Source of the DNA: an uncultured Sphingomonadaceae bacterium
GTDB taxonomy: Bacteria; Pseudomonadota; Alphaproteobacteria; Sphingomonadales; Sphingomonadaceae
Length of the DNA: 64,000 bases
Direction: 5' to 3'
NCBI GenBank assembly: GCA_947489315.1
Contig: CANLCX010000001.1
Span: forward strand, 499,501 to 563,500
How positions within the stretch are numbered: position 1 is the stretch's first letter; every line of letters begins with the position of its first letter. This document shows positions 1 to 64,000 of this stretch, in pieces. A program made the position numbers and the translations under genes. A model generated the notes under the pieces. It was not told where the DNA came from. It was given only the letters and a program-made list of their open reading frames with translations, and did no database searches.

Positions 1-262
1 AAAATTCCTGACCGGCCAGTCCGATAATACCGAACAAAGCCAGAAAGAGAACCAACAGTATGAGAAATGGCAAACGACCAAATCCGAAAAGGGAGAGCAG
101 GCCTTCGCCAGCGCCATCAATATCGGCTTCGGGATCCATATCGGTGCCGAAATCCGGCCCAAAGTCGCTTAATCCAACAAGCTGTAATATTCCGATGGCA
201 AACATGAGAAGGATGGCAGCGCTAAAAAAGATATTCTCATCCGCCAGCCAAAATTCTATCAC
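1..262 (-). CDS. YqiJ/DUF1449-like inner membrane protein (5' part only)
   Basis: About 87 codons run off the left edge of the window, so only the N-terminus is visible. The start is a GTG with a good ribosome site (AGGAGAGG) about 9 bases before it. The N-terminus begins with an FWL segment, then a hydrophobic stretch (about residues 14-32), an acidic linker rich in Asp and Gly, and a second hydrophobic stretch near residues 65-85. This layout, with a PDFGTDMDPEADID-type acidic linker, resembles the YqiJ/DUF1449 OB-fold membrane proteins that commonly pair with flotillin-like YqiK. The partner would lie outside the window. Family assignment is from memory of the pattern and is only moderately sure; the reading frame itself is well supported. 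Confidence 0.55.
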   Translation of the reverse strand, partial: MIEFWLADENIFFSAAILLMFAIGILQLVGLSDFGPDFGTDMDPEADIDGAGEGLLSLFGFGRLPFLILLVLFLALFGIIGLAGQEF

Positions 263-371
263 GCAAAACCTCTCCTTTACATGAATATAGGATGAATAAG
301 CTAGATTTCAATAGTATTGGCGCCGGTGACGAATAAAAAATTCTGTTTTATATGCCTATTCGGGAAATGAT

Positions 372-1070
372 ATGAACCAGTCTCTTTCTATAGTCATGAT
401 GGGCGCTACAGGTGCGGTTGGCGGCGTTTGTCTGGAAAAGCTCGTCGAGCGACCTCAAGTCTCGCGCATCACCACCTTGGGCCGACGTCCAGTGGAAGGA
501 TTGTCGTCCAGCAATTTGGAACAGCACAAGATCGATATCTTCGCGCCCGATAGTTACCAGACGCTATTGGCCGGACATGATATCGCCATTTGTACGCTGG
601 GCGTGGGAGAGCCATCCAAGATCAGCAAGGAAGATTTTGTTAAAATTGACAAGCAAGCGGTTCTGGATTTTGCAGAAGGTTGTAGGGCCGCCGGGGTCGC
701 GCATTTTCAGCTTCTGTCATCAGTTGGGGTGAGTGCACAGTCTGCCTCGTTTTTTCTGCGCACCAAAGGCGAGCTTGAGGAAGGGTTAAAAGCCCTGCAA
801 TTTGAACGGCTCAGCCTGTTTCATCCCTCGATGATCCTTACGCCAACCAACCGCTATGGCTTTGTTCAGGGCTTAACCCTGACAGTCTGGCCCTGGCTTA
901 AACCACTTCTGGCAGGCGGAATGCGCAAATATCGCGGCATTGAAGTGGAGAAACTCGGCGGCGCCATAGCTGCCAATTGCTTCGCAGTCAGTGATGGTGT
1001 CGAAATTCTGGAATGGGATGCAATTGTTGCGCTTTACCAACGCCAGCAGCCCGATCCAGCTATCACCTAA
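372..1070 (+). CDS. NAD(P)-binding atypical short-chain dehydrogenase-like protein
   Basis: A 232-residue Rossmann-fold protein. The dinucleotide loop GATGAVG is at residues 11-17, right after the first beta strand. A SSVGVSA segment and an FFLRTKGELE helix occupy the place of the catalytic strand and YxxxK helix of classical SDRs, but the Tyr is missing and only the Lys remains. This fits the atypical SDR group around HTATIP2/TIP30-like and semialdehyde-dehydrogenase-like oxidoreductases, whose substrates are mostly unknown. The gene stands alone on this strand and its last 4 bases overlap the stop of the convergent HNH gene. Cofactor binding is likely; catalysis is not established. Confidence 0.8.
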   Translation: MNQSLSIVMMGATGAVGGVCLEKLVERPQVSRITTLGRRPVEGLSSSNLEQHKIDIFAPDSYQTLLAGHDIAICTLGVGEPSKISKEDFVKIDKQAVLDFAEGCRAAGVAHFQLLSSVGVSAQSASFFLRTKGELEEGLKALQFERLSLFHPSMILTPTNRYGFVQGLTLTVWPWLKPLLAGGMRKYRGIEVEKLGGAIAANCFAVSDGVEILEWDAIVALYQRQQPDPAIT

Positions 1071-1633
1071 CCCTCTAGTTCTATATCCCAATAGAGCCAG
1101 TCATGCCATGTATCGTGGAGGAAGTTCGGCGGGAAGGCACGGCCATATTCCTGTAGTTGCCAATTGGTCGGCTTGATGGGTCTGCTTGACAGCTGCATAT
1201 GCGCCTCCTTCGGCGTTCGTCCGCCTTTTTTCAGGTTGCAGGGCAGGCAAGCAGTCGCAACATTCTCCCAAGTCGTCCGGCCCTTTTGGCGGCGCGGAAT
1301 GACATGGTCGAAGGTCAGATTGTCCAGGCTCCCGCAATATTGGCAAGAAAACTTGTCGCGCAGGAACAGATTAAACCGTGTGAAGGCGGGATACTCGGAT
1401 GGCTTAACGTAGCTTTTCAACGCAATCACGGACGGAATTTTCATGTCCAAACTGGGGCTATGCACTTCGCGCTCATAGCTGGAGACAATATTCACCCGGT
1501 CTAGGAACACCGCCTTAATCGCGGTTTGCCAAGGCCATAGGCTTAATGGATAATAAGATAGCGGCGTATAATCAGCGTTCAACACCAGCGACGGGCAACT
1601 TTCGGGATGCCGCAACAGGTCGGGGTGATACAT
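1067..1633 (-). CDS. HNH endonuclease family protein
   Basis: A 188-residue protein with a complete zinc-stabilised HNH motif in its second half: CQYC at 97-100, DH at 109-110 (FDHVIPR), Asn 124 in WENV, and CLPC at 129-132 followed by NLKKGGRTP. The first 95 residues (AVFLDRVNIVSSYE and PAFTRFNLFLRDKF) match the stand-alone HNH proteins found as single-copy chromosomal genes in many alphaproteobacteria. The usual length for that group is about 185 residues. The substrate is unknown; these are not obviously part of restriction or phage systems and nothing nearby suggests one. It converges on the upstream oxidoreductase gene with a 4-base overlap of stops. Confidence 0.85.
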   Translation of the reverse strand: MYHPDLLRHPESCPSLVLNADYTPLSYYPLSLWPWQTAIKAVFLDRVNIVSSYEREVHSPSLDMKIPSVIALKSYVKPSEYPAFTRFNLFLRDKFSCQYCGSLDNLTFDHVIPRRQKGRTTWENVATACLPCNLKKGGRTPKEAHMQLSSRPIKPTNWQLQEYGRAFPPNFLHDTWHDWLYWDIELEG

Positions 1634-1730
1634 AGTCTAACTACTCCCTTAGTCTTTGACTGCCCGTCCTTTATCCGCAAGAACATGACATGATCATTAC
1701 AACTGACATGCAAACAACATTATCTGTCCT

Positions 1731-2621
1731 ATGACGTCAAGAGGGTATGTCAGCCAAGATATAGTAGTACGCTTTGCGCCCAGCCCCAACGGATTGTTGC
1801 ATTTGGGGCACGCTTATGCTGCCTGCGTCGCTTATGACTATGCGCGGGAACGCGGCGGGACGCTGTTGCTGCGGATTGAGGATATTGATGGCGGACGCAG
1901 CAAACCAGAATTTGTAGATGCGATATTGGAGGATCTGCGTTGGCTTGGCATCGATTGGGACGGAGAGGTAATTTTCCAGTCTCAGCGACTGGATAGCTAT
2001 GCTGAAGCCGCCGAACGCTTGAAACAAAAGGGGCTTCTCTATCCTTGCTTTTGTAGCCGTTCAGACATGCGGGCGGTGCACGAGAAGGAGGGGTTGGAGA
2101 CGGGACCCGACGGCCCCATTTACCCTGGAACTTGCCGGAATCTGAAGCCCGATCACGCAGCATACCGGATGAAGACTGAGCCGCATAATTGGCGCCTGAA
2201 CGTTGAAAAAGCTGTTCGTGTGACAGGTGATCTAACCTGGGTTGATGAACGGGGAGGGGATCAGATAGCGGATCCGGCTGCATTAGGTGACGTCGTGTTG
2301 ATTCCCAAAGATACGCCTGTGAGCTATCACTTGGCGGTGACTTTGGATGATGCGCGCGATGCGATCACCCATGTTGTTCGGGGCGCAGATCTGTTTGCTT
2401 CGACTCATATCCATCGTTTGTTGCAGGCGCTGTTGGACCTTCCGGTTCCGCGCTATGTCCATCACCCAATATTATTGGATGAAACGGGCAGAAAACTCTC
2501 GAAAAGCCGCGATTCTGCATCTTTGGCCGTATTGCGAAATGCGGGCGTGAACGGCTATGTCCTGGCTAATAAATTGCGAAAAAAAATATTCCCAGTTGGA
2601 ATCACTCTGGCGAAGGACTAG
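1731..2621 (+). CDS. gluQ: Glutamyl-Q tRNA(Asp) synthetase
   Basis: A truncated class I glutamyl-tRNA synthetase paralogue that attaches glutamate to the queuosine base of tRNA(Asp). The protein is 296 residues, right for the family and lacking the anticodon-binding half of GltX. The ATP-site signature HLGH is at 24-27 (in FAPSPNGLLHLGH) and KLSKS at 255-259. A zinc-site CxC lies at 106-108 with a further Cys in YPGTC. It fits the presence of the queuosine gene queF near 20.6 kb, since GluQ acts on the finished Q base. It is followed almost directly by a small membrane protein gene. Confidence 0.93.
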   Translation: MTSRGYVSQDIVVRFAPSPNGLLHLGHAYAACVAYDYARERGGTLLLRIEDIDGGRSKPEFVDAILEDLRWLGIDWDGEVIFQSQRLDSYAEAAERLKQKGLLYPCFCSRSDMRAVHEKEGLETGPDGPIYPGTCRNLKPDHAAYRMKTEPHNWRLNVEKAVRVTGDLTWVDERGGDQIADPAALGDVVLIPKDTPVSYHLAVTLDDARDAITHVVRGADLFASTHIHRLLQALLDLPVPRYVHHPILLDETGRKLSKSRDSASLAVLRNAGVNGYVLANKLRKKIFPVGITLAKD

Positions 2622-2630
2622 TTGTTAGAT

Positions 2631-2861
2631 ATGAGCTATATTTTGATATTGTTGATCGTTTTGATGGCTGGTGCCGTTGTATTTGCTTTGGTTCGCGGAC
2701 TGATCGCTTTTGTTAACATGGAACCGGACGATGTCGACGCCGATGGCATCACGGCTTCGCACAAGAAGCAGAATGAAATGATGTTTGCCCGGGTTAAATA
2801 TCAAGCGATTGCGGTGGTTTCGGTGGCCTTGCTTCTGTTGCTTGCTGGCGGCCAAAGCTAA
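2631..2861 (+). CDS. Small two-helix membrane protein (HIG1-like)
   Basis: About 76 residues with two hydrophobic helices (roughly residues 2-24 and 56-72) separated by an acidic then basic linker with an EPDDVDADG segment and KKQNEMMFARVKYQ. This is the layout of the short twin-transmembrane/HIG1-type proteins of alphaproteobacteria, which are often annotated as respiratory supercomplex-linked. I chose the ATG at 2631; a TTG nine bases earlier is also possible. It lies between gluQ and the corrinoid adenosyltransferase with short gaps and is probably co-transcribed. The role is not shown by the sequence. Confidence 0.7.
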   Translation: MSYILILLIVLMAGAVVFALVRGLIAFVNMEPDDVDADGITASHKKQNEMMFARVKYQAIAVVSVALLLLLAGGQS

Positions 2862-2873
2862 AACCGTACTCCG

Positions 2874-3452
2874 ATGGTCAAGCTCAACAAGATTTATACA
2901 AAGACCGGTGATGACGGCACGACCGGTTTGGTCGATGGATCGCGCATCGCCAAAAATGATGCACGGATGGCGGCTATCGGCGACGTGGATGAATTGAATA
3001 GCGCGCTTGGTGTCGCGATTTGTCAGGTTGCTGATGCAGCACTGGTACAGTCGCTGCGCGTAATTCAGAATGACCTTTTCGACCTAGGCGCTGATCTCGC
3101 CACGCCAGCGGGCGAGGGTGATGATTTCATGCCATCAGACATGGTTCTTCGCATAACGGCATCCCAAGTGGAGCGACTCGAGAGTGAGATTGATGCAGTC
3201 AATGATCACCTCGATCCTCTCACCAGCTTCATTTTACCGGGTGGTGATAAATCTGCTGCAGCGATCCATCTGGCGCGGGCCATTGCTCGGCGTACGGAAC
3301 GGACCGCCGTGGGCGCGGCACAGGTGACGGCAATTAACCCGCAGGCTCTGGCTTATATCAACCGGCTGTCGGACTATCTTTTTGTCCTCGGTCGGATGCT
3401 CAACAATGGCGGTAAAGCCGACATATTATGGGTTCCCGGCGCATCGCGCTAA
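2874..3452 (+). CDS. pduO: Cob(I)yrinic acid a,c-diamide/cobalamin adenosyltransferase, PduO type
   Basis: Transfers adenosyl from ATP to reduced corrinoid to make coenzyme B12. The 192-residue protein has the N-terminal ATP signature TKTGDDGTT at residues 9-17, then GDVDELNSALG, and the C-terminal ARAIARRTERT segment of PduO-type enzymes. Length is typical for the type. No cobalamin synthesis genes are in the window, so it probably serves salvage or a B12-dependent mutase elsewhere. It follows the small membrane protein gene with a 12-base gap. Confidence 0.9.
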   Translation: MVKLNKIYTKTGDDGTTGLVDGSRIAKNDARMAAIGDVDELNSALGVAICQVADAALVQSLRVIQNDLFDLGADLATPAGEGDDFMPSDMVLRITASQVERLESEIDAVNDHLDPLTSFILPGGDKSAAAIHLARAIARRTERTAVGAAQVTAINPQALAYINRLSDYLFVLGRMLNNGGKADILWVPGASR

Positions 3453-3566
3453 CACAGTTGAACATCGCTCAAACGCACCGCAGACGACATATTTGCACCT
3501 TGTTGGCGCAAATATAAGCGGTTGACCCTAATGTCGTTCGCTCTATGTTCTACGCATAGCGAACAA

Positions 3567-4820
3567 ATGGACGGAGTAAGACTGATCGTTGGCCAAGCCG
3601 AAACAAGAATACCGTCGTTGGAGAGCGTTCAAAAACCCTCTCGAAGAAAAGATTTGGCAGACCGATTTAGCGCCGTTCGATCCCATAGCATATCGTTGAT
3701 CGCGGGATTAAGTGATGCCGATACCACCGCCCAGTCAATGGATGATGCTTCTCCTGCAAAATGGCACTTGGCGCACACGACATGGTTTTTCGAAACCTTT
3801 TTACTGCGCGATCATGTGCAGGGCTATTCCCCTTTTGACGAGGCTTATGCCTATTTGTTCAATAGCTATTATGAGGCTGAAGGAGCGCGACATGCTAGGC
3901 CTGAACGCGGCCTGTTAACGCGACCGGCTTTAGAAGCGGTGTTGGATTACAGGGCGCATGTCGATGCCGTGATGGCAAAAGCGATAGCCGGCTTTTCGGA
4001 GGCTTTGCTGGATCTGGTTGAACTCGGCTTGCACCATGAACAGCAGCATCAAGAATTGCTTCTCACCGATATCTTGCATTTATTCTCACGCAACCCCTTG
4101 GGTCCGCCCTTACTGGAACCAAAGCCGCGCGCTGCGATAATAGAAGCGCCGATGGGCTGGATTGAAGGCGAGCATGGTGTGCAAGAAATTGGTCATGACG
4201 ATACAGGTTTCGCATTTGACTGTGAAGGACCACGCCATGAAGTGATGGTTCATCCCCATGCCATTGCCGACCGGCCGATTACCAATGGCGAGTGGCAAGA
4301 TTTTATCGCGGATGGCGGTTACGGGGATCCGCGCCACTGGCTGTCCGATGGCTGGTCGTGGGTGCAGGAGCAAAAAATTGATCGCCCGCTGCATTGGCGT
4401 GAATGCGATGGAATAGCGCAAGAATTTACGCTTCAAGGCTGGCGAGAACGGGTGCTATGCGCTCCGGTGCGCCATATCAGTCTCTACGAAGCGGATGCCT
4501 ATGCCAGTTGGGCACAAAAAATTTGGGACGGCGCGCGTCTGCCGACTGAAGCAGAATGGGAAATTGCTGCGCAAAACGGCTTACCGGGCAGCGGCAAAGT
4601 TTGGGAATGGACCGGCAGCGCCTATCGCCCCTATCCTGGTTTCAAGACGGCTGAGGGCGCGGTTGGCGAATATAATGGCAAGTTTATGTCAGGACAGTTT
4701 GTCCTGAAGGGCGGTAGCGTCGCGACGCCATCAGGTCATATCCGGAATAGCTATCGCAACTTCTTTTATCCCCATCAGCGTTGGCAATTTACTGGCCTAC
4801 GCCTTGCTAAAGATATCTGA
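3567..4820 (+). CDS. egtB: Ergothioneine biosynthesis sulfoxide synthase EgtB
   Basis: Non-haem iron enzyme that couples a thiol (cysteine or gamma-glutamylcysteine) to hercynine in ergothioneine synthesis. The N-terminal DinB-like domain carries the iron site: KWHLAH with His70, and LHHEQQHQE with His157, His161 and Glu163. The C-terminal FGE-sulfatase domain is recognised by [18 protein letters not shown] and the terminal [16 protein letters not shown]. The conserved region starts near [10 protein letters not shown], so about 40 N-terminal residues are extra. ATG 3567 is my choice; ATG 3531 and TTG 3522 are also in frame and none has a clear ribosome site. egtD follows 48 bases downstream. 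Confidence 0.92.
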
Positions 4821-4868
4821 ACCAAAGATATTTGATCTTTAACCCTGACCGCCAAGGACGGTTTTTCC

Positions 4869-5828
4869 ATGGATATGACAATTAGCCGGGTCGACCCGGC
4901 GTTCCGCGACGATGTTCGTCGCTGCTTTGAAGACCAGAGCCATGCCATTCCTGCGCGATGGCTCTATGATCGGGAAGGTTCGGAGCTGTTTGAACAGATT
5001 ACCGCGCTTCCCGAATATTATCCTACCCGCACTGAGACCGCGTTGCTCGAAAGCTATAGTGGCGATGTGGCCGATATGGGCGGCAAAGGCCGGGCCGTGG
5101 TCGAATTTGGTTCTGGCAGCTCGATCAAAACACCGCATCTTTTGCGCGCAACCGAGCCTGCCGCCTATGTTCCGATCGATATCTCTGGCGAGTTTCTCGC
5201 TGCCAGCGCGGCACAACTGCAAAACCAATTTCAGCAACTTCCGATTTACCCGCTTGAAGCCGATTTCATGCGGCGGATAGATTTGCCGGATGAAATATCC
5301 GATATGCCGAAACTCGGCTTCTTTCCAGGTTCAACCATCGGTAATATGGTCGCACGCACGTCGGTCGATTTGCTGCGCTTCATGCGCGAGACATTGGGCA
5401 CTGGATCTCAGCTGTTGATAGGATTCGATAGGATCAAAGACCCCGATGTGCTGGTCGCAGCTTATGATGACAGCGCCGGAGTAACGGCAGAATTTTCACT
5501 AAACCTGCTCCACCGTATCAATCGCGAAATGGATGGCGACATCGCTGTGGATCAATTTCGCCATATCGCGATCTGGAATGATCTTTATGCGCGGATTGAA
5601 ATCTATCTGGAAGTGCAATCGGATATCAGTTTCTCGATTGATGGTCACCCATATGATATGATCAAAGGTCAGAAAATCCACATTGAGAACAGCCATAAAT
5701 ATGGTTTGCGTGATGCCCGATTAATGCTGCGGGCTGGGGGCTGGTCACCCGTTAGAGAATGGAGCGACGAGAAAGACTATTTCTCGCTGATCCTAGCTGA
5801 GGCAAACCCATATAAAAACGCGCCTTAA
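4869..5828 (+). CDS. egtD: L-histidine N-alpha-methyltransferase EgtD
   Basis: Makes hercynine (trimethyl-histidine) from histidine and three SAM, the first step of ergothioneine synthesis. The protein is 319 residues, the usual size. The SAM-binding strand VVEFGSGSS is at 77-85, preceded by the family hallmark ELFEQITALPEYYPTRTE. FFPGSTIGN and LIGFDRIKD follow in the expected order, and the C-terminus has ENSHKYG. It follows egtB on the same strand, and together they form the two-gene egtBD set typical of non-actinobacterial producers. No egtA, egtC or egtE is seen here. Confidence 0.94.
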   Translation: MDMTISRVDPAFRDDVRRCFEDQSHAIPARWLYDREGSELFEQITALPEYYPTRTETALLESYSGDVADMGGKGRAVVEFGSGSSIKTPHLLRATEPAAYVPIDISGEFLAASAAQLQNQFQQLPIYPLEADFMRRIDLPDEISDMPKLGFFPGSTIGNMVARTSVDLLRFMRETLGTGSQLLIGFDRIKDPDVLVAAYDDSAGVTAEFSLNLLHRINREMDGDIAVDQFRHIAIWNDLYARIEIYLEVQSDISFSIDGHPYDMIKGQKIHIENSHKYGLRDARLMLRAGGWSPVREWSDEKDYFSLILAEANPYKNAP

Positions 5829-5852
5829 AGTGAGAAGAAATGTCTAGGGTCT

Positions 5853-6980
5853 CTATTGATTGTCAGTCTCGGATGACGTGGCGGTTTGGGAAGCTAGCTC
5901 CTCCGCTTTCTGATATTTCGCGCGCCAAGTAGTTATCCACTCATAAGCACCGCGGCATTCCTGCATGCTGCTCGCTTCAATCAGTCGAAAACTATCGCCG
6001 TCCCAGATGAAGCTCTCAGCGCTACCACAATCGCCAATGCCTCTGCCTTTGGCAAAACTACTTAATATCTGCCGATTTTCTTCCCAATGGGCGTTGACCA
6101 ACAAGGGCTGGCGTCCTTCTCCACCCCAGCTAGGTTGAAGGTCATAGGTGGCTGGACGAAAAGCCCAGCTGGCTCCGTCTTTCTCATCACCCTTGATTTC
6201 ACCGATATAAGCAACACTGGAAAAATTATACGCGCCGGAACCGCAGGACATTAGGATTAGTGCGCGATAACGGCCATCTTTTTGGCCAAGGGGATATATT
6301 TGATCCTCGACCAAACCAAAACGCTCGTCCTTGCAAACCGAATTTTCAACCAGATCCACGATTTCGGCGGTCGCTGGAATCCGGTTGGCCGGATCCCATT
6401 GATTTGTGGCAATCAGTGGAACTTCGGTTTCCAGGGGGCGAAAAGTGCGGCGACCCTTCGCGACCAAGGCCGTGCGCGTATAAGCTCTTTTCTGTTTTTG
6501 ATCGATATAGCGCAGCGCCGCCATCGATCCAGCCAATGAAATTTTGGTGAGGCTGGATCCATCTTGATCAGTGACGTTCAGGTTCCTACCGCGCACGATG
6601 GCGCGCGTTACTTTTTTAGCTTTCTCGCCGATAATTTCGATCGGATAGTCGCCCTGACTTATCGGACCGGTATCCACGATCTTGCCATCGACAATCATTT
6701 GATACTGACTAACGCCAGTATCCTGTATCAGCACTCTTATCTTCAATATGTCGTCTTTACCGGCGGTTCGGCCAATGAAAATAGGACCACCCCAATCATT
6801 GAAGCCGCCGCTTGCATCATCGACCAAGGAAACCGCCTGACAATCGCCGCCATTATCACAGCCTACCGACCAGTCTTTAAAGACTTTGACTTCGCCGGGA
6901 CTGGGAATCGATTCTGACGCGCTGGCCGTTGTTGTCGCTGTAAGTGCCAAAAGGGCAATAGTGGAAATAATAGGGGGCAT
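5853..6980 (-). CDS. DUF1176 secreted protein
   Basis: A 375-residue protein with an N-terminal signal peptide (hydrophobic to about residue 18, Ala-rich, likely cleavage after ASA). The start of the mature part, KVFKDWSVGCDNGGDCQA, is the hallmark of DUF1176, and the C-terminal half with GDCGSAESFIWDGDSFRL and ECRGAYEWITTWRA fits that family to the end. Paired cysteines (CDNGGDC, and the GDCG/QECRG pair) suggest disulfides in the periplasm. The molecular role of DUF1176 is unknown. It converges on egtD with a 24-base gap and is a single-gene unit. Confidence 0.85.
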   Translation of the reverse strand: MPPIISTIALLALTATTTASASESIPSPGEVKVFKDWSVGCDNGGDCQAVSLVDDASGGFNDWGGPIFIGRTAGKDDILKIRVLIQDTGVSQYQMIVDGKIVDTGPISQGDYPIEIIGEKAKKVTRAIVRGRNLNVTDQDGSSLTKISLAGSMAALRYIDQKQKRAYTRTALVAKGRRTFRPLETEVPLIATNQWDPANRIPATAEIVDLVENSVCKDERFGLVEDQIYPLGQKDGRYRALILMSCGSGAYNFSSVAYIGEIKGDEKDGASWAFRPATYDLQPSWGGEGRQPLLVNAHWEENRQILSSFAKGRGIGDCGSAESFIWDGDSFRLIEASSMQECRGAYEWITTWRAKYQKAEELASQTATSSETDNQ

Positions 6981-7071
6981 ATTTGTAATCTAGCCAGTTT
7001 GAACGACAATCGCTAGTGCCATGTTATACCAGCATTAACGAGTAGGTCATGATAATGAAAAGGGACGACAA

Positions 7072-7941
7072 ATGAAATCAATCGGTATCATTGGATCAGG
7101 ACAAATGGGCGCAGGAATTGCGCAGGTTTCCGCGCAGGCCGGGTACCATGTCTATTTGTCCGATATGAACCAGGAGATAGCCGAAAAGGGCAAGGCGGGA
7201 ATTGCGAAACAATTGTCACGATTGGTCGACAAGGAAAAAATCGAGCAACAAGCTGCGCAAACGGCTCTGGACCGGATCGAAACGATCGGTTCACTGGACC
7301 CGATGGCAAGCGCCGATATTATCATCGAAGCCGCGACCGAGCGGGAAGATATCAAGCGCCAGATTTTTGGAGCGGCTTCTGAAATTCTGGGCCATCAGGC
7401 GCTGCTTGCCAGTAACACATCTTCGATATCGATTACCCGTTTGGCGCAGGCGGTCAAAGACCCGTCCCGCTTCATTGGCGTGCATTTCTTCAATCCAGTA
7501 CCGCTGATGGGCCTGGTCGAGGTCATTCGCGGTCTGGCAACAAGTGACCAAAGTGTCGCTATGGCGAATGACTATGTGAAGGCGCTCGGCAAGCAAGCCG
7601 TATTGGCGAAGGATTCACCCTGCTTTGTGGTCAACCGGATATTGCTGCCTATGCTCAACGAAGCCTTTTTCGCCCTCGGTGAAGGCACGGCGTCGATGGA
7701 AGATATTGATCGCGGTGTACAACTGGGCCTCGGTCATCCGATGGGACCCATCACATTGGCGGATATGATCGGCCTTGATACGTTGCTTGAGATATTGCGT
7801 GTGCTGCAAAATGATTTTGGCGATCCCAAATATCGCCCGGCACCGATATTGCTGAAATATGTTGAAGCCGGATGGCTCGGCCGCAAAACCGGCAAGGGTT
7901 TTTATGACTATTCGGGTGAAGCACCAACCCCTACTATGTAA
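7072..7941 (+). CDS. 3-hydroxybutyryl-CoA dehydrogenase
   Basis: NAD-dependent oxidation of (S)-3-hydroxyacyl-CoA to 3-ketoacyl-CoA, cytoplasmic. The 289-residue single-domain form has the NAD loop GSGQMGAG (residues 8-15), the NTSSISIT substrate segment, and [13 protein letters not shown] with the catalytic His. The C-terminal dimer domain contains [20 protein letters not shown]. This length matches stand-alone Hbd/PaaH-like enzymes and not the fused FadB type. It is followed after 36 bases by the epoxide hydrolase gene. Butyryl metabolism, polyhydroxybutyrate or aromatic degradation are all possible; context does not decide. Confidence 0.9.
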
Positions 7942-7977
7942 GCTGGCGATGTAAGCTGGATTAATGGAGACGATGCG

Positions 7978-9123
7978 ATGAGCGATAATATCAGAGAATT
8001 TCAGATTGATATTCCGCAGTCGGCATTGGACGATTTGCAGACCCGATTGGCCATGACCCGTTGGCCTGATCCTGAACCGGTGGATGATTGGTCTCAAGGC
8101 ATACCGCTGGCTTATGTGCAGCAGGTGACCGACTATTGGCGCGAGACTTACGATTGGCGGCGCTGTGAAGCGGCATTAAACGAATATCCCCATCATATGA
8201 CGGAGATTGACGGGGTCGATATTCATTTTATGCATATCCGCTCGGCCGAAGCGAATGCGCGGCCGTTGATCATGACTCATGGTTGGCCGGGGTCGATTGT
8301 TGAATTTATAGATGTCATTGGCCCGTTGACTGATCCAGTCTCCCATGGCGGCGATGCCAAGGACGCCTATCATCTCGTTATTCCATCGCTGCCGGGATAT
8401 GGCTTTTCCGGAAAACCGACGGAAACTGGATGGAGCGTGGAGCGGATTGCGCAGGCCTGGGACGTGTTAATGACACGGCTGGGCTATGATCGCTATTTCG
8501 CGCAAGGTGGCGACTGGGGCGCGCTGGTGACATCGGCTATAGGCGTTCAGAATATCGGCCATTGTGCGGGTATCCATATTAATCTCGTGGTCGTCGGGAC
8601 ACCGCCCGAAGAGGTGATGAAAAATCCAACACCCGAGGAACAAGCCTCGCTGGTGCGGTTCTCTGATTATCAGACACAGGGCGGCGGTTATGCTGAAATT
8701 CAGCGCACCAAGCCGCAGACTTTGGGCTACGGCCTGGCTGACTCGCCGGTCGGACAAATGGCTTGGGTTCTGGAAAAGTTTCAAGGCTGGTCCGATGCTG
8801 CAATGATACCGGATGACAGTTTTGACCGTGATCGCCTGCTCGATAACATCATGCTATATTGGTTGAACAATGCCGGCGCATCCTCTGCCCGGCTGTACCG
8901 GGAAAGCTTTGGCAATCCCAATGTAGACCCCGTGCATCTTGCGACGGGCTGCAGCATTTTCCCCAATGAGATTATGGCTCCCTCTCGTCGCTGGGCCGAG
9001 CAACGCTTCAAGAACCTGCAATATTGGGGTGAAGCGGACAAGGGCGGCCATTTCGCTGCCATGGAAGTGCCGGAGCTGTTCCTCAGCGAAGTGCGAGGTT
9101 GTTTTGGCCAGATGGACCTGTAA
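7978..9123 (+). CDS. Epoxide hydrolase, microsomal (EPHX1) type
   Basis: Alpha/beta hydrolase that opens epoxides to diols through an aspartate ester. The 381-residue protein begins with the EHN lid domain (REFQIDIPQSALDDLQTRLAMTRWP). The oxyanion segment is HGWPGS, the nucleophile Asp179 lies in GGDWGA, and the catalytic His358 in GGHFAAMEVPE. All are as expected for the bacterial EPHX1-like group. It ends only 6 bases before the ABC permease gene, so it probably leads a four-gene unit with the transporter. The natural substrate is unknown. Confidence 0.9.
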   Translation: MSDNIREFQIDIPQSALDDLQTRLAMTRWPDPEPVDDWSQGIPLAYVQQVTDYWRETYDWRRCEAALNEYPHHMTEIDGVDIHFMHIRSAEANARPLIMTHGWPGSIVEFIDVIGPLTDPVSHGGDAKDAYHLVIPSLPGYGFSGKPTETGWSVERIAQAWDVLMTRLGYDRYFAQGGDWGALVTSAIGVQNIGHCAGIHINLVVVGTPPEEVMKNPTPEEQASLVRFSDYQTQGGGYAEIQRTKPQTLGYGLADSPVGQMAWVLEKFQGWSDAAMIPDDSFDRDRLLDNIMLYWLNNAGASSARLYRESFGNPNVDPVHLATGCSIFPNEIMAPSRRWAEQRFKNLQYWGEADKGGHFAAMEVPELFLSEVRGCFGQMDL

Positions 9124-9129
9124 CGCCAG

Positions 9130-10050
9130 ATGCTAGCGCTGGTCGCAAGGCGGTTGATGACAGCGATCCCAACGCTGCTTGCAATCATATTGGCTTCCTT
9201 TTTCCTGATGCGGCTGGCCCCTGGCGGACCATTTGACGGCGAGCGCCCGCTGCCGCCAGAGACACAGGCGGCCCTGCAAACAGCCTATGGATTGGATAAG
9301 CCGCTTTGGGAGCAGGCGTGGCTTTATGTCTCGCGGTTGGTGCAAGGCGATTTTGGACCATCGCTGGTCTATCGTGATTTTACCGTTTCGGAGCTGGTGG
9401 CGCAGGGATTGCCGATATCGTTGACCCTCGGTGGTCTGGCGATAACATTGGCTTTGCTGATCGGTATTTCCGCCGGGCTATTTGCAGCGGTGCGAGCAGG
9501 CAAAGCGGCTGACAAGACGATCATGATGCTTGCAACCGTTGCGACCGCACTACCGACTTTTGTTACCGGTCCTGCTTTGGCGTTGCTTTTGGGGCTTTGG
9601 CTTGGCTTGCTGCCGGTGTCGGGAAGGGGTGAAGGCTGGTCTTGGTTGATTATGCCGGTTGTTGCGCTGGCGCTGCCGGTATCGGGCGCGATTGCCAAAC
9701 TGACCCGGGCCGGTTTGGCGACGGTATTGAAACAAGATCATATACGGACCGCAAGGGCGCGGGGATTATCTGAAACGAAAATATTGTTCAAACATGGCCT
9801 ACGTCCGGCGCTGGTGCCAGTGGCCAGTTATCTGGGGCCCGCAGCGGCTGGGTTGCTCACCGGCGCGGTCGTCGTAGAAACGGTATTCGGACTGCCCGGA
9901 TTGGGCCGCTATTTCGTTCAAGGGGCGTTGAATCGGGACTATCCCTTGGTGCTCGGCGTTGTCACGCTTTACGCGGCGCTGATCATCCTATTCAACCTAT
10001 TTGCTGATTTGATTTACGGTTGGCTTGATCCCCGGATGCGCGAAGGATGA
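9130..10050 (+). CDS. Dipeptide/oligopeptide-type ABC transporter permease (DppB-like)
   Basis: A 306-residue inner membrane permease with six predicted helices. The N-terminal RRLMTAIPTLLAIILASFFLMRLAPGGPF is typical of the DppB/OppB/NikB subfamily, as is the LARARGLSE-like EAA loop (RTARARGLSETKILFKHGLRPALVP). The C-terminus has VVVETVFGLPGLGRYFVQGALNRDYPLV. It forms the transport channel with the next gene. The stop overlaps the next start in ATGA. Substrate could be peptides, nickel or another small ligand; nothing here decides. Confidence 0.9.
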   Translation: MLALVARRLMTAIPTLLAIILASFFLMRLAPGGPFDGERPLPPETQAALQTAYGLDKPLWEQAWLYVSRLVQGDFGPSLVYRDFTVSELVAQGLPISLTLGGLAITLALLIGISAGLFAAVRAGKAADKTIMMLATVATALPTFVTGPALALLLGLWLGLLPVSGRGEGWSWLIMPVVALALPVSGAIAKLTRAGLATVLKQDHIRTARARGLSETKILFKHGLRPALVPVASYLGPAAAGLLTGAVVVETVFGLPGLGRYFVQGALNRDYPLVLGVVTLYAALIILFNLFADLIYGWLDPRMREG

Positions 10051-10943
10051 GCGGGCAGAAACCTCACCCCTCCCCTTCAGGGGAGGGGCCGGGGGTGGGG
10101 CAGTCGAAGACTGTATCTCATTCCCCCACCCCAACCCCTCCCCTGAAGGGGAGGGGCTATAGTAAGCACTGGCCGCTTTGGGTAGTCTTGGTCCTGATAG
10201 CATTGGCGTTGGTCCTGCCGGCTCTCCTACCATGGACATATGACCAGATTGATTGGGATGCCGTGCGCGCTCCTGCTTTTAGCGGGTCACATATTTTTGG
10301 CACGGACGAAATTGGTCGCGACCGTCTTGCGCGACTGGCTGCAGGAACCCGGGTCACTTTGATGGTTGCGATAGCCGCTGCATTGGTTTCACTGGTTGTC
10401 GGCATAGCTTGGGGTGCGACCGCTGGCTGGGTCGGGGGTAAAGTGGATGAAGCGATGATGCGTTTTGTCGATGCGCTTTATGCTCTGCCTTTCATGTTCA
10501 TCGTGATTCTGTTGATGGTGATTTTTGGCCGTTCGATATTGCTGGTTTTCGTGGGCATTGGATTGGTCGAATGGCTGACCATGGCGCGTGTTGTGCGCGG
10601 GCAGGTCATGGCACTTAAAGAGCGCCCGTTCATATTGGCTGCTGAAGCGGCTGGAACACCGCCGCTTACAATCATCCTGAAACACGTCTTACCAAATATA
10701 GCTGGCGTCGCGCTGGCCTATCTAATGCTGACTGTACCGCAGGTGGTGATGGTCGAGAGCTTTCTCTCCTTTCTCGGTCTGGGTGTGCAGGAACCGCTGA
10801 CTTCGCTTGGTATATTGGTCAAGGAAGGCGCGGATGACATGGACATGACGCCGCTGGGACTCCTGTTGCCGGGCGGGTTACTCGTGCTGCTACTGGTTTG
10901 CCTGACGATAGAGGGCGAGCGCCTGAGAGATATCTACTCATGA
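10047..10943 (+). CDS. Dipeptide/oligopeptide-type ABC transporter permease (DppC-like) with repeat-encoded N-terminus
   Basis: Second channel subunit, 298 residues. The recognisable protein starts near residue 41 (HWPLWVVLVLIALALVLPALLPW) and continues through FGTDEIGRDRLARLAAGTR, the EAA-loop segment RPFILAAEAAGT and the C-terminal GILVKEGADDM, all DppC-type features. Residues about 5-37 are encoded by an inverted repeat of positions 10062-10157 that stays open in this frame and gives a Pro/Gly/Ser-rich tail. The ATG at 10047 overlaps the previous stop; no later in-frame ATG precedes the first helix, so the tail may really be made in the cytoplasm. It overlaps the ATPase gene by 4 bases. 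Confidence 0.88.
   Translation: MSGQKPHPSPSGEGPGVGQSKTVSHSPTPTPPLKGRGYSKHWPLWVVLVLIALALVLPALLPWTYDQIDWDAVRAPAFSGSHIFGTDEIGRDRLARLAAGTRVTLMVAIAAALVSLVVGIAWGATAGWVGGKVDEAMMRFVDALYALPFMFIVILLMVIFGRSILLVFVGIGLVEWLTMARVVRGQVMALKERPFILAAEAAGTPPLTIILKHVLPNIAGVALAYLMLTVPQVVMVESFLSFLGLGVQEPLTSLGILVKEGADDMDMTPLGLLLPGGLLVLLLVCLTIEGERLRDIYS
10062..10157. repeat. Palindromic GC-rich repeat inside a coding region
   Basis: Two arms of about 35 bases, around 10066-10100 and 10121-10156, are near-perfect inverted copies. Each has the core CCCTCCCCTTCAGGGGAGGG, which is itself a palindrome. The centre has a small extra hairpin, CAGTC-GAA-GACTG at 10101-10113. The element lies in the 5' part of the DppC-like permease gene and keeps its frame. 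Similar cores are dispersed between genes in many sphingomonad chromosomes. Confidence 0.85.
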
Positions 10944-12487
10944 GCCTATACGAAATCCGCGACATGGCCATTCAAATTGATGGCAAGCGGCTCGTCGAGG
11001 GCGTTAACATCAGTGTAGAAGCTGGCAAATGCACGGCGATTATCGGCGCATCCGGTTCGGGAAAAAGTCTGTCCTGCCTGACACCTTTCGGCCTTACGCC
11101 CGGCGAGGCTCTGGGATCTATCAAGCTTGACGGAATCGAGCTGATAGGAGCCGATGCCCATCAAATGCATAAAGCCCGCAGCCGGTTAACGGGATTTGTC
11201 TTTCAACAACCGCTGACAGCACTGACACCCCATTTGACAATCGGGGCACAGCTTCAGGAGGCTGCCGCACAAGCTGGTCCGTCGCGCTTGTCTCGGCATG
11301 AGCTGGTTCAGAAGCTTGAGCGTGTCGGTCTATCGCGCGCGGATGAACGGCTAGATCAGTTTCCGCATCGGTTATCCGGCGGAGAACGGCAGCGGGTGAT
11401 GATCGCTGCGGCCATTGCGCATCGGCCAAAGTTGCTCATCGCGGATGAGCCGACCAGCGCCTTGGATGCTAGCTTGCGCGGAGAGATCATGGCCTTGCTC
11501 GACGAACTGCGCGCCGAGCAAGGATTGGCGATGCTGCTCGTCAGCCATGATCTCGCTTCGGTGGAGGGGCATTCCGACGATCTGATAGTAATGGACCAAG
11601 GTAGGGTGGTAGAGAGCGGCTCCACGGCGGATATCATCGCCAATCCGCAGGAAGATTATACCAAGCGCTTGATGGCCGCTACGCCGCGTCTCACTGAACC
11701 CGCACCAGATCTGCCAGCGGTAGGAAACATGCTGATGGAAACCGAAGCGGTTACGGTTATCTTTCCACGGCCTGGCTGGCGGCGCGGTAAGATAGAAGCG
11801 GTTGTGGATGCTAGTTTAACTTTATCCGAGGGCGAGGCGGTAGCCATTGTTGGTGGTTCCGGATCAGGGAAATCGACCTTGGGCAGGGCGATAGCGGGCA
11901 TCGGCCCACTGACATCTGGTACGATCAATTGGCAGGGCGAAGTTTTGCCCGAACGTCGTGCTCGCAGTCTTGCTATGCGAAGGTTGATCCAGCCAGTGTT
12001 CCAGGACCCGGTCGCGAGTCTGGATCCGCAGTGGAGGGTCAGTGATATTGTTGCGGAGCCGCTTAAAAACCTGCGGCCAGACCTTCTGCGTGCCGATCGC
12101 GACGGGATGGTTGAGAAAGCCCTCGATGATGTTGGGCTTGGCGCAGAGTATCTTGAACGGGTTCCAACCAGCCTATCTGGCGGTCAGGCGCAGCGTGTGG
12201 CGATTGCCCGCGCTATCATTGCCGGTCCGCAATTGCTGGTCCTTGATGAAGCAACATCGGCGCTCGATCCGCTGGTAGGATCATCGATCCTGCAGTTGTT
12301 GGCGCAGTTACAGCGGGCCAATGGACTCACTATCATCTTCATCACACATGATATTGCCTCTGCCCGCCGGCTTTGCCACCGGATTGTCGTGCTTGATGAA
12401 GGCCGTATCGTTGAAATGGGAGATATGGCGGCTGTGATTGAACACCCAAATGCCGACACTACCAAGAGACTGATCGCGGCCAGCTAG
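10940..12487 (+). CDS. Double-ATPase subunit of dipeptide-type ABC transporter (DppD-DppF fusion)
   Basis: A 515-residue protein with two complete ABC cassettes. The first has Walker A GASGSGKS at 36-43, signature LSGGERQRV and Walker B LLIADEPTSALD. The second has Walker A GGSGSGKST near 305, signature LSGGQAQRVA and Walker B LLVLDEATSALD. It energises the two permeases directly upstream. The start ATG 10940 overlaps the permease stop; a longer frame upstream exists but lies inside the permease gene. No periplasmic binding protein gene is in the cluster. A strong terminator follows at 12504. Confidence 0.92.
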   Translation: MSLYEIRDMAIQIDGKRLVEGVNISVEAGKCTAIIGASGSGKSLSCLTPFGLTPGEALGSIKLDGIELIGADAHQMHKARSRLTGFVFQQPLTALTPHLTIGAQLQEAAAQAGPSRLSRHELVQKLERVGLSRADERLDQFPHRLSGGERQRVMIAAAIAHRPKLLIADEPTSALDASLRGEIMALLDELRAEQGLAMLLVSHDLASVEGHSDDLIVMDQGRVVESGSTADIIANPQEDYTKRLMAATPRLTEPAPDLPAVGNMLMETEAVTVIFPRPGWRRGKIEAVVDASLTLSEGEAVAIVGGSGSGKSTLGRAIAGIGPLTSGTINWQGEVLPERRARSLAMRRLIQPVFQDPVASLDPQWRVSDIVAEPLKNLRPDLLRADRDGMVEKALDDVGLGAEYLERVPTSLSGGQAQRVAIARAIIAGPQLLVLDEATSALDPLVGSSILQLLAQLQRANGLTIIFITHDIASARRLCHRIVVLDEGRIVEMGDMAAVIEHPNADTTKRLIAAS

Positions 12488-12503
12488 ATCAGACAAACAA
12501 GAA

Positions 12504-12536
12504 AGGCCGCTCTTCCCTAAGAGCGGCCTCCTTTTT
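12504..12536 (+). terminator. Rho-independent terminator after the ABC transporter operon
   Basis: A perfect 11-base stem, AGGCCGCTCTT (12504-12514) against AAGAGCGGCCT (12519-12529), with a CCCT loop and then CCTTTTTT. It starts 17 bases after the ATPase stop codon. Confidence 0.92.
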
Positions 12537-12574
12537 TGTGACGAACCTATATGTGAATTCAAAACCCCGAAGGA

Positions 12575-13351
12575 TTAGAAGGATACGCCCAAGGTGAATA
12601 CGACCGCACTATCCGTGAAATTGTTGACTGATGGAGCATCCGTATCCGTATAGGCCACGCTTGCCGTCAAATTTTCGGTCACTGCCCAATCGGCACCAAG
12701 TTTCCAATCGATGTAGTTATCGTCGCCGAAAACTCCGACAGGATTACCCAATGAACCATCATTAATACCGATATTGGCGTTCAATGAAATTGGCGTATTT
12801 GGAATTCCGCCGGAAATGCCAGTGTAGATGTAGACATTGTCATCATTGCCAAGGCTGTCTTGTGACCAAGCATAAGCAATACCGGTGGTCAGTTCGACGG
12901 GACCAAGGGTTGTTGAAACCGAAGCATATGGCTCAAGATAATCGCTTGGGCCAGCAGCGCCGCCTTCACCGTTAGGGTAAATATAATAGAGCAAGCCAAC
13001 GTCAAGGGTGAGGCCATCAGTGACATCGCCGGACCAACCGCCATAGATATCCAGTTCGGTATGGCCGAAGGTTGCACTATCCTCGATGGAAGAAGCCCAG
13101 GTGCCGATATAGAAACCGCTCTCATGAGCAACATCGATGCCGCCCTGAACCGCGATATCGCCGTCTGAGAAAGACAGGCCGCGGAAGCGGTAATCAGATG
13201 TGAGGGCTGCATTACCGGAAATGGTAATTCCGCTGCCTTCAATTTCTTGTGCGAGAGCCGGGGCTGCTGTGGTCGCCAGTAAAATAGCTGAAAGACCGAA
13301 AATCCCCGATTTAACTTTTGTGCCAACTGTGGCTTTTGTGGACGTGCGCAT
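12575..13351 (-). CDS. TorF family outer membrane porin
   Basis: A 258-residue outer-membrane barrel. A signal peptide with a hydrophobic segment (FGLSAILLATTAAPALAQ) ends at the usual AxA site near residue 34. The mature protein begins with GNAALTSDYRFRGLSFSDGDIAVQGG, the TorF/gcw_chp hallmark, and ends with the barrel signature FTLGVSF with terminal Phe. The start chosen, ATG 13351, has AAAGGGA ahead of it; a longer frame upstream is unlikely. The substrate is unknown. It stands alone, convergent with the ABC transporter operon. Confidence 0.9.
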   Translation of the reverse strand: MRTSTKATVGTKVKSGIFGLSAILLATTAAPALAQEIEGSGITISGNAALTSDYRFRGLSFSDGDIAVQGGIDVAHESGFYIGTWASSIEDSATFGHTELDIYGGWSGDVTDGLTLDVGLLYYIYPNGEGGAAGPSDYLEPYASVSTTLGPVELTTGIAYAWSQDSLGNDDNVYIYTGISGGIPNTPISLNANIGINDGSLGNPVGVFGDDNYIDWKLGADWAVTENLTASVAYTDTDAPSVNNFTDSAVVFTLGVSF

Positions 13352-13588
13352 GAAAATCCCTTTCTGGTTGATGCGTATCGCCCCTCCTGGAATTTGTCCC
13401 GGTTGTCTTTTTATTGCGCCAGCAGAGCTAACGACAGACAATCTCAAAACATGCTCGAAAAAACTGCATCATATTGCTGCGTTGCACAACAGAAAAATGA
13501 CAGCAAGGATGACATATTTTGATAGTGTTGCAATCAAGCCACATGTGACTCGTTCGCCGCACTCACGCCTGTTTAGGGCTTGTTAACT

Positions 13589-13978
13589 ATGAGTATCTAT
13601 CGCGGAACGATGTCGAAAATTGATTCCATCGAGAAAGCTAATGGGCAGGGTGATCCCTTTGCAGAGAGTTTCGCCCGGCTGAAGGCTGTCGAGTCGGTTG
13701 CCGGATTGGTGGCGAACATGGCCGGGTCGCCAGACACCCAGACATTCGAGCTGACAGACCCCGTCATGATGGAATCGGCCTATCGTCGTAGCTTTCCTAT
13801 GACACAGAAGCGCTTTGATCGCGGATGCGATGATTTAGCGGTTATGGCGCAATCGGGAGCAAAGGCTTTGTTGCAGTTAAATTCCACAGGCCGAAGTCGG
13901 ATTGATATCGCTGCGCAACGGTTGATGCGGGAAATCCAGATGTCCGGTCGTCGAACCTTGGACTTACTCCAGAACTAA
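13589..13978 (+). CDS. Small helical protein of unknown function
   Basis: About 129 residues, no signal peptide or membrane segment, and predicted mostly helical. The C-terminal half (FDRGCDDLAVMAQSGAKAL, then RSRIDIAAQRLMREIQMSGRR) has amphipathic heptad-like spacing reminiscent of phasins or other small granule or coiled-coil proteins, but no diagnostic motif. ATG 13589 and ATG 13610 are both possible starts; the second has a GGA at a fair distance. It converges on mscS with 5 bases between stops. I do not recognise the family. Confidence 0.6.
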   Translation: MSIYRGTMSKIDSIEKANGQGDPFAESFARLKAVESVAGLVANMAGSPDTQTFELTDPVMMESAYRRSFPMTQKRFDRGCDDLAVMAQSGAKALLQLNSTGRSRIDIAAQRLMREIQMSGRRTLDLLQN

Positions 13979-13983
13979 ATCAG

Positions 13984-15279
13984 CTATTCGGTAGAAAGTT
14001 CGACCGTTCCTTTTGCTGGGAGCGATCTGATATGGACATCTCGCTGTGGGAACGGAATTTCGACGCCATGTTCTTTGAACAAATCCCAGACTCTTTTGAG
14101 CACGGCTGCCTTAAAATTACCGACCCCTGATTGCGGGTCGTTGATCCAGCATCTGATTTCAAAATTCACACTATTATCGCCGAATTCAAGCATCCAGACG
14201 ACCGGCTTGGGATGGTTAAGGACGCGCGGAACATCCACGCAGGCTTGCTTCATCAATTCAATCACATGATCCATATCGCTATCATAAGATACGCCGACCG
14301 GAATGCTGATTCGCACGTTTTTGTTGGAATAGGACCAGTTCTCAACTTCCTGCGTCATCAGGTTTTCGTTAGGAATCAGGTGTTCCTTGCCCTCACGGGT
14401 TAGGACGGAAACTGCCCGCACACCAATTTTGTTCACCCAACCAAAACTATCGCCAACTGCAATCACATCGCCGGGCTTGATCGAACGATCCATGAGCAGG
14501 ATGATTCCGGCGATAAGGTTACCAATCGTCTTCTGCATCCCGAAACCAATGGCCAGACCGAACGCACCGGAGAAGACTGCAAGAGCGGTGAGATCAATGC
14601 CGAGGACATCGAGGCCAAGGATGAAGGCAGCCCCCAAAATAGCAACGGTTGCAAGTTTTTGCCCAAGCACTTTTTGGGCGCCGTCAAGTTGGCTGTTCGC
14701 AATCACATGACTGACGAGCTTCATCAACACACGGGCAACTGCCAGCAGTATAACCGCCGTCATAATGGTTGTGACAACGGCGAGTAGCGAGATGCGGTTT
14801 GTCCCGACGTCAATGCCAACCCGTTCCAGCGCGACAGTGATACGGTCAATATTGCCAACAAGACCAAGCGCTGCGGATATAAATACCGTCAGCCCCATTA
14901 CCGTACCGAGCCAGTCCGGCATGGTTACACCGCGGATCAAATCATTGGTGAACAGGCCCATGGTAATCGCGATGGTGAGGGCGAAAATGACCTGTGGGAC
15001 CAACTGCCAATCCCATATCGCCAGAAAAAGCCCGCATAATATGAAAGTCGTCGCTCGCCGCGTCATATCGCGGATGCGGCGTCCCGCTAGATCGCTCTCA
15101 TAACCGGCGCGGGTTTCCCATATATGCCGGAGTTTCGGCCCGATATATTTGCTGAGAGACCAGCCGGCGACCAGCGCCAATGTCACAAGTCCGGCCGCGA
15201 CGGCGCTTTCGATATATTGCACATTGCGCGGTGTGTCCGGCGCCAGGGATTCAATGTAGCCGAGAATATCCTGCATCAT
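13984..15279 (-). CDS. MscS-family mechanosensitive ion channel
   Basis: A 431-residue inner membrane channel that opens under membrane tension. Five or more hydrophobic helices lie in the first 260 residues. The pore-lining helix and beta-domain entry are seen in ALAVFSGAFGLAIGFGMQKTIGN and IILLMDRSIKPGDVIAV, the MscS hallmark with its Gly/Ala-packed TM3. The cytoplasmic beta domain (GWVNKIGVRAVSVLTREGKEHLIPN) and C-terminal domain with FPQRDVHI follow. Its ATG overlaps the metC stop by 4 bases, so the two are translationally coupled. Confidence 0.93.
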   Translation of the reverse strand: MMQDILGYIESLAPDTPRNVQYIESAVAAGLVTLALVAGWSLSKYIGPKLRHIWETRAGYESDLAGRRIRDMTRRATTFILCGLFLAIWDWQLVPQVIFALTIAITMGLFTNDLIRGVTMPDWLGTVMGLTVFISAALGLVGNIDRITVALERVGIDVGTNRISLLAVVTTIMTAVILLAVARVLMKLVSHVIANSQLDGAQKVLGQKLATVAILGAAFILGLDVLGIDLTALAVFSGAFGLAIGFGMQKTIGNLIAGIILLMDRSIKPGDVIAVGDSFGWVNKIGVRAVSVLTREGKEHLIPNENLMTQEVENWSYSNKNVRISIPVGVSYDSDMDHVIELMKQACVDVPRVLNHPKPVVWMLEFGDNSVNFEIRCWINDPQSGVGNFKAAVLKRVWDLFKEHGVEIPFPQRDVHIRSLPAKGTVELSTE

Positions 15280-16472
15280 AAGCTATTGTTATAGTGTTCA
15301 AACGCTTTGGCAAGATCGGCGATCAAATCATCTGGGTCTTCCAGGCCGATGTGCAGCCGCACCAGCGCGCCGTTCATAGTCCATTGTGTCGCTGTACGAT
15401 ATTTTTCCGGATCGACAGGCAGTGCCAAACTTTCAAACCCGCCCCAGCTATAGCCAACCCCGAACAAAGTCAGCGCATCAATGAACGTAGCGCGCGATTT
15501 TTCATCGCCTTCGCTGAGCTGGAAAGAAAACAGACCGGACGATCCTTTGAAATCGCGTTTCCATATGCCATGACCTGGACAATCGGCCAGGGCGGGGTGC
15601 AGCACTTGGCCGACTTCCGGACGATCTTTTAGCCAATGTGCAATGGTCAGTGCCGACTGTTCATGCTGCTTCAAGCGGACCTCTAACGTCCGAAGACCGC
15701 GGGCGGCGAGATAGGCATCATCGGGCGAGACAACTTGACCGAGCTGTTGCGCCGTGCGTCTGAGCCGGGTCCAATATCTCTCATGCGTGGTCGCTGCGCC
15801 CATCATCACATCGCTATGGCCGACAATATATTTGGTCGCTGCGACGATGGAGATATCGACACCATGCTCCAGTGCCGGAAAGAAACGCGCTGTTGCCCAA
15901 GTGTTGTCCAACAGCGTTACGATGCCGGTATCTTTGGCAGCCTGGCAGATGGCTGGGACGTCCTGCACTTCAAAGCTCAGGCTTCCCGGGCTTTCCAGCA
16001 ATATCGCCTTCGTCTTGTCCGTGAATAGACTTGAAATATCTGCGCCGATTAACGGATCATAATAGCGGGCAGTGATGCCCATGCGTTTCAGGAAGGCGTC
16101 GGCATAGCTCCGGCTGGGATCATAGCTGCTGTCGGTCAGCAGCACTTCATCGCCGGGTTTGAGTACCGCCAGCATCGCGCAAGCAATAGCTGCTACGCCC
16201 GAAGGATAAAGCATCGTTCCAACGGCGCCCGGTTCCATTTCCGTTAGCGCTTCGGCAAGGGACCATTGGGTAGGTGAACCGCGTCGGCCATAAAAAAAGC
16301 GGCCATCTTCATTATTTGTAACGCCTGCTCGCAAGTCGGCCACGCTGTCGTAAAGATGTGTGCTGCCGCGCCAGACCGGCGGATTGACTAACGCTCCGGT
16401 CCATTCTTTGCGCCTGCCGCCGACAACAGCTTGCGTCGCGGGCTTTCTTGAATATTTTGGGCTATCGGTCAC
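15276..16472 (-). CDS. metC: Cystathionine beta-lyase
   Basis: PLP enzyme cleaving cystathionine to homocysteine, pyruvate and ammonia. The 398-residue protein belongs to the Cys/Met metabolism family: LYPSGVAAIACAMLA, LLDNTWATARFFPALEHGVD, and the PLP lysine K214 in ATKYIVGHSDVMMG. LFGVGYSWGGFESLALP and RLHIGLEDPDDLI are typical of the MetC branch and not of gamma-lyases. sseA lies just upstream on the same strand (25 bases), giving a sulfur-amino-acid pair. mscS is coupled downstream. Confidence 0.92.
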   Translation of the reverse strand: MTDSPKYSRKPATQAVVGGRRKEWTGALVNPPVWRGSTHLYDSVADLRAGVTNNEDGRFFYGRRGSPTQWSLAEALTEMEPGAVGTMLYPSGVAAIACAMLAVLKPGDEVLLTDSSYDPSRSYADAFLKRMGITARYYDPLIGADISSLFTDKTKAILLESPGSLSFEVQDVPAICQAAKDTGIVTLLDNTWATARFFPALEHGVDISIVAATKYIVGHSDVMMGAATTHERYWTRLRRTAQQLGQVVSPDDAYLAARGLRTLEVRLKQHEQSALTIAHWLKDRPEVGQVLHPALADCPGHGIWKRDFKGSSGLFSFQLSEGDEKSRATFIDALTLFGVGYSWGGFESLALPVDPEKYRTATQWTMNGALVRLHIGLEDPDDLIADLAKAFEHYNNSL

Positions 16473-16497
16473 TTAATGCTCCAATAGCTTGCAATGA

Positions 16498-17334
16498 TCA
16501 GGTCGTGGCTTTCGGCGTATCCGCGTCAGCGCCCCATTCGGACCAGCTACCATCATAAAGCGCGACCTTTTCGCCGCCAGCCACCGCTGCGGCAAAAGAT
16601 ACAACTGCTGCTGTCATGCCAGAGCCACAAGTTGTAACGACAGGTTTGGCGAGATCTACACCAGCATCGTCAAACAATGCTTTCATTTCATCTGCGCTCT
16701 TCCAGGTACCATCGGCGTTGAAAAATTCGCTGTGCGGAAGGTTGACGGAACCAGGGATGCTGCCCGAAGCGATGCCGGGACGAGGGTCTTCCTCGGCCCC
16801 AGAGAAACGTCCAGCGGGCCGTGCATCAACAACTTGCTCGTCTTTGCTATGCAGGTTGGCGAGCATGTCGGCTTTTGTGCGAACATCCTTGTCATCTTTC
16901 CACACTGTGAAATGGCGGTGGCGCAAAGCTTCTTTGCCGGTTTCAAGCGGCCGTCCTTCGGCCTTCCATTTGGCAATGCCACCGTCCAAAATTGCAACTT
17001 CGTGGGCACCAAAAATAGTCAGCATCCACCAGGCGCGTGCTGCGCTTTTGAGCGGGCTGTCATCGTAGAGTACGATACGGCTGCCGTCGCCGAGGCCGAG
17101 TGATTGCATCCTGCTGGCAAATTTCTCTGGAGGCGGAAGCATATTTTCAACCGGGTTACCGGTATCTGTCAGCTCGCTCAGATCCATGAAGACCGCGCTA
17201 GGGATATGGCCCGCTTCATATTCAGCAGCCGGATCGCGCCCGGCATCGGGCATGAATTTGGTGGCATCAACTATGCGCAAATCTGATGCGCCGAGTTCAT
17301 TTGCGAGCCAGTCAGTGGTTACCAGCAGTTCCAT
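16498..17334 (-). CDS. sseA: 3-mercaptopyruvate sulfurtransferase
   Basis: Tandem rhodanese of 278 residues that moves sulfur from 3-mercaptopyruvate to an acceptor thiol or cyanide. The second domain carries the active loop CGSGMTA with Cys236; the CG[ST]GVTA-type loop indicates mercaptopyruvate and not thiosulfate specificity. The first domain has LYDDSPLKSAARAWWML and LDGGIAKWKAEGRPLETG. An AAGGAG ribosome site precedes the ATG. It sits just upstream of metC in the same direction. Confidence 0.92.
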   Translation of the reverse strand: MELLVTTDWLANELGASDLRIVDATKFMPDAGRDPAAEYEAGHIPSAVFMDLSELTDTGNPVENMLPPPEKFASRMQSLGLGDGSRIVLYDDSPLKSAARAWWMLTIFGAHEVAILDGGIAKWKAEGRPLETGKEALRHRHFTVWKDDKDVRTKADMLANLHSKDEQVVDARPAGRFSGAEEDPRPGIASGSIPGSVNLPHSEFFNADGTWKSADEMKALFDDAGVDLAKPVVTTCGSGMTAAVVSFAAAVAGGEKVALYDGSWSEWGADADTPKATT

Positions 17335-17477
17335 TATATGCTCCTTGTGCGAGCGGAGGATTAAATTGCCTCTGCTTCAATATGCCTATGTTTATCGATT
17401 CGTGTTCCAGCCGTCGAGGCTATAGCGCATTGGATGCGGAATCCACCGCTTATGTGGCTTTTCGGCAAATGATTGAT

Positions 17478-19007
17478 TTATAACCGTTCCAGAAACGCTT
17501 TTGCGCTGGCTCTGAGATCTTTTTGGACGTCAATATCCATCTTGCTCCAGGTGCGATAGGGCATAGCTAACCGGTTATTGTTACCCAATTTATCTTCGTT
17601 GCGTGCGAGAAAATCCCAGTAGAGAGCATTAAAAGGGCAAGCATCGTCGCCTGTGCGCTGTTTTACATCATAACGGCAGGACGCGCAGTGATCCGACATT
17701 TTATTGATGTAGTTTCCGGACGATGCATAGGGTTTCGAAGCGATAATACCACCATCGCCAAACTGGCTCATTCCCAATGTGTTTGGCAATTCGACCCATT
17801 CATAAGCATCGGCATAAACTTCGAGATACCATTGATGCACCGCATGGGGATCAATCCCAGCGATAAGCGCGAAATTGCCTGTGATCATCAGCCGCTGGAT
17901 ATGATGGGCATAGGCGAGGTCCAACGTTTGCCCAATGGCTTGAGATAGACAGAGCATATCGGTGTCACCACTATAGTAAAAATCCGGTAGCGGACGGTTG
18001 GCCTTTAGAAAATTGCGCTGAGCATAATCTGGTCCTTCGCGCCAATAAATGCCGCGGACATATTCCCGCCAGCCGATAATCTGACGGATGAAACCTTCCG
18101 CAGCATTCAGCGGTACTTTGCCATCCGCATAGAGATCAGCCACTTCCTGACAGAGATTGAGCGGATCAAGTAGGCCGCTATTGAGATAGGGCGACAGGAT
18201 CGAATGCCAGAGAAACGGCTCGCCGGTCAGCATTGCATCCTGATAGTCGCCGAACTGCGCAAGCGCATGGTCAAGAAACTGGCGTCTTTGTCGCAGTGCC
18301 TCATCATGGGTTACAGCAAAATGGAAATGATCGAGTGAACCGGGATGATCTGGAAATGTTTTAGCGACCAGTTCCAGGACGTCTTGCGTGATTTGATCTG
18401 GCTGAAAACGGATCGGTTTGGGCATCATCAAGTCGCTTTGTGCGGGCTTGCGATTCTCCGCGTCATAATTCCACTTGCCGCCTTCTGGTTTGCCATCCTC
18501 ATCCAGCAATAACCCGGTTTTGCGACGCATCTCCCGATAGAAAAACTCCATCCGCAGCTGTTTCTTGCCTTCCGCCCAGTCTTCAAATTCGTTGTGCGTG
18601 GCGATAAAGCGGTCATCTGGGCAAAGGGTGACGGGAATATCAAATTGATCCTCCCAGTTTTCGATCATCGCCATTACCCGCCACTCGCCTGCCTCGGTGA
18701 TGCGGATAGATTCGATATCGTGCCGTTCACGCGCCCGTGTGATTTCACCAGTAAAGCTACCACTATTATCGGGGTCATCCAGTGTTACATAATCCACTAT
18801 CCAGCCGCACTCACGCAATGCTGTGGCATGGTGGCGCATGGCGGAAAAAATATAGGCAATTTTGGCTTTGTGATGCTTTACATATGTGGTCTCAGCCTCA
18901 ACCTCCATCATCAACACCACCGAATGGTCTTGATCCTGATCGGCAAGGGATGAGATGGCCATCGAGAGCTGGTCGCCAAGGACGGGGATAAGCGTTTTCT
19001 TAGACAT
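17478..19007 (-). CDS. Fe-S bacterial cryptochrome/(6-4) photolyase (PhrB type)
   Basis: Flavin photolyase of the FeS-BCP class, 509 residues, close to the family length. The N-terminus LIPVLGDQLS matches the deoxyribodipyrimidine photolyase-related domain that binds the ribolumazine antenna. The four cluster cysteines are visible: one in DMLCLSQAIG, two in HCASCRYD and one in DDACPFN. FAD-region residues occur in IIGWREYVRGIYWREG and ELPNTLGMSQFGDGG. Known members repair (6-4) photoproducts with visible light. The gap to sseA is about 140 bases, with nothing obvious in it. Confidence 0.9.
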   Translation of the reverse strand: MSKKTLIPVLGDQLSMAISSLADQDQDHSVVLMMEVEAETTYVKHHKAKIAYIFSAMRHHATALRECGWIVDYVTLDDPDNSGSFTGEITRARERHDIESIRITEAGEWRVMAMIENWEDQFDIPVTLCPDDRFIATHNEFEDWAEGKKQLRMEFFYREMRRKTGLLLDEDGKPEGGKWNYDAENRKPAQSDLMMPKPIRFQPDQITQDVLELVAKTFPDHPGSLDHFHFAVTHDEALRQRRQFLDHALAQFGDYQDAMLTGEPFLWHSILSPYLNSGLLDPLNLCQEVADLYADGKVPLNAAEGFIRQIIGWREYVRGIYWREGPDYAQRNFLKANRPLPDFYYSGDTDMLCLSQAIGQTLDLAYAHHIQRLMITGNFALIAGIDPHAVHQWYLEVYADAYEWVELPNTLGMSQFGDGGIIASKPYASSGNYINKMSDHCASCRYDVKQRTGDDACPFNALYWDFLARNEDKLGNNNRLAMPYRTWSKMDIDVQKDLRASAKAFLERL

Positions 19008-19074
19008 GATGTTTCACTGGCAGAATCTAGAGTGAGATACAGTCTGTGCTTTGGTGCATTTTCTTTGTCGGGTT

Positions 19075-20478
19075 TTAGGCGTTTAGCGGCCGCTGTCCAA
19101 CGGGATCAAAACTTCGGGGACCAAGGTCCAGTCGAAATGGCGCCATTTTTGGCCGCCGTGGCTCATATTCTCGGCCAACAATAAACGATGCGGCCTGCTG
19201 ACATTTGACATCATTGTGATCGATATATGCGACGCCGAAGCGAGCGAGGGGAATGAACAAAGCTTGTGATTTAAAGGTGATCGGACGAATGGCATTAAGT
19301 GGCAAGCGGATATCGCCCGTCAAAGAGATGGTTTCACCTACGGACAGATTTTCAATCTCGTGCAGCACATTGCCTGTTTGTACGTCACCATTTCTGGCAG
19401 TTTCCGAATTGGCCTGCATCATCGCACCGGACAGGCGAATGTCGCGTAACAACTGATCTGATAGATTGGTCAGTGTGACGGTATAATTGAGTACGGCGTT
19501 GAGCAAAGTGGACGAAGCGCCGTTGGCCGTAAATTCAATCTGCAGGTGATCTGCTGTGCTCGGTTTCGGCTCTTGTTTTGCTGCTATGGGCGGAATTTTT
19601 GTTGGCGTTGATGGTGGTTCAGGAATGATGCCGATTTTGGAGGTCACAAATCCGTCGGATGAGACCGGAGTTGGTGGTTTGGATATTGCAGGATTGGGCG
19701 GCGAATAGATTTTGGGTGCGGGTTTGCGGGGTGCTGGCGCAGGAACAGGGTCTGCAGCTGGCAATGGTTCAGGATCGCCTGCAATCTCTTCTGCCAATGA
19801 AGGAGCGACTGTCTTACGTCGCCAGAAATAAGCACCCAATCCGCCCAGCAAGAGCAAGACTATGCCACCGCCAACATAATATAGGATAGATCCGCCAGAA
19901 CCTAGCTCCTGAGCCGGTAATGAGGGTGATGGCGCGGGCGCAACCTCAGGGGGCGAAGGTAAAGTCTGGCGGGGCAAATCAGTGCTGAAGCCCGGCTGAG
20001 GCAGGTTATCGTCTGCAGCGATATTGTCCGTCGGTGGAGCAGCAGACGGTGCTGGCGCTGTACGCTGTGGGGCGACGACGGGAGCGTTGGGCCGCGCGTT
20101 GGCTGAAGGTGCCGGGCGAGTTTGAACCTCATTTGCCCTGGCATCACCGGGTTGCGGTCTGATTTGCACGGGAACCGGCTCGGTTGCTGGCTGCGTGTCC
20201 GGCGTGACACCGCTGGAGGGGGGAGCCGCTTGCGGAGGCGGCGCATTTTCCTCTACCGGCCCTTCGGCTTGATTGCTGGCTGGCGTTTGGCCATCGCCAG
20301 GGGGCAGGGAATAGTCGCTGACCGAAGGCAGTTCTGGCGGTGGTTCTGGTGGCAATTGCCGCGGTACAGCCTGGCCCTGCGCCGCGGGTATCGTGGCGAT
20401 TGACAGGCCAAGCGTCCCGGCAATCATCATTGCCAGCGATCTTGCGCGTTTCATTCGTCTTATGTGATTTATCGCCAT
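19075..20478 (-). CDS. Proline-rich membrane-anchored protein of unknown function
   Basis: About 467 residues with four regions. First is an N-terminal signal or anchor (RARSLAMMIAGTLGLSIATIPA). Next is a long Pro/Ala-rich stretch (roughly residues 30-210, many PPP, APAP and QTR segments). Then comes one membrane helix with a Gly-rich core and a WRRK stop. After a second Pro-rich linker, a C-terminal beta-type domain follows (LNAVLNYTVTLTNLSDQLLRDIRLSG). That domain looks like the DUF11-style repeat sheet that decorates extracellular or periplasmic proteins. ATG 20478 has AAAAGGG before it; the longer upstream frame overlaps queF's promoter and is unlikely. Confidence 0.75.
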   Translation of the reverse strand: MAINHIRRMKRARSLAMMIAGTLGLSIATIPAAQGQAVPRQLPPEPPPELPSVSDYSLPPGDGQTPASNQAEGPVEENAPPPQAAPPSSGVTPDTQPATEPVPVQIRPQPGDARANEVQTRPAPSANARPNAPVVAPQRTAPAPSAAPPTDNIAADDNLPQPGFSTDLPRQTLPSPPEVAPAPSPSLPAQELGSGGSILYYVGGGIVLLLLGGLGAYFWRRKTVAPSLAEEIAGDPEPLPAADPVPAPAPRKPAPKIYSPPNPAISKPPTPVSSDGFVTSKIGIIPEPPSTPTKIPPIAAKQEPKPSTADHLQIEFTANGASSTLLNAVLNYTVTLTNLSDQLLRDIRLSGAMMQANSETARNGDVQTGNVLHEIENLSVGETISLTGDIRLPLNAIRPITFKSQALFIPLARFGVAYIDHNDVKCQQAASFIVGREYEPRRPKMAPFRLDLGPRSFDPVGQRPLNA

Positions 20479-20583
20479 TGCCCTTTTCGACCCTGAGCTC
20501 CGTTTTGCCGCCTTGTTCGCTGAACCATCAATGAATATTAGCACAGGGATGACATGAGCCGCCCTGTGCATTAGATGACCTGC

Positions 20584-21054
20584 ATGACAGATAATGACAC
20601 ACCAAAATCCGCGCCGCGTTTCCTCGGTCAGGACAGCGCTCTGCCAACTACGCCAGAAGAGGCGGTCCTTGATTATGTTCCGAACCCGAGGGCAGGTGAG
20701 CTTTATCTTACGCGCTTTGCCGTGCCGGAATTTACGTCGCTTTGCCCCGTGACTGCGCAGCCAGATTTCGCCCATCTGGTGATCGATTATGCACCGGATC
20801 AGACCATAGTGGAATCCAAATCGCTCAAGCTGTTTTTAGGATCCTTCCGCAACCATGCGGCCTTTCATGAAGATTGCACGGTTGGCATAGGACAGCGGTT
20901 GTTTACAGAGATGAAGCCCAAATGGCTCCGTATCGGCGGCTATTGGTATCCGCGCGGTGGTATTCCCATTGATGTGTTCTGGCAATCGGGCGAGCCGCCC
21001 AAGGGGTTGTGGATACCGGACCAAGGCGTTGCCGCTTATAGAGGGAGAGGTTGA
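20584..21054 (+). CDS. queF: NADPH-dependent 7-cyano-7-deazaguanine reductase
   Basis: Reduces preQ0 to preQ1 in queuosine synthesis. The 156-residue protein is the short, single-domain form. The catalytic Cys54 lies in [14 protein letters not shown] and the NADPH/preQ0 signature [15 protein letters not shown] follows; HEDC is also present. The window's gluQ at 1.7 kb uses the end product. ATG 20575 is an alternative start nine bases upstream. The downstream GST gene starts one base after its stop. Confidence 0.93.
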
Positions 21055-21055
21055 T

Positions 21056-22144
21056 ATGACCCACAAATTATATGCAGCGCCGCTTTCTCTCTATTCGGGA
21101 AAAGCCCGCGCCTATCTGGATTGGAAAGGCGTTGATTACGAAGAAATTCTCTCGTCGGGAGAGGTTTATAAGGATATAATCCTCCCCAAAGTAGGTCGCC
21201 CGGTGATCCCGGTTTTGGATACAGATGATGGTCAGACCATTCAGGATACAACCTGCATTATTGATCATTTTGAGGAGACTATTGGCGGCCCTTCTGTTTA
21301 TCCGAATACCCCGAAACAGCGGCTAGTAGCTTTGCTGTTGGAAGTCTTTGGCGATGAGTGGTTGGTGATCCCGGCGATGCATTATCGCTGGAATTACAAT
21401 GAAGAGTGGGTTTACGGAGAATTTGGTGCGACCGCTGCGCCCGATGCGAGTAAAGAGGAACAGCTTGCCATTGGCAGGGAGCGCGGATCCAATTTCAAAG
21501 GTTTCTGTCCGATCTTGGGGATTAACCCTGTCACGATACCGGCCATTGAGGCGAGTTACGAAGCGCTATTGGCCGATCTAGATACCCATTTTGCGGCGCA
21601 CGATTATCTACTGGGATCACGGCCTTCCATCGGTGATTATGGCCTTATCGGTCCGCTTTATGCCCATCTGTATCGCGATCCGGCATCGGGTGAGATCATG
21701 AAACGACTGGCGCCGCGCGTGGCTGCCTGGGTTGAGCGAATGGTCGACGTCAAAGCGCCGTTATCCGGTGAATTTTTGCCTGATGATGAAGTGCCCGAGA
21801 CGCTTGTTCCGATTCTAGCGCGGATGATGGCGGAACAGATGCCGTTTCTCGAGACAACAGCAAACATGCTGACTGCTTGGGCTGAGGCGAACGAAGGTGC
21901 TGAGATGCCTCGCGCTGTGGGGATGGCGGAATTCACTGTTGAAGGCGTAACCGATCAACGGATAGCACCGCCTTTTAGCTTGTGGATGTTGCAACGCGCT
22001 TTGGACTATTATCGGGGATTGGACAGTGCTGATAAAGTGGCTGTGGATGGATTTTTATCCTCGATCAACGGCGCAATAGGCTTTCAGAATTTTTCGCTGG
22101 AACGGCCAATAGTCTTTGAAAATTTCAAACTGAGGCTCGCCTAG
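21056..22144 (+). CDS. Glutathione S-transferase family protein
   Basis: A 362-residue protein, longer than classical GSTs (about 210). The thioredoxin-like N-domain is seen in KLYAAPLSLYSGKARAYLDW, then GRPVIPVLDTDDGQTIQDT with the cis-Pro. A helical C-domain follows with DYLLGSRPSIGDYGLIGPLYAHL, and then about 130 more residues. Such long GST-like proteins occur in sphingomonads near aromatic or xenobiotic genes. ATG 21056 has GGGAGAGG in front. Substrate is unknown; it may share an mRNA with queF. Confidence 0.85.
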   Translation: MTHKLYAAPLSLYSGKARAYLDWKGVDYEEILSSGEVYKDIILPKVGRPVIPVLDTDDGQTIQDTTCIIDHFEETIGGPSVYPNTPKQRLVALLLEVFGDEWLVIPAMHYRWNYNEEWVYGEFGATAAPDASKEEQLAIGRERGSNFKGFCPILGINPVTIPAIEASYEALLADLDTHFAAHDYLLGSRPSIGDYGLIGPLYAHLYRDPASGEIMKRLAPRVAAWVERMVDVKAPLSGEFLPDDEVPETLVPILARMMAEQMPFLETTANMLTAWAEANEGAEMPRAVGMAEFTVEGVTDQRIAPPFSLWMLQRALDYYRGLDSADKVAVDGFLSSINGAIGFQNFSLERPIVFENFKLRLA

Positions 22145-22161
22145 TCCATCACAGCGGGCAG

Positions 22162-22875
22162 CTATTGTTTAAAATCCGGGAACCATAGCGCTTCGCAGCG
22201 TTGGATATAGGGTAGGAAATTGGCGTGCGACTTTGCCGCGTCCAGCAATGGCCCGGGTAATTCGTCAACTAAGCTATTGGCGATGATCGGATATGCGGTG
22301 GCATCAAGGCTGCTGGGCTTTTCGCCAAACATATATGGTTTTTGACCCAGCTGTACCGATAATGCCTCCAGATCGGCGATACCAAATGCATAGATGTCCT
22401 GCACCGAATGGCGCCCTATACCATGGGCTTGCAGTCCGCTTTTAACCTGTTTCTGGGCAATCATCGGGACGAGGTTGCGAATGACTGGCGGCATGCTGCC
22501 GAACCAGAAATTTTTGATGATTGGCCAATTATGGTCATCGATCCAGCGGCTATAGAGCATCACCCAATAGAGGCGTTCTTCGATCATCCGGGCCACGGCG
22601 TGAGAGATGGCGCGCTCTTCAGCGGTCAAGCCGGTATTAAAGTCGACACCATATTTGGTTTCCAGATGGCGCTTGATGAGAGCCGTGTCGGCAATTTCAG
22701 CGCCACTATCGATGAGATAGGGCAACTTGCCTTTTGGTGCTTTGCGGGGGTCGTCTATGATTTCTGTCGCATATTCGACGTCCGCCATTTTTAGCAGGAT
22801 TTCGCCCTTCATGCAAAACGGACTGGGGTTCGGTACCCCAAAACCGGATTGAAACTGGAAATATGTAATCGTCAT
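22162..22875 (-). CDS. Glutathione S-transferase family protein (Tom37/metaxin-like)
   Basis: A 237-residue protein with a GST-like N-domain (TYFQFQSGFGVPNPSPFCMKGEILLKM, then KGKLPYLIDSGAEIADT) and a C-domain with PYMFGEKPSSLDATAYPIIANSLVDE, a metaxin/failed-axon-connections-like signature. The CMKGE segment stands where classical GSTs have a Ser/Tyr/Cys. It converges on the longer GST with a 17-base gap and diverges from the thioesterase gene. Function is unknown; catalytic GST activity is uncertain in this subgroup. Confidence 0.85.
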   Translation of the reverse strand: MTITYFQFQSGFGVPNPSPFCMKGEILLKMADVEYATEIIDDPRKAPKGKLPYLIDSGAEIADTALIKRHLETKYGVDFNTGLTAEERAISHAVARMIEERLYWVMLYSRWIDDHNWPIIKNFWFGSMPPVIRNLVPMIAQKQVKSGLQAHGIGRHSVQDIYAFGIADLEALSVQLGQKPYMFGEKPSSLDATAYPIIANSLVDELPGPLLDAAKSHANFLPYIQRCEALWFPDFKQ

Positions 22876-22989
22876 TTTGAACCCTCCGCCGTTTTCATCA
22901 ATGGCGGCATATCAGAAAATATGTTGTCTATCCGGCATGATATTGCACCAGCATGTCGCTTTTTTGCTTTTACCCTATCAATCGGCCTC

Positions 22990-23009
22990 CGCTAACATTA
23001 TTGTTAGCG
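22990..23009. promoter_or_regulatory. Perfect 20-base palindrome just before the thioesterase start
   Basis: Arms CGCTAACA (22990-22997) and TGTTAGCG (23002-23009) around TTAT. The right arm ends two bases before the start ATG. There is no Shine-Dalgarno sequence, so the palindrome occupies its usual place. It could be an operator of a TetR-type or similar repressor, or an mRNA hairpin. Confidence 0.55.
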
Positions 23010-23011
23010 TC

Positions 23012-23413
23012 ATGAGCAGCATCCTCCATCACCACAGCATTGCTATTGAGCCCGATGATATCGACTTTATGGGCCATGTAAATAATGCCAATTATCTGAC
23101 TTGGGTGCAGGATGCCGTCGTTGCCCATTGGCAAAATTTTGCACCGTCAGAGGCTGTGGCAACGCATCTCTGGGTCGCGCTGAAACATGAGATAACATAC
23201 CGGAAACCGGCCTTTTTAGACGATGATGTGATTGCCGAAGTGCTGCTGGAAAAAGTCCATGGTGCGCGGGCCTTTTACAGCACGATTATTCGCCGCGGTG
23301 AAGATGTGTTGGCGGAAGTACAATCGAGCTGGTGCTGCGTTGATGCAGACACGTTGCGCCCGATGCGAATCGCAAAGGATATTGCAGCCAATTTCTTTGG
23401 TCCCAAGGATTGA
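23012..23413 (+). CDS. Acyl-CoA thioesterase, hotdog fold (4HBT family)
   Basis: A 133-residue hotdog-fold enzyme that likely hydrolyses acyl-CoA or acyl-ACP. The catalytic region DDIDFMGHVNNANYLTWVQDA has the D-x-x-G-H-V-N motif of FcbC/YbgC-like thioesterases. The rest (HEITYRKPAFLDDDVIAEV and GEDVLAEVQSSWCCVD) fits the beta strands. I chose ATG 23012 because homology begins there; a longer frame back to 22877 is mostly unlike a protein. No ribosome site is visible; a palindrome occupies the position. Confidence 0.85.
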   Translation: MSSILHHHSIAIEPDDIDFMGHVNNANYLTWVQDAVVAHWQNFAPSEAVATHLWVALKHEITYRKPAFLDDDVIAEVLLEKVHGARAFYSTIIRRGEDVLAEVQSSWCCVDADTLRPMRIAKDIAANFFGPKD

Positions 23414-23462
23414 GCTAGATTTTTAGATCGTTCTCCGCATCAAGTGCCGAGAAACTTAGCGT

Positions 23463-25043
23463 TTAGCGCATTAATCCACCGATCAGGTTTCTAACAAAGC
23501 GTCCAGCAACAGGGCCAGCGAGTTCGGTCGCGATGGAACCGACAGCAGAGGTCACGCCGGACCGCATCGGGTTTGCCCGTGATTTCTTTCCGAGCATAGT
23601 CGAGGCAGCCATGCCTGCCGCGGAGCCCATCGCGACCTTTGCTCCGCGACTAAAGGCTTTTTCCCACATGCTCTTGCTCTTGCGTGGTTGCTTACGGACT
23701 TCTTCTTCGCCCTTTTCTTCTACTTCTTTTGCTGTTTCTGTGGCGTCGATGACCTTCTGTGCCAAGATTTCTTCAGCACTTTTCCGATCTATCTCCTCAT
23801 CATATTTGCCATCATAGGGCGAGATCGATTGCATGATTGCCCGTTCTTTGGCGGTGACCGGCCCTAGGCGAGAGCGGGGAGGCTTGATGAGGGTGCGTTG
23901 GACGATCGAAGGTGCGCCGTCTTCCAGCAAAGTGGAAACCAAGGCTTCACCAACGCGCAGCTCGGTAATAGCTTTTTCGACATCCAGATCGGGATTGATC
24001 CGGAACGTATCCGCCGCGGCCCGGATTGCTTTTTGATCCTTGGGCGTGAAAGCGCGTAGGGCGTGCTGGACACGATTGCCGAGCTGACCAGCGACTTCTT
24101 CAGGAATATCAATCGGGTTTTGCGTGACAAAATAGACGCCAACACCTTTGGAACGGATCAGTCGAACAACTTGTTCGATCTTATCTTCTAGCGCTTTGGG
24201 AGCATCATCAAACAGCAAATGCGCTTCATCGAAAAAGAAAACCAGCCTGGGCTTCTCGGGGTCACCGACTTCGGGCAGGGTCTCAAACAGTTCAGCCAGC
24301 AACCAAAGCAGGAATGTCGCATAGAGTTTCGGGCTGCGCATCAACTGGTCAGCAGCGAGCACGTTGATATAACCGCGGCCCTGATCATCGCATTTGATGA
24401 AATCGTCAATTTCCAGAGCAGGTTCACCAAAAAATTGACCCGCGCCTTGGCTGTCAAGTTGCAGCAACTGGCGCTGTATTGCCCCGACGCTGGCTTTGCT
24501 GACATTGCCATATTTGGCGGACAGCTCTTTTGCATTTTCAGAAGTATAGGCCAGCATGGATTGAAGATCATCAAGGTTCAGCAGCAGCAGGCCCTCTTCA
24601 TCGGCAAAGCGGAAAACGATATTGAGCACGCCTTCCTGTGTATTGTTCAGATCCATCAGTCGCGCGAGCAATAGTGGCCCCATTTCAGTGATCGTCGTAC
24701 GGATCGGATGGCCTTGTTTGCCATAGAGGTCCCAGAATATCGCTGGATTGTCGGAATAGGCATAGTCACTCATGCCGAGTTCTTCGGCCCGCTCTTCGAG
24801 CTTGTCGGCATGTTTGAAAGTGGGAGAGCCAGCCATGGAAATGCCAGCAAGATCGCCTTTCACATCCGCTACAAATACGGGGACGCCGTTGGCCGAAAAA
24901 CTTTCGGCTAATCCCTGCAATGTTACGGTTTTACCGGTACCTGTTGCACCAGCGATCAGACCATGGCGATTGGCGCGTTTGAGGTTCAGGCTCTGACGTT
25001 CTTTACCGCCCAGCCCCAAAAATATCTCCGTTGCTGTAGCCAT
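23463..25043 (-). CDS. HerA-like ATPase (DUF853/YjgR family)
   Basis: A 526-residue P-loop ATPase. The Walker A loop GATGTGKT is at residues 32-39 and an acidic Walker B strand lies in [15 protein letters not shown]. The central part [40 protein letters not shown] and the C-terminal basic stretch are family-typical. YjgR-like proteins belong to the HerA/FtsK superfamily, but their role is not settled. It is followed upstream by a terminator that separates it from degP. Confidence 0.9.
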
Positions 25044-25094
25044 TCCCGAATCCCCTTAATCATTTAAGTTTGAAGGATATCCGTGACCAAGCAA

Positions 25095-25121
25095 AAAGGC
25101 CAGCGCGATGCGCCGGCCTTT
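25095..25121 (-). terminator. Rho-independent terminator of the degP gene
   Basis: On the minus strand a 12-base stem (AAAGGCCGGCGC / GCGCTGGCCTTT, one G-T pair) with a 3-base loop is followed by a T tract (complement of 25093-25097). It starts 28 bases after the degP stop. Confidence 0.88.
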
Positions 25122-25148
25122 CGGTAATGTTACAATTTTTAAACGGTG

Positions 25149-26684
25149 TTACTCGTCGTTTAGGCGCACCGGAACAAATCGTGCATCACGGCCGCCTTGT
25201 TTAACCTGCAACAAGACTGCTTCGCGGTTCGATCGTTTGGCGGCGCTGATGGCCTTGTCCAAATCCGCAGCAGTATTAACCGGACGACGATTGACGCTGA
25301 TGATCACGGTGGTGCGCGTAATACCCTTGCGAGCCGCATCACTATTGCGATCAACTGTCGATACAACGACACCTTGCTGTGTTGATGGAACGCGAATCTG
25401 GCGAGCGATAGTAGGAGTCAGGTCAACTACCGACAGCCCAAGCGCGAGAGCTGTTGCCTCTGCGCTTGCGCCATCTTCATCTTCACCCATTGCATCTTCG
25501 GCATCTGGATCAAAATTGCTGGCTAATTCCTCGTCCGACGGTCGTTCGCCGAGTGTGGCATTGACTTTAACCGTCTTGCCGTCGCGCAGCAATTCAATCG
25601 GAACCTTTGTACCAACAGGCAGGTTGGCAACCAGATAAGACAGGGTCTGGTCTGGTGTAACCGCCCGGTTGTTTACTTTCACGATCACATCGCCAGCCTG
25701 AATGCCGGCTTTGGACGCGCCTTCACCTGGCACCACGCTTTGGATAAATTCACCGCGGTTTTTCTGCAGACCCAGCGAGTCTGCAAGGTCTTCGGTTAGG
25801 GGGCTGATTTGCACACCCAGATAACCGCGTTCAATTTTTTCACCTTTGCGCAGTGTATTGACGATCGGAACGGCAACTTCTGCCGGGATAGCAAAGCCAA
25901 TGCCGACATTGCCGCCAGTGGGCGAAATAATCGCATTGTTGATGCCAATGACGTTGCCGTTCAGATCGAACATCGGGCCACCGCTGTTACCGCGGTTGAT
26001 TGATGCATCGGTCTGTAGGAAGCGATCATAAGCGCCGCCTTGACCGGTGTTACGATGGATGGCTGACAATATGCCGGTTGTTACTGTGCCGCCAAGACCA
26101 AAGGGATTGCCGATCGCAATGACCCAATCGCCAACGCGAGCGCCTTCACTATCGCCAAATTTGACGAAAGGCAGATCCTTTTTCGCGTTGATCTTAAGCA
26201 CAGCAATGTCGGATGCCGCATCGCGGCCTACCAACGTGGCTTCATATTCTGTGCGATCGGGCATGATCACGGTGATCGATTCAATCGTTGCATTACGATT
26301 GCCCGGAGCAACCACATGATTGTTGGTTACCACATAGCCATCGGCGGAAATGATAAACCCAGAACCCAGCGATTGTGCCTGACGGGTTTGTCCACCACCA
26401 TCACCACCGCCGCGTCGGTTGCCGAATAAACCGCCAAACGGTGTGCCGGCAAACGGGTTGTTACTTACACGCACTTTCTGTGTCGTGGAGATATTCACAA
26501 CCGCAGGCTGCAATTGTTCGGTCAAATCGGCAAAGCTCATCGGTGCGCCAGCGGGCGGAGCAGCGGCTTTCATTACCTGGCTGTCATTTGCAGCGACTTG
26601 AGCACCAGCGGAACCAACACCGGACAGCGTTGCGGCGCCTCCTGCTAAAAGCAATGCTGCTGAAATTCCATAAGCGTAACGCAC
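25149..26684 (-). CDS. degP: Do-family serine protease DegP/HtrA
   Basis: Periplasmic protease-chaperone, 511 residues. The signal peptide (ISAALLLAGGAATLSGVGSAGAQ) precedes the trypsin-like domain with His123 in TNNHVV, Asp159 in AASDIAVLKI and Ser234 in RGNSGGPMF. Two PDZ domains follow, the first with IERGYLGVQISPL. A Gly-rich linker GGGDGGG sits before the protease domain. I chose GTG 26684 with GGAAGGA 8 bases before it; the longer ATG frame back to 26741 reads Cys- and Arg-rich and is unlikely. It lies with hflKC in a quality-control block. Confidence 0.94.
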   Translation of the reverse strand: MRYAYGISAALLLAGGAATLSGVGSAGAQVAANDSQVMKAAAPPAGAPMSFADLTEQLQPAVVNISTTQKVRVSNNPFAGTPFGGLFGNRRGGGDGGGQTRQAQSLGSGFIISADGYVVTNNHVVAPGNRNATIESITVIMPDRTEYEATLVGRDAASDIAVLKINAKKDLPFVKFGDSEGARVGDWVIAIGNPFGLGGTVTTGILSAIHRNTGQGGAYDRFLQTDASINRGNSGGPMFDLNGNVIGINNAIISPTGGNVGIGFAIPAEVAVPIVNTLRKGEKIERGYLGVQISPLTEDLADSLGLQKNRGEFIQSVVPGEGASKAGIQAGDVIVKVNNRAVTPDQTLSYLVANLPVGTKVPIELLRDGKTVKVNATLGERPSDEELASNFDPDAEDAMGEDEDGASAEATALALGLSVVDLTPTIARQIRVPSTQQGVVVSTVDRNSDAARKGITRTTVIISVNRRPVNTAADLDKAISAAKRSNREAVLLQVKQGGRDARFVPVRLNDE

Positions 26685-26984
26685 AATATTATTCCTTCCA
26701 ATTTGCCGGCATCGACAGTCTCTATTCGATGCCAAATTCATTCAAGTTACATAAATCATTGGCGCAGAATTTATGAACCGAATTTGAATGTTACCACAGT
26801 CAATCCTTAAGATCAGCCATAAGATGGGTGTTTTTAGTCCCCTTTACTAATATCTGGGTGTGACAAAAGGCATTCGCAACCCAAAAATAGCTGATTTATC
26901 GAAAAAAATCGTCCTTCGGTAGAAAAAACGACAAATGTAGTCGATGTGCGGCAGTTGGACGAAATTTACAGCAGCTTTACGCCG
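26685..26984. other. Intergenic region upstream of degP
   Basis: Three hundred AT-rich bases between degP and the NTF2-like gene, both on the minus strand. The degP promoter must lie here. I looked for sigma-E, EcfG and strong sigma-70 boxes and found none convincing. No open frame or RNA gene is apparent. Confidence 0.5.
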
Positions 26985-27425
26985 CTACAGTGTGAAACCA
27001 CCGTCTGTCTGGCACGGGGCTTTGCCTGTGAAACCAAGTGATTCATTTGCGAGTTGCGTATCAAAAAATTCATGAACAGAGGAAATTTTACCATCGCGGA
27101 ACGAAAAAATATGGGCATAGCGCTGATCATAGCGCTGCCCGTTTTTCGCTACGCCTTGGGCTTCCATAATGGCAGTGATGCCATCATCACCCTCCGTCAT
27201 GATCTTCCAGTTTTTGGCGAACTGAAATTGCTCAAAGTCCAGCGCGTCGAAGATCAGCGGCAAAACGGTTTTGAGCGCCGCAAAGCTATCATAGCGGCCC
27301 GAGATGATGGTGTTTCCTGATACGTTGTAAACAACGTCCGGATGATGCAGCGCTTCAAATGCGGCGACGTCTAACCGGGCAAGCGCCTCATAATAGGCGT
27401 TCACTATGGCCCGATTAGACGTCAA
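26985..27425 (-). CDS. NTF2-like/SnoaL-like protein
   Basis: A 146-residue alpha+beta barrel protein: NAYYEALARLDVAAFEALHHPDVVYNVSGNT is the usual SnoaL/NTF2 opening and HIFSFRDGKISSVHEFFDTQLA the closing strands. Such proteins bind or isomerise small hydrophobic ligands; which one is unknown. The start seems to be TTG 27425, six bases after the hflC stop, with GAGGGAG further upstream; an in-frame GTG a few codons later is also possible. The tight spacing suggests transcription from the hflKC operon. Confidence 0.8.
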   Translation of the reverse strand: MTSNRAIVNAYYEALARLDVAAFEALHHPDVVYNVSGNTIISGRYDSFAALKTVLPLIFDALDFEQFQFAKNWKIMTEGDDGITAIMEAQGVAKNGQRYDQRYAHIFSFRDGKISSVHEFFDTQLANESLGFTGKAPCQTDGGFTL

Positions 27426-27431
27426 AACCGA

Positions 27432-28283
27432 TTATCTCCCTCGGAACTGGCGCAGATACTCATTGTCTGGCGACAGTACGAAGGACGAGCTTGGATCGCC
27501 CTCCTGACCTCTGCGGAAGGTTGTCTCATAGCTTTTCATGGCACGGTAGAAATCATAAAAATCCGCGTCTTTGCCAAAGCTTTCGGCATAGGTCCGAGCG
27601 GCACTCGCGTCTGCTTCGGCGCGAATAATCTGAGCTTGTTTGGCGCCTTGCGCTTTGATCGTACGGGCTTCCTGCTCACGTGCAGTCCGCATGCGTTGAT
27701 AGGCACTTTCCAGGGGTGTGCCGTCTGGTAGATCGGCGCGTTTGATCCTAACGTCGACAATCTCTGCACCATATTGGCGAGCGACTCGGTTGAGACCGGT
27801 CTTGATATTATCCATCACTTGACCGCGTTCCGGGCTTAACAGGGCGGCGAAGGGCCGTTTGCCAAGCTCGTTTCGCAGAGCCGAACCAAGGATCGGCCGG
27901 AGCTCGTCGGCTACGCGTGCTTCATTGCCAGCTGCAATGAACATGCGCAGGGGATCAGTGATCCGAAAACGCGCAAAGGCGTCGACTTGCAGCCTTAGCT
28001 GGTCGGTGGACAGCACTTGTTGCTGTTCCATTTCAACATCAAGAATGCGTTTGTCGATCCATTCAACCTGTTCCAAAAACGGAATCTTGGGAAGCAAGCC
28101 GGCTCCGGTCTGGCCAAAGGGCGCTCCAGCTTGATAGCGATTGATAATCCGCACCGGTTCACCAAAGCGTACAACGACGCCCTGACGGGTTTCCGGCACG
28201 ATGATGAGTGTATTAACCAGCAAGAGTATCAAACCGAAAACGATAACGGCCAGCGCCACGGGATTTTTCATGATGTTACCCAT
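27432..28283 (-). CDS. hflC: Protease modulator HflC
   Basis: SPFH-domain protein that partners HflK and regulates the FtsH protease at the membrane. The 283-residue protein has one N-terminal helix (VALAVIVFGLILLLVNTLIIV), then ETRQGVVVRFGEPVR, LLPKIPFLEQVEWIDKRIL, and the coiled-coil segment QEARTIKAQGAKQAQIIRAEADA. It ends with the FVLSPDNEYLRQF signature. Its ATG overlaps the hflK stop by one base (TAATG). Confidence 0.94.
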   Translation of the reverse strand: MGNIMKNPVALAVIVFGLILLLVNTLIIVPETRQGVVVRFGEPVRIINRYQAGAPFGQTGAGLLPKIPFLEQVEWIDKRILDVEMEQQQVLSTDQLRLQVDAFARFRITDPLRMFIAAGNEARVADELRPILGSALRNELGKRPFAALLSPERGQVMDNIKTGLNRVARQYGAEIVDVRIKRADLPDGTPLESAYQRMRTAREQEARTIKAQGAKQAQIIRAEADASAARTYAESFGKDADFYDFYRAMKSYETTFRRGQEGDPSSSFVLSPDNEYLRQFRGR

Positions 28284-29374
28284 TATTTCGCCTCCACGAC
28301 TTGAGGCGCTGCGGCCTGGGTCCGTTTCTTGATTTCCGGTAGCGGCAGATAAGGTGTTACACCATCGGCCTCGATAATCGTTTTATCTACTTGTGCCAGA
28401 ACACGCTCCATCGTTTCGTAATACATGCGCTGACGGGTTACGCGCGGTGCCAAGCGATATTCTGCATAGACCTTGTCAAAGGCCGCAGATTCGCCCTGTG
28501 CTTGGGCTGTCAGCTGCTGGGCATAAGCGCGCGCTTCGTTAAGATAGGTTTGGGCCGTTTGTTGGGCGGCGGACACTTCTTTAAACGCATCGTTTACGGC
28601 CGCCGGTGGATCGGCCTTTTTAATCGCGATACCGCGAATGACCACACCGGCGCCATAGCCGTCAAGCAAGGCCTGCATATTTGTTTCAACCTGTTGCTCA
28701 ATCTCGGTCCGCTCCGAACCGATTGTGTCATCCAGCGTGAAATTTGCCACTGACGCACGCATTGCGGATTCTGCAACTTCTTTGATTGTCTCTTCTTGTT
28801 CAGCAATTTGAAACAAGAATAGTTCGGGTGACTTGATGTTCCAACGTACAGAATAAGCAAGATCGACTATATTTTGATCGCCGGTAAGGATCAGTTTTTC
28901 CGATTCACCGGTTGGAATGTCGATCGTACGAATTTCTTCGACATCGAGTTTGGTAATTTGCTCAATCGGTGCGGGTAAAGAGAAGTGAAGGCCTGGTTGC
29001 ATGGTTCTGGAATAAGACCCGAACAATGTAACGACGCCGCGTTCCTGCGGACTAACGCGATGGACGGAGGTTAGGCCCACCCATAATAGAACAAAACCGA
29101 TAAGCAGTATCGGCCACCAGGGCCGGCCGCCGGGCCGTGTCGGTATACCGCCCTTGAAACCGCCGCCGGTTCCTTTTTTGAACAACTCCTCAAGCGAACT
29201 AGACCCGCCTTTGCGGCCGCCACCGGAGGATCCACCCGAAGGCGTGCCCCACGGATTACGTGGTCCGCCACCTTTGCCGTCGTCGTCACCACCATTGCCC
29301 CAAGGGCTGGCCATGTTCAATATTGAACCCAAGACTGTTTTTTGGGACGCTTGCCCATCAATTTTTTTATCCAT
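28283..29374 (-). CDS. hflK: FtsH protease activity modulator HflK
   Basis: A 363-residue SPFH protein. A Gly/Ser-rich cytoplasmic N-terminus (many GGG, WGNGG, NPWG) leads to one helix WWPILLIGFVLLWVGLTSVHRV. The periplasmic SPFH domain follows (ERGVVTLFGSYSRTMQPGLHFSLPAP, then GDQNIVDLAYSVRWNIKSP), then the long coiled coil and TMERVLAQVDKTII. Order hflK-hflC is conserved in proteobacteria. The mrp gene is divergent, 71 bases away. ATG 29314 (MASPWGNG) is an alternative start. Confidence 0.94.
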   Translation of the reverse strand: MDKKIDGQASQKTVLGSILNMASPWGNGGDDDGKGGGPRNPWGTPSGGSSGGGRKGGSSSLEELFKKGTGGGFKGGIPTRPGGRPWWPILLIGFVLLWVGLTSVHRVSPQERGVVTLFGSYSRTMQPGLHFSLPAPIEQITKLDVEEIRTIDIPTGESEKLILTGDQNIVDLAYSVRWNIKSPELFLFQIAEQEETIKEVAESAMRASVANFTLDDTIGSERTEIEQQVETNMQALLDGYGAGVVIRGIAIKKADPPAAVNDAFKEVSAAQQTAQTYLNEARAYAQQLTAQAQGESAAFDKVYAEYRLAPRVTRQRMYYETMERVLAQVDKTIIEADGVTPYLPLPEIKKRTQAAAPQVVEAK

Positions 29375-29445
29375 GTTTTCTTTATAGGTAGCGTGAGGTC
29401 AGAAAAACAGTGTCAATCCGATAAAAGTGCAACTATGCGAAGCAA

Positions 29446-30408
29446 ATGACCGATATTTCTTTGATTGAGGCGGCTCTTAACGAAGTCGCAAGTGGTAGAT
29501 TTAGTGCTGTACGTTCAGACGAAGGCCGCGTTTCCTTGGTGTTAAACGTCGGCGGGCTTGATGTTCGTGATCGCGGGCAGATTGAGATTGCCGTCAAAGG
29601 CAAGCTGCTTGAATTGGACGGTGTCGAAAAAGTTGATGTCGTTATGACAGCGGAGAAAATCGAACGCCGCCTGATTGCAGTGGGCAGCGGCAAAGGCGGT
29701 GTCGGGAAATCGACCTTGTCTACCAACCTTGCTATTGCGCTAAAAGCCTTGGGCCATAAAGTCGGCATGGTCGACGCTGATATTTACGGCCCTTCGCAAC
29801 CAAGACTTTTGAATTGCGAAGGTCGCCGCCCGGAGGCAGAGGGCAAGCAGCTTATCCCTGTTCCCAATGAATATGAAATTCCGGTGCTGTCCATGGGGCA
29901 TCTGGCAAAGCCCGGTCAGGCCATTGCCTGGCGCGGACCGATGGCCGGCAAGGCGCTGGAACAACTGATCGATGCTCATTGGGGTGATACCGAACTTCTA
30001 ATTGTTGATATGCCGCCGGGTACGGGCGATGTGCAGTTATCGATGATGCAAAATCATAAGCCAATCGGCGCGTTGATTGTTTCAACGCCGCAAGATTTAG
30101 CTTTGATGGACGCGGTGCGCGCTGTTGATCTGTTTGAACAGGCGAAAATCCCGCTCATTGGCATGGTCGAAAATATGGCGGGCTATATCTGTCCTCATTG
30201 CGGCGAAGTCAGCGATCCCTTTGGTGCCGGCGGCGCGGAGGCAGCTGCCAAGACTATGAACATGCCGTTCCTCGGACGTGTTCCTTTGGATATTGAGATT
30301 CGTAAGTCGAGCGATGGTGGGACACCGCCAGCTTATTCGGATAGCCTGCAAGGAAAGGCTTTCCATGATATTGCCAAAAGGCTCGCGACATGGTTGGATA
30401 ATCAGTAA
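29446..30408 (+). CDS. mrp: Mrp/NBP35-type iron-sulfur cluster carrier ATPase
   Basis: Cytoplasmic P-loop ATPase that carries and delivers Fe-S clusters. A DUF59-like N-domain (residues 1-70) precedes the deviant Walker [12 protein letters not shown] at 80-90. [14 protein letters not shown] and [12 protein letters not shown] are the family hallmarks. The cluster-binding CPHC is Cys249/Cys252. Length 320 is short but within range. It heads a plus-strand run of closely spaced genes. Other names are ApbC and NubP. Confidence 0.93.
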
Positions 30409-30437
30409 GTCGTTTACACAGAGGGGAAAGACCGGCC

Positions 30438-30875
30438 ATGCCTTTGCAAACTGATCAGGATATTGCCCGTCTGTTGACCGAGACAAAACGCATTGCTTTG
30501 GTCGGTGCATCCGCCAAACCGGAACGTGCCAGCAATCGCATTCTGAAATATCTGCTCGATCAAGGCTATGAAGTTATTCCTGTTAATCCGGGTCTGGCCG
30601 GGCAGCAATTGCACGGTGCGACTGTAGTGGATTCATTGAAAGCCATTAGCGGGCTGGTCGATATGGTCGACATTTTCCGCAATTCTGCAGCGGCCGGCGG
30701 CGTGGTCGATGAGGCCATAGCTGTGGGCGCAAAATCAGTCTGGATGCAACTGAACGTCATCAATAGGCCCGCAGCTGAACGCGCCGAAAAAGCTGGGCTT
30801 GAGGTAGTCATGGACCGCTGCCCAAAAATAGAAATTCCCCGGCTTGGTTTGATGAAGAGCGATAATGTCAACTGA
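30438..30875 (+). CDS. CoA-binding domain protein
   Basis: A 145-residue Rossmann-like protein of the YccU/CoA_binding_2 family. Features are [18 protein letters not shown] at the N-terminus, [34 protein letters not shown] and the C-terminal [14 protein letters not shown]. The fold resembles the succinyl-CoA synthetase alpha N-domain and may bind CoA; no catalytic role is known. Its stop overlaps the start of the following gene by 11 bases. Confidence 0.9.
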
Positions 30876-33165
30876 ACCATTAGAAAAACCCAGCTCCGGA
30901 GAAGATGAGGAAGGCGCAAAGCTGTTTACGCGCCGTAACTTCCTGATCGGTGGCAGCGCCGCGACCGGACTGGTATTGGCTTGGGCCATATGGCCGCGCG
31001 CTTATGAGCCCAATATCAGCGCAACCGAAAATGAAGAAATCTTCGGTGCCTATCTCAAAATATCAAAAGAGGGGCAGGTTACGGTCGTGGTGCCCCAAAG
31101 CGAAATGGGGCAGGGCGTCTATACCGTTCTGCCACAAATATTGGCCGATGAACTTGGCGCGGATTGGCGCACTATTGCGGTTGAACCGGCGCCGATAAAC
31201 CCTCTCTACGCCAATAGTTTCTTGGCGCAACAATGGGCTGAAACATTGTTACCGCCTGGTGCTGGAAAATTGACGGACGAAGAGATGGCGGCCTGGGTGG
31301 CCAAGAATGTTGCGACCCGAAACGACTTTATCGTGACCGCAGATTCCGCCTCTGTACCTTCATATTCCCACAGTTTTCGAGAAGCCGGCGCGGCGGCGCG
31401 CGTGTTGCTCAGTAAGGCTGCCGGTGCAAAATGGGATATCGCTTGGGAATCTTGCGTTGTCGAAAATGGCTTTGTCTCGAATGGCGACAAGAAACTGCGT
31501 TTTGGTGAATTGGTGGTCGATGCGCTGAAACAGGATTTACCCGATCCGGTTCCTCTGCGATCCAATCCAGTGAATAATCTGGTGGGGCAGGATGTTCCCC
31601 GTCTTGATCTGCCAGCGAAATTGGATGGTTCGGCCAACTTCGCTGGCGATATTCGCTTGCCCGATTTGGTATATGCTTCGATCCGGCAGGGGCCAATTGG
31701 AGCGACCCGCTTGAAATCGTTCAACCGCGAAGGAGCGAGCAAGATTATCGGCCTTGTCGATGTGGTTGAGCATGATCGTTGGATCGCCGCTGTTGCAACC
31801 AATTGGTGGGCGGCCAATCAGGCGCTTGATCAAATGAGCCCGATGTTTGAAACGACTGGTTTATTGCCAGATAGCGACACGATTGATGGTACGTTGGAAA
31901 AAGCGTTGGAAGAAGGGCCGGGCACCCGCTTTGCCAGTCGCGGTGAGACCAAGCCGGCATTTGATGAACATGAAAATATCCGGGCGCGCTATAAGGTAGA
32001 GGCCGCGCTACATGCGCCAATCGAAACCAGAACCGCGACCGCTGAATATCGCGATGGACGACTGGAATTATGGATTGCGACGCAGGCTCCTGCCGCAGCA
32101 GTACAGGCAGCGGCAGAGGCTGCCGATATCAGTGCAGAAAATGTTACACTTTATCCGATGTTGGCTGGAGGGTCTTTTGGCCGCAATCTGGATAGCAAGA
32201 TCGCCGCTCAGGTCGCTTTCATAGCCAAACAAATGGCGCGACCAGTCCAGCTAATCTGGTCTCGGGCGGAAGAGATGATGCACGACCATTATCGTACGCC
32301 TGCGGCTGCGCGGCTTGATGCCGCGACCGATAAGGCGGGCCGCATACAAGCGCTACAAATCAAGGTTGCCGCCCCCGCTGCTGCAAGAGAGCAAAGCAAG
32401 CGCGTGGTGCGTGGGATGGACGAGATTGAGGCCATGCGCGCGTCTATAGGCGAGGCGGATGTTAAGGCGGTCGCCGGTGCGGATGTGGAATATAATATTG
32501 CCAATTTTACGCTGGATCACCATCCGGCCTATGTAGGTGCACCAACGGGCAACTGGCGCAGCAATGCTGATAGCTATAATGCCTTCTTTGTCGAATCCTT
32601 CATCGACGAACTGGCTGCGAGAGCAAAGATCGAACCTTTATCCTACCGTATGCAAATGATGTCAGGCCGCCCGCGTCTGGCCCGCTGTTTGACTGGCGTC
32701 GCCGCTATGGCGGGCTGGGATGGTGGCCTTGATGGTAGCGGTCAGGGCCTGGCTTGTCATTCCATGCGCGGCGGCCATATTGCGGTTATCGTGCGCGCCA
32801 ATCGCGGTGAAAGCGGTTTGAGAGTGAGGCGCATTTCCGCGACCGTCGATATCGGGCGGATTATTCATCCCGATATCGCCCGACAACAGATTGAAGGCGG
32901 CATCATATATGGTCTCGCTATGGCTTTGGGCGCGGCCACCCGCTTTCATAAGGGATTGCCACTTACCCGCAGCTTGGGCGACTTGTCATTGCCGCGACTG
33001 GCAGAAATCCCGCCCATACAAATTGAGTTTATTCGTAGTGAAGAGGAGCCGGTTGGCGTTGAGGAAATCGGGGTACCGGCTGTCGCTCCTGCCATAGCAA
33101 ATGCGCTATTTTCCGCCACCGGGCTTCGTTTCCGTCAATTACCGTTATTTGCTGAGGCTTCATGA
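30865..33165 (+). CDS. Xanthine dehydrogenase-family molybdenum hydroxylase, large subunit (IorB-like)
   Basis: A 766-residue molybdopterin-binding subunit of the isoquinoline 1-oxidoreductase beta type. An N-terminal twin-arginine signal (TRRNFLIGG, residues 22-30, then a hydrophobic stretch) directs it to the periplasm. The Mo-cofactor segments [28 protein letters not shown] and [17 protein letters not shown] are seen; Glu734 is the likely catalytic glutamate. The usual partner, a [2Fe-2S] small subunit of about 150 residues, is not adjacent. It overlaps the CoA-binding gene upstream and hemH downstream (ATGA). Confidence 0.9.
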
Positions 33166-34178
33166 ATATGCAGACGCTTGATCATTTGCCCGCCGACCAT
33201 CCTCCGGTAAAGACCGGCAAGGTTGGTCTGCTATTGGTCAATCTCGGTACACCCGACGCGCCGAACAAAAAGGCAGTGAAACGCTATCTGAAGGAATTTT
33301 TGTCGGACAAGCGAGTTGTCGAAATACCCGACCTAATCTGGCAACCCATATTGCGTGGGATCATCCTGAATACGCGCCCCAAAAAATCAGCCCATGCCTA
33401 CAGTCTGGTGTGGACAGATGAGGGATCACCACTGGCGGTCTATACAAGGCGCCAGGCGGAGGCACTGGCAGGAAAATATGGTGATGATGTTCATGTCGAT
33501 TGGGCAATGCGCTATGGTAATCCCAGTGTGAGCAGCAGAATGCAGGCATTGAAAGATGCAGGTTGCGAACGGATTTTGGTGGCACCGTTGTATCCGCAAT
33601 ATAGCGGCGCGACGACAGCCAGTGTGCATGATGCCGTGTTTGACGCGATCAAGGCGATGCGCTGGCAACCCGCTATCCGTATGTTGCCGCCTTATCATGA
33701 TGATGCGGACTACATAAATGCCTTGAAAACCAGCGTCGAAGCCGGATTGGCTGGACTGGATTTTGAACCGGATGCCGTCATTGCCAGCTTTCACGGCATG
33801 CCAAAGCGGACATTGGAATTGGGCGACCCTTATCATTGCCACTGTCAGAAAACCGCGCGGCTCTTGTCAGAAGCAATGGGGCGGGAACTGACCATTGCTT
33901 TTCAGTCGCGCTTTGGGCCTGCCAAATGGTTGGAACCGGCCACGGATTTGACACTCGAGAAGCTGGCGCAAGAGGGCAAGAAAAAGGTCGCGATATTTGC
34001 GCCGGGATTTGTCAGCGATTGCCTAGAAACATGCGAAGAGCTAGCGATACGCGGTAAAGAAGATTTTGAAGCTGCCGGCGGCGAGCGTTTTGCTTATATA
34101 CCCTGTCTGAATGATAGTGAGACCGGGATCGGCTTGTTCGATAAATTGGTGCGCCGGGAACTGGCTGGATGGATTTAG
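33162..34178 (+). CDS. hemH: Ferrochelatase
   Basis: Inserts ferrous iron into protoporphyrin IX, the last haem synthesis step. The 338-residue protein has LLLVNLGTPDAP, the metal-site His in SFHGMPKRTLELGDPY, QSRFGPAKWLEPATD, and the catalytic acidic motif DCLETCEE. CHCQKTA follows the active site as in proteobacterial forms. It supplies the haem needed by the multihaem cytochrome encoded later. Its start overlaps the molybdenum hydroxylase stop by 4 bases and its end overlaps the next gene by 10. Confidence 0.95.
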   Translation: MNMQTLDHLPADHPPVKTGKVGLLLVNLGTPDAPNKKAVKRYLKEFLSDKRVVEIPDLIWQPILRGIILNTRPKKSAHAYSLVWTDEGSPLAVYTRRQAEALAGKYGDDVHVDWAMRYGNPSVSSRMQALKDAGCERILVAPLYPQYSGATTASVHDAVFDAIKAMRWQPAIRMLPPYHDDADYINALKTSVEAGLAGLDFEPDAVIASFHGMPKRTLELGDPYHCHCQKTARLLSEAMGRELTIAFQSRFGPAKWLEPATDLTLEKLAQEGKKKVAIFAPGFVSDCLETCEELAIRGKEDFEAAGGERFAYIPCLNDSETGIGLFDKLVRRELAGWI

Positions 34179-34432
34179 ACCTGGATGATATTTTCCATCC
34201 GCCAGTGAAACGCAGTATCACGATCGCGGGGCACCAGACGTCGATCACGCTGGAGCCTTTATTCTGGGAGCTACTCAAGGTGGCCGCAGAAAAACAAGCT
34301 CTACCGATCAATGCTTTGGTGGCACAAATTGACGTTCAGCGGCTCGATGCTGATGAACCGCCGGGGCTGGCGACCGCGATCCGCTTGTGGTTGACGCATG
34401 ATCTGCTTGGAAATTCCGTCCAAGCCGACTAA
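34169..34432 (+). CDS. Ribbon-helix-helix domain protein
   Basis: An 87-residue RHH_4-type protein: VKRSITIAGHQTSITLEPLFWELLKVAAEKQALPINALV is the strand-helix-helix pattern with the usual HxTSITLE strand, and LATAIRLWLTHDLL the closing helix. This subfamily is common in alphaproteobacteria, and a DNA target is not established. It overlaps the ferrochelatase end by 10 bases, with crcB 9 bases downstream. Confidence 0.88.
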   Translation: MDLDLDDIFHPPVKRSITIAGHQTSITLEPLFWELLKVAAEKQALPINALVAQIDVQRLDADEPPGLATAIRLWLTHDLLGNSVQAD

Positions 34433-34441
34433 GGCAGCCTC

Positions 34442-34819
34442 ATGAACGCAACCCTTCTTGTCATGGCGGGCGGCGCAGTGGGCGCGGCAGCGCGTTATAA
34501 TCTGGGGCGGCTGGTTTTTCATTGGGGCGGAACAGGCCTTCCTTTTGGCACGTTGATCGCCAATTTAATGGGCGGGTTGTTAATGGGCGTGTTGGTCGGT
34601 GTGTTGGCGCGCAGTGATTTTGTCGATGAGCCGTGGCGGTTGCTGCTCGGCGTCGGTTTGCTGGGCGGGTTTACGACCTTTTCGGCATTTAGTTTGGAAG
34701 TTTTAAATATGATTGAGCGCGGAAATTGGGGCATAGCCTTGGGCTATGCATTGCTATCCGTCATCGGTTCGGTGCTCGCGCTATTTGCGGGCTTAATGGC
34801 CATAAGGGCAATAGCATGA
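34442..34819 (+). CDS. crcB: Fluoride efflux channel CrcB (Fluc)
   Basis: Four-helix membrane protein of 125 residues that forms a dual-topology dimer exporting fluoride. The marks are GGAVGAAARYNLGRL, PFGTLIANLMGG with the conserved Asn, and GLLGGFTTFSAFSLE with the Phe-box residues and Ser/Thr. I looked for a fluoride riboswitch upstream and saw none; the gene sits inside the hemH-rlu run and overlaps the next gene by 4 bases. Confidence 0.95.
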   Translation: MNATLLVMAGGAVGAAARYNLGRLVFHWGGTGLPFGTLIANLMGGLLMGVLVGVLARSDFVDEPWRLLLGVGLLGGFTTFSAFSLEVLNMIERGNWGIALGYALLSVIGSVLALFAGLMAIRAIA

Positions 34820-36099
34820 CGACATTTGATCCCACTGCCGAAAGCGGTTCAGAGGCTGAAAAGCCGGAGGGTCAGGGCACGCTTAAAGATCAGAAGCAGG
34901 CGCTGAAAGTACTTGATGTACGTCAATTTACCGTGTCGGCTGACGATGATGATATCCGGTTGGACCGTTGGTTCAAGCGCCACATGGAAGATGTGCCGTT
35001 TAATGTTGTGTCGCGCTGGTCGCGGACCGGTCAATTGCGACTGGATGGTAAACGGGTGAGTCCCGGGGACCGGATCAAAGAAGGGCAAGTCATTCGCGTC
35101 CCACCCGCCGAGATTGAACGGCCGGGCCGGGTCGCCAAACCGCGTTCGGATCTGTCGCAAGACCAGATAAATTTTGCGCAAGAGCTAGTCATTCACAAAG
35201 ATAAGTCGGCGATTATCGTCAACAAACCGCCTGGGTTGGCAACGCAGGGCGGTAGCAAAACCACCACCCATCTCGATGGCTTGCTCGATGCGCTTACCTA
35301 TGATGCCAAGGGTCGGCCCAAGCTGGTACACAGGCTGGACAAAGATACCAGTGGCGTGATCCTTTTGGCACGATCAGCGGGCGCGGCTTCTTTCTTTTCC
35401 AAACGTTTCTCGGGGCGGACGGTGCGCAAAGTCTATTGGGCGCTTGTCATGGGCGTACCGGAAATTGCGGACGGCATGATCGATCTGCCGCTTTCCAAAC
35501 AACCTGGCTCCGGCGGCGAAAAAATGCATGTCGATGAAGAAAATGGGCAATCGGCCAAATCACGCTATCGGGTTATCGAACGTGCTGGCAACCGAGCCTG
35601 CTGGGTTGAGTTGCAGCCTTTTACTGGGCGCACACATCAGCTTCGTGTCCATATGGCAGCCATTGGTCATCCGATATTGGGCGACGGCAAATATGGCGGA
35701 AAAGAAGCGTTTTTGACCGGATCAATCAGCCGCAAAATGCATCTGCACGCTCGCCGCCTGAAAATTGAACATCCTGATGGACATAATCTGGATGTGAAAG
35801 CTGAGCTTCCCAAGCATTTTGCCGAGACTATCGAAAATCTCGGCCTTGATCTCGACTTGGGCGATCTCGTTCTGGATGAGAAAAAGCCCGGTGGCAAAGC
35901 GGTGCGTAAACAGCAAGGCCGCGCCCATGCCAAACAAATCCGCAAGGACAAACGGGGTGAACGCCGTGGGCGTGGTGAAAATGAAGGCAAGCCGACAAAA
36001 GCTGGTAAGCCTACCAAACGTGAGCGCCCCAATGCCGGGAAAGCCACGCATAAGAAAAACATGCCGCACAAAGCCAAAGTCAAACAAAAGAGCCGTTAA
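34816..36099 (+). CDS. RluA-family pseudouridine synthase with basic C-terminal tail
   Basis: Converts uridine to pseudouridine in rRNA or tRNA. A 427-residue protein: S4-like RNA-binding domain (RLDRWFKRHMEDVPFNVVSRWSRTGQLRLDG), then the catalytic domain with Asp175 in HRLDKDTSGVILLA and GRTHQLRVHM. A long Lys/Arg-rich tail of about 70 residues at the end is unusual and may bind RNA. RluC/RluD-like target cannot be told. ATG 34816 overlaps crcB; a longer frame to 34726 is an artefact of that overlap. Confidence 0.92.
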   Translation: MTTFDPTAESGSEAEKPEGQGTLKDQKQALKVLDVRQFTVSADDDDIRLDRWFKRHMEDVPFNVVSRWSRTGQLRLDGKRVSPGDRIKEGQVIRVPPAEIERPGRVAKPRSDLSQDQINFAQELVIHKDKSAIIVNKPPGLATQGGSKTTTHLDGLLDALTYDAKGRPKLVHRLDKDTSGVILLARSAGAASFFSKRFSGRTVRKVYWALVMGVPEIADGMIDLPLSKQPGSGGEKMHVDEENGQSAKSRYRVIERAGNRACWVELQPFTGRTHQLRVHMAAIGHPILGDGKYGGKEAFLTGSISRKMHLHARRLKIEHPDGHNLDVKAELPKHFAETIENLGLDLDLGDLVLDEKKPGGKAVRKQQGRAHAKQIRKDKRGERRGRGENEGKPTKAGKPTKRERPNAGKATHKKNMPHKAKVKQKSR

Positions 36100-36734
36100 T
36101 GCATCCCGATCCCGCGTTTCGATGGCCCAAGTCGGGCAATGACCATAATGATGCCGATGAACGAGCTGCGCTCGAAGCGCTGATTGCCCAAATCGGCTTC
36201 GGCATGATTTTCGCGACCACGCCCGACGGCCCGCGCGTGGCGCATGTTCCGGTTTTCTCCACTGGTGACGGCGCGCTGCAATTTCATTTGTCTCGGGGCA
36301 GTGCGCTGACGAAATCCTTGGTTGGTTTGACCGCGCTGTGTGTGATCAACGGACCAGAAGCTTATATCAGCCCGGACTGGTATGGGATCGACGACCAGGT
36401 TCCAACGTGGAATTATCTGACGCTGGAATTGGAAGGACCTGTCCGTGAAATGGAGCGGGAAGGTTTGATTGCTTTGCTGGACGATCTTGCCGAACAGAAT
36501 GAAGCGAAGCTTGCACCCAAGACACCATGGCATCGCAACAAGATGGATGCTGGTAAATTTGACAAGATGGTCGATGCGATTGTCGGTTTTGAGATGGAAA
36601 TTAAGGCATGGCGACCCACCGCCAAGCTTAGCCAGAACAAGCCCAGCGTTGTCCGTGACAATGCGGCCGATGCGCTTGATGCCATCGGCCGGAGGGCAAT
36701 TGCCCATATGATGCGGGAGTTTAGTCCGAAATGA
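36099..36734 (+). CDS. PaiB-like FMN-binding protein
   Basis: A 211-residue split-barrel flavoprotein of the PaiB family (annotated as FMN-binding negative transcriptional regulator). The N-terminal opening has the HPDPAFRWP motif near MHP; HVPVFSTGDGALQFHLSRGSALTKSL and YISPDWYGIDDQVPTWNY are the family core, then KMVDAIVGFEMEIK and LSQNKPSVVRDNA. A regulator role in Bacillus is known for PaiB, but here it is only inferred. It overlaps the pseudouridine synthase stop by one base (TAATG). Confidence 0.88.
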   Translation: MHPDPAFRWPKSGNDHNDADERAALEALIAQIGFGMIFATTPDGPRVAHVPVFSTGDGALQFHLSRGSALTKSLVGLTALCVINGPEAYISPDWYGIDDQVPTWNYLTLELEGPVREMEREGLIALLDDLAEQNEAKLAPKTPWHRNKMDAGKFDKMVDAIVGFEMEIKAWRPTAKLSQNKPSVVRDNAADALDAIGRRAIAHMMREFSPK

Positions 36735-37384
36735 ACAAGCTAGCTCTGTTTGATTGCGATGGCACGATGGTCGATAGCCAGGCCAATATCTGCGCGTCGA
36801 TGGATCAAGCCTTCATCGCGCACGGGTTGACCCCGCCCGATCATCACCAGACACGGCGGATTGTAGGTCTCAGCCTTCAGGAAGCCGTCCGCCAGCTGTT
36901 GCCTGATGAAGAAGACCCATTGGTTGCCGCCGTGACCCAATCTTACCGCGATGGATTTTTCGAAATGCGACAACAAGGCGTCGTGCACGAACCGCTTTAT
37001 GATGGTCTGCTGGGCCTGATTGACCGGCTCGAAAGCGACGGTTGGGTACTCGGTGTTGCGACTGGCAAGTCTGATCGCGGGCTCAATCATGTTCTCGAGC
37101 TTCACGGGCTGACCAATCGATTTGTGACATTGCAGACCGCCGATCGCCATCCGTCCAAGCCACATCCCGCGATGGTGGATCTTGCGATTTCCGAAGCTGG
37201 CGCTGCTACAGAAACGACAGCCATGATCGGTGATACCAGTTTTGATATGGAGATGGGTGTAAACGCTGGCGTGCGACCCATTGGCGTCGATTGGGGCTAT
37301 CATGACCGCGAAGAATTGCTCACTGCTGGTGCGCTTACCGTGGCTTTGACCATGGATGAACTATATGAGACCCTGAACCAATGA
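36731..37384 (+). CDS. HAD-IA family phosphatase (phosphoglycolate-phosphatase-like)
   Basis: A 217-residue haloacid-dehalogenase phosphatase. Motif I is LFDCDGTMVDS with Asp8 and Asp10, motif II is in GVATGKSDRGL, and motif III/IV in MIGDTSFDMEMGVNAG. A helical cap of about 65 residues follows motif I. The substrate is unknown; Gph-type activity is one option. The gene overlaps paiB and the next gene by 4 bases each. Confidence 0.88.
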   Translation: MNKLALFDCDGTMVDSQANICASMDQAFIAHGLTPPDHHQTRRIVGLSLQEAVRQLLPDEEDPLVAAVTQSYRDGFFEMRQQGVVHEPLYDGLLGLIDRLESDGWVLGVATGKSDRGLNHVLELHGLTNRFVTLQTADRHPSKPHPAMVDLAISEAGAATETTAMIGDTSFDMEMGVNAGVRPIGVDWGYHDREELLTAGALTVALTMDELYETLNQ

Positions 37385-37686
37385 CCCAACAGCCAGAAAA
37401 ATCCGAAGACCCGATTTATGTCGCAGATCCGGAAAAGGAAAAGCAGGCCAAATCACTGCATTTCATGGTTAGCATCATCCGTCTGCTCGGTATTGCGATT
37501 CTGATGCTCGGTATCGCCATATCGCTGGGCCGGTTGGCTAATATTCCAGCCGCTGTGGGTTATGTGCTGGTGATTATCGGCCTTGCGCAGACCTGGATCA
37601 TACCGATCAAAATGGTGCGATCTTTCGTTAAGCGACAGGTGGCGGAGGAAGCCGAGAAAGAAGCGGCAGATGAAAAGATTTTATAA
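37381..37686 (+). CDS. Small two-helix membrane protein
   Basis: A 101-residue protein with an acidic N-terminus, two membrane helices (roughly residues 28-47 and 53-75) and a charged C-terminus. It overlaps the start of the ATP12 gene by 17 bases and the HAD gene by 4. No family is recognised, but the position before ATP12 is often conserved in sphingomonads. Confidence 0.75.
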   Translation: MTQQPEKSEDPIYVADPEKEKQAKSLHFMVSIIRLLGIAILMLGIAISLGRLANIPAAVGYVLVIIGLAQTWIIPIKMVRSFVKRQVAEEAEKEAADEKIL

Positions 37687-38368
37687 GCAAGCCGCTTGCG
37701 TAAAGGTCAACAAGAGTTTCGCGATAGAGTTGGACGGTAGGCCGGTTAAAACACCCGCCCGCAATCCGTTTCATTTGCCCACTTCACAGCTTGCCGAAGC
37801 TGTTGCCGAGGAATGGGCGGCGCAAGGCGAAGATATTGATCCTGCCACCATGCCACTAACCGCTCTGGCCCAAGGCGCGCTGGACCAAGTGGCGCATGAA
37901 CGGGACCGGATTATCAACCGCATCGCCGCTTTTGCCGACAGCGACATGCTCTATTATCGCGGAGGCGACAGCCAGCAAGCTCTGGCTGATCATCAGGCGG
38001 AAAAATGGGACCCGCTTTTGGATTGGGCGCGCCAGCGCTATGATGTCAGCTTCACTTTGACCCATGGAATCATACACAAATCGCAATCTGAGCAAACAAT
38101 CGCGCGCCTCAGCGACGCAGTGAAATCGCAGGATGATTTTACCGTCGCTGCCATGCTCTCGCTGGTCGGGCTTGCCGGATCGCTGGCCGCTGTCCTAGCG
38201 CTGGTCGAGGAGGTCTATGATGCGGAAACCCTCTGGCCTCTCATGAATCTCGAAGAGCTGTGGCAAGAAGAACAATGGGGCCGAGATGATTTGGCGGTCG
38301 AAACCCGGGCGATAAAACAGGTTGAATTTTTCGCCGCCGTGCAATTTCTTGTCCTTTCACGCACTTAG
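37670..38368 (+). CDS. ATP12 family F1-ATPase assembly chaperone
   Basis: A 232-residue chaperone that helps the F1 alpha subunit fold in mitochondria; alphaproteobacteria carry the ancestor. The order is KRFYKQAACV, FAIELDGRPVKTPARNPFHLPT, AVAEEWAAQGEDIDPATMPLTALA, and DMLYYRGGDSQQALADHQAEKWDPLLDW, all family signatures. I chose ATG 37670 and not the longer frame starting within the previous gene. It ends the long plus-strand run from mrp. Confidence 0.9.
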   Translation: MKRFYKQAACVKVNKSFAIELDGRPVKTPARNPFHLPTSQLAEAVAEEWAAQGEDIDPATMPLTALAQGALDQVAHERDRIINRIAAFADSDMLYYRGGDSQQALADHQAEKWDPLLDWARQRYDVSFTLTHGIIHKSQSEQTIARLSDAVKSQDDFTVAAMLSLVGLAGSLAAVLALVEEVYDAETLWPLMNLEELWQEEQWGRDDLAVETRAIKQVEFFAAVQFLVLSRT

Positions 38369-38424
38369 CTTTTCCCTTTTGGCACATTTTCCGGTACAGG
38401 CCTTTAACTGTAAACGGAGACTTC

Positions 38425-39882
38425 ATGACAACCACTTCCCCACGCCAGTCCTTGGCGCTATGCGATAGCCCGGCAGAGGCCGTCGCTCTTCTCGAAAAAC
38501 TCTACAAAGAACAAATTGATCTGATCACTGAACGTTTTGCCCGTTATGCAAAGGGCGATTTGGCCGTTGGTGACCGCGAGCAAGGCGTCTATCCGATGAT
38601 TTCGGTAGAAATTCCTGCCGCTCAGGCCACCGAGACCAGCAATCTGGCATCGGGTCGGATTTCGGATATCAACTGCTACAGCACCACGATCAGCCAACCC
38701 ACGCTCTATCGTCGTTATTTGCTCGATCAGCTGGAACGGATCAACCGCATCTTCACCGCGAAAATCCATGTCGGCCTGTCCGACACCCCCATTCCGCTCG
38801 CCTTTGCGATTGAAAATGCCGCTGGCGGTTTGGACCGGGAGCGCAAGGACGCGCTGCCCAATCATTTCCACACACCCAATTTGGTCAAGACCAATGACGA
38901 GATTGTCGATGGCGGTCAAATTTTTCAGGATGATGTCGACAGTGCGCTGTCGTTATTCACTGCCGAACGAGTCGATTATTCGCTGCACCGTATCCGCCAC
39001 TATTGTGCGACCGATCCCGAATATTTCCAACCCTTCATCCTGTTCACAAATTATCAGCGCTATGTTGACGAATTTATTGAATTTGGTCTGGAAGAAGTCA
39101 AATCCGGAAAGGCAGAAATGCTGGTTGAACCGGGCAATCGGGTCACTGGCGCAGATGGAAATCCATCATGCCCGCCCATCGCCAAACCACCGCAAATGCC
39201 AGCCTATCATCTCGTCCGCAAAGATGGCAGCCCCGGTGTTACGCTGGTCAATATGGGTGTCGGCCCGTCCAATGCGAAAACGATCACCGATCATCTCGCC
39301 GTCTTGCGTCCACATGTCTGGTTGATGATCGGTCACTGTGGCGCGCTGCGCCGGACGCAGCGACTGGGCGACTATGTTCTCGCCCATGCTTATTTGCGTG
39401 ACGACAATGTGCTGGACGATGTTCTGCCGCCGAGCATCCCGCTACCGACCATTGCTGAAGTGCAATTGGCGCTGACCAAAGCGGTGCAGGAAGAAACCGG
39501 CATTGACCAGTCTCAGCTCAAACAGCATCTGCGTACCGGAACAGTGGTCACCACTGGCGACCGCAATTGGGAGCTGCGCTTTGAGCAAATTGCCAAGCGC
39601 CTGAACCAATCTCGTGCCATCGCTATCGATATGGAATCAGCGACGGTGGCGGCCAATGGCTATCGTTACCGGGTGCCTTATGGGACCCTGCTCTGTGCTT
39701 CGGACAAACCGCTTCACGGCGAGATTAAGCTGCCAGGCATGGCAGATGCCTTTTATCAGGAACGGGTCGGGCAACATCTTGCTATCGGCTTGCGAACGAT
39801 TGATTTGCTGGCGAAAGAAGCGGATGCCGGTACGTTGCATTCCCGTAAACTACGCAGCTTTGGGGAACCCTTGTTTCGGTAG
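38425..39882 (+). CDS. amn: AMP nucleosidase
   Basis: Hydrolyses AMP to adenine and ribose 5-phosphate, a purine-salvage and energy-balance enzyme. The 485-residue protein has the long N-terminal domain and the phosphorylase-type C-domain: VTLVNMGVGPSNAKTITDHLAVL, MIGHCGALRRTQRLGDYV, and DMESATVAANGYRYRVPYG. Length and order match proteobacterial Amn. It is monocistronic, 120 bases before ompW. Confidence 0.94.
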   Translation: MTTTSPRQSLALCDSPAEAVALLEKLYKEQIDLITERFARYAKGDLAVGDREQGVYPMISVEIPAAQATETSNLASGRISDINCYSTTISQPTLYRRYLLDQLERINRIFTAKIHVGLSDTPIPLAFAIENAAGGLDRERKDALPNHFHTPNLVKTNDEIVDGGQIFQDDVDSALSLFTAERVDYSLHRIRHYCATDPEYFQPFILFTNYQRYVDEFIEFGLEEVKSGKAEMLVEPGNRVTGADGNPSCPPIAKPPQMPAYHLVRKDGSPGVTLVNMGVGPSNAKTITDHLAVLRPHVWLMIGHCGALRRTQRLGDYVLAHAYLRDDNVLDDVLPPSIPLPTIAEVQLALTKAVQEETGIDQSQLKQHLRTGTVVTTGDRNWELRFEQIAKRLNQSRAIAIDMESATVAANGYRYRVPYGTLLCASDKPLHGEIKLPGMADAFYQERVGQHLAIGLRTIDLLAKEADAGTLHSRKLRSFGEPLFR

Positions 39883-39906
39883 TCACCATGTAAAAATTCG
39901 ACTCCA

Positions 39907-39942
39907 TTGACCCAGATCAACGCCATCGTTGCGCTGGATCAA
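39907..39942. promoter_or_regulatory. Two FNR/FixK-like boxes upstream of ompW
   Basis: The first, TTGACCCAGATCAA (39907-39920), matches 9 of 10 defined bases of TTGAT-N4-ATCAA. The second, TTGCGCTGGATCAA (39929-39942), keeps a full ATCAA half-site and three of five bases of the other. They lie about 60-95 bases before the ompW start, a reasonable distance for CRP/FNR-type control. Confidence 0.65.
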
Positions 39943-40002
39943 TGCAGCTCTTGCTTACGCTCCCTAACCACCATTGGGGACTAAGTAAGAAGGATTTTTC
40001 CA

Positions 40003-40671
40003 ATGTGTAAAACAGCGAAATTACTCGGCGCCGCAGTGGTGTTAGGCATGGCGATCACCTCTGTTCCGGCCTTTGCCGAGAAGGGTGACATATTGCTGCG
40101 CGCCCGGGTCATCAATGTGATGCCGAGCGAGGAAAGCAGCTCGATCTTGCCCGCCTTTCCCGGCGAACAGGTTAGCGTCGATAACAGCCCCGCGCCGGAA
40201 TTCGATATCACCTATATGGCGACCGATAATATCGGTTTTGAGTTGATTGCGGCGACCACCAAACATAGCGCCAGCGGCGTGACTGGAACGACCGGCAGTA
40301 TTGGCAAGCTTGCGAAAACATGGGTGCTTCCGCCAACCCTGACCGCGCAATATCATTTCGCGCCTGATGCGGCGATCCGTCCCTATATCGGTGCCGGTAT
40401 CAACTACACGATTTTCTACAATGAAAAGCCGACGAGAGATTTGGAGGCGGCGGTTGGCGATACCAAAGTGAACCTGAAAGACAGCTTTGGTTGGGCGTTG
40501 CAGGCCGGGATGGATATTCCGCTGAATGATCGAATTTCCCTGAACTTCGATGTCAAATATCTCGATATTGATACCACGGCGACCTTGCGCACGACCGATG
40601 CGGGAACGCAGCGTGTGAAGATCAATCTCGACCCGATCGTGGTCGGCGTCGGCCTTGGCATTAAGCTATAG
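40003..40671 (+). CDS. ompW: OmpW family outer membrane protein
   Basis: An eight-strand outer-membrane barrel of 222 residues that may pass small hydrophobic compounds. A signal peptide (AAVVLGMAITSVPAFA) is followed by GDILLRARVINVMP, the OmpW opening; PTLTAQYHFAPDAAIRPYIGAGINYTIFY and the terminal VVGVGLGIKL complete it. An AGAAGGA ribosome site precedes the ATG. In E. coli ompW is controlled by FNR, which fits the boxes upstream here. Confidence 0.92.
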   Translation: MCKTAKLLGAAVVLGMAITSVPAFAEKGDILLRARVINVMPSEESSSILPAFPGEQVSVDNSPAPEFDITYMATDNIGFELIAATTKHSASGVTGTTGSIGKLAKTWVLPPTLTAQYHFAPDAAIRPYIGAGINYTIFYNEKPTRDLEAAVGDTKVNLKDSFGWALQAGMDIPLNDRISLNFDVKYLDIDTTATLRTTDAGTQRVKINLDPIVVGVGLGIKL

Positions 40672-40708
40672 CGATGAACTAGCGCTGTGGCTTTTGGGAG
40701 GGAGAGTG

Positions 40709-40771
40709 ATCACGCGAAGACGCAAAGCCGCCGAGGAGGGACAACTTGGCCGCATGGTGTCTTTGCGTGAT
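40709..40771. repeat. Short inverted repeat downstream of ompW
   Basis: ATCACGCGAAGACGCAAAG (40709-40727) is echoed inverted by CTTTGCGTGAT (40761-40771), with an 8-base offset inside the left copy. T-rich sequence follows. It resembles dispersed GAAGACGC-type repeats of this group and could also act as the ompW terminator. Confidence 0.5.
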
Positions 40772-40824
40772 TATTTTTGATTTAGTCTCAGCATGGCGGC
40801 AGGCTTTGACAGTCTCGCCCGAAA

Positions 40825-41820
40825 TTAACCGCCAACGCCCAGTGCCATCCCGGCTTCTCTAATCCGTTTCGCCTCCGCGCCATCATTCTTGAACGCGGCG
40901 AGACCATCCGCCATTGCCTTTTTGGCCTTTGCGGTTTGGCCTAATTGCTGGCGGCTGCGCATCAGCATGATCCAGCCATTGGCGTCATTGGGGTTGGACT
41001 GCAGCCGCTTGTCGAGCCCCTCGACCATGTTGGCGATCATCGCTTCCTGTTGGCCAGCGGGCAGGGCAGCGGCCTCCTGCATTTGCTCGCGGCTGGGACC
41101 GGGGATCGCTGCGGTTGCAACTTGCGGGCCATCTGTCGAGATGCCGCCAGTCGGTGCCGCTGGGGCGATCTTGGCGAGTCTTGCAGCGACGTCGATATTC
41201 TCTTTTTCAGCCACTTGTCCGATGACACGGCGAATATCGGCGGCATAGGGCGCATCGGCGGGTGTGTCTTCAAGCAGCGCAAACCAGTCGTTAATCGCGC
41301 CCTGATGATCGCCGGAAATATCTTTCTGTACCGCTAGGAAATAGCGCGCGCGCGGATCTGTCTTGTCGAGGGCGAGGGCTTTTTTGAATGCGTCGGCGGC
41401 GTCGGCAGGGACTTGTTGGCCGTCACTCGACATAACCAGCGCCTCACCCAGCATCGACCAATATTCAGGGTTTTTGGGATCGAGCGTCGTCGCACGTTTC
41501 ATCGCTGTGGCGGATTCGGCAAATTTCTGGGTCTCAAAATAGCTCCAGCCCAGCATCCGCCAGCTTTCGGCATCCTTAGGATCATTCTGAAGCTTTCTTT
41601 CCAGTCCGGCGATGACTTCATCGACACTGGGCGCTTGTTCGGATTCACCAGCGGCCGTTGTCGCTATGGTTTCCGTGTCCGATCCGTTCACATCCATGCT
41701 GCGATAGACTTGCACACCGACCGCGCCCACGGCCAGAATAGCTGCCGATATCAAGGCGATACGGCTAATATTCCCACCTGATTTTTTGGTCGGTTGTACT
41801 GGTTTTTCTGCTTCGCTCAT
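40825..41820 (-). CDS. TPR protein resembling CcmI/NrfG (cytochrome c assembly)
   Basis: A 331-residue protein with one N-terminal membrane helix (ISRIALISAAILAVGAVGVQVYR) and TPR repeats in the periplasm: DAESWRMLGWSYFETQKFAESATAMKRATTLDPKNPEYWSMLGEALVM is the C-terminal CcmI/NrfG type, and a second TPR group with NDANGWIMLMRSRQQLGQ lies at the end. In cytochrome c maturation such proteins hold apocytochrome c for haem attachment. It is divergent from the multihaem cytochrome operon 276 bases away, which strengthens the link, but no other ccm gene is in the window. Confidence 0.8.
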   Translation of the reverse strand: MSEAEKPVQPTKKSGGNISRIALISAAILAVGAVGVQVYRSMDVNGSDTETIATTAAGESEQAPSVDEVIAGLERKLQNDPKDAESWRMLGWSYFETQKFAESATAMKRATTLDPKNPEYWSMLGEALVMSSDGQQVPADAADAFKKALALDKTDPRARYFLAVQKDISGDHQGAINDWFALLEDTPADAPYAADIRRVIGQVAEKENIDVAARLAKIAPAAPTGGISTDGPQVATAAIPGPSREQMQEAAALPAGQQEAMIANMVEGLDKRLQSNPNDANGWIMLMRSRQQLGQTAKAKKAMADGLAAFKNDGAEAKRIREAGMALGVGG

Positions 41821-42096
41821 GTCTAAAAATCATTCCTCAACTAGTGCGACCCGGCTGATCGTTGTGCATTGTCGTAAACCGGGGCGCTTTGACAAGTATT
41901 TTGTTGTTCAATGTCGATAGCCTAAGCGGTAGCCTAAACTGTGATATTTTCCACTGGCTTATCAAAAGCTTTTTGGTAAGATGCTGGTAAGTGAAGTCTT
42001 TTGGGGTCGCGCTTAAGCCAAAAAAATGCTGCATTGGTCTGTGAAAACGCATGAGGGAGCGTTGGGCTGATATAGTAAAAGGGGGAAGAATAGCGC

Positions 42097-44547
42097 GTGG
42101 CTGATAAATTTCGAGTAGTGATCGTTGGATCTGGTCCGGCAGGCATGAGTGCCGCTGGCCGTGCTGCGCAATTAAAATTGAAACATGTGCTGCTCGAAAA
42201 GACCGATCATCTTTCCGATACGATCTATAAATATCAAAAGGGCAAGCATGTCATGGCGACACCCAGCCAGCTGGTGCTGCGCTCGGATATGGACTTTGAT
42301 GCGGGTAAGCGCGAGGCAATCCTTGGTACCTGGGACAAGCAAACCGAGGTTTGTGGTGTCAACGTACAGTATAATGCGGAACCGGTGAAGATCGAAGGCG
42401 AAGAAGGAAACTTCACCATCACCTTGAAAAATGGCGATACGGTTCTCGCAGAAACCATCGTCATGGCGATTGGAACGCAGGGCAACCCTAACCTGATGCG
42501 CTGTCCCGGTGGTGATAACAAGCTGGTGCAATATCAGCTCGATGATCCCGGCGAATATTATGACGAGCATATCACGGTAATCGGTTCCGGTGATGCCGGG
42601 ATTGAAAATGCGCTCGGTCTGGCGGCGGATGCGGCGCAGAATAATATCGTGACCATCCTCAATCGTTCGGCGGAATTTGCCCGGGCGAAGAAAGCCAATG
42701 TGAAGCTGCTGATGGAAGCAGGTGAGCAGGGCAAGGTGATGATCCGCAACGAGACCACGCCAGCGGAAGTCAAAGATGGCGAGTTGATCCTCGAAACCCG
42801 TGACGGTCAGGAAACAATCCCCTGCAACCGGATTATTGCGCGCATGGGCTCAGCCCCGCCGCGCAAATTTGTCGAGCAATGCGGGATTGAATTTACCAGC
42901 GAAGACCGCGAAGCCTATCCCAAGCTGACACCGGCTTTTGAAAGTACCAAGAAGGGCATTTACGTTATCGGCGCGCTGGCTGGCTATCCGCTGATTAAGC
43001 ACTGCATGAACCAGGGTTATGATGTCATTGAATTTATCAACGGCAACAAAGAGCTGAAACCCGCCGACGAACCAATCCTTGAGAAGAAATTTGCAGGCCT
43101 TCCCGGCGGCAAATCGGTCGATGAATGGCTCGAATTTTTCCGCGAGAAGGTTACAATCCTCAACGATCTCTCTCCCTTGCAGATGCGCGAATTCATGTTG
43201 GACAGCGAAGCGCGTGCCTATCGCAGCGGTGAAGTGATTTTTGAACGCAATGATTCTGGGTCGTCTTTGTTCACCATTGCCAAGGGCTCAGTGTTGGTTG
43301 AAGTGGACCCCAATGACAGTTCGAAAGTCATCCCGATTGAGGAAGGCTCTATTTTCGGCGAAGTTGGCCTGATCTCCGGCCGCCGTCGCGGCGCGACCAT
43401 CAGGTCGGCCGAAGACGTGATCGTGATAGAAGTGTCGCGCACGGCTGCACTGAAATTGCAGGCCTCTGTTCCTGCGGCCAAGCGCGCGATTACGCGCATC
43501 TCGACCGAGCGGCAATTACTACAAATGTTCGGCTCTGGCCTGACCAAGGAAGATATCGCCGAAGCAGTCGAAACCAGCGAGATCGTCAATGTCCGCGCGG
43601 GTGAAACGATCATAAACGAGGGCGATGATGGCAACGACATTTATGTGATCCGCGTCGGGTCTATGGTGGTTGAGAAGGAAATTGGCGGCAAGCCGGTATT
43701 CCTGTCCTACCTGCCAGCAGGTTCCTATGTCGGCGAAATGACCCTGATTGCTGGCGGTATGCGCACGGCAACGGTGAAGGCTGCGATCAAATCTGAAGTT
43801 ATCAAGATTCAGGGCGATGCGTTTAAGAAAGTGCTCGACGCCCATCCCGACCTGCTCCGCCGGGCCAAGAAAGACATGGCCGCTCGGCAGGATGTCAACG
43901 CCTTTATCGAAGCCAAGAAAGACAGTTTTTCCGGTGTTGTCGATTATTATTCCGGTGTCGCCAATTTCCTTGTCGATAATGGCATTGGTGAAGCGACCGA
44001 TGTGCTTCTCATCGACGAAAATCTCTGCGTCGGCTGTGACAATTGCGAGAAAGCCTGTGCCGACAGCCATGAAGGATTGTCCCGTCTCGACCGTGAGGCC
44101 GGACGGACCTATGCACATCTTCACGTTCCAACTAGCTGCCGTCACTGCGAGCATCCGCATTGCATGTCCGATTGCCCGCCCGATGCGATCCATCGTGGCC
44201 CCGATGGTGAAGTGTTTATCGATGACACCTGTATCGGCTGCGGTAATTGCCAGCGCTATTGCCCCTACGGTGTGATACGCATGGACAAGGTGCCGCCGAA
44301 GAAGCCTGGTATCCTCAATTGGTTGCTCTTCGGCTTTGGTCCCGGTCCTGGCGAAGCTGATAAAAAATGGGTGTCCGACAATAGCGATCCAGCGGTCGAG
44401 AAGCCGAAAAAGGCGATCAAATGCGATATGTGCGCGGGCATCAATGGTGGTCCCGCTTGTGTTCGCGCTTGTCCCACTGGAGCCGCGATCCGCGTTGCAC
44501 CAGAGGAATTCCTTACCGTTGCGAAGCTTGAGCAGGAGGACGCATAA
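42097..44547 (+). CDS. Flavoprotein/double cyclic-nucleotide-binding/multi-[4Fe-4S] ferredoxin fusion
   Basis: An 816-residue cytoplasmic fusion. Residues 1-340 are an FAD/NAD(P)-binding reductase-like domain with GSGPAG at 11-16 and a second nucleotide fold GSGDAG; there is no CxxC thioredoxin-reductase disulfide. Residues about 349-470 and 475-600 are two cyclic-nucleotide-binding domains, each keeping its phosphate cassette (FGEVGLISGRRRGAT and VGEMTLIAGGMRTAT). Residues 640-800 are a NrfC/DmsB-like ferredoxin with four cysteine sets (CVGCDNCEKAC, CRHCEHPHCMSDC, CIGCGNCQRYC, CDMC...CVRAC), enough for four [4Fe-4S] clusters. GTG 42097 has GGGGGAAG ahead. It heads the operon and would pass electrons to the membrane partner. 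Confidence 0.92.
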   Translation: MADKFRVVIVGSGPAGMSAAGRAAQLKLKHVLLEKTDHLSDTIYKYQKGKHVMATPSQLVLRSDMDFDAGKREAILGTWDKQTEVCGVNVQYNAEPVKIEGEEGNFTITLKNGDTVLAETIVMAIGTQGNPNLMRCPGGDNKLVQYQLDDPGEYYDEHITVIGSGDAGIENALGLAADAAQNNIVTILNRSAEFARAKKANVKLLMEAGEQGKVMIRNETTPAEVKDGELILETRDGQETIPCNRIIARMGSAPPRKFVEQCGIEFTSEDREAYPKLTPAFESTKKGIYVIGALAGYPLIKHCMNQGYDVIEFINGNKELKPADEPILEKKFAGLPGGKSVDEWLEFFREKVTILNDLSPLQMREFMLDSEARAYRSGEVIFERNDSGSSLFTIAKGSVLVEVDPNDSSKVIPIEEGSIFGEVGLISGRRRGATIRSAEDVIVIEVSRTAALKLQASVPAAKRAITRISTERQLLQMFGSGLTKEDIAEAVETSEIVNVRAGETIINEGDDGNDIYVIRVGSMVVEKEIGGKPVFLSYLPAGSYVGEMTLIAGGMRTATVKAAIKSEVIKIQGDAFKKVLDAHPDLLRRAKKDMAARQDVNAFIEAKKDSFSGVVDYYSGVANFLVDNGIGEATDVLLIDENLCVGCDNCEKACADSHEGLSRLDREAGRTYAHLHVPTSCRHCEHPHCMSDCPPDAIHRGPDGEVFIDDTCIGCGNCQRYCPYGVIRMDKVPPKKPGILNWLLFGFGPGPGEADKKWVSDNSDPAVEKPKKAIKCDMCAGINGGPACVRACPTGAAIRVAPEEFLTVAKLEQEDA

Positions 44548-45428
44548 TGGCTTCTGTTCCTGTCCCCGGCGGCGGCTCGAAAAAGAAAGTTGCTATGCAT
44601 GACGGCTTTCTGAAGCATGCCGGTTATCGCTGGCTGAAAATCGCGTCTTTTATTATGCTTATCTGCATCGTCAGCTATCTCTTCATCGACGTGTCGCCGC
44701 GCCATAATGGCGGTAGCTGGTATGGTTATTTGCTGGGCACTATTGGCGCAGGGTTGATCCTGTGGCTCACGATGCTCGGGGTCCGCAAACGGGCGATGAC
44801 ATCGGGGCAATGGTCGCTCAAAGCTTGGACATCAGCGCATATCTATCTCGGCCTTAGTCTCATTGTCATCGGCACATTGCATACTGGGTTCCAATTTGGT
44901 TGGAACATCCACACTGCTGCTTATGCGTTTATGATGATCGTGATCATCTCTGGAATAGTCGGGATCTATTTCTACGTGACCATCCCGCAGGCGCTTTCCA
45001 ATAACCGCGATGAGATGACCGAAACGCAGATGCTCGAAAGTCTTCGTTCGCTCGACCGGCAATTGCATGAAGCGGCGCAGCCCCTTTCAGCGGAACATGC
45101 CGCTTTGGTGTTGCAATCGCTGGAACAGGATCCTTTCGGCGGCGGCTTCCTCAAACGGGTGTCCGGAAAATATCCCAATTGCGCTACCCGCGCTGCGCAG
45201 GCTGATTTGCGCCGAGAACGCGCTTATCAGCCTCGCATGGGCGGTGACGATCCGCTCGATAAGGTCGATGCATTGCTGCAGAAAAAGGAGGCGACACTCG
45301 GCCGGGTGCGCCGCCATCTCAAATTGAAAGCCCTTTTGCAGGTCTGGCTGTTCATTCATGTACCCATGACTTTTGCTCTGATCGCGTCGCTGTCGGCGCA
45401 TATCATCAGCGTTTTCTTTTACTGGTAG
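44547..45428 (+). CDS. Histidine-rich integral membrane protein, possible b-type haem subunit
   Basis: A 293-residue protein with about five membrane helices: 31-49, 59-78, a third around SAHIYLGLSLIVIGTLH, a fourth TAAYAFMMIVIISGIVGIYFYV, and a C-terminal one (LLQVWLFIHVPMTFALIASLSAHIISVFFYW). His residues recur within or at the ends of helices (SAHIYL, TLHTGF, NIHTAAY, FIHVPM, SAHIIS), the pattern of membrane cytochromes b. A soluble 110-residue loop lies between helices 4 and 5. I do not recognise a named family. The start overlaps the previous stop by one base (TAATG). Confidence 0.82.
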   Translation: MASVPVPGGGSKKKVAMHDGFLKHAGYRWLKIASFIMLICIVSYLFIDVSPRHNGGSWYGYLLGTIGAGLILWLTMLGVRKRAMTSGQWSLKAWTSAHIYLGLSLIVIGTLHTGFQFGWNIHTAAYAFMMIVIISGIVGIYFYVTIPQALSNNRDEMTETQMLESLRSLDRQLHEAAQPLSAEHAALVLQSLEQDPFGGGFLKRVSGKYPNCATRAAQADLRRERAYQPRMGGDDPLDKVDALLQKKEATLGRVRRHLKLKALLQVWLFIHVPMTFALIASLSAHIISVFFYW

Positions 45429-45443
45429 GCGGGAGATAGTATC

Positions 45444-47312
45444 ATGACATTTATCGTTCGCCAGATTGCCGTAACTGCCGATGGCCGCGAGATTATCCGC
45501 GCCAATCCTTTTGAAGACGCTCAAATTGGCGTGGGCCGGAATGCCGCAAACGCGATCCACTTGCCCGACCTTGCCGTCAATCCTGATCATGCCGTCATTC
45601 GGCAGTTGGATGATGGTCAGATTGAAGTTGAGAGCATTTCGGGTCAGAAATTCTCGGTCGATGGTCGCGATAAAATGGCCGCGAAGATTGATCCCGCCAA
45701 AGGCGCAGAGCTGGGCTTTGGCGGTCATGTCATATCGGTTAGCCATGATTCCGACGGGATAGTTCTGACTGTTAAACGGGTTGAGGCGCTGTCCGATTCC
45801 GCGGAAGACCGCGAAGAGGGCGCGATATACACTTTGAAAGGCCTCCTCCCGGGAAAACGGATCAGCGCTTGGAGCTTTATCGGACTTGTGCTCGCGGCCT
45901 TCCTGATCTGGCCGATTTACACATGGGCGACTTACAAGGGAATCGAAGAGCGACCCGACGGTTTCCATGCCGATACGATGTGGTCATCAGGCAAGTTGAG
46001 CGAGGCCCATCATAGCCTCGAAGGTGATTGTCAGGCTTGCCATGTCGATGCCTTTGTGACGGTGACGGACAAGACTTGCCTCACCTGCCACGAAGATGAC
46101 GCGCATGATCACGCCGATAAAGAGCGTTTGTTGACCGCCGTGGGCGAACCGGAAGGTTTTGAAAAAGTGGGTGCGGCGTTTGCGTCCGCGTTCAACAAAC
46201 CACCGGGCAGGTGTGTCGAATGTCACACTGAGCATGAAGGCGAGGGTGCTATGCAGCCTACTGCGCAAAAATTCTGCGCGGATTGTCACGAAGGGATGGA
46301 CGGGCGCTTGACGGATACGAAGCTTGAAAACGCGTCTGATTTCGGAATTTCGCATCCGCAATTTCGTCCTGCCGTGCTGGTCCAGCCCGGCGGCAAAAAT
46401 CCGCCACGTAAGCGGGTTTCGCTAGATAAAAAGCCAGATGAATATAACGGTTTGAAGTTCCCGCATGACGTCCATCTTTCCAAAACTGGCGGGGTCGCTC
46501 AAATGGGAAGACGATTATCTGCGAAATATGATTTCGGCGATTCGCTGGCTTGCGCGGATTGTCATACGCCGGATTCCAATGGCGTACGGTTCGAACCGGT
46601 AGACATGAAAGAAGACTGTAGCATGTGTCACAGTCTGGCCTTTGAAGAGATTGGCAGCACGGTACGGACGTTGCGTCACGGCGAACCGGAAATGGTTCGC
46701 GCCGATCTGCGCGCCTATTATCGCTCCACCGGCCCATCGCGGCCGATTAACCTCGGCGGCATGAAACGCCGCCGTCCGGGTGCCGAAAATGACAACCGAG
46801 TAGCGAGCGATTACGCCCGCGCGGTCCAGTTCCGGCCAAGCCGAGCCAATTTGGCCATAGAGCAAGTCTTCTCGCGTGGCGGTGCTTGTTTCGACTGTCA
46901 CGGTGTCACGCCGCCAACGGCAAGAGGAAGGGTGGATTATGGCATAAAGCCTGTGACTCAAACTGATCGCTATATGCACAAAGGCTGGTTCAGTCACGAA
47001 GCGCACATCCAAGAGGATTGCACGAGCTGCCATGCTGCCACAACATCGGACAACGCGCGCGATTTGTTGTTGCCGGGTATCAAGACCTGCCGCGAATGTC
47101 ATGGCGGCGAGTTTCAGAAAACCGCCGATGTCCCATCGACATGCGCCATGTGTCATGATTATCATGCCGATGATGGCGCGCCTTGGTTGATCAAGGAGCA
47201 GCAAAAAGACAAACGCAAGAAGCCAGACAAAGTGGCAAATGACAATGACGCCTTGAAACCGTCTGATAAGCTGACAGTTAAGATACGAAAGCAAAAGATT
47301 GCCAGTCGCTAG
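45444..47312 (+). CDS. FHA-domain, single-helix decahaem cytochrome c
   Basis: A 622-residue protein. An N-terminal FHA domain (about residues 20-100) has the GRN turn and an NPDHAVI segment in place of the usual SRxHA; the phospho-Thr-contacting Ser is therefore Asn. One membrane helix at about 143-165 anchors it with the rest outside. From residue 196 to 571 there are exactly ten CxxCH haem motifs (CQACH, CLTCH, CVECH, CADCH twice, CSMCH, CFDCH, CTSCH, CRECH, CAMCH). The C-terminal 50 residues are Lys-rich. It would be the periplasmic electron outlet of the operon's complex. FHA and multihaem cytochrome fused in one chain is unusual. Confidence 0.9.
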   Translation: MTFIVRQIAVTADGREIIRANPFEDAQIGVGRNAANAIHLPDLAVNPDHAVIRQLDDGQIEVESISGQKFSVDGRDKMAAKIDPAKGAELGFGGHVISVSHDSDGIVLTVKRVEALSDSAEDREEGAIYTLKGLLPGKRISAWSFIGLVLAAFLIWPIYTWATYKGIEERPDGFHADTMWSSGKLSEAHHSLEGDCQACHVDAFVTVTDKTCLTCHEDDAHDHADKERLLTAVGEPEGFEKVGAAFASAFNKPPGRCVECHTEHEGEGAMQPTAQKFCADCHEGMDGRLTDTKLENASDFGISHPQFRPAVLVQPGGKNPPRKRVSLDKKPDEYNGLKFPHDVHLSKTGGVAQMGRRLSAKYDFGDSLACADCHTPDSNGVRFEPVDMKEDCSMCHSLAFEEIGSTVRTLRHGEPEMVRADLRAYYRSTGPSRPINLGGMKRRRPGAENDNRVASDYARAVQFRPSRANLAIEQVFSRGGACFDCHGVTPPTARGRVDYGIKPVTQTDRYMHKGWFSHEAHIQEDCTSCHAATTSDNARDLLLPGIKTCRECHGGEFQKTADVPSTCAMCHDYHADDGAPWLIKEQQKDKRKKPDKVANDNDALKPSDKLTVKIRKQKIASR

Positions 47313-47339
47313 AGGCGACATAAGAGAGGGGAAGCGCCC

Positions 47340-48188
47340 ATGCTATTGGCGCAGGTAACGGATATTCATCTGGGTTTTGACCCGGACAATCCGTCTGAAT
47401 TTAATCGCAAGCGTCTGGATCAGGCGCTTAAGGCCTTGCGCGATATGACGCCGCAACCTGATGTGCTGTTGGCGACCGGTGATCTGGTGGATCGTGGTGA
47501 TCAGGACAGCTATATCCGATTGGAAGAGGCTTTTTCAGACCTGCCCTTTCCGGTATATATGTGCCTTGGCAATCACGACTTGCGCGGTCCGTTTCGAAAG
47601 CAATTTCCTGATGTTCCGACAGCTGGCGGTTATGTTCAATATGAGATTGATGACGGCCCGCTGCGTCTGCTGTTTCTCGATACGTTGGAAGAGGGACGTC
47701 ATGGCGGTGCTTTTTGTGATGTTCGCGCGCAATGGTTGGCCGAACGGCTTGCCGAGAAACCGGATAAGCCGACGCTGTTGATATTGCATCATCCGCCGGT
47801 GGAATCCGGTATAGCGTGGATGAATACCGATCCCCGCGAACCATGGGTGTCCGTGCTGGCAGACACAATGGCGGGCCATGACCAGATTAAAGGCATGATC
47901 ACCGGCCATCTGCACCGCAATATATCCACCTCTTTTGAAGGGACGAGCCTGTCCATCTGTGCCTCGACCGCACCGCAAGTCGCGTTTGATCTGGAACCGA
48001 TAGACCCGGAAAACCCCGATGGCCGCAATATGATCGTGGCCGATCCGCCCTCCATTGCGCTGCACTGGTGGAATGGCAAGCAGCTGGTTAGCCATTTCGA
48101 GACGGCAGAGGAGCATGTGATGCTCGCCCGCTATGACGAAAATTTGCAGCCGCTGGTGCGGGCTTTGCTGGCGGAACGGCCGCAGTAA
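47340..48188 (+). CDS. Class III cyclic-nucleotide phosphodiesterase-like metallophosphatase (CpdA/Icc family)
   Basis: A 282-residue calcineurin-type phosphatase with every metal motif in order: TDIHLG, ATGDLVDRG, CLGNHDLRG, LILHHPP and TGHLH. The spacing fits the CpdA/Icc group, whose best-known reaction is hydrolysis of cAMP to AMP. It follows the cytochrome gene by 27 bases, with the AGAGAGGGG ribosome site in the gap, so it belongs to the operon whose first gene has two cyclic-nucleotide-binding domains. Activity toward cAMP is inferred. Confidence 0.85.
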   Translation: MLLAQVTDIHLGFDPDNPSEFNRKRLDQALKALRDMTPQPDVLLATGDLVDRGDQDSYIRLEEAFSDLPFPVYMCLGNHDLRGPFRKQFPDVPTAGGYVQYEIDDGPLRLLFLDTLEEGRHGGAFCDVRAQWLAERLAEKPDKPTLLILHHPPVESGIAWMNTDPREPWVSVLADTMAGHDQIKGMITGHLHRNISTSFEGTSLSICASTAPQVAFDLEPIDPENPDGRNMIVADPPSIALHWWNGKQLVSHFETAEEHVMLARYDENLQPLVRALLAERPQ

Positions 48189-48320
48189 GCATACCGTTAG
48201 AACAATGATATGGTTTCGCTTGTTCATTCCAAAGCGCTATCCATTTTTGCATTGGCAAGTTTCTGTCCGAACGCGCATGATGACTGTTTAATTATTCAGT
48301 TTATCTGACGGAGATTTGCA

Positions 48321-49058
48321 TTGACGGAACTGGTGATACGCGAAGACAAAGACGGGCTAGCCTTTTTAACAATGAACCGGCCGGACAAATTAAATAGTCT
48401 GACGGTCGGTCTGTTCAAACAATTGCGCCAGCATATCTCGGATATTCGCCGAGATGAGACAATTGGCTGTGTGATTTTGCGGGGTGCCGGAAAATGCTTT
48501 TCCGCAGGGCATGATCTCAATGACATTTCCGAAGGCGAAGACGTGCCATCGCGCGGCTGGCATTCCGAAACCTTGCGGATGATGGAAAAACTGCCGCAGC
48601 CAGTGATCGCGGCGGTGCACGGCCATTGCTATACCGGCGCTTTGGAAGTGGCTCTGGCGGCTGATTTCATTGTGGCAGCGGACAATGCCAAATTTGGTGA
48701 CACCCATGCAAAATGGGCGCTCACACCGGTCTGGGGGATGAGCCAACGGCTGCCCCGACGGGTGGGCATAGCGACGGCCAAAAAACTAATGTTCACTTGC
48801 GAGACGATTCCGGCGGATGAAGCGCTAAGGATCGGACTGGCTGAACAGGTTGTTCCGGTAGCGGATTTTGAAGCAGAAACCGAAGCGTTGGCGCGGCGAA
48901 TATTGGACAATTCCTCTTTCTCCCATGCCGCCAACAAGCGCTTGCTGGAGGCAACGGACGCGAATCCTTTGGATGCCGGCCTGCAATGGGAAGTCATGGA
49001 AAATGAAGGCGTCGGGCCGGATATGCAGGATCGGATCAAAGCCTTTACCAGGAAATAG
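48321..49058 (+). CDS. Enoyl-CoA hydratase/isomerase family protein
   Basis: A 245-residue crotonase-fold enzyme. GKCFSAGHDLNDI is the first oxyanion region and HGHCYTGALEVALAADFIVAADNAKFGDTHAKWAL the second. The second motif has ALEVA and not GGGxE, and the catalytic Glu of classical hydratases is not clear, so it may act on an unusual acyl-CoA. The start is TTG 48321 with GGAG at a good distance. It is monocistronic, between the phosphodiesterase and the M3 peptidase. Confidence 0.85.
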   Translation: MTELVIREDKDGLAFLTMNRPDKLNSLTVGLFKQLRQHISDIRRDETIGCVILRGAGKCFSAGHDLNDISEGEDVPSRGWHSETLRMMEKLPQPVIAAVHGHCYTGALEVALAADFIVAADNAKFGDTHAKWALTPVWGMSQRLPRRVGIATAKKLMFTCETIPADEALRIGLAEQVVPVADFEAETEALARRILDNSSFSHAANKRLLEATDANPLDAGLQWEVMENEGVGPDMQDRIKAFTRK

Positions 49059-49242
49059 GATCGCCTCGGCATTGGCCGCGTCGTTCATCGACGGCTAAGC
49101 GCCGTTCGTCTAAAACATGATTTCAAACGCAACCTTTTTGCCTTTGATGCGCGGTTATTGTAACGGGGTATCAAACGCAACACAGCGTAGAGCTTTGTGT
49201 CCTGAACAGGGGACATATTTCTTATTTATCGGAGAGACATAA

Positions 49243-51483
49243 ATGCGATTTTCAGTTTCCAGCCGCAAATTTTTTCTGGGTGTATCAACCGCTGCCCTTC
49301 TTGGTCTGGGCAGCAGCCCGGCTATGGCCCAACAAACCACAGCGGAACTCAACAGGATGAGCGCAAATGGCAATAGCGGTACGAAGAAAACATCTGACGA
49401 CGCGGCTGAAAATACGATCTTGCAGGAATGGACCGGGCCCTATGATGGCGTGCCACCATGGGATGAAGTAAAAGTATCCGATTTTCCCGCCGCTTTTCAG
49501 GCCACGATGGACAAGGTGAAGGCAGAGGTCGATGCGGTCCGCGATAATTCGGAACCGGCAACCTTTGAAAATTTCACTGTACCGATGGAACTGGTTGGCA
49601 ATGATGCCAATGACCTTTTCTCGATCTGGGGAGTGCACAGCAGCAACCTTTCCAATGAAGAAGTCCGCAAGATACAAGGCGAGTGGCTTCCAAAAATTTC
49701 CGCTTTCTTTGATGAGCTGACGCTGGACCCCAAATTGCTGGAAAAGACCAAGCGGGTCTATGATATGCGCGAATCTGCCGGTCTGGACGCCCAGCAGCTG
49801 CGCCTTGTCGAACGGAATTATGAGCAGCTTGTTCGCAATGGTGCGCTGTTGGAAGGAGCGGACAAGGAAAAGCTGATCGCGATCAACACCGAATTGTCCA
49901 AAGCCTTTAACGAGTTTTCCAACAAGGTTCTCGCGGATGAAGAAACCTATATTTACCTGACCGACGAAGCCGATCTGGCGGGATTGCCGGCCAGCTTTAT
50001 TGCTTCCATCAAGGGTGCCGCCGAAGCGCAGGGCAAAGAAGGCTGGGCGCTCAAAAATACCCGCTCTGTCATGCAACCGTTCCTGCAAAATTCTACGCGC
50101 CGTGATCTGCGTGAGAAAGTCTATAACGCCTATATCAACCGCGGCGACAATGGTGACGCGAATGACACGAATATGACGATTGCCAAAATCGTGAAGTTGC
50201 GGGCAGAGCGCGCTACATTACTGGGTTTCGAAACCCATGCTCATTATCGCATGGCGGATACCATGGCGAAAGACCCCGACACCGCGATGGAGCTGATGAT
50301 GCAAGTCTGGCCCGCCGCCGTTGCGCGCGTCAAGGAAGAAGTGGCTGATATGCAGGCCGTTGCGGATCAGGAAAATGCAGGGCTCACGATTGAGCCATGG
50401 GATTATCGCTATTATGCTGAAAAAGTCCGCAAGGCGAAATATGATCTCGATGAAGCGGAGATTAAACCCTATTTCAAACTCGACAATATGGTCGACGCGA
50501 TGTTTGATGCGGCAGGCAAGCTCTATGGCATGACCTTCACCGAAAATACCGGCACGGTGCCGGTGTTCGATCCGGAAGTGCGGACTTTTGAAGTGAAGCG
50601 CGGCGACAAGCTGATCGGTCTGTTCTATCTCGACAATTTTGCGCGGGAAGGAAAACGCTCTGGCGCATGGATGACAACCTATCGCAGCCAATATGAGCTG
50701 GGCGGGAAAAACCGCTATGTGCTGGCGTCAAATAACAATAATTTCGTTAAAGGTGGTGCGGGCCAGCCGACGCTGATCAGTCTCGATGACGCTTCGACCC
50801 TGTTCCATGAATTTGGCCATGCGCTGCATTATCTCAATTATGACATTAAATATCCCGGTCTTGGCGGGACACCGCGCGACTTTGTCGAATATCCTAGCCA
50901 GGTGAACGAGAATTGGCTGCTGACCCGCTATGTGCTCGATAATTACGCCAAACATGCCGAAACGGGTGAGCCCATGCCGCAGGCTTTGGTCGACAAGATC
51001 AACAAGTCGAAAACCTTCAATGAAGGCTTTTCAACCGTGGAATATCTGTCGTCGGCGATTGTTGATATGAAGATGCACAATCGCACTGATCCTGTTACGG
51101 ACCCTGACGCGTTTGAGCGTGAGACACTAACCGAAATCGGAATGCCAAAAGAGATTGTGATGCGCCACCGGTTGCCACAATTTAATCACCTCTTCTCGTC
51201 GGATGCCTATTCGGCTGGCTATTACAGCTATCTCTGGTCCGAAACGATGGATGCTGATACCTGGGCTGCCTTTGAAGAGGCAGGCGATGTCTGGGATCCA
51301 GAAACGGCGGAACGCTTCCGTTCGACTATCCTAGCCACTGCGAATGAAACCGACCGCAAGGAAGCCTACCGCCAGTTCCGCGGCCGCGATCCTGAAGTAA
51401 AATACATCCTCAAGAAACGCGGCTTCCCGGTTCCCGGCGAAAGCGCCAGCGCAAAAGGCGGTGAAACGGTCGGCAACGACTAG
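49243..51483 (+). CDS. Secreted M3-family metallopeptidase (Dcp-like)
   Basis: A 746-residue zinc peptidase of the oligopeptidase A/Dcp type. An N-terminal signal peptide (KFFLGVSTAALLGLGSSPAMA) directs it to the periplasm. The active site is HEFGH (His522, Glu523, His526) with the downstream Glu in FNEGFSTVEYLSSA. C-terminal RHRLPQFNHLFSSDAYSAGYYSYLWSE is a family signature. Dcp removes C-terminal dipeptides and acts on short peptides. A GAGAGAC ribosome site precedes the ATG, and a bidirectional terminator follows. Confidence 0.93.
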   Translation: MRFSVSSRKFFLGVSTAALLGLGSSPAMAQQTTAELNRMSANGNSGTKKTSDDAAENTILQEWTGPYDGVPPWDEVKVSDFPAAFQATMDKVKAEVDAVRDNSEPATFENFTVPMELVGNDANDLFSIWGVHSSNLSNEEVRKIQGEWLPKISAFFDELTLDPKLLEKTKRVYDMRESAGLDAQQLRLVERNYEQLVRNGALLEGADKEKLIAINTELSKAFNEFSNKVLADEETYIYLTDEADLAGLPASFIASIKGAAEAQGKEGWALKNTRSVMQPFLQNSTRRDLREKVYNAYINRGDNGDANDTNMTIAKIVKLRAERATLLGFETHAHYRMADTMAKDPDTAMELMMQVWPAAVARVKEEVADMQAVADQENAGLTIEPWDYRYYAEKVRKAKYDLDEAEIKPYFKLDNMVDAMFDAAGKLYGMTFTENTGTVPVFDPEVRTFEVKRGDKLIGLFYLDNFAREGKRSGAWMTTYRSQYELGGKNRYVLASNNNNFVKGGAGQPTLISLDDASTLFHEFGHALHYLNYDIKYPGLGGTPRDFVEYPSQVNENWLLTRYVLDNYAKHAETGEPMPQALVDKINKSKTFNEGFSTVEYLSSAIVDMKMHNRTDPVTDPDAFERETLTEIGMPKEIVMRHRLPQFNHLFSSDAYSAGYYSYLWSETMDADTWAAFEEAGDVWDPETAERFRSTILATANETDRKEAYRQFRGRDPEVKYILKKRGFPVPGESASAKGGETVGND

Positions 51484-51503
51484 ACTGCTATCTGAAAGAT
51501 ACA

Positions 51504-51540
51504 AAAAGGGCGCGCTGGCTTTACGTTAGCGCGCCCTTTT
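51504..51540. terminator. Bidirectional rho-independent terminator
   Basis: A perfect 13-base stem, AAAAGGGCGCGCT (51504-51516) and AGCGCGCCCTTTT (51528-51540), with an 11-base loop. It lies between the M3 peptidase and the convergent outer-membrane protein gene and has A and T runs on both sides. Confidence 0.92.
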
Positions 51541-51559
51541 CTTTGCTTATAGTCGCAGT

Positions 51560-52252
51560 TTAGAAGCGAACACCAATGCCCGCCAAAACCTGATGCCGAT
51601 CGAGATTAATGCCGATCTCGCTATTGCCAGAGAATAGCTCATCATCATATTTCAGAGCGCTATAGTTGGAATAGCGATATTCCAATTTGACATAGCCCGG
51701 GCCGATGAGCTGTTCGATACCAGCCCCGACGCGGAAACCGTCAATGGTCTGTGTATCATCAAACTCAAATTCGAAACCGTCATCTTCAATCCGGTCCTGG
51801 AATCGAGATTCGACGCTGGTGTTGGTATAACCACCTTTAGCGTAAATCAGAGTCCGCGGTGCGACTTGAGCGCCGATCCGGGCACCGATATACAGGTCCC
51901 GTTTGACATTGATCCGATACCCAAATGGCGCGGCAATATCTTCATCCGTTTCCTGCTTTCCGGTTGAGTCCATATATTCAGCTTCAACGCCAAATATCAC
52001 CGATCCCAGATCGAAGTCATAACCGGCTGCGACACCATAGGCGAAACCGTCAACAGACTGATCGAGGTCATTATCCTCGAAAATGCCATCGTCATCGGTA
52101 TCGATATCAACGTCACTGCCAGAGCGAAGCGTATCATAGCCGCCGATAATTTCGATCCGGGGACCGGAAAAGGGGGATTGTTCCTGCGCGTGCGCGGCCA
52201 CTGGGAACAGCATGCTGCCAGCGAGGAGGGAGAGTATTAGGGGGGATTTCAT
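51560..52252 (-). CDS. Outer-membrane beta-barrel protein with Asp-rich loop
   Basis: A 230-residue barrel. Signal peptide KSPLILSLLAGSMLFPVAAHA, then GPRIEIIGGYDTLR, FGVEAEYMDSTG, INVKRDLYIGARIGAQVAPRTLIYAKGGYTNT and YVKLEYRYSNYS, ending in HQVLAGIGVRF. The family is the OMP_b-brl/outer-membrane porin group. A loop early in the mature part has repeated Asp (DVDIDTDDDGIFEDNDLD) resembling a calcium-binding loop. Start ATG 52252 has GGAG 7 bases before it; ORF extension upstream is unlikely. Confidence 0.85.
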   Translation of the reverse strand: MKSPLILSLLAGSMLFPVAAHAQEQSPFSGPRIEIIGGYDTLRSGSDVDIDTDDDGIFEDNDLDQSVDGFAYGVAAGYDFDLGSVIFGVEAEYMDSTGKQETDEDIAAPFGYRINVKRDLYIGARIGAQVAPRTLIYAKGGYTNTSVESRFQDRIEDDGFEFEFDDTQTIDGFRVGAGIEQLIGPGYVKLEYRYSNYSALKYDDELFSGNSEIGINLDRHQVLAGIGVRF

Positions 52253-52595
52253 AACTAACTCCAATATTACTATTCAAACAAATCTGCGGAAACAAACCGC
52301 AGACATCACTATGTTCAATTTCTTGAACAAGCGCCGGATGCTCGAATTTAGCTGAACGGTGGATGACAGCCTTTCCCCGTTCGTCGCAAATCTAAATTAA
52401 TGTAAAATCCATTGAAATTTGTTGCATTTTGGCCATAGGAGAGACGGTCTCCGATGAGAAAATTTTAGCGGGTTTGCCAAAACTTTAGGCAGGGAAACGC
52501 AATAATGCGTTCGCGTTGCGCAAATATGCGGCCTTGACCGGCACGCACCATAATGACAGGTTTTGAATCAAAACTTGTGAGAGGATGTCCCTGTT
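52253..52595. other. Divergent intergenic region between the barrel and dehalogenase genes
   Basis: About 340 AT-rich bases with the hairpin above and the promoters of both genes. I saw no open frame and no clear promoter boxes or RNA gene. Confidence 0.5.
52283..52303 (-). promoter_or_regulatory. Hairpin in the 5' leader of the outer-membrane protein gene
   Basis: TCTGCGG (52283-52289) pairs with CCGCAGA (52297-52303) across a 7-base loop, 31 bases above the start codon. It may stabilise the mRNA or be a small RNA or protein site; nothing more can be said. Confidence 0.4.
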
Positions 52596-53504
52596 ATGTC
52601 TATCAATGCAGTCCGCACGCCGGATGACCGTTTTTCCGATATTCCCGATTTTGATTATACGGTTCACTATGCCGATGATTTGCCGGGCTATGAAGGACTG
52701 CGTGCAGCCTGGATTGATGAAGGGGCTGAGGATGCGGAGCGGACTTTCTTCTGTTTGCACGGCGAGCCAAGCTGGTCTTTCCTCTATCGCCGGATGATCC
52801 CGGTTTTTCTGGAAAGCGGTGCGAGGGTTGTCGCGCCGGACTTTTTCGGCTTCGGTCGTTCCGACAAGCCGACCGAACTAGATGATTATACCTTTGATTT
52901 TCACCGAAACTATATTCTCGCACTGGTCGAACGGCTGGACCTCAAGAACATCACGTTGGTGGTGCAGGACTGGGGCGGACTAATCGGACTGACCTTGCCG
53001 GTTGATGAAGCATTCAAGGCGCGGCTGTCGCGTTTGATTGTGATGAACACTGGCCTTGGCCTTGGCCGCACGCCGGGTGATGGCTTTAATGCGTGGAAGG
53101 AATTTGCGCTCAACACGCCGGAATTCAAAACCGGCCAGATTATCGCCAGTGGCACACCGCACCTTACCGAACAGGAAATCGCAGCCTATGATGCGCCATT
53201 CCCGGACTCAAGCTATCAGGCAGGCGCGCGCAAATTTCCCGCTCTCGTCCCGGTTTCACCGGAAATGGACGGCGTCGAGGTTAGCATCCAGGCCGCTGTC
53301 TTCTGGAAAGACGAGTGGAAAGGCGACAGCTTCATGGCTATCGGTGATGCCGATCCTGTTCTCGGACCACCAGCCATGCTCAAATTGCAAAAACTCATCA
53401 ACGGCTGCCCCGAACCGATGATGATCGAAGGCGGCGGCCACTTTGTACAGGAATGGGGAGAGCCCATTGCCCGGGCCGCGCTTGAGGCTTTTGGAGACCT
53501 TTAA
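52596..53504 (+). CDS. dhmA: Haloalkane dehalogenase
   Basis: Alpha/beta hydrolase that cuts carbon-halogen bonds, 302 residues. The oxyanion segment is LHGEPSW, the nucleophile Asp125 and halide-binding Trp are in VVQDWGG, the cap has GFNAWKEFAL, and the catalytic His282 is in GGGHFVQEWGEP. The YGLR/HGEP form and length fit the HLD-I (DhlA/DmbC-like) subgroup. It is monocistronic with an GAGGA-type site upstream. Natural substrates are unknown. Confidence 0.9.
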   Translation: MSINAVRTPDDRFSDIPDFDYTVHYADDLPGYEGLRAAWIDEGAEDAERTFFCLHGEPSWSFLYRRMIPVFLESGARVVAPDFFGFGRSDKPTELDDYTFDFHRNYILALVERLDLKNITLVVQDWGGLIGLTLPVDEAFKARLSRLIVMNTGLGLGRTPGDGFNAWKEFALNTPEFKTGQIIASGTPHLTEQEIAAYDAPFPDSSYQAGARKFPALVPVSPEMDGVEVSIQAAVFWKDEWKGDSFMAIGDADPVLGPPAMLKLQKLINGCPEPMMIEGGGHFVQEWGEPIARAALEAFGDL

Positions 53505-53517
53505 CTGGTTCCTCGGT

Positions 53518-53799
53518 TTAAGCTGCCATTGCTGTTTTGCTGAAGCTTTCGGTAAAGCGGGGTTCCATGGGCTGGCTGGACACAATCGCTAACGGTAAAG
53601 CCGTTTCGCAATGCGCACATTCTGCACTGAACCGGCCAACATGCCAGTGGGATTTACCACAACCTGGGCAGCGATTGACGATGTCCAGATGGTACATGGG
53701 TTGATACCCGCGTTGCAGCACGGCTGCCTTTTGCGGACTGTTCGTTTCGGCCAATACGTCTTGAGGACGGTTGACGAATGATCTTGGGGACAAATACAT
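53518..53799 (-). CDS. Small zinc-ribbon protein
   Basis: A 93-residue protein. The middle has a CPGCGKSHWHVGRFSAECAHC zinc ribbon, CxxC...CxxC, followed by ETALPLA. This exact pattern is widespread in sphingomonads as a conserved hypothetical. ATG 53799 has AAGGAAG close ahead. Role unknown; the ribbon may bind nucleic acid or be structural. A longer overlapping frame on the same strand (53589-53966) is a shadow. Confidence 0.78.
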   Translation of the reverse strand: MYLSPRSFVNRPQDVLAETNSPQKAAVLQRGYQPMYHLDIVNRCPGCGKSHWHVGRFSAECAHCETALPLAIVSSQPMEPRFTESFSKTAMAA

Positions 53800-54058
53800 C
53801 GTTCTTCCTTCTCTTTGTTGCCAAACTTACTACGCAGCAGATTAAGGTTCGTTAGTGAATTGACGGTGAACCGTTTAATTCCGTCGATGAAGAGATAGAG
53901 GTTCACAAGAATGTAGATAGGAATTTTCCGCCATCCGGCGGTGACATTTCGCACAACTATCCCCAAGCTGTTGAATCGCAGTGGAAAAAACTGTTAAAAA
54001 AATGTTACGGAAAACTGCCAAATATTGACAGACATCGTTAAAAAACAGTTAAAATCGG

Positions 54059-54895
54059 CTAGTTGAGCGATTCTTCGAGCAATCGGGCGAGTCGTAGACC
54101 TGCTCGTTCAATTTGGATTCGCGCCGTCGGGATCAATGCGCGGATCTCATCATTATCGACCTTACCGCGCTTTGTCAGTTTGGGCCCACAGGACGGTTGG
54201 TCCTCTGCGGTAGGATAGCTGTAATCGCGAGAGACTTGCCACGCTTGCATCGCCCAAAAGTCTGTGGTTCCGAATGACTTATCGGATTTTTCTTCTGCAC
54301 TATAGCGCTTCACCATTTCAGGGCCGTCGGTGATGGCGCGTTCCGCCAATGGTCCGTCCCACAGCCAATGTAGGTTCATCCGGCCTTCGATTATACCATA
54401 AGACGCACTGACATCATTGCCGCCGCGATCGCTGCGATCACCGCTGTGGAGCGGCATGTGCATGTCGCCAACGAAATGGACCAGAAAGGTTAACGCTTCG
54501 AGCCGAACATGGGTCGGCAGCGACTTGTCTTTCAAGAGCGCTGCATTGCGGTCAATCTGCGCCGAAACGCAATTGCCATTGCGGCAGGCGCTTTTCAGAT
54601 CAAAGGGCTTGCAGATATCGACATTCTGATAATGCCAGGGACTGGTATAACCCCAGCGCAATCGATCACGCCTGATACAATCAGGCCAAACACTTGCATC
54701 ACCGATATTTTTGAGGTCGCATTTCGGCGTTCCGAGTAAGGCTGCGGAACGGAAAAGCCGATTCATTCGTTGCTTCGTCGCTGGATCAATATTGGTCTCG
54801 GCAATGCCAGCGATCGTGCGATGCGCATATTCCCCCCATGCGAAGGCAGGGGTAGGGGAGACCAGAAGAGCAAGAATCAGAAGTTTTTTTAGCAT
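54059..54895 (-). CDS. S1/P1 nuclease
   Basis: Secreted zinc-dependent nuclease of 278 residues. After the signal peptide (LLILALLVSPTPAFA) the mature N-terminus is WGEYAHRTIAG, in which Trp and His bind zinc as in P1. HFVGDMHMPLHSGDRSDRGGND and NLHWLWDG give the other ligands. It degrades single-stranded DNA and RNA in the periplasm or medium, possibly to scavenge phosphate or nucleosides. No close operon partner is seen. Confidence 0.9.
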   Translation of the reverse strand: MLKKLLILALLVSPTPAFAWGEYAHRTIAGIAETNIDPATKQRMNRLFRSAALLGTPKCDLKNIGDASVWPDCIRRDRLRWGYTSPWHYQNVDICKPFDLKSACRNGNCVSAQIDRNAALLKDKSLPTHVRLEALTFLVHFVGDMHMPLHSGDRSDRGGNDVSASYGIIEGRMNLHWLWDGPLAERAITDGPEMVKRYSAEEKSDKSFGTTDFWAMQAWQVSRDYSYPTAEDQPSCGPKLTKRGKVDNDEIRALIPTARIQIERAGLRLARLLEESLN

Positions 54896-54966
54896 GTATG
54901 TCCCGTGCGCCCTTTAGATTACATTATTGTGTATCCTTGGCCGCTTAGACACCAGATGGACAAGCT

Positions 54967-55689
54967 TTATTCCACATTTGCAACGTTATATTGGAGCGCT
55001 TCCTCTTTGGTCAGACAGCGGCGTGTCGATTGGTCTGATCCGTCTGTCTTAACCGCCTTCTGTTTGTACATGATGTCGGTTAGCAGTTTGCGCGAAACAC
55101 CCATGCGGATCAGGAAGTCATTATCCTCGGTCGCCAGCAGTGCGCTTTCCTGTTCAACTTCACCGATCAGTTCGACGGTGGAGTCGGTCCCCATTTCGAT
55201 ACTATAATTAATCGCGTTGCGGTCGCCGGTCATGGTGAACATGTGGACCATGAAATCGCCATCGGACTCGATTATGCGGGCGCGGCCGCCCATAAACACG
55301 AAATTACAGGCACTGAAGCAAGTCCATCCGGCGGGAATACGGGTGATCATCAAGCCACCCAATTCTCGAATCACCCGGCCTGCTTCATTGCCGGCGCGGG
55401 CATGACCACCGGGCGAGCGTAGCCAGATTTCAGTAATGTCAGGGTTTTCGGCCAGTGTTTTTTTCAACCGGTCGGGCAGGTCGATATCCACAACGCCTTC
55501 GGCCAGCAGCACTTTTGTTCCACCCCGTTCCACCGGTGTGAGCTCCATTTTCTTGTTGCTCGTCCAATTGGGCGCAGCGGGGCATGTTGGATTTTCTTTA
55601 TCCATTGCCAGCTCGGCCTTTGGTGACGTGTTTCCTTGAACAGCCAGCATTGTCGCTAGCAATATCAATGATTTGCAATATCTGTTCAT
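54967..55689 (-). CDS. COG3904 ClpP-like periplasmic protein
   Basis: A 240-residue secreted protein. After a signal peptide, a ClpP/crotonase-fold core is seen in EIWLRSPGGHARAGNEAGRVIRELGGLMITRIPAGWTCFSACNFVFMGG. The Ser in FSACNF takes the ClpP nucleophile position and SPGG the oxyanion loop; the rest of the triad (HMFTMTG is a candidate His) is not certain. Extra cysteines suggest disulfides. The family has no known role. Confidence 0.82.
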   Translation of the reverse strand: MNRYCKSLILLATMLAVQGNTSPKAELAMDKENPTCPAAPNWTSNKKMELTPVERGGTKVLLAEGVVDIDLPDRLKKTLAENPDITEIWLRSPGGHARAGNEAGRVIRELGGLMITRIPAGWTCFSACNFVFMGGRARIIESDGDFMVHMFTMTGDRNAINYSIEMGTDSTVELIGEVEQESALLATEDNDFLIRMGVSRKLLTDIMYKQKAVKTDGSDQSTRRCLTKEEALQYNVANVE

Positions 55690-55884
55690 GGGCGTTCTTT
55701 CTAATCAATGCCGCTATATCATAGGCTAAGATTATTTTTGTCACAAGAAGTGCGATATTTCACAGACAGGGTGAAAAAGGCAACGTAAGTTATATCTTCA
55801 TCATGGATGTGTAGCTGATGTCGATCAGGCGGAGGTTGCAGTGATGTCTGTTTGTAGCTAGCAATTTTTGAGGGGGACGATCAC

Positions 55885-56952
55885 GTGGCAAAACAAATAC
55901 CGAGCATATTTCACGCGTTGATCGCGGCTTCTTTGGTCGCGAGTGCGGGCGGGCCGGCCTTTTCTCAGGAACAGGATGCACCAGATGCTGAGCCATCTCT
56001 ATCGGAAGCGGATCGTGCCTATGTCGCACCCGTTGCGACCGAACCAGACTTGCCGCCATTGCCGCCAACGCCTGTATTAAGTCAGGACGGTTACCCCAAT
56101 TGCCGTGAGGATTTCCAGAAAATCGCTGCGCCATTTGATAAGGCCGAAGATACCAATCGCTGCACCATCTTGCTCGACCGATATTATGCTGAAGTTCTAA
56201 CGCCGTTTCGCCAGAAGATGATTGATTATCAGAATGAATTATCGTCCGTTTATACCAGTAAAGTGGCCGGTAAGATGGAATATTCTGCGAAAAGCCGGGA
56301 TGAATTTTACACAGATATGCGCCGGGAACATGCCGCTTCCGACCCTGATGGTGCCAATCTCGCCGACTATCGCGTGCTGGAAGCCCGCTATCAGCAGGAC
56401 CGCGCCTATTTACAAGACCGCTTTTGTTTCAATACCGGTTGCGGCGGATATACCGTGCCTGAATATGTCGCCGCAGAAGAGAAGCCGAAGAAGAGTAAAG
56501 ATGGCGGCAAGGTCAAAAGTGCGAAAAAATCCAAAGGCCCACAAAAGTGCAAAAAGGCTAAAAAGCGGGGCGGTTTGCTTGGCGGTATCATAGGCGGAGT
56601 GGCTGGTAATGCTGCCGGTCTTGGAAAAATCGGCACCTTGATTTCAAGCGGCGTTGGTGCCGTGCTGGTTAGTGAAATTGCCTGTCAGCTAACGGAAGAA
56701 GAGCAGAAAGAAGCGGTCGAAGCTACAGTTGAAGTGACCAAGCAAGAGGAGGTCGGGGCTACCGCAACGTGGAAGAGCCCAACACGAGCCGGCGTTTCAG
56801 GATCATCGACGGTCACTGCTCTCAATACCCAGCCCAATGGCCGTAAATGCCTCAACATCACCGATGTTGCGATCATCGATGGCCAAGAAACCCGCGTGTC
56901 CAAGCAGATGTGCCGTGGGCAGGGTGACGAGGGTTATACGATACTCGCCTAG
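55885..56952 (+). CDS. Secreted glycine-zipper protein of unknown function
   Basis: A 355-residue protein with a signal peptide, an acidic/Pro linker, and a helical region with paired Cys (NCRED, NRCT). A Lys-rich tract then precedes a glycine-zipper 2TM segment (GGLLGGIIGGVAGNAAGLGKIG). The C-terminal GRKCLNITDVAIIDGQETRVSKQMCRGQGDEGYTI resembles the Rickettsia 17-kDa antigen/surface-protein closing domain. The start is GTG 55885 with GAGGGGGA before it. It probably sits at the outer membrane. Confidence 0.72.
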   Translation: MAKQIPSIFHALIAASLVASAGGPAFSQEQDAPDAEPSLSEADRAYVAPVATEPDLPPLPPTPVLSQDGYPNCREDFQKIAAPFDKAEDTNRCTILLDRYYAEVLTPFRQKMIDYQNELSSVYTSKVAGKMEYSAKSRDEFYTDMRREHAASDPDGANLADYRVLEARYQQDRAYLQDRFCFNTGCGGYTVPEYVAAEEKPKKSKDGGKVKSAKKSKGPQKCKKAKKRGGLLGGIIGGVAGNAAGLGKIGTLISSGVGAVLVSEIACQLTEEEQKEAVEATVEVTKQEEVGATATWKSPTRAGVSGSSTVTALNTQPNGRKCLNITDVAIIDGQETRVSKQMCRGQGDEGYTILA

Positions 56953-56998
56953 CGGTTTGGAAATCCGATATGCTCCGCACTCTGCTTTATTACTCAAA

Positions 56999-57069
56999 CC
57001 GTTCGCCCTGAGCCTGTCGAAGGGTTTCTCAAGACCAATGATGCCCTTCGACAGGCTCAGGGCGAACGG
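56999..57069. repeat. Long palindromic repeat between convergent genes
   Basis: Two perfect 26-base inverted arms (56999-57024 and 57044-57069, core CCCTGAGCCTGTCGAAGGG) with a 19-base loop. It lies between the ends of the glycine-zipper gene and the GMC oxidoreductase. The core is a widely dispersed intergenic palindrome of sphingomonads and other proteobacteria; here it may end transcription from both sides. Confidence 0.92.
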
Positions 57070-57096
57070 CAAGAGGCAATTTGATGGCCTTGGCCG

Positions 57097-58683
57097 CTAA
57101 GCCAGATCCGCCTTGATAAACTCTGCCGCCCGCTCGCCGATCATGATGCTGGGCGCATTGGTATTGCCGCTGATAATTTCCGGCATGATCGATGCGTCAG
57201 CAATGTAGAGCCCTTCTAGTCCCTTAAATTTCAACCTGTTGTCGACCACCGCATCATCATCACTACCCATGCGGCAGGTGCCAACCGGATGATAGACTGT
57301 GTCGGCCCGCTCGCGGATGAGCGCGTCCAATGTGTCATCATTGCTCATATCGATCGGATGACGATTGGTTGGTTTGAAATCGGTCAATGGCGGCGCTTCC
57401 ATGATCCGCTGCATATGGCGGACGCCGCTGCGTAAAGTGGCAATATCGCGGTCGTCATCAAGGAAATTGGGATCAATGGCTGGCGGAGCGGTCGGATCGC
57501 TGTTGTTGAGACGCACAGTGCCTTTGCTATGCGGGCGCAGGACGCAGGCATGGCAACTGAATCCATGGCCTTTGACCTTTTCGCGGCCATGATCTTCCAG
57601 CATCGCCGGTACGAAATGATATTGGATATCCGGCGCTGGTACATCGGGGCTAGAGCTCCAAAAACCGCCGGCTTCGGCATACGGCGTGGTCATGATGCCG
57701 GTGCGTTTCATCCGGTGCTCCAGAATCGCCTTGCCCATGCGCACCGTGCCCTGCAGTGAGTCACCAATCAGTTCTTTGGATTCTGTCTGATAGCCCGAGA
57801 CGAAATCGATATGATCTTTCAGATTTGAACCAACTTCCGGCTTGTCAGCCGTGACCTCCACACCCATTTCTTTCAGATGCTCCGTTGGACCTATGCCTGA
57901 TAATTGCAGGATATGTGGCGTCCCAAAGGCACCAGCGGACATTACTACTGCACCTTTTGCGGAGAGCGTTTCCTGTTTGCGCCCCCGTTTGATTTGAACC
58001 CCGGTCACGCGGCCATTTTCGATTACCAGCTTTTCCACAAGGGATTTGGTCTTGATATCGAGATTTTTCCGGTCCCGGCCCGGTTCGACATAGGCACGTG
58101 CGGCTGACCAGCGCTCGCCGTTTTTCTGGGTGACTTGGTATATACCCATACCTTCTTGCGCAGCGCCGTTGAAATCATCGAGGATCGGGATCTGTAAATT
58201 GCGGGCGGCTTCGACAAAGGCGACACTGCCCGGGTTCAGCCATTTTTGATCGGAAACGGAAAGCGGCCCATCACCACCGTGAAAATCATCACCGCCACGT
58301 TCGTTGCTTTCGGATTTCTTGAAATAGGGCAGAACGTCATCATAGCTCCAGCCATCACAGCCGAGAGCGGCCCAATTGTTATAATCCCACTTATTGCCGC
58401 GAATGTAAACCATCGCATTGATCGCGCTCGACCCGCCAAGACCGCGTCCGCGCGGCTGATAGCCTATTCGGCCATTTAGTCCCTTTTGCGGTACCGTATC
58501 AAATTTCCAATTGGCGTTTTTCAGCAAGAACGGCATCATTCCCGGTGTCTTGACCAGGAAATTATTGTTGTTTCCGCCCGCTTCTATGAGGCAAACAGAC
58601 CGCTTGCCATCTTCGCTTAGGCGTCCGGCAACCGCGCTGCCTGCTGATCCGCCGCCGATGACGATGATGTCATATTCTGCCAT
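57097..58683 (-). CDS. GMC-family oxidoreductase (choline-dehydrogenase-like)
   Basis: FAD-dependent alcohol oxidase/dehydrogenase of 528 residues. The FAD loop is IIVIGGGSAGSAVAGRLSE near the N-terminus, GMC signature 1 is in RGRGLGGSSAINAMVYIRG and signature 2 in GAFGTPHILQLSGIGP. The His/Asn catalytic pair is expected near VYHPVGTCRMG and NTNAPSIMIGERAA. Substrate could be choline, an alcohol or polyol. CAGGAGAG sits before the ATG. It overlaps the upstream sterol desaturase gene by 67 bases. Confidence 0.92.
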   Translation of the reverse strand: MAEYDIIVIGGGSAGSAVAGRLSEDGKRSVCLIEAGGNNNNFLVKTPGMMPFLLKNANWKFDTVPQKGLNGRIGYQPRGRGLGGSSAINAMVYIRGNKWDYNNWAALGCDGWSYDDVLPYFKKSESNERGGDDFHGGDGPLSVSDQKWLNPGSVAFVEAARNLQIPILDDFNGAAQEGMGIYQVTQKNGERWSAARAYVEPGRDRKNLDIKTKSLVEKLVIENGRVTGVQIKRGRKQETLSAKGAVVMSAGAFGTPHILQLSGIGPTEHLKEMGVEVTADKPEVGSNLKDHIDFVSGYQTESKELIGDSLQGTVRMGKAILEHRMKRTGIMTTPYAEAGGFWSSSPDVPAPDIQYHFVPAMLEDHGREKVKGHGFSCHACVLRPHSKGTVRLNNSDPTAPPAIDPNFLDDDRDIATLRSGVRHMQRIMEAPPLTDFKPTNRHPIDMSNDDTLDALIRERADTVYHPVGTCRMGSDDDAVVDNRLKFKGLEGLYIADASIMPEIISGNTNAPSIMIGERAAEFIKADLA

Positions 58684-59582
58684 TTCATTCTCTCCTGCTG
58701 CGCCCAGCGTGCCTTTATGGCTTCGCTGCTTTCCCGGGAGCCATCATGGCTCCACCCGGGCGGTTTTATTAGATAGTTTAATTTATAGCGCCACGGTGCC
58801 GACCATAGATCCTTAAAAATATCGATCCACTCGTGAAAGGCGGCCCAAAGGACGTTATGGTTGGTCAGATTTTTGACGATCCCATATTCGATTTTTTCAT
58901 CCGCCGTTTCCGGTTCAAAAGTCCTGAACATCTTGTCCCAGGTGATGAATACACCGGCATAGTTGCGATCGAGATAGCGGGCATTGGTAGCATGATGAAC
59001 GCGGTGGTGTGATGGCGTGTTCATAACCGCTTCGAACCAGCGCGGCATCCGGTCAATCGCTTCGGTATGGATCCAATATTGATAGACAAGATTGAGCCCA
59101 GCGAGGAAGAAAATTAGCGCCGGTGGAAAACCCAGAAAGAAGAGCGGCATGCGGAATATGAAACTGAGCGCGAAAAAGCCGGTCCATGTCTGCCGCAGCG
59201 CGGTGGTCAGATTATAATGTTGGCTGCTGTGATGAATGACATGCGCGGCCCAGAACCAGCGGATACGATGGGCCGTGCGATGAAACCAGTAATAAGCAAA
59301 ATCGTCGAGGACGAACGCGATCGGCACCAGCCATAGTGCATTGGCCCATGTGATTTGAAAGTCGAACAGGCGATGCTCATAGACCCATAAAGCCAGCGCA
59401 AATATGATGCCGCCCGTCAGCAGCCCCGCAACCACGCTGCCAGTGCCAAGCGACAGCGATGTTATCGCATCCTTGGTTTCATAGCGAATCTTGCTGTTGC
59501 GTCTGCTCCATAGCCACTCACCTGCGACTGTCGCCACAAAAAAGGGAATTGCCCAGAGGGTAGGGGACGGAAAACTTTCCAT
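58617..59582 (-). CDS. Sterol desaturase/fatty acid hydroxylase family protein
   Basis: A 321-residue membrane di-iron hydroxylase. The three His clusters are seen in order: HRTAHR, HVIHHSS, and HRVHH (in TPSHHRVHHATNARYLDRN). Several helices flank them, starting with IPFFVATVAGEWLW. The family acts on carotenoids, lipids or sterols; the substrate is unknown. Its 3' end overlaps the GMC gene in a different frame by 67 bases; the two may act in one pathway. Confidence 0.9.
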   Translation of the reverse strand: MESFPSPTLWAIPFFVATVAGEWLWSRRNSKIRYETKDAITSLSLGTGSVVAGLLTGGIIFALALWVYEHRLFDFQITWANALWLVPIAFVLDDFAYYWFHRTAHRIRWFWAAHVIHHSSQHYNLTTALRQTWTGFFALSFIFRMPLFFLGFPPALIFFLAGLNLVYQYWIHTEAIDRMPRWFEAVMNTPSHHRVHHATNARYLDRNYAGVFITWDKMFRTFEPETADEKIEYGIVKNLTNHNVLWAAFHEWIDIFKDLWSAPWRYKLNYLIKPPGWSHDGSRESSEAIKARWAQQERMKWQNMTSSSSAADQQAARLPDA

Positions 59583-59623
59583 AACCTAGTATTTACATGA
59601 ATGTAAGTTGCTGTCTAGATTTT

Positions 59624-59784
59624 ACTCCTCTCCCCTTGAGGGAGAGGAAACGGAGACTTGGCAGCTTGCTGCCCTAGTCGAGTTGGTGAGGGGTGGTTTG
59701 GAGCTTCCTCTCCTCCCTTCTCCAAGATTTTCTAGTCAGTAAACTGACAAGCAAATCTGTCCTCTCCCTCAAGGAGAGAGGAGT
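59624..59784. repeat. MITE-like palindromic element of about 160 bases
   Basis: Terminal inverted repeats of 25 bases (59624-59648 and 59760-59784) differ at one base; each has the CTCTCC-CTTGAG-GGAGAG palindromic core. An inner hairpin GTCAG-TAAA-CTGAC lies at 59735-59748. The right end overlaps the first base of the stop triplet of the following gene. Many such elements occur between sphingomonad genes. Confidence 0.85.
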
Positions 59785-60329
59785 TAAGAATTACCGCCCG
59801 CCAAAGCCTCAACCATCGCGCGCACTGGCGTAATGTCATAGCCAGCATTGCCAGCCAGCCGCGCAATTTCGTCTGGCGAAACGCCCTGCTTGGCTTGCGC
59901 CAGCGACCAGAGCAAAGTCGAGCGTGTGCCCGACCGGCAATAGGCCAGCGTTTTGCCTTTGGCGCCATGAAGTGCGGCGATCATGGCGTCGACTTGTGGC
60001 GCAGAAAAACCGCTATGGGTAATCGGGATGCCGATATAATCGATACCAGCGGCTTTGGCGGCCGCTTCGATATCCACGCTTTGCGGCGCGGCGGGGTCTT
60101 CGCCATCCGGGCGGTTGTTGACGATCAGCGTCACGCCTTCCGCTTTGGCAGCGGCGACATCGTCCAAACTGATCTGAGGGGATACGCTGACTTTTTCGTT
60201 GATGGAGCGGAACATGGATTTTGCTTTCTCTGCTATGGCTTCTATCGGGGGGTCTTGAACCGGGTCTTGCGCGCAGGCGGTCAATATCAAGGCCGCGCTG
60301 AGCATGCTGGTTGATATTGTGACTTTCAT
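59784..60329 (-). CDS. TIGR01244/DUF442 sulfur-transferase-like phosphatase, lipoprotein form
   Basis: A 181-residue protein. Residues 45-181 match the beta-lactamase-hydrolase-like DUF442 (TIGR01244) family: FRSINEKVSVSPQISLDDV, INNRPDGEDP-like VNNRPDGED, and the P-loop CRSGTRSTLLW with the catalytic Cys. The first 44 residues add a signal with an LTAC lipobox, so this copy would be a lipoprotein. ATG at MFRSINE is an alternative, cytoplasmic start. It lies 5 bases after the small lipoprotein gene. Confidence 0.85.
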   Translation of the reverse strand: MKVTISTSMLSAALILTACAQDPVQDPPIEAIAEKAKSMFRSINEKVSVSPQISLDDVAAAKAEGVTLIVNNRPDGEDPAAPQSVDIEAAAKAAGIDYIGIPITHSGFSAPQVDAMIAALHGAKGKTLAYCRSGTRSTLLWSLAQAKQGVSPDEIARLAGNAGYDITPVRAMVEALAGGNS

Positions 60330-60334
60330 ATCAT

Positions 60335-60697
60335 CTATTCCGGTTCAGTGCTTGAACATGTGCTGTCATATTCAATGCAATCTTCAAAATCTGCAAGCGC
60401 TTTGATGGTTTCCGGACTGTCCGCATAGCGACTCCGCAGCGTTGCGAGCTGTTTGTCAGTGCCGGCGCATAGTTTTTCTACTTGCCCGTTTATGAATTTC
60501 TGACGCTCCTCATTATATCCAGGTTCGCCGCGAAAATGGTCGCAACCTTGCCGTTGGATGATGAAACCACGTGCTTCTTGGACAATGGCTGGGTCGCGAG
60601 GATCATTAAAATTATCGTTCCACGGCGTCAGCGCTTTTTGTGGCGCGCAAGCCGCGAGCATCATCATCAGGGTCGAAATTAGTGCAGCCTTCTTCAT
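60335..60697 (-). CDS. Small lipoprotein of unknown function
   Basis: A 120-residue protein with the lipobox LAAC at 14-17 after a short hydrophobic signal. The rest is hydrophilic with three more Cys and IIQRQGCDHFRGEPGYNEERQKFI. It is conserved in sphingomonads in my recollection, with unknown role. It overlaps the recQ stop by 4 bases, so it is coupled to recQ. Confidence 0.8.
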   Translation of the reverse strand: MKKAALISTLMMMLAACAPQKALTPWNDNFNDPRDPAIVQEARGFIIQRQGCDHFRGEPGYNEERQKFINGQVEKLCAGTDKQLATLRSRYADSPETIKALADFEDCIEYDSTCSSTEPE

Positions 60698-62481
60698 ACA
60701 CTTTCTTCTCGAGATTCGGTAACCTCTTGGATTACAGCAAGAAACGGATCGCCATATTTTTCAAGCTTGGCCGCACCAATGCCGGGTAGTTCGGACAACG
60801 CCGACAAGCTGCGCGGTTTGAAGCCGGTCATATCACGCAATACGCTGTCATGGAAAATCACATAAGGCGGAACCCCTTGTTCCTTGGCGAGTTCCATGCG
60901 TTTGGCTCGCAGGGCGTCGAATAAAGGATCGCCAACCGGATTGGGTGACGCGCCGCCCCGCCGCTTCTTCCGCTCCCGCACAGGTGGTTCAACAATCGCT
61001 ACTTCGGCCTCGCCCTTCAAGATCGCGCGTGCCTCGGGGCCAAACATCAACCCGCCATGTTCGGTATTGCGCAGGGCGTCACGGAGTAACAGGGATCGCG
61101 ATACCGGTTTGATCAACTGTGCTTCGTCCGAATCCACGATGTCAAAGACGGACAGTTGGTCATGGCCGCGTGACAGCACTTTATCTTCCTGCTTTCCGGT
61201 CAGCACTGCTTCCAAATGGCCGACGCCGAAACTCTGGCCTGTGCGATAAACGGCGGAGAGGAATTTGCGCGCCAGCTCTGTGACATTGCGCGTAATAGGA
61301 GCGTTCAGACAATTGTCGCAATTGCCGCAGCTTTGCGGTGGTTCTTCGCCAAAATGTTTGAGCAAGATCGCACGGCGACATCCGGCTGCTTCAACCAACC
61401 CACCCAAAGCGGCGAGCCGGGTACGCTCACTGGCAAGGCGTGCTTCATCGACTTCAGATAATCTCTGACGGGCCCGTGCGAAATCTTCAGCACCCCAGAA
61501 CATGTGGGCTTCGGCCGGATCACCATCACGGCCCGCGCGGCCGGTTTCCTGATAATAAGCTTCGATCGATTTCGGCAAGCCAGCATGGGCAACGAAGCGA
61601 ACATCCGGCTTGTCGATACCCATGCCGAAAGCGATGGTGGCGACCATCACCATATCCTCGGAAGCAACAAAATCAGCCTGATTGCGTTGGCGGACTTCGG
61701 GTGGCAACCCGGCATGATAGGCACGCGCACTGCGACCGGTTCTAGCGATTTGATCGGCCATTTTCTCTGTTGCATTGCGGGTCTGGGCATAGATGATACC
61801 GGGTCCCGGTATGCGTTCAATCAGATCTTTGACTTGGGCGGTCAATCCTTTGCGTGGTGCTATTGAATAGCGGATATTGGGCCGGTCAAAGCCTGCAATG
61901 ATCAGACCGTCTTGCTTGATGCCGAGCTGCACCAAAATATCATCACGCGTATGAGCGTCCGCGGTTGCGGTCAGTGCGAGGCGCGGCACGTCACCAAAAT
62001 GATCAAGCAACGGGCGCAGCAAGCGGTAATCAGGTCGGAAATCATGACCCCATTCGGAAACACAATGGGCTTCGTCAATCGCGAAGAGCGAGATCTTTGT
62101 CTGTTCTAGCAGATTGCGAAAATGCTCACCCGAGGCCCGTTCCGGCGCGGCGTAGAGCAAATCCAATTCGCCCGCTTTCAATCGCGCGATGGTCTCTGCT
62201 CTGTTATCATCGGCAGAGGTCAGGGTTGCCGCACGAATGCCGACGGCCTCTGCGCTGCGCAATTGGTCGTGCATCAAGGCGATTAGTGGAGAAATAACAA
62301 CCACGGTACCTTCATTGGCGATGGCGGGCAGTTGATAGCATAAAGATTTACCCGCGCCGGTGGGCATCACCGCCAACGTGTTTTGCCGGTCCATGACCCG
62401 TGCGAGAACCTGATCCTGCACGCCGCGAAGAGCATTAAACCCGAAGGTGGATTTGAGGAGCGGCAGGAGATTCTCGATCAT
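60694..62481 (-). CDS. recQ: ATP-dependent DNA helicase RecQ
   Basis: 3'-5' DNA helicase for recombination and fork repair, 595 residues. Walker A is GAGKSLCYQLP, the DEAH box lies in AIDEAHCVSEWGHDFRPDY, and TIAFGMGIDKPDVR and YYQETGRAGRDG are the helicase C-domain motifs. The RQC zinc site is CGNCDNC after the C-domain, and HRDC is at the C-terminus (LGSELPGIGAAKLEKYG-like). It heads a three-gene unit with the two lipoproteins. Confidence 0.94.
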   Translation of the reverse strand: MIENLLPLLKSTFGFNALRGVQDQVLARVMDRQNTLAVMPTGAGKSLCYQLPAIANEGTVVVISPLIALMHDQLRSAEAVGIRAATLTSADDNRAETIARLKAGELDLLYAAPERASGEHFRNLLEQTKISLFAIDEAHCVSEWGHDFRPDYRLLRPLLDHFGDVPRLALTATADAHTRDDILVQLGIKQDGLIIAGFDRPNIRYSIAPRKGLTAQVKDLIERIPGPGIIYAQTRNATEKMADQIARTGRSARAYHAGLPPEVRQRNQADFVASEDMVMVATIAFGMGIDKPDVRFVAHAGLPKSIEAYYQETGRAGRDGDPAEAHMFWGAEDFARARQRLSEVDEARLASERTRLAALGGLVEAAGCRRAILLKHFGEEPPQSCGNCDNCLNAPITRNVTELARKFLSAVYRTGQSFGVGHLEAVLTGKQEDKVLSRGHDQLSVFDIVDSDEAQLIKPVSRSLLLRDALRNTEHGGLMFGPEARAILKGEAEVAIVEPPVRERKKRRGGASPNPVGDPLFDALRAKRMELAKEQGVPPYVIFHDSVLRDMTGFKPRSLSALSELPGIGAAKLEKYGDPFLAVIQEVTESREESV

Positions 62482-62553
62482 TGGACCGTCCTACTCAGCA
62501 GATCGGATGAGCGAAACCGTTAAAGTGCAAATGACCGATTTTGTGTCACTATA

Positions 62554-63837
62554 TCAGTCGGCCATTGTCCGTGTTGCCCGCCAGAAATGAAAGCCAGCCC
62601 AGATATTAAAGAGCGCCAGAAAGGCGAGGGCGCGTTGCAATGCGGCGGCTTCGCCCAGTTCACCAGCGAACATGTCGGACAAGATACCAACAAAAACCGG
62701 GCCAATGCCCAGGCCGATGACACCCGCGATCAGCAAGTAGATCGCAACGGCCATGGCACGGGTCTCATCGCTGGCCAGTCTTTGTAAGGCTGCGAAATTG
62801 GGGCCGTAGTAAAAGGTCGCTGCAAAGGTCGGGATAGCTAATAGGAGCAACGCGATATTGGCACTTGGCCCATATATGGCCCAGATCATGCCAGGAGTGG
62901 AAATGACCATCACCAGAGCCGCGACCAAAAGAGGCAATGTGGGGCGCAGTTTTCCGAAATAATCGCCGGATTTTCCGCCTAGCCACGCGCCAAAACCGCC
63001 CGACAGGGCAACCATGACGCCTAGCTTCCATCCCAGTTCGCCATAGCCGATGCCGTGCACCCGAACGAACAAGCCGGAATAGAAACTGGCAAGCCCGTAA
63101 GAAACAAATTGTACGAGGGCGCCCGCAGCAACCAAGTGCCAATAGGCGCGTTTGGTTGACAATTGGATCAAGGCGTCTTTGAGGCTGGTCCTGCTGGGAT
63201 CGGGTTTGAAGGCTTCCGCTAACGGGACATTGCCACGTGGATCGGGAACCGTGAACCAGATGACGATCGCGATGATGATGCCAGGCAATCCAGCCATAAA
63301 GAAAGCGACGCGCCAGCCGAAATTTTCGGCAATCCAGCCGCCGCCGGCATAGGCAATGAAAGCACCAATGGGTACGGACATACCCAATATGCCCAGCGCG
63401 CCAGCGCGGCGATCGGGTGGAAACAGATCGGCGATGAGCGAATGGGACGCTGGCGAAGAGCCCGCTTCGCCGATACCCACACCGACACGTGCCAGGAAAA
63501 GCTGGATGAAATTGGCCGAGAGGCCGCAAGCTACTGTCATCGCCGACCATATCGCGATGGCTATGGCGATGATCCGGCTACGGTTCCATTTGTCGGCCAA
63601 TGCGGCGACGGGAATGGCAAGGGTCGTATAAAAAATCGCGAAAGAGAGCCCGGTCATATACCCAACTTCTGTATCCGTAAGGCCTAGGTCGCGCTTTATC
63701 GGCTCTGCCAAAATGGAAATGATCTGGCGATCGAGAAAGTTAAGCATGGTGACGATGAACAACACGCCGAGCACGTAGTTGGGATAGCGATCAGATATCG
63801 CTGTGCTGTTTCCCGAGGTCGTTTCAATGCTTGCCAT
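62554..63837 (-). CDS. Spinster-type MFS transporter
   Basis: A 427-residue twelve-helix carrier. The start LGVLFIVTMLNFLDRQIISIL, the cytoplasmic loop ADKWNRSR and the GIGEAGSSPASHSLIADLFPPDRRA signature place it in the spinster/ hexuronate-like MFS subfamily common in sphingomonads. Transported compound is unknown. ATG 63837 is my choice; GTG 63855 is also possible. Genes nearby (recQ) do not suggest a substrate. Confidence 0.9.
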   Translation of the reverse strand: MASIETTSGNSTAISDRYPNYVLGVLFIVTMLNFLDRQIISILAEPIKRDLGLTDTEVGYMTGLSFAIFYTTLAIPVAALADKWNRSRIIAIAIAIWSAMTVACGLSANFIQLFLARVGVGIGEAGSSPASHSLIADLFPPDRRAGALGILGMSVPIGAFIAYAGGGWIAENFGWRVAFFMAGLPGIIIAIVIWFTVPDPRGNVPLAEAFKPDPSRTSLKDALIQLSTKRAYWHLVAAGALVQFVSYGLASFYSGLFVRVHGIGYGELGWKLGVMVALSGGFGAWLGGKSGDYFGKLRPTLPLLVAALVMVISTPGMIWAIYGPSANIALLLLAIPTFAATFYYGPNFAALQRLASDETRAMAVAIYLLIAGVIGLGIGPVFVGILSDMFAGELGEAAALQRALAFLALFNIWAGFHFWRATRTMAD

Positions 63838-63882
63838 CGCGTATCTGTTTGACACGCGTTTTCATCGCGATATACCCTTTGT

Positions 63883-64000
63883 TTAGTTAGGGCTTTGGTC
63901 GATGGGTTCCGTTATATTCTCGTCTATCGCCCGATCAGCATCATTGTTGATAGCATCGCTAAATTCGCTTCGAAACTCTTGTGCTGGACGATCGCGCGGC
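63883..64000 (-). CDS. 3' end of an unidentified gene
   Basis: An open frame of 38 codons runs in from the right edge and ends in TAA at 63883, with an acidic, polar C-terminus rich in Asp, Glu and Asn. A second frame is also open for part of the way, so the call is tentative. Nothing identifies it. Confidence 0.35.
   Translation of the reverse strand, partial: PRDRPAQEFRSEFSDAINNDADRAIDENITEPIDQSPN

Follow-up and report, generated by a model that had tools for sequence, protein, structure and literature searches.

A probable, uncharacterised PCC4-like electron conduit with a putative flavin, cyclic-nucleotide and ferredoxin entry module in a sphingomonad genome

We describe a four-gene block, P1-P2-P3-P4, in the window, i.e. 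the whole 64,000-nucleotide stretch of Sphingomonadaceae DNA analysed here. Its first three genes probably, on balance, encode one half, the inner-membrane one, of an electron conduit that would cross the envelope outward from NAD(P)H and belong to the PCC4 type, a putative porin-cytochrome complex (Subgroup II) that He, Barco, Emerson and Roden put forward in 2017 from in silico work (PMC5566968). In our reading, the system is a PCC4-like conduit, as yet uncharacterised, whose entry module is new: one chain combines a flavin with two intact nucleotide sites and with four Fe-S clusters. All four genes lie on the + strand at spacings of -1, 15 and 27 bases, and the sequence, Pfam and alignments confirm both this layout and every domain named in the initial annotation. 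That annotation had proposed an undescribed electron conduit gated by a cyclic nucleotide and reset by a phosphodiesterase. Support for the conduit is good, and both the haem-b His pattern of P2 and a set of outer-membrane partners add to it; “undescribed” holds only in part, and the phosphodiesterase reset is weak.

P1, P2 and P3 adjoin one another in all 15 P1-holding genomes of our phylum sample, which comprises 398 Pseudomonadota genomes. Among the named loci (the best 80 of at least 585), P1-P2-P3-P4 are found in this order on one strand in 72, with P1 itself running off the start of the contig in four (L071, L097, L131 and L135); in the remaining eight, a contig end lies within or beside the block. 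The order kept in 72/80 loci therefore indicates an association beyond chance. A splitting of the block, which would have spoken against its being a unit, is seen for P4 and for one second P1 copy, not for P1-P2-P3 in the 15 genomes: genome G060 has a second, stand-alone P1, with P2 and P3 absent from the 17 kb fetched around that copy, and because of this P1 may also serve other partners. P1 is present in 31/32 genomes of the window's genus, the block in many named sphingomonads, and 12 large Sphingobium replicons that are listed as plasmids carry P2. A phage origin was considered and rejected: no P2 relative was found on viral contigs, and neither P2 nor P3 has a PHROG match.

P1 (816 residues; 42097-44547, stop included, + strand) is a flavoprotein with two cyclic-nucleotide-binding domains and a four-cluster ferredoxin, as indicated by Pfam (Pyr_redox, two cNMP_binding stretches and Fer4 domains), NCBIfam, conserved residues and PDB matches to PKA regulatory subunits, HycB-like ferredoxins and TrxR/YpdA-like enzymes. 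The flavoprotein part spans approximately residues 5-307 and the protein contains two GxGxxG/A motifs; the NADPH-type Arg motif is kept only in part, and NAD(P)H would be the electron source judging solely from the fold. The first cyclic-nucleotide-binding domain (43219-43491, + strand, limits approximate, placed by its cNMP_binding stretch) contains the cassette FGEVGLISGRRRGATI, and the second (43585-43842, + strand; Pfam PF00027 at residues 497-582) the cassette VGEMTLIAGGMRTATV. Cyclic-nucleotide-binding domains have a phosphate-binding cassette with a Glu and an Arg. Residue conservation was counted in 16 sequences per protein, and both P1 cassettes have this pair in 16/16, GE and R being kept down to ~43% P1 identity. 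Because both cassettes are conserved in this way, a cyclic-nucleotide gate is the role we favour for these domains. Either cAMP or cGMP may be the ligand; the genome encodes three cyclase domains of class III, all over cut-off. The ferredoxin part (approximately residues 637-812; 44005-44532, + strand) has 16 Cys, the columns of which are kept in 16/16 sequences, and at least 16 Cys occur within the last 240 residues of all 72 P1 ORFs over 780 residues in the named loci. P1 matches PF13247 at 4.7e-11, and the end of its stop codon is shared with the P2 start.

P2 (293 residues; 44547-45428, stop included, + strand) is a five-helix di-haem cytochrome b-type protein, as judged from His motifs, loop charges and a helix model. 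It was first annotated as a His-rich membrane protein; this agrees with its 11 His, four of which lie within two W-X3-H-X13-H helices, and is better put as “di-haem b type”. The WX3HX13H motif occurs twice in 16/16 diverse relatives. In the alignment, H98, H112, H122, H271 and H285 are invariant, the likely haem ligands being H98/H271 on the cytoplasmic side and H112/H285 on the periplasmic side. SGXXG is found in 14/16 (L049 and L054 are without the Ser), and the full motif string including SGXXG in 78 of the 80 named P2 (best 80 of at least 585). Model helices combined with loop charge give five TM segments, simple hydropathy having given four, and the loop charges fit the expectation for the proposed topology. 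The structure model, with a pLDDT of 67, is too loose for judging haem geometry, and no fold match was obtained for it in the PDB (best E 0.24); PDB searches by sequence, single or profile, returned nothing useful. In Pfam, 15/16 members weakly match Ni_hydr_CYTB (PF01292, best 1.4e-5) and 4/16 match PF01794 (best 0.0013).

P3 (622 residues; 45444-47312, stop included, + strand) comprises an FHA domain (approximately residues 1-105), one TM helix (residues 140-158) and a decahaem cytochrome c with CxxCH motifs from residue 196 to 571, according to the alignment of 16 sequences, Pfam, a PDB profile search and hydropathy. Ten CxxCH are present in the window protein and in 76/76 P3 ORFs over 520 residues in the named loci, and the ten haem sites are kept in 16/16, two of these sequences having one CX4CH. 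Together with the ferredoxin Cys of P1, the cofactor counts are thus held throughout, a check that had been suggested at the outset. The initial description of P3 as an FHA-domain decahaem cytochrome is borne out: the FHA call is weak for the window protein alone (Pfam E 0.0093; 16.8 bits, cut-off 20.7) and holds for the family, with FHA matched in 16/16 members at E<=1 (best 2e-6) and the family profile matching GarA in the PDB at 8.4e-6. Phosphothreonine-binding FHA domains have a Ser in their S-R-x-H loop. In P3, GR of this loop is kept in 16/16 and the Ser is absent from the window protein and from 15/16 (only L055 has it); P3 would therefore combine an FHA fold with the absence, in most members, of the usual contact to pThr. 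A role as partner of a Ser/Thr kinase was mostly dropped on account of the same missing Ser. P3 also weakly matches HmcA (36.4 bits, cut-off 400).

P4 (282 residues; 47340-48188, stop included, + strand) is a calcineurin-like phosphoesterase of the cyclic-nucleotide phosphodiesterase type (Pfam Metallophos), and the metal motifs DxH, GDxxDxG, GNHD, HHP and GHxH are all present. Its narrower assignment to the CpdA/Icc type is not upheld by the scores, the nearest NCBIfam models being SpdA (133.7 bits, cut-off 400) and CpdA (85.1 bits, cut-off 225). P4 directly adjoins the block in 8 of the 15 P1-holding genomes; in one other it is 4.7 kb distant, and in the remaining six a search of the fetched stretch did not find it (for L056, only 0.7 kb beyond P3 is visible). 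Thus, P4 is outside the conserved core of the block, and this distribution leaves the reset function weak.

The outer-membrane set consists of a tetrahaem protein with a c554-type match, a lipoprotein with an HbpS-like domain, a barrel-like protein and a decahaem-LVIVD protein; in this genome it is located 130 kb from the block. Block and outer set stand in same-strand runs in genomes G360, G432 and G424, and in G213 up to the contig end; a search of the whole G213 genome gave no outer decahaem protein. The barrel is detected in 12/398 genomes, all 12 among the 15 holding P1, a co-occurrence with a chance of 1.6e-20 ignoring kinship and, outside the window's own family (4/4), of 4e-8. It is found in 24/24 good genomes of the genus and in 29/32 in all; the exceptions are G001, G002 and G015 (80-89% complete), which have P1 and no barrel match. 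G029 (89% complete) has the barrel and no P1 match. Neither a barrel nor an outer decahaem protein was detectable in G060, G093 and G212, all of which hold the block; the G060 contig ends 0.7 kb after P3. The barrel-like protein (728 residues) is a putative porin. It has no Pfam match at E<=0.1, and the MtrB_PioB model gave one sub-threshold match in this genome, elsewhere than the barrel. Its aligned rows show a C-terminal aromatic residue in 11/12, the twelfth row being a wrong ORF, and 17 strands are seen in a model, but a poor one (445-residue partial homologue, pLDDT 37.5). Lipobox-like starts are present in five lipoprotein sequences of the outer set, and ten CxxCH in 15/15 outer decahaem proteins inspected.

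The promoter region of P1 is shared with a divergent gene for a TPR protein of CcmH/CycH type (ccmI; cytochrome c maturation; 40825-41820, - strand; Pfam TPR_CcmH_CycH 1e-25), a homologue of which lies upstream of the block in 53/80 named loci (best 80 of at least 585). This region contains a CRP-like half-palindrome, TGTGA-N6-CCACTG (41940-41956, + strand), from the centre of which TAAGAT (41977-41982) begins at 29.5 bases, a spacing that matches class II activated promoters. Across 20 congeneric upstream regions the site is largely conserved, not invariant: L014 and L015 depart from it, and L014 and L020 have TAAGGT at the TAAGAT position. This pattern, which was defined once the site had been noticed, occurs a single time (0.06 expected per window); for the full CRP consensus, allowing 2 mismatches, 29 sites are found in the window against 21.5 expected, no clear enrichment. 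Because the two-mismatch consensus is this common, a CRP-type activator acting at 41940-41956 is kept as a weak idea. GGGTCGCG, present in both promoter regions, was discarded, as it shows no excess over chance in the window (4 found, 3.4 expected).

In the mechanism that we propose, electrons would pass in the cytoplasm from NAD(P)H to the FAD of P1 and from there to its four [4Fe-4S] clusters, then to the cytoplasmic-side and the periplasmic-side haem b of P2, and on to the ten haems of P3, which would be anchored in the inner membrane by its one helix with the FHA domain in the cytoplasm. P3 would deliver them to the separately encoded outer set (tetrahaem c554-like, barrel-like, decahaem-LVIVD and HbpS-like lipoprotein) and thereby to an outer acceptor. 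The nucleotide domains, lying between the flavin and Fe-S parts, would probably open or close the flavin-to-Fe-S step, and P4, where present, would lower the nucleotide locally. We suggest tentatively that a cyclic nucleotide bound at this point opens or closes the whole wire from the inside to the surface, which would be the first respiratory-type conduit so gated. The scheme draws on domains, cofactor motifs, topology signals, block conservation and co-occurrence apparent in the sequences, and on contiguity with the outer set in some genomes; cofactor occupancy, electron direction, gating, the role of P4 and the terminal acceptor are what we infer.

Other readings were weighed against this one. 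That P1 is a disulfide or bacillithiol reductase of the YpdA/TrxR family, with incidental neighbours, is very improbable: YpdA is its best NCBIfam match, over the flavin part, yet at 118.4 bits this is far under the cut-off of 339.9. YpdA has a Cys in the first GxGxxG loop, whereas this loop of P1, of the form GxGPxG (GSGPAG in the window), has none in 16/16; the flavin part of the window protein is also without C-x-x-C, and P2 and P3 come after P1 in 15/15 sample genomes. It is somewhat unlikely that electrons go no further than a specific periplasmic or outer-membrane reductase, with iron, haem iron, selenite/tellurite or an S/N compound as its substrate, instead of undergoing open extracellular transfer. 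In that case, the HbpS-like lipoprotein could be a substrate binder; its domain, the c554-type match of the tetrahaem protein and a distant match (68.3 bits against a cut-off of 800) between the outer decahaem protein and ExtM, which belongs to selenite/tellurite reduction operons, are consistent with such an end point. However, in the window genome's outer decahaem protein each C-x-x-C is followed by His, with no CxxCK-type site, and a barrel-like protein linked in 12/12 genomes suggests passage across the outer membrane.

The same hardware might carry electrons inward, with Fe(II), Mn(II) or a similar outer donor feeding the porin-cytochrome set and quinone or, at cost, NAD(P)+ receiving them, which we consider unlikely. 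He et al. drew PCC4 in this direction, from an outer donor to quinone, reported it in Fe(II) oxidisers and drinking-water-filter bacteria, and argued that di-haem b proteins such as that of PCC4, the kind to which P2 belongs, may meet quinone (PMC5566968). A flavoprotein of NAD(P)-type fold with four Fe-S clusters at the cytoplasmic end suits an inside reductant instead. Inward flow to NAD(P)+ is moreover uphill and opposed by the membrane potential, as established energetics has it. Nor do we think it likely that the nucleotide domains are structural and P4 a metabolic phosphodiesterase merely on a shared transcript, leaving the conduit ungated, although this retains some weight. In its favour, P4 scores under the SpdA and CpdA cut-offs and is contiguous in 8/15 sample genomes (not found in the fetched stretch in 6); a mere spacer, on the other hand, would not need cassette GE and R kept to such divergence.

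Electron export is not what sphingomonads are known for; they are known as aerobes. If the outward conduit is real, common soil and water bacteria carry an unstudied envelope wire with its cytoplasmic entry tied to NAD(P)H and cyclic-nucleotide signalling, a PCC4-type complex gains a defined cytoplasmic entry point, second-messenger state is directly linked to electron export, and the direction question of the 2017 PCC4 model becomes testable. If the gate reading is also true, an electron-transfer protein is itself the target of a second messenger, in aerobic sphingomonads as in other Pseudomonadota.

Likeness to PCC4 was judged by motifs and gene content as described in PMC5566968. In that description, the inner-membrane protein has two WX3HX13H and SGXXG (in Subgroup II, five TM helices with SGXXG on TM4), its gene is preceded by an Fe-S gene (pfam13247), and it is accompanied by a porin and three periplasmic multihaem cytochromes with 4, 5 and 10 haems. 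Similarly, P2 has two WX3HX13H (16/16), SGXXG (14/16) and five TM segments, P1 is a PF13247 Fe-S gene directly upstream, and the barrel-like protein is a candidate counterpart of the porin, beside tetrahaem and decahaem cytochromes; a fused Fe-S/inner-membrane gene reported in the PCC4 paper has its counterpart in the fused P1-P2 of L054 and L055. The system described here differs in its haem motifs, 4 (tetrahaem), 10 (FHA) and 10 (LVIVD), no pentahaem partner having been noticed beside the block or the outer set, and PCC4 is not known to include a phosphodiesterase, an FHA domain or an HbpS-like lipoprotein. Thus, the term “undescribed” has to yield for the P2 motifs, the upstream Fe-S gene and the porin with multihaem cytochromes, all described for PCC4; in its favour, “cyclic nucleotide”, “FAD” and “ferredoxin” do not occur in the main text of PMC5566968. 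The inner-membrane protein motifs of PCC3 (PMC5566968) are also found in two weak P2 relatives, L058 and L061, which precede ORFs with 24 and 21 CxxCH in a PCC3-like arrangement; PCC3 is unlike the block in its far larger haem numbers. HX13H pairs are present in the ferric reductase domain as well (PMC5566968). By a simple cysteine pattern, no Fe-S ORF was seen beside L058 or L061.

MtrCAB-CymA of Shewanella and MtoAB/PioAB combine an inner-membrane donor, a periplasmic multihaem protein and an outer porin plus decahaem protein, an arrangement like that of the present system. CymA takes its electrons from quinol and is not known to have a flavin/Fe-S chain, unlike the P1-P2-P3 conduit. The Hmc-type transmembrane complexes of sulfate reducers resemble the block in joining cytoplasmic Fe-S, membrane haem b and periplasmic multihaem c; to our knowledge, they have no flavin, cyclic-nucleotide or FHA parts. 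Finally, the NOX/ferric reductase domain (PF01794) and prokaryotic cytochrome b561 (PF01292) are, like P2, membrane two-haem b proteins; here, however, the flavin belongs to a TrxR-type chain of its own, and Fe-S clusters lie between.

Four plus-strand open reading frames make up the block: P1 (42097-44547), a pyridine-nucleotide-type flavoprotein joined to two cyclic-nucleotide-binding domains and a four-cluster ferredoxin; P2 (44547-45428), a membrane protein; P3 (45444-47312), an FHA-TM-decahaem protein; and P4 (47340-48188), a calcineurin-like phosphoesterase in which the metal motifs are present. The four genes, and the spacings of -1, 15 and 27 bases between successive ones, are confirmed as described in the initial annotation. 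The source genome measures 3.88 Mb and, among the matches listed, the nearest cultured named ones are Parasphingorhabdus and Sphingorhabdus. P1 was detected in 33 of 60 relatives (own genome counted, E<=1e-100), including 31 of the 32 genomes of the genus, the single genome of the genus without it being 89% complete. Among 398 Pseudomonadota genomes drawn, 15 have P1 (E<=1e-100) and 20 have P2 (E<=1e-8), all 15 P1 genomes falling within those 20.

Conservation as a block holds for the first three genes. P1, P2 and P3 are adjacent and in order in all 15 P1 genomes (the window and loci L043-L056), P1 and P2 being a single fused chain in L054 and L055, but P4 follows P3 directly in 8 only. L050 has it 4.7 kb downstream, and in the other six (L051-L056) it was not detected in the sequence fetched, which for L056 stops 0.7 kb past P3. 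Among the best 80 of at least 585 named loci, 72 carry all four genes in order, including four with P1 cut by the contig start, and in the remaining 8 a contig end lies within or beside the block. A second P1 copy in genome G060 (L168 7485-9959, 825 aa) has no P2 or P3 in the surrounding 17 kb that were fetched. The trio is unsplit in 15 of 15, but this stand-alone homologue, which may be a flavin/cyclic-nucleotide/ferredoxin protein with another partner, goes against an obligate block.

All 16 ferredoxin cysteines of P1 are kept in 16 of 16 sequences. The GE and R of both phosphate-binding cassettes are also kept in 16 of 16. The genome encodes three class III cyclase domains, all over cut-off, and a cyclic nucleotide can therefore be expected in this organism. 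The NADPH-type Arg motif is kept in part only, so the donor may be NADH or NADPH. P1 as a TrxR-kind disulfide reductase was ruled out because its flavin part in the window contains no C-x-x-C; the protein also scores far below the YpdA cut-off.

At E<=0.001, neither Pfam nor NCBIfam gives a match for P2; the cytochrome b561 model of Pfam matches 15 of 16 P2 sequences weakly. Five histidines are invariant among the 16 (H98, H112, H122, H271 and H285). The pairs H98/H112 and H271/H285 share a spacing of 13 residues, and a Trp stands four residues ahead of the first His of each; WX3HX13H occurs twice in 16 of 16 and SGXXG in 14 of 16, and the full motif string is found in 78 of the 80 named P2 (best 80 of at least 585). 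Loop charges fit an N-in topology (Arg-rich loop 2 and long loop 4 cytoplasmic, K/R in loop 3 and the C-terminus in 0 of 16 sequences) and would therefore place H98 and H271 towards the cytoplasm and H112 and H285 towards the periplasm. The His pairs, predicted to sit on two parallel helices, follow the pattern of a two-haem b protein. In a structure model (pLDDT 67) helices are visible, and comparison with known folds gave no match. The FHA match in the window P3 is under the Pfam cut-off (E 0.0093); FHA is detected in 16 of 16 P3 relatives at E<=1, and the P3 family profile retrieves GarA from the PDB at 8.4e-6. The haem part matches 3ov0 ("cytochrome c family protein", 1e-16), which we take to be the Geobacter dodecahaem GSU1996. 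In both loci with fused P1-P2, CX4CH replaces CX2CH at one of the ten P3 haem sites (L054 6425-8143, L055 10004-11653).

Ahead of P1, TGTGATATTTT(G/C)CACTGG is largely kept in 20 upstream regions (window and 19 congeneric), with a TAAGAT-like -10 located 29.5 bases from its centre, the spacing of class II CRP/FNR-type promoters. This would be a candidate promoter of that class; the loose CRP consensus is common within the window. The divergent gene (40825-41820, minus strand) encodes a CcmH/CycH-type cytochrome c maturation protein and lies upstream of the block in 53 of the best 80 of at least 585 named loci. Beyond it is an OmpW-family porin gene (40003-40671), a homologue of which is near the block in 4 of the same 80. 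An AMP nucleosidase gene (38425-39882; 652 bits against a cut-off of 307) lies 2.2 kb from the block.

A search of the same genome for other cytochrome c7-type proteins turned up a further locus, which lies 130 kb past the block and encodes an outer set. Its four members are a c554-like tetrahaem protein, an HbpS-like lipoprotein, a protein of 728 aa, and one of 1390 aa that combines ten CxxCH with LVIVD repeats. The 728-aa protein (the putative barrel) has no Pfam match; it has a C-terminal aromatic residue, as in relatives, and a partial homologue is strand-rich in a low-confidence model. Of 100 loci (20 taken from genomes, plus the best 80 of at least 585 named), 25 have a homologue of at least one outer-set protein close to the block. 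Genome G360 carries P1-P2-P3-P4-tetrahaem-lipoprotein-barrel-decahaem on one strand. Similar runs without P4 are present in G432 and in G424, where the tetrahaem gene was not found; in G213 the run reaches the barrel at a contig end, and the outer decahaem protein was not found. Of the 398 genomes drawn, 12 have the barrel and 11 the 1390-aa protein (E<=1e-50), every one being a P1 genome. The chance of the barrel being so confined is 1.6e-20 with kinship ignored, and that of its co-occurrence with P1 in the four genomes outside the window's family is 4e-8. Within the genus, 29 of 32 genomes carry the barrel, including 24 of the 24 good ones; it lies apart from the block wherever coordinates were compared. 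It was not matched in P1-holding G001, G002 and G015 (80-89% complete), and G029 (89% complete) has the barrel with P1 unmatched. G060, G093 and G212 hold the block, with neither barrel nor outer decahaem protein found; the outer set is therefore not universal.

A very long repetitive Gly/Ala-rich protein is encoded beside conduit genes in 14 of the 100 loci (L045, L101, L103, L104, L106, L110, L117, L120, L123, L130, L133, L136 and two more). In L164 (31851-36840 and 10712-12391) it adjoins the outer set, and a ShlB/FhaC/HecB-annotated (two-partner secretion) gene lies upstream of the block. The protein looks like a secreted exoprotein and may form a surface filament linked to the conduit.

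Most likely, electrons would pass from NAD(P)H to FAD, Fe-S, the two haems b of P2, the ten haems c of P3 and the outer set, with the barrel as presumed porin, towards a presumed acceptor; a cyclic nucleotide, the presumed ligand of P1, would most likely gate this path. The initial annotation had proposed such a conduit, with P4 resetting the gate: its reading is partly supported, and extended by the outer set. The sequences show the parts, their motifs and their linkage; cofactor occupancy, the gate, the direction and the role of P4 we infer. For PCC4, a putative porin-cytochrome complex, the main text of the 2017 in silico study has electrons flowing inward, to quinone (PMC5566968). Outward flow is preferred here because the flavoprotein is at the cytoplasmic end.

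That main text describes two putative complexes, PCC4 and PCC3 (PMC5566968). PCC4 Subgroup II comprises an inner-membrane protein, an upstream pfam13247 Fe-S gene, a porin and cytochromes of 4/5/10 haems. The motifs of its inner-membrane protein are exactly those of P2, the Fe-S gene upstream of the inner-membrane gene is also present here, and the putative barrel is a candidate counterpart of the porin. The haem counts differ, being 4, 10 and 10 here, and we therefore call the system PCC4-like rather than PCC4. "Cyclic nucleotide", "FAD" and "ferredoxin" have 0 occurrences each in the main text, and the domain-architecture supplement may already contain part of the P1 make-up. The system had been called undescribed: full-text literature searches, with subscription literature mostly outside their coverage, found no paper on the combined architecture, but the P2 motifs and the upstream Fe-S gene are already in PCC4 (PMC5566968). 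The other five P2 matches in the 398-genome draw (L057-L061) are weak (34-44 bits) and adjoin other multihaem cytochromes; in L058 and L061 the P2 match is followed by an ORF with 24 and 21 CxxCH, respectively, and these loci look like PCC3. The present system appears to be a variant, not previously seen, of a putative known kind, close to PCC4.
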